A stretch of DNA of 6,303 nucleotides from an uncultured Synergistia bacterium (GTDB lineage Bacteria > Eremiobacterota > SpSt-956 > JAKJGF01): the NCBI GenBank assembly GCA_937888925.1, contig CALARM010000606.1, forward strand, positions 1-6,303, given 5' to 3'. Under the pieces are notes generated by a model that was not told where the DNA came from, made no database searches, and was given only the letters and a program-made list of their open reading frames with translations. The position numbers were made by a program, and so were the translations under genes. Positions 1-6,303 of the stretch are shown here, piece after piece (position 1 is the first letter of the stretch; each line of letters opens with the position of its first letter).

Positions 1-279
1 CTGGGAGTGGGAGGATTCTTCGGCGCAGTGGCCAATATGCTTATTGCTTCTTCACTTGTTCCTGACAGCGGAATTATGACCCTTATGGATATGGTAAACG
101 GTATAGGAATGATAACCATCTTTCTTACAGTTGTGCAATCGACTATTTCTCTTTATCTATATGATATTATGGAAGAAGTTCCTTTATCCCGTCTTTATGA
201 CAGGATATCACTGGCAATTTTTGCAACAGGTGTCCTGGTTATTAATATTCTTATACCTCTGGTGGGTATAGTCCGTTAA
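1..279 (+). CDS. C-terminal transmembrane part of a probable pentameric ligand-gated ion channel (5' end outside window)
   Basis: The reading frame is open from base 1, so this is the last 92 residues of a longer protein; the in-frame GTG at 7 is internal. Three hydrophobic stretches are visible: about residues 3-19, a second after an SSLVPDS turn at 17-23 (about 28-54), and a last one at about 69-90, which ends two residues before the stop. A short charged loop (YDIMEEVPLSRLYDR) separates the second and third. Helix, short loop with an invariant-looking proline, helix starting TLMDMVN, short cytoplasmic loop, final helix at the extreme C-terminus is the M2-M3-M4 order of Cys-loop-type channels, and the LVPDSG...TLMDMVNGIGM stretch resembles bacterial members as I remember them. 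The extracellular ligand domain and M1 would lie upstream. If right, it is an inner-membrane ion channel of unknown ligand. An unrelated polytopic membrane protein is the main alternative. Confidence 0.55.
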   Translation: MGVGGFFGAVANMLIASSLVPDSGIMTLMDMVNGIGMITIFLTVVQSTISLYLYDIMEEVPLSRLYDRISLAIFATGVLVINILIPLVGIVR

Positions 280-307
280 TTTTTTATTTTCCGGTGAAGA
301 GGTTTTG

Positions 308-426
308 GATATCCTTCCGCTATTACTTTGATTTAGAAGAATGGCTAATTTGTTGAGTTTTTAGAATAGAATAAAACCAGATATTGCAAGGATAATTCAT
401 AATCAAAGTACTGGCGGAACAACATC
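308..426. repeat. Imperfect inverted repeat, ~26-nt arms, 67-nt loop
   Basis: Arm 308-333 and the reverse complement of arm 401-426 match at 21 of 26 positions. The inner part (324-333 against 401-410, TACTTTGATT) is a perfect 10-bp match, and TTCCGC at 315-320 pairs with GCGGAA at 414-419. The enclosed 67 bases show no open frame of note. The repeat lies between the channel gene and the Nif11 promoter. It could be a small non-autonomous mobile element, a transcribed hairpin or a bidirectional terminator; the sequence alone does not choose. The rest of 280-465 contains no credible gene. Confidence 0.55.
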
Positions 427-465
427 TCTTCCGATAACATCCTGATAAAGTTCTTTACAAATCTG

Positions 466-494
466 TTGACTGGTTCCTATAAAAAGTTTAAAAT
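466..494 (+). promoter_or_regulatory. Predicted sigma70-type promoter for the Nif11 precursor
   Basis: The -35 box TTGACT at 466-471 and the -10 box TAAAAT at 489-494 are separated by exactly 17 bases. Transcription would start near 501, giving a leader of only about 28 bases before the ATG at 529. The first T of the -35 box is also the TTG that would start the longest version of this reading frame, which argues that the longer version is not made. Confidence 0.6.
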
Positions 495-511
495 ATGCTT
501 ATTCTATATTG

Positions 512-522
512 AAAGGGGAAGG
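512..522 (+). promoter_or_regulatory. Ribosome binding site that fixes the Nif11 start
   Basis: The purine run AAAGGGGAAGG ends six bases before the ATG at 529. No comparable site precedes the TTG at 466, so the protein is 90 residues, not 111. Confidence 0.7.
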
Positions 523-528
523 ATATAT

Positions 529-801
529 ATGTCACTTGAAAGCGCAAAAGCATTTATTGAAAAAATGCAAAAAAATGATGATTTTGCACAATCTTTCTTT
601 GCATGCTCCGAGCCTGAAGCCAGAAAAGCTTTTATTAAAGAAAAGGGGTATGATTTTACAAAGGAGGAACTTGACGAAGTAAGAGTTGGTTTTGATGAGG
701 TAGCAGGCGGTAAGTGTTGCGGACACTCGTGTGAGCATGATATTGAGCCATCATGTTCCAATGAGGCTACGTGTCGCGATAGTCCGTGTTTGGATAGATG
801 A
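529..801 (+). CDS. Nif11-type leader / Cys-rich RiPP precursor peptide
   Basis: This 90-residue protein has the layout of Nif11-like leader precursors, a family of peptides that are post-translationally modified and then cut after a double glycine. Residues 1-59 form a helical, acidic leader (MSLESAKAFIEKMQKNDDFAQ..., then FIKEKGYDFTKEELDEV). VAGG at 58-61 is the predicted cleavage site. The remaining 29 residues (62-90) form the core, with cysteines at 63, 64, 68, 76, 82 and 87, histidines at 66 and 70, and Ser/Thr directly before three of the cysteines (67, 75, 81). Cys26 is the only cysteine in the leader. The start is set by a strong ribosome binding site; the gene has its own promoter and a hairpin right after the stop. 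No LanM, radical SAM enzyme, YcaO or peptidase-transporter is in the window, so the modification (lanthionine, thioether, azole or only disulfides) is unknown. A metal-binding tail is an alternative role for the core. Family call is firm; product type is not. Confidence 0.85.
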   Translation: MSLESAKAFIEKMQKNDDFAQSFFACSEPEARKAFIKEKGYDFTKEELDEVRVGFDEVAGGKCCGHSCEHDIEPSCSNEATCRDSPCLDR

Positions 802-825
802 CCTCCCTGTTGGGAGGGAGCTTTT
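802..825 (+). terminator. Probable terminator of the Nif11 gene
   Basis: CCTCCC at 802-807 and GGGAGG at 812-817 form a perfect 6-bp GC-rich stem with a TGTT loop, starting on the base after the stop codon. A short T run (822-825) follows after four bases. The T tract is weak, so termination may be partial. Confidence 0.45.
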
Positions 826-827
826 GC

Positions 828-919
828 AAAAAGGTGTGGAAATTTCTTTTTCACAATTTATAGATCCAGTAATGGCCATCGTTTTTAAAAGTTCAGTTTC
901 TAAATTTCCACAACTTTCT
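828..919. repeat. Imperfect inverted repeat, 18-nt arms, 56-nt loop
   Basis: Arm 828-845 matches the reverse complement of arm 902-919 at 16 of 18 positions, including an uninterrupted 11-bp core (TGTGGAAATTT at 835-845 against 902-912). It lies just downstream of the Nif11 terminator-like hairpin and ahead of the 3' end of the convergent cyclase gene. Its spaced-arm layout is like that of 308-426, but the arm sequences differ. The remainder of 802-1010 has no gene I can support. Confidence 0.5.
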
Positions 920-964
920 AATATAGCTCCCCGATAAATCTTTTACTCTTTCTGTGTAAACAGT

Positions 965-991
965 TAACAGATTTGCACCAGACACCTGTTA
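965..991 (-). other. Small hairpin beyond the cyclase stop codon
   Basis: TAACAG at 965-970 and CTGTTA at 986-991 pair perfectly around a 15-base loop, about 20 bases past the cyclase stop on the minus strand. There is no clear T run after it, so it is only a weak terminator candidate. Confidence 0.25.
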
Positions 992-1010
992 CGAATCATA
1001 GTTCTCATAT

Positions 1011-1844
1011 TCATGGAAGTATGGCGAAAATTCTGGCAGGGAACCCTGAACTGCCTTCTGGTTTGGGAAAACTTACCACTACAAGCGCTCCTGACTCAGG
1101 CACCTTATCCAGATTTGTAATAAGCTCTATCTGATAATGGTTTTGTTTAAGTATGTATGTCTCCAGAGTATAGTCATCTTTGCTGGTTGAAAGGCCGGGA
1201 TCCGTATCGGTAGTTTCATGGCCTGAGGCGGTAATCTTAACCTGTTCATAGAGATATTTAAGGACTTCCATACTCCACCCCGGATAATGGGAAATACCTT
1301 CAGAGTCTTTATTTTCCATTGCTTTCATATCAGGCCATCTTTTTGACCAGTCACTTCTCATTGCCACAAAGGCACCTTCAGGAATGGTGCCGTATTTTTC
1401 TTCCCATGCCTTTACATCATCCATAGTTATCGTATAGTCAGGGTTTTCTTCCACTTTTTTATGAACATCAATGACTACCAGAGGCATAATCATTTCTTTT
1501 ACGTCAATCTGATCCACTGTGCGAAGTCCTCGTGCAAAGTGAACAGGAGGGTCTACATGGGTTCCCCATTGACCTGCATGACAGTAATACTCGGCATAAA
1601 AGCCGCTTCCCAGTGAACCATTACCAGGGTCATACCAGTAAAGAATTTCTCTTTTCTCATCAGGGAAACCCGGCCAGTGAGGAATTCCCGGTTTGAAAGC
1701 ATGTGTGAGATCGACAAATTCCTTTGTTTTGAGAATTTCCCATATCTTCATCAGGGAAATTTCGTCAGAGCTTTCTGCATATAGTACTGAAGATAAAAGT
1801 AATGTTATGATGGAAATAAACAGAATAATTTTGCCGGTTTTCAT
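1011..1844 (-). CDS. Secreted cyclase-family metal-dependent hydrolase (kynurenine formamidase-like)
   Basis: The 277-residue protein belongs to the cyclase / kynurenine formamidase-like superfamily (Pfam Cyclase), metal-dependent amide or ester hydrolases. Residues 1-23 (MKTGK, hydrophobic core, SSVLYA) are a Sec signal peptide with likely cleavage before Glu24, so the enzyme acts outside the cytoplasm. VDLTHAFKPGIPHWPG at 44-59 is the usual N-terminal strand. The metal motif is GQWGTHVDPPVHF at 91-103: His96, Asp98 and His102 are present, but the first histidine of the common HxGTHxD pattern is Gln92. GHETTDTDPG at 208-217 and NHYQIELITNL at 235-245 hold the later His and Glu candidates, and GFPARIFAIL closes the fold as expected. 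An ATG five codons upstream (1859) is rejected because GGAGGA, read on the minus strand at 1852-1857, lies eight bases before the ATG at 1844. The substrate cannot be told; known relatives act on N-formylkynurenine, isatin and similar compounds. It stands alone, convergent with the Nif11 gene. Confidence 0.9.
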   Translation of the reverse strand: MKTGKIILFISIITLLLSSVLYAESSDEISLMKIWEILKTKEFVDLTHAFKPGIPHWPGFPDEKREILYWYDPGNGSLGSGFYAEYYCHAGQWGTHVDPPVHFARGLRTVDQIDVKEMIMPLVVIDVHKKVEENPDYTITMDDVKAWEEKYGTIPEGAFVAMRSDWSKRWPDMKAMENKDSEGISHYPGWSMEVLKYLYEQVKITASGHETTDTDPGLSTSKDDYTLETYILKQNHYQIELITNLDKVPESGALVVVSFPKPEGSSGFPARIFAILP

Positions 1845-1877
1845 AAGTTTTTCCTCCATTAATCATATTTTATAAAT

Positions 1878-1891
1878 AATTCTATAGAATT
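1878..1891. promoter_or_regulatory. 14-bp perfect palindrome upstream of the cyclase gene
   Basis: AATTCTATAGAATT is a perfect palindrome centred 40 bases upstream of the cyclase start codon, in the region where its promoter should be. A dimeric regulator could bind there, and the TATAGA inside it could double as a -10 box on the minus strand, although no good -35 box is seen 17 bases before it. AT-rich palindromes also arise by chance. Confidence 0.35.
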
Positions 1892-2019
1892 CCTATGTTT
1901 GACCTTCCTGTTTCTGATAAATCCAATAAAAAATTCGTTTACTATTTCAGATGTTGATTGTTAATTTCATATAATTAAGAAGAAGTGAAAAGTGAATGGT
2001 AATTGGAATTGTCCTGATC

Positions 2020-2053
2020 ACTTGATTGATATAATACCAAATTGCAATCAAGT
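2020..2053. repeat. Perfect 9-bp inverted repeat (hairpin)
   Basis: ACTTGATTG at 2020-2028 and CAATCAAGT at 2045-2053 are exact reverse complements separated by 16 bases. It sits just outside the larger inverted-repeat element. It may be a regulatory site or a weak AT-rich stem-loop; no T run marks it clearly as a terminator. Confidence 0.4.
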
Positions 2054-2074
2054 TTATCTTTATAAATTCCATGG

Positions 2075-2224
2075 CATTGCCTGCCTGGCGCTCGTCCGAA
2101 AAAAATCTTAACTGGAACAGCCATATTTGTTAGAGCTTACATCATGCCGGTTTGCATTATATTTTATTCAAATAGACCTGTGTCGTCGTGATATTTTTTT
2201 CTCCGGAGCACCGGGCAGGCAATG
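2075..2224. mobile_element. MITE-like inverted-repeat element (~150 bp)
   Basis: The outer 19 bases (2075-2093, beginning CATTGCCTGCC) pair with 2206-2224 with one mismatch and one G-T wobble. After a short unpaired bulge the match resumes with TCCG plus an A run at 2095-2105 against a T run and CTCCGGA at about 2193-2207. The arms are GC-rich and stand out from AT-rich surroundings, and no protein is encoded between them. Long terminal inverted repeats around about 110 noncoding bases are typical of miniature inverted-repeat elements, but no clear target-site duplication is visible. A structured RNA is the alternative. Confidence 0.45.
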
Positions 2225-2352
2225 TACTAAAGTTGATAGCCAAATGATATAACTCATATTTTATTTAATTACTATAGTTTTAGTATATATAAAATATAAT
2301 TTATTTTTGTTTTTGTATTGTTTTATGGTTTTAAAATTATATATAGGAAATA

Positions 2353-2381
2353 TTGACTCTATTTTCTTAAAATGATATACT
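2353..2381 (+). promoter_or_regulatory. Predicted sigma70-type promoter of the pseudopilin operon
   Basis: TTGACT at 2353-2358 and TATACT at 2376-2381 are separated by 17 bases, close to consensus in both boxes. The start of transcription would be near 2388, leaving a leader of about 54 bases that begins almost at once with a run of nine A (2391-2399). The ribosome binding site before the ATG at 2442 is poor (AGGCGGA at 2423-2429, 12 bases away). Confidence 0.65.
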
Positions 2382-2441
2382 AAATATAATAAAAAAAAAG
2401 ACATTCTTTGTAAACTCATTTCAGGCGGAAAATAAATATTT

Positions 2442-3095
2442 ATGAAGTTAAATAATTATGGTTACAGTATATTAGAAATGGCTCTGGCTATTTCGCTTTT
2501 CAGTATATTTATGGCAGCAGTTTTTTCGGTTTTCAGCTATGGATTTAAAAGCTGGAAATTGATTGAAACAAAAAGTGATTCACAGCTTCAGGCGGAAGTT
2601 GCCCTTGCACGGATAGTAAGTGATTTAAAATCCAGTGATATATCATCTGTAGTAACAGGAGACGAATATGTAGCTTTTGAGACTGCCTGGTCTGATCCGA
2701 ACGAGACTGTTACTTTTAAAAAGCTGGGAGGTTATCCACTCTGGCAGGGATATATTCTGTATTATACATTCCCCAGAGATTCCGACGCTGTAAATAAAAA
2801 ATTATTAAGGAAATATATAAATCACAGTGCTTCCGGTCTGGCAACCAGAATGACAGATATAGATATGTATCTTACGGATAATTCTGTCAATGATGAAAAT
2901 TTAAGGACAGTTGCCAGGAATATTTATGATCTTCAGATTACGACAGGAACCAATAGATTTATAGTAGATATTATTTTGAAAACAGAAAAAAAATTCTCTG
3001 AAAAAAGACTGGCCTATGAAAAAGATTTTTCAGATAATATTGCTGTAGATATTGTAACATTAAAAGCTTCTATAAGCCCAAGAAATACACCTTAG
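2442..3095 (+). CDS. Type IV pilin-like / pseudopilin protein (GspJ/PilW-like)
   Basis: The 217-residue protein begins with a short class III leader, MKLNNYG, followed by YSILEMALAISLFSIFMAAVFSVFSYG. The prepilin peptidase would cut after Gly7, leaving an N-terminal Tyr and the conserved Glu at mature position 5 (Glu12). The 20-odd residue hydrophobic helix anchors the subunit in the inner membrane before assembly. LQAEVALARIVSDLKSSD after the helix is the usual start of the globular domain in GspJ/PilW-type minor pseudopilins, and the length fits that group (about 200). There are no cysteines. The C-terminus VDIVTLKASISPRNTP resembles the terminal strand of such proteins. It is 20 bases ahead of the next gene and almost certainly cotranscribed with it. 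The exact system (type II secretion, type IV pilus, competence) cannot be decided because no ATPase, platform or secretin gene is present here. A run of eight A at 2986-2993 lies in frame near the 3' end. Confidence 0.85.
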   Translation: MKLNNYGYSILEMALAISLFSIFMAAVFSVFSYGFKSWKLIETKSDSQLQAEVALARIVSDLKSSDISSVVTGDEYVAFETAWSDPNETVTFKKLGGYPLWQGYILYYTFPRDSDAVNKKLLRKYINHSASGLATRMTDIDMYLTDNSVNDENLRTVARNIYDLQITTGTNRFIVDIILKTEKKFSEKRLAYEKDFSDNIAVDIVTLKASISPRNTP

Positions 3096-3099
3096 AGAA

Positions 3100-3106
3100 A
3101 GGAAGG
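3100..3106 (+). promoter_or_regulatory. Ribosome binding site of the large pseudopilin gene
   Basis: AGGAAGG lies nine bases before the ATG at 3116 and sets that start. Seven of the nine spacer bases are a run of T (3107-3113), whose length could influence translation if it varies. Confidence 0.65.
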
Positions 3107-3115
3107 TTTTTTTCT

Positions 3116-5134
3116 ATGTACGGCAATGATAGGGGTATGGCCCTTATAACCATTCTTTTGATGCTTATTATTCTTGTTATGTTAATGTCAGCGCTGGTAG
3201 CGATGAATACGAACAATATTTTTTATGCTTCCACTTATCTTAATAAGATTTCTGCCTCTGCTGCAGCTGAATCCGGTATCGCTTATGCCATATATGCCCT
3301 TCAGAAAGATCCTTCTTTTAACAGTGATATTCAGGAACATACGGAATGCGGTAATTTTACAGTAAATTTCTGTCGCACAGGCTATAAACCGGAATATTTT
3401 TCATATAATAATCTTACAAATGGCTCTCCCGTTGCAGGAGGATCTTTTGACGGAGGAGACGTGCTTCCTTATTCCGTAGATCTCGTTGTTACAGGTAATT
3501 CAGGCCCTGCAACAAAAAGGATAAGAGTAACGCTGACAAGATCTATTACGAATGATGCCGGAAGAATCAGCGGATGGGCCGATGTGGACGGAGGTATATT
3601 CAGGGTTTCCAGAGTGATTACCCCTCAGGATCCTTCCGGACAGGGTTCTTTTCATTCTAATTCTTCCGGAAACCCTTTGCTTGATCCTCCTCTTGCAATA
3701 AAAGTAGACCCGAACTGTCAGGTTATAACTTCTGACGGAGTAATAAGTGCAGTAGGAAATATTTCTCTTAACAGCACTGATACTACTCTGAAGGAAGGTT
3801 CTCTTCCTAAACAGATTACTTCCATAGATATTGACGGAATAATATCTACGGCAGAGAATAAGATAGCCCATTCTCCGGGCGGTGATTACAGGGTTAAAGG
3901 AAGTCACGGTAATTATAAACTCTACCATAACGGAAGTCCGGTAGATATAACAGGTATTACTGTAAATGATAAAGGCGCTATTGTTATTAATAAAGATGTA
4001 TTTTTTGAAGGTGATATGAAAGTTTCCTTTGAGGTTTCTGAAGAGGATCTTCCGGATGCAGGTATTGTACTTGAGAAAAAGAATGACAGATCTCCTGTTG
4101 TATATATTAAAAGTGATGGTGCTAAAGAAGACAGCTTGAATATCATAGGTAAAATAACAGGAAATGGTTCTGTCTGTACATCGGGAAAGACAAAGTTTAT
4201 TATGGAAACAGATATTGTGTCAGATCTCGACCCCGGTGTGGCTCTCCTCAGTAAAGATGATGTAAATATACATCTTCCGGCAACTCATGTGAGACCTGCA
4301 GAATTGAATATGACCGGTCTTGTTTATACATATGGTAATATTAATGCTGATTTTTATAAGAATGTATCTCCATCTGATAATCCTGTTTCTGTTTCGGCAT
4401 GGCCTGCCGACTGGGAAGATATTGTATGCGGTGTATCGCAGGAAGTCTATGCTCTTCCTGTAGATAATTTCGATATATATGATACAGTAGATCCGCCTTC
4501 CATTCCAGGCTTTTATTGGAACTTTACAGGAGGTAATCATAATGATCCCTTTGATGCTGATGATCCATGTAATGGAACTATTACGGAAAATCCTGACGGT
4601 ACATTTACATTCAACGGCGGAGCAAGTAATGGTAATGACGCATCTATCAGGTATTTTTCCGGCCCTCATGGTTCAGGGAAACGTGGCGTTCCTTTTGTTA
4701 TCGGAGACGGGAATGAAGTTACCCTTACGGAACATGGATTTGAACCTCCTCTTACGATACGTGATTCTTCTCTCATTTCGGATTTTGGAAGTGAAGAGAA
4801 TCTTTATAAATCTTTATACGGTACCCTTAAAAAATATGATCTGAAAAATAATTCCAGATCAAAGCTGGTTTATACCGTTCCTTGTGACGGAAAGCGTTAT
4901 GCTCCCAATATAAATATTACGGGTGCTCTTGTAATAACAGATCCGAATAATCTTGACGGAAGCGGAGCTTTTAATCCGCAGAGTGGAAATATGACCGTTA
5001 AACTTAGAGATCCTGATTTTGAAAATAAAGGAAATCTGAGTCTTATTTACTCCAGTAATTATGAAAAACTTCTCGGAAATTCTTCTATATCGGGTAAACT
5101 CCGTGTTACAAGCTGGGAAGAACTTAAACTGTAA
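3116..5134 (+). CDS. Large PilX/GspK-like minor pilin protein with long beta-rich region
   Basis: The 672-residue protein starts with MYGNDRG, a likely prepilin peptidase site after Gly7, followed by the helix MALITILLMLIILVMLMSALVAMNT. Mature position 5 is Thr rather than Glu, as in GspK-type tip subunits that lack this residue. YASTYLNKISASAAAESGIAYAIYALQKD (about 38-66) is the AAESG..YA..L signature of PilX N-terminal and GspK-like proteins. The long remainder is polar, rich in Asn, Asp, Gly and Ser, with many short predicted strands (for example NMTGLVYTYGNINADF and NITGALVITDPNN), seven scattered cysteines and no enzyme motif I know. It ends LRVTSWEELKL. Size is well above PilX (about 200) and GspK (about 300), so the extra domain probably projects from a pilus or pseudopilus tip. 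It is cotranscribed with the upstream pseudopilin. Adhesion or substrate contact is inference only. Confidence 0.75.
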   Translation: MYGNDRGMALITILLMLIILVMLMSALVAMNTNNIFYASTYLNKISASAAAESGIAYAIYALQKDPSFNSDIQEHTECGNFTVNFCRTGYKPEYFSYNNLTNGSPVAGGSFDGGDVLPYSVDLVVTGNSGPATKRIRVTLTRSITNDAGRISGWADVDGGIFRVSRVITPQDPSGQGSFHSNSSGNPLLDPPLAIKVDPNCQVITSDGVISAVGNISLNSTDTTLKEGSLPKQITSIDIDGIISTAENKIAHSPGGDYRVKGSHGNYKLYHNGSPVDITGITVNDKGAIVINKDVFFEGDMKVSFEVSEEDLPDAGIVLEKKNDRSPVVYIKSDGAKEDSLNIIGKITGNGSVCTSGKTKFIMETDIVSDLDPGVALLSKDDVNIHLPATHVRPAELNMTGLVYTYGNINADFYKNVSPSDNPVSVSAWPADWEDIVCGVSQEVYALPVDNFDIYDTVDPPSIPGFYWNFTGGNHNDPFDADDPCNGTITENPDGTFTFNGGASNGNDASIRYFSGPHGSGKRGVPFVIGDGNEVTLTEHGFEPPLTIRDSSLISDFGSEENLYKSLYGTLKKYDLKNNSRSKLVYTVPCDGKRYAPNINITGALVITDPNNLDGSGAFNPQSGNMTVKLRDPDFENKGNLSLIYSSNYEKLLGNSSISGKLRVTSWEELKL

Positions 5135-5160
5135 AACGGTCTGTCATTTTTTTAACCGTT
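5135..5160 (+). other. Weak stem-loop after the pilin operon
   Basis: AACGGT at 5135-5140, starting right after the stop codon, pairs with ACCGTT at 5155-5160. The loop contains seven T (5147-5153). It is a poor terminator by itself because the T run is in the loop. Confidence 0.25.
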
Positions 5161-5182
5161 AAGATTATGATGCCCAAAACAT

Positions 5183-5253
5183 TGACTGGCCGGCAGTCAG
5201 GATGCCGTTCTGCCTCTCGTGGCAGCGGACGGCAAAACTACGCTTTTGATTTT
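5183..5253. terminator. GC-rich multi-stem structure in the convergent spacer, possible terminator
   Basis: TGACTG (5183-5188) pairs with CAGTCA (5194-5199). A second hairpin joins TGCCGT (5203-5208) to ACGGCA (5229-5234) and, inside it, CTGCC (5210-5214) to GGCAG (5221-5225) around a six-base loop. Two TTTT runs follow at 5244-5247 and 5250-5253. The structure lies between two convergent genes and would be transcribed from both, so a shared terminator is the simplest role. The T runs are ten or more bases from the stem, which weakens the call. Confidence 0.4.
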
Positions 5254-5302
5254 GTCGGTTTTCGTACTGTCTGGAGTGAAAAATAGCCGGAATATATAAA
5301 AA

Positions 5303-6303
5303 TCATTTTATCCCTTTATCTTCATCATCATATGAGAAATCAGAATATAGTTTCTTCACACATTCAGGACAGATACCGTGAGAAAAGCGAGCCTCCGTAT
5401 GTCTGGTAACATAGGCTTCTACCTGTTCCCAGTAGCCCGTATCGTTTCTGATCTTTTTACAACTGGCACAGATTGGTATAAAACCTTTTAATGTTTTTAT
5501 CTCTGCTATGGCTTTCTTCAGTTCCTGAATGGTTTTTTCACGTTCTGCTTCGGCTTTTTTTCTGTCAGTAATATCTATCATTACCGCCAGAAAATATCTT
5601 TCCCCCTGGCTTTCTATTATGTCACCTGAAATCAATCCTTCACGGATACGGCCGTCTTTTGTTTTCAGTTTCGTCTCGAATTCACGGATACTTCTATGTT
5701 CTACAATCATCTGTATCATTTGTTCCAGTTCCTCTGCATCTGCAAATAGCTTCAGTTCTTTACTGGTTTTACCTGTGAGTTCTTCTTTTGAATATCCCAG
5801 GGTGTTCAGAAAGGCATCATTGATGTCAACCAGTGTCCTGTCTATGGCTCTTGTCACCGACATAAGTGCCGGGTTCATTCTGAAGAGTTTATCGAACTTC
5901 TGCAGAGCATCCTGTTCCTTTGTGAGATCTTTCGATATGCTGAACATACAATTTACGCCGCTCCATTTCCCGAACCATATACGTGTTTCCACTGGTATTA
6001 TCGATCCGCTTTTATTTGCGAGAGGAAGGGGACAGGTATTGCGTTTGCCACGGAGCATGTCTGACACTATTATTACTGCTTCATCTCTGGATGATGGCGG
6101 ATGCATTTCAATTATATGCATCGTCCTGAGTTCGTCCAGGCTGTAGCCGAGTTTCTGTGATGCTGCACTGTTTGCGTAGACAATCTGTCCTTCCGTATTA
6201 CTGACAAAAATCATATCTCCGATGGTTTCAAAGAAGGTACGGTAGTTTTCTTCACTTTCTACCAGCATGGTTTCTGTTCGTTTTCTTTCAAGTGCATTGG
6301 CAA
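5303..6303 (-). CDS. Multi-PAS signalling protein with C-terminal two-CxxC module (5' end outside window)
   Basis: The frame is open to the edge of the window, and the upstream residues ANALERKRTET read as an inter-domain helix, so the Met at 6268 is internal and the start lies beyond 6303. Counting from that Met: PAS domain 1 at about 5-117 (ENYRTFFETIGDMIFVSNTEGQIVYAN...GYSLDEL), PAS domain 2 at about 125-237 (MSVTRAIDRTLVDINDAFLNTLGYSKEEL, ending VMIDITDRKKAE), a coiled coil at about 236-260, then LKGFIPICASCKKIRND..GYWEQVEAYVTRH...FSHGICPECVKKLY. The last part holds Cys267/Cys270 and Cys300/Cys303, a layout suited to a metal site. I know this short module from the C-termini of PAS proteins and response regulators in several phyla; its role is not established as far as I know. 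No histidine kinase, GGDEF, EAL or HTH domain follows, so the output is unclear. The gene is convergent with the pilin operon. Confidence 0.85.
   Translation of the reverse strand, partial: ANALERKRTETMLVESEENYRTFFETIGDMIFVSNTEGQIVYANSAASQKLGYSLDELRTMHIIEMHPPSSRDEAVIIVSDMLRGKRNTCPLPLANKSGSIIPVETRIWFGKWSGVNCMFSISKDLTKEQDALQKFDKLFRMNPALMSVTRAIDRTLVDINDAFLNTLGYSKEELTGKTSKELKLFADAEELEQMIQMIVEHRSIREFETKLKTKDGRIREGLISGDIIESQGERYFLAVMIDITDRKKAEAEREKTIQELKKAIAEIKTLKGFIPICASCKKIRNDTGYWEQVEAYVTRHTEARFSHGICPECVKKLYSDFSYDDEDKGIK

Follow-up and report, generated by a model that had tools for sequence, protein, structure and literature searches.

The precursor gene and its window

The window, meaning the whole stretch of 6,303 nucleotides that was analysed, carries a short open reading frame at positions 529 to 801 which, on strong evidence, encodes a Nif11-leader RiPP precursor with a Gly-Gly site. 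The features of the locus, all on the forward strand, are listed below.

466..494, +: sigma-70-like promoter match TTGACT-17-TAAAAT (10/12 matches), a kind of match found in the window at background frequency
511..522, +: Shine-Dalgarno-like GAAAGGGGAAGG, separated from the ATG by 6 nt, read from the sequence
529..801, +: Nif11-leader RiPP precursor gene, 90 aa plus stop, from PF07862, TIGR03798 and homologue searches
529..711, +: leader, residues 1-61, ending in VAGG; PF07862 at residues 1-48 and four helices predicted by AlphaFold2
706..711, +: inferred Gly-Gly cleavage site, residues 60-61; 28 of the 31 homologues with CCG have GG here, the rest AG, AG and GV
712..798, +: core peptide of 29 residues with 6 Cys and 6 Asp/Glu, the hypervariable tail being the part after E69, from homologue comparison
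715..735, +: core module C63-C64-G65-H-S-C68-E69; CCG is shared by 25 of the 27 closest sequences and the Glu by all 31 homologues with CCG
802..817, +: weak 6-bp hairpin CCTCCC-TGTT-GGGAGG directly after the stop, with CTTTTG a few bases on

The predicted product matched PF07862 over residues 1-48 in a Pfam profile search (E 1.8e-15; 57.4 bits, cut-off 23.8) and TIGR03798 in an NCBIfam profile search (56.7 bits, cut-off 32.3). Both matches are far beyond chance and both exceed the curated cut-off, which confirms the Nif11-type RiPP precursor that an earlier note had proposed from the sequence. The VAGG site named there ends at residue 61. The cysteines at residues 63, 64, 68, 76, 82 and 87 give the pattern CC-x3-C-x7-C-x5-C-x4-C, with Ser/Thr-Cys dipeptides at 67-68, 75-76 and 81-82 and His at 66 and 70; the spacing, the three dipeptides and the two His are all as that note described them. 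Its wider description, a Cys-rich core behind a likely Gly-Gly cleavage site and a product that was not recognised, was likewise supported.

An AlphaFold2 model of the precursor, made from an alignment of 27 sequences, contained helices at residues 3-15, 17-24, 29-38 and 45-54. Block mean pLDDT was 83-88 over leader residues 1-50 and the core was unstructured (pLDDT about 41-46), a combination of helical leader and unstructured core that is expected of a leader-core precursor. The nearest solved chain by sequence profile was 9zn4, a Nif11 domain protein (E 0.0067), and a PDB fold search with the model was uninformative (best E 2.9).

The gene had also been said to possess its own promoter and hairpin, which is plausible. 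Both elements are present, but the window held 23 promoter-like matches against 19.6 +/- 3.9 in shuffles, which is background level, and the hairpin stretch at 802-817 folded no better than shuffled sequence (z -0.94; 40 of 200 shuffles folded at least as well) and was absent from the seven terminator-like sites of the window.

The claim that the window holds no modifying enzyme or exporter stood after a Pfam and NCBIfam scan, in which neither was found among the five other main frames. They comprise one putative cyclase (PF04199), one pilin-like and one PAS-PAS protein, a protein of 672 aa whose start weakly resembles GspK, and the end of a membrane-like protein that matched no family. Searching all six frames of the window with the family profile revealed no second precursor, and Rfam gave no match in the window at gathering scores. 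The term orphan, applied to the precursor in the earlier note, is a description of the window only.

Two of the neighbouring frames, those of the pilin-like protein (2442-3095) and the 672-aa protein (3116-5134), adjoin one another. When the 672-aa protein was compared with 5.8 billion proteins and 7,993 candidates were scored, there were 11 proteins among the matches listed, one of them identical and one, at 35% identity, named Candidatus Eremiobacteraeota, which hints weakly at the host. A search of 78 genomes from one phylum, run with no positive control, gave no match to this protein. The two frames perhaps encode a lineage-specific surface or secretion pair. The PAS-PAS protein (5303-6301) runs off the window, has a terminal C-x2-C ... 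C-x2-C stretch (CASCKK ... CPECVKK) and contains no Pfam kinase domain in its visible part.

Conservation of the core start among homologues

A single-protein search yielded a set of five proteins, the precursor included, and a search with their alignment yielded 73 homologues. Right after the leader, all of the 27 closest sequences but P0025 and P0026 have CCG (25 of 27). From the 73, 31 were picked for CCG after the leader; in this selection the two cysteines and the glycine are fixed by choice, and the glutamate was not chosen for. A glutamate nevertheless lies five residues after the second Cys in every one of the 31, and on a tree of their leaders it required zero parsimony changes. On the same tree the residue after the Gly changed 21 times, the Thr position nine times, the third Cys five times and the residue after the Glu 18 times. 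The weight of the 31 of 31 is limited by the relatedness of the sequences, and the variable residues on both sides of the Glu indicate that time for change has existed.

The other positions of the module were held less strictly. Among the 31 CCG-bearing homologues the third Cys was kept in 26, the Thr in 22 and either Thr or Ser in 24, the remaining seven having Ile, Asn, Leu, Ala or Arg at that position; 25 have an acidic residue two positions past the module Glu. The tail is freer. At least one further Cys occurs there in 30 of the 31, and the tail cysteines vary in number and spacing, so that 13 cores have four cysteines and 14 have five, and single sequences have three, six, seven or nine. 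The six-cysteine core, which the earlier note had offered as a pattern, is thus private to the window peptide (1 of 31), and the conserved unit is instead CCG-x3-E.

Seven presumed paralogues, taken as the several precursors of one genome, were compared in 21 pairs. Identity was 70% in the leaders, 82% in the seven-residue module and 23% in the tails. Such a contrast of leader and tail is typical of sets of precursors that share a single enzyme, except that the core start is here nearly fixed. A core start kept so strictly, followed by a free tail, would make the modification site predictable from sequence.

Six of the 31 (P0028-P0032 and P0047) carry the module as KCCG-x2-CE behind remoter leaders. 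P0033 carries it as HCG-Y-T-C-E, and there a second, almost complete module follows in tandem (WCGKDCESDGHCGYTCES), which looks like a duplication of the core unit.

Homologues that keep the domain and lack both the Gly-Gly and the cysteines had been named in the earlier note as evidence that would speak against a RiPP precursor. They amounted to two of the 73 (P0059 and P0063) and to none of the 27 closest sequences. P0063 is a distant homologue. P0059 departs from the family sequence early and looks broken, its leader leaving that sequence after about 26 residues, and P0009 is an intact copy; P0059 is probably a broken copy near intact P0009.

A like module in an archaeal genome

No close relatives were found in species genomes when the precursor was used in a single-protein search. 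An alignment search of species genomes recovered 29 Nif11 loci, one of which, contig L010 of a Methanomicrobiales MAG (G001), contains the module. A wider survey was made with a family profile (A3) in seven genome sets, each a sample or the whole of a group, those of 246 and 232 genomes overlapping; the sets comprised 246, 80, 398, 297, 232, 240 and 382 genomes, with matches in 2, 1, 13, 6, 3, 14 and 88 genomes, respectively. Loci were taken from every listed match in the first six sets and from 30 of the many in the set of 382. Across all loci, 147 distinct stop-to-stop frames matched the profile, and [CH]CG-x3-E was present in eight of these, all in G001, and in none of the other 139 Nif11-like frames. 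CG-x3-E is therefore not a general Nif11 trait. Viral contigs gave no match by precursor protein or exact motif, and phages gave none to the precursor. A plasmid search returned a single match, a weak one to the leader, from Prosthecochloris; the core there is without cysteine.

A second genome (G116) from the order of G001 was found to encode several Nif11 precursors at one locus (L105), some with DCxxxCHNYW-like core ends; a C39-peptidase transporter is present there and the CG-x3-E module is absent.

The archaeal MAG gave 12 Nif11 matches, eight of them with GHCG-x2-C-E; because the eight are close kin they count as one case. Compared with the window family the archaeal module has His in place of the first Cys and lies behind a more distant leader. 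It links bacterial and methanogen precursors by core rather than by leader, and may have come to both groups by descent, transfer or convergence. The contigs of a single MAG may stem from different organisms; the neighbouring frames on L010 were judged archaeal-looking.

Six of the module precursors lie together on L010, preceded by two radical SAM/SPASM proteins (492 and 494 aa) and a flavin-oxidase-like protein. The best family for both radical SAM proteins was TIGR04064 (373 and 381 bits, E 1.5e-111 and 9.4e-114), below its equivalog cut-off of 518.7, and the second was NF047865, the PapB ranthipeptide maturase, also below its cut-off (340 bits). A TIGR04064 match below the cut-off is not specific, since at E 0.001 nearly all controls match (13 of 14, compared with 24 of 25 genomes); matches over the cut-off were found in five of the genomes and in none of the controls. 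The nearest solved chain by sequence to the 492-aa protein was 5wgg, which we take to be the SCIFF maturase CteB.

On contig L102 one precursor with the like module is followed by a 367-aa frame without family, a YcaO protein, a short HlyD-like protein and two NHLM transporter subunits. The subunits scored over the TIGR03796 and TIGR03797 cut-offs, one of them with a C39 peptidase, and the HlyD-like protein scored below its own. The YcaO protein matched PF02624 (E 1.5e-47) and exceeded the TIGR00702 cut-off; among specific models its best was NF040716, a non-RiPP model (239 bits, cut-off 700), and it reached 40.6 bits with SagD (cut-off 219). Contig L103 (8.5 kb) carries one precursor, with no recognisable RiPP gene among its frames and no match in TIGR04064 and C39-peptidase searches. 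By analogy with this genome, where one precursor stands alone on L103 and others lie beside radical SAM or YcaO genes, a maturase acting in trans is plausible for the window precursor.

Proposed maturation and related systems

We tentatively propose, at a probability of roughly 0.42, that a radical SAM enzyme acting in trans would link a core Cys to Glu69 in a ranthipeptide-type thioether, and that Gly-Gly cleavage and export would follow. The helical leader (residues 1-61) would recruit the maturation enzymes; a radical SAM/SPASM maturase resembling NlpM or PapB would join the thiol of C64 (X4) or C63 (X5) to a side-chain carbon of Glu69; and a C39-peptidase ABC transporter would cut after the Gly-Gly and export the peptide. 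A fixed module with tails that differ from copy to copy suggests that one trans-acting enzyme set may build a constant ring on many peptides with differing tails. The product would perhaps be a competitive or signalling peptide. Enzyme, bond, cleavage, export and role in the window organism are what we infer here, with the chemistry taken from the distant archaeal neighbours.

According to excerpts of PMC9413430, PapB links Cys with either Asp or Glu, tolerates in vitro any Cys-Xn-Asp spacing in the range n = 0-6, and favours X3 where a choice exists. Cys64-X4-Glu69 and Cys63-X5-Glu69 both fall within this range, and for that reason a Cys-Glu thioether is favoured. The window core holds no forward Cys-X3-Asp/Glu. 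Several points speak against this model: the main frames of the window include no maturase, the archaeal radical SAM proteins score below the cut-offs, the spacing is other than X3, the archaeal module has His in place of the first Cys and a more distant leader, P0025 and P0026 lack CCG, a YcaO gene lies beside one archaeal precursor, and the window family has a short leader, with Glu at -12 in the window precursor. The conserved Glu could equally serve in metal binding or enzyme recognition instead.

The main rival to the Cys-Glu thioether is an azole made by a YcaO cyclodehydratase, which would form azolines or azoles at the CC pair, and perhaps at later Thr, Ser or Cys (TOMM-type), with the Glu used for recognition only. 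CC-G is a chemically suitable site for YcaO azole formation, and on L102 an archaeal HCG-x2-C-E precursor is followed by the 367-aa frame, a YcaO gene and NHLM export genes; Nif11-type precursors beside TOMM genes also appear in the accessible part of Haft 2010 (PMC2887384). This chemistry leaves unexplained why the Glu is kept in all 31 when the third Cys is kept in 26 and the Thr in 22. The L102 YcaO scores best with a non-RiPP model and weakly for SagD, and six of the eight archaeal precursors stand with radical SAM genes instead. We consider azole formation unlikely. Somewhat less probable still is a peptide that stays unmodified, a disulfide-bonded or metal-binding Cys-rich product with a Nif11 leader, such as a double-glycine bacteriocin or metal carrier. 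The further tail Cys in 30 of 31 homologues agrees with this, and His and acidic residues could bind metal; yet tail cysteines that vary in number and spacing are unlike a fixed metal site, and RiPP enzymes accompany the like module in the archaeon.

Lanthionine formation, in which LanM would dehydrate Ser or Thr and the cysteines would add as in prochlorosins, with their Nif11 leaders and scattered precursor genes, appears improbable. The three Ser/Thr-Cys dipeptides of the window precursor would suit it, and Nif11 precursors that share one promiscuous LanM, some of them isolated genes, are known from the portion of PMC10783134 at hand. The module Thr/Ser is kept in 24 of the 31 CCG-bearing homologues, against 31 of 31 for the Glu, which argues against it, although Ser/Thr elsewhere in the tail could still be partners. 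A DUF4135 (LanM) search of the archaeal genome was without match, which shows little, as the same search matched none of its controls. The least probable reading, and a very unlikely one, is a relic: the precursor would once have belonged to a cluster, have lost its maturation genes and now be without function. This would account for a window whose five other main frames include no RiPP gene, and the broken-looking P0059 presumably comes from the same genome as intact P0009. Against a relic, the reading frame, Gly-Gly and module of the window precursor are all intact, and in the archaeon, which has the enzymes elsewhere in its genome, one precursor sits on a contig where none was seen.

The form of the leader bears on the export step proposed together with the Cys-Glu thioether. 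Because of the Gly-Gly, cleavage by a C39 peptidase is likely, as judged from sequence. Sixty residues precede the Gly-Gly in 23 of the 25 closest CCG-bearing sequences, whereas 66 is the most frequent number (15 of 40) among the remoter homologues, and the leader of the CCG-x3-E family is without the common L-S-D-E-E-L-like stretch. The window precursor has V at -4, F at -7 and Glu at -12. For the peptidase LahT, most changes of Leu -12 blocked cleavage, and so did charged residues at -4 or -7, according to extracts of PMC6363468. Given the Glu at -12 and the short leader, there are two options: a cognate peptidase that differs, or a shifted register.

The window family resembles the Nif11-derived peptides (N11P, TIGR03798/PF07862) of PMC2887384, as far as its excerpted text describes them, in leader domain, Gly-Gly end, Cys-rich variable core and many copies. 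It differs in a leader about six residues shorter, in lacking the L-S-D-E-E-L-like stretch and in CCG-x3-E right after the Gly-Gly, where excerpts of the same paper describe the similarity of the Nif11 family as ending. The leader family is already known; what looks new here, to judge from the homologue comparison, is a subfamily of Nif11 RiPPs in which the Cys-Glu module of the core hardly varies and the tails are free, and this combination may represent a class of peptide that has yet to be characterised. No literature on a CCG-x3-E core module was found by title or start of abstract, a route on which motifs elude keywords and subscription journals are mostly outside coverage, and keywords likewise found none on Eremiobacterota with Nif11. 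A high proportion of novel RiPP clusters in marine Eremiobacterota is stated in part of PMC11834409. More speculatively, and with rather less confidence than we place in the thioether, CG-x3-E might mark an undescribed RiPP class common to uncultured bacteria of one lineage and to an archaeal methanogen, in which one constant Cys-Glu ring, built by a radical SAM enzyme where the core begins, would be the scaffold and the tail, freely varied from gene to gene, the display, the bacterial leader having lost the usual C39 recognition stretch. If true, this would add a natural scaffold-plus-display peptide system.

Among other known systems, Nif11-type precursors mix with several maturase kinds in the work of Haft and co-workers (excerpts of PMC2887384 and PMC3023750). 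The NlpM systems (TIGR04064), named in the latter in the text at hand, have below-cut-off relatives beside the like module in the archaeon, and a Nif11 frame lies within 1.5 kb in seven of the eight best TIGR04064 loci, these coming from genomes picked for Nif11. The NlpM-associated precursors of Firmicutes and Prosthecochloris are without CG-x3-E, unlike the window family. One of the latter, on Prosthecochloris plasmid pPAES01, typed conjugative, adjoins nlpM (nif11-like peptide radical SAM maturase; L099, 8001-9751) and has neither a Gly-Gly at the leader end nor a core cysteine. PapA/PapB ranthipeptides (partial text of PMC9413430) are alike in a core rich in Cys and Asp/Glu, and the PapB model was second-best for the archaeal enzymes; the window precursor has another leader and Cys-X4/X5-Glu instead of repeated Cys-X3-Asp, with a bond that is predicted. 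Prochlorosins and synechococsins share the Nif11 leader, many precursors per genome and isolated precursor genes. Their cores are described in the available sections of PMC10783134 as non-conserved, with some conserved Cys, whereas the first core residues of the window family are nearly fixed.

All three kinds of NHLM export component (TIGR03794/03796/03797) lie beside one archaeal like-core precursor and none was found in the window. Adjoining this archaeal export locus, at 9673-11979 of L102, is a gene for a very Cys-rich protein of 768 aa with no Pfam or NCBIfam match.
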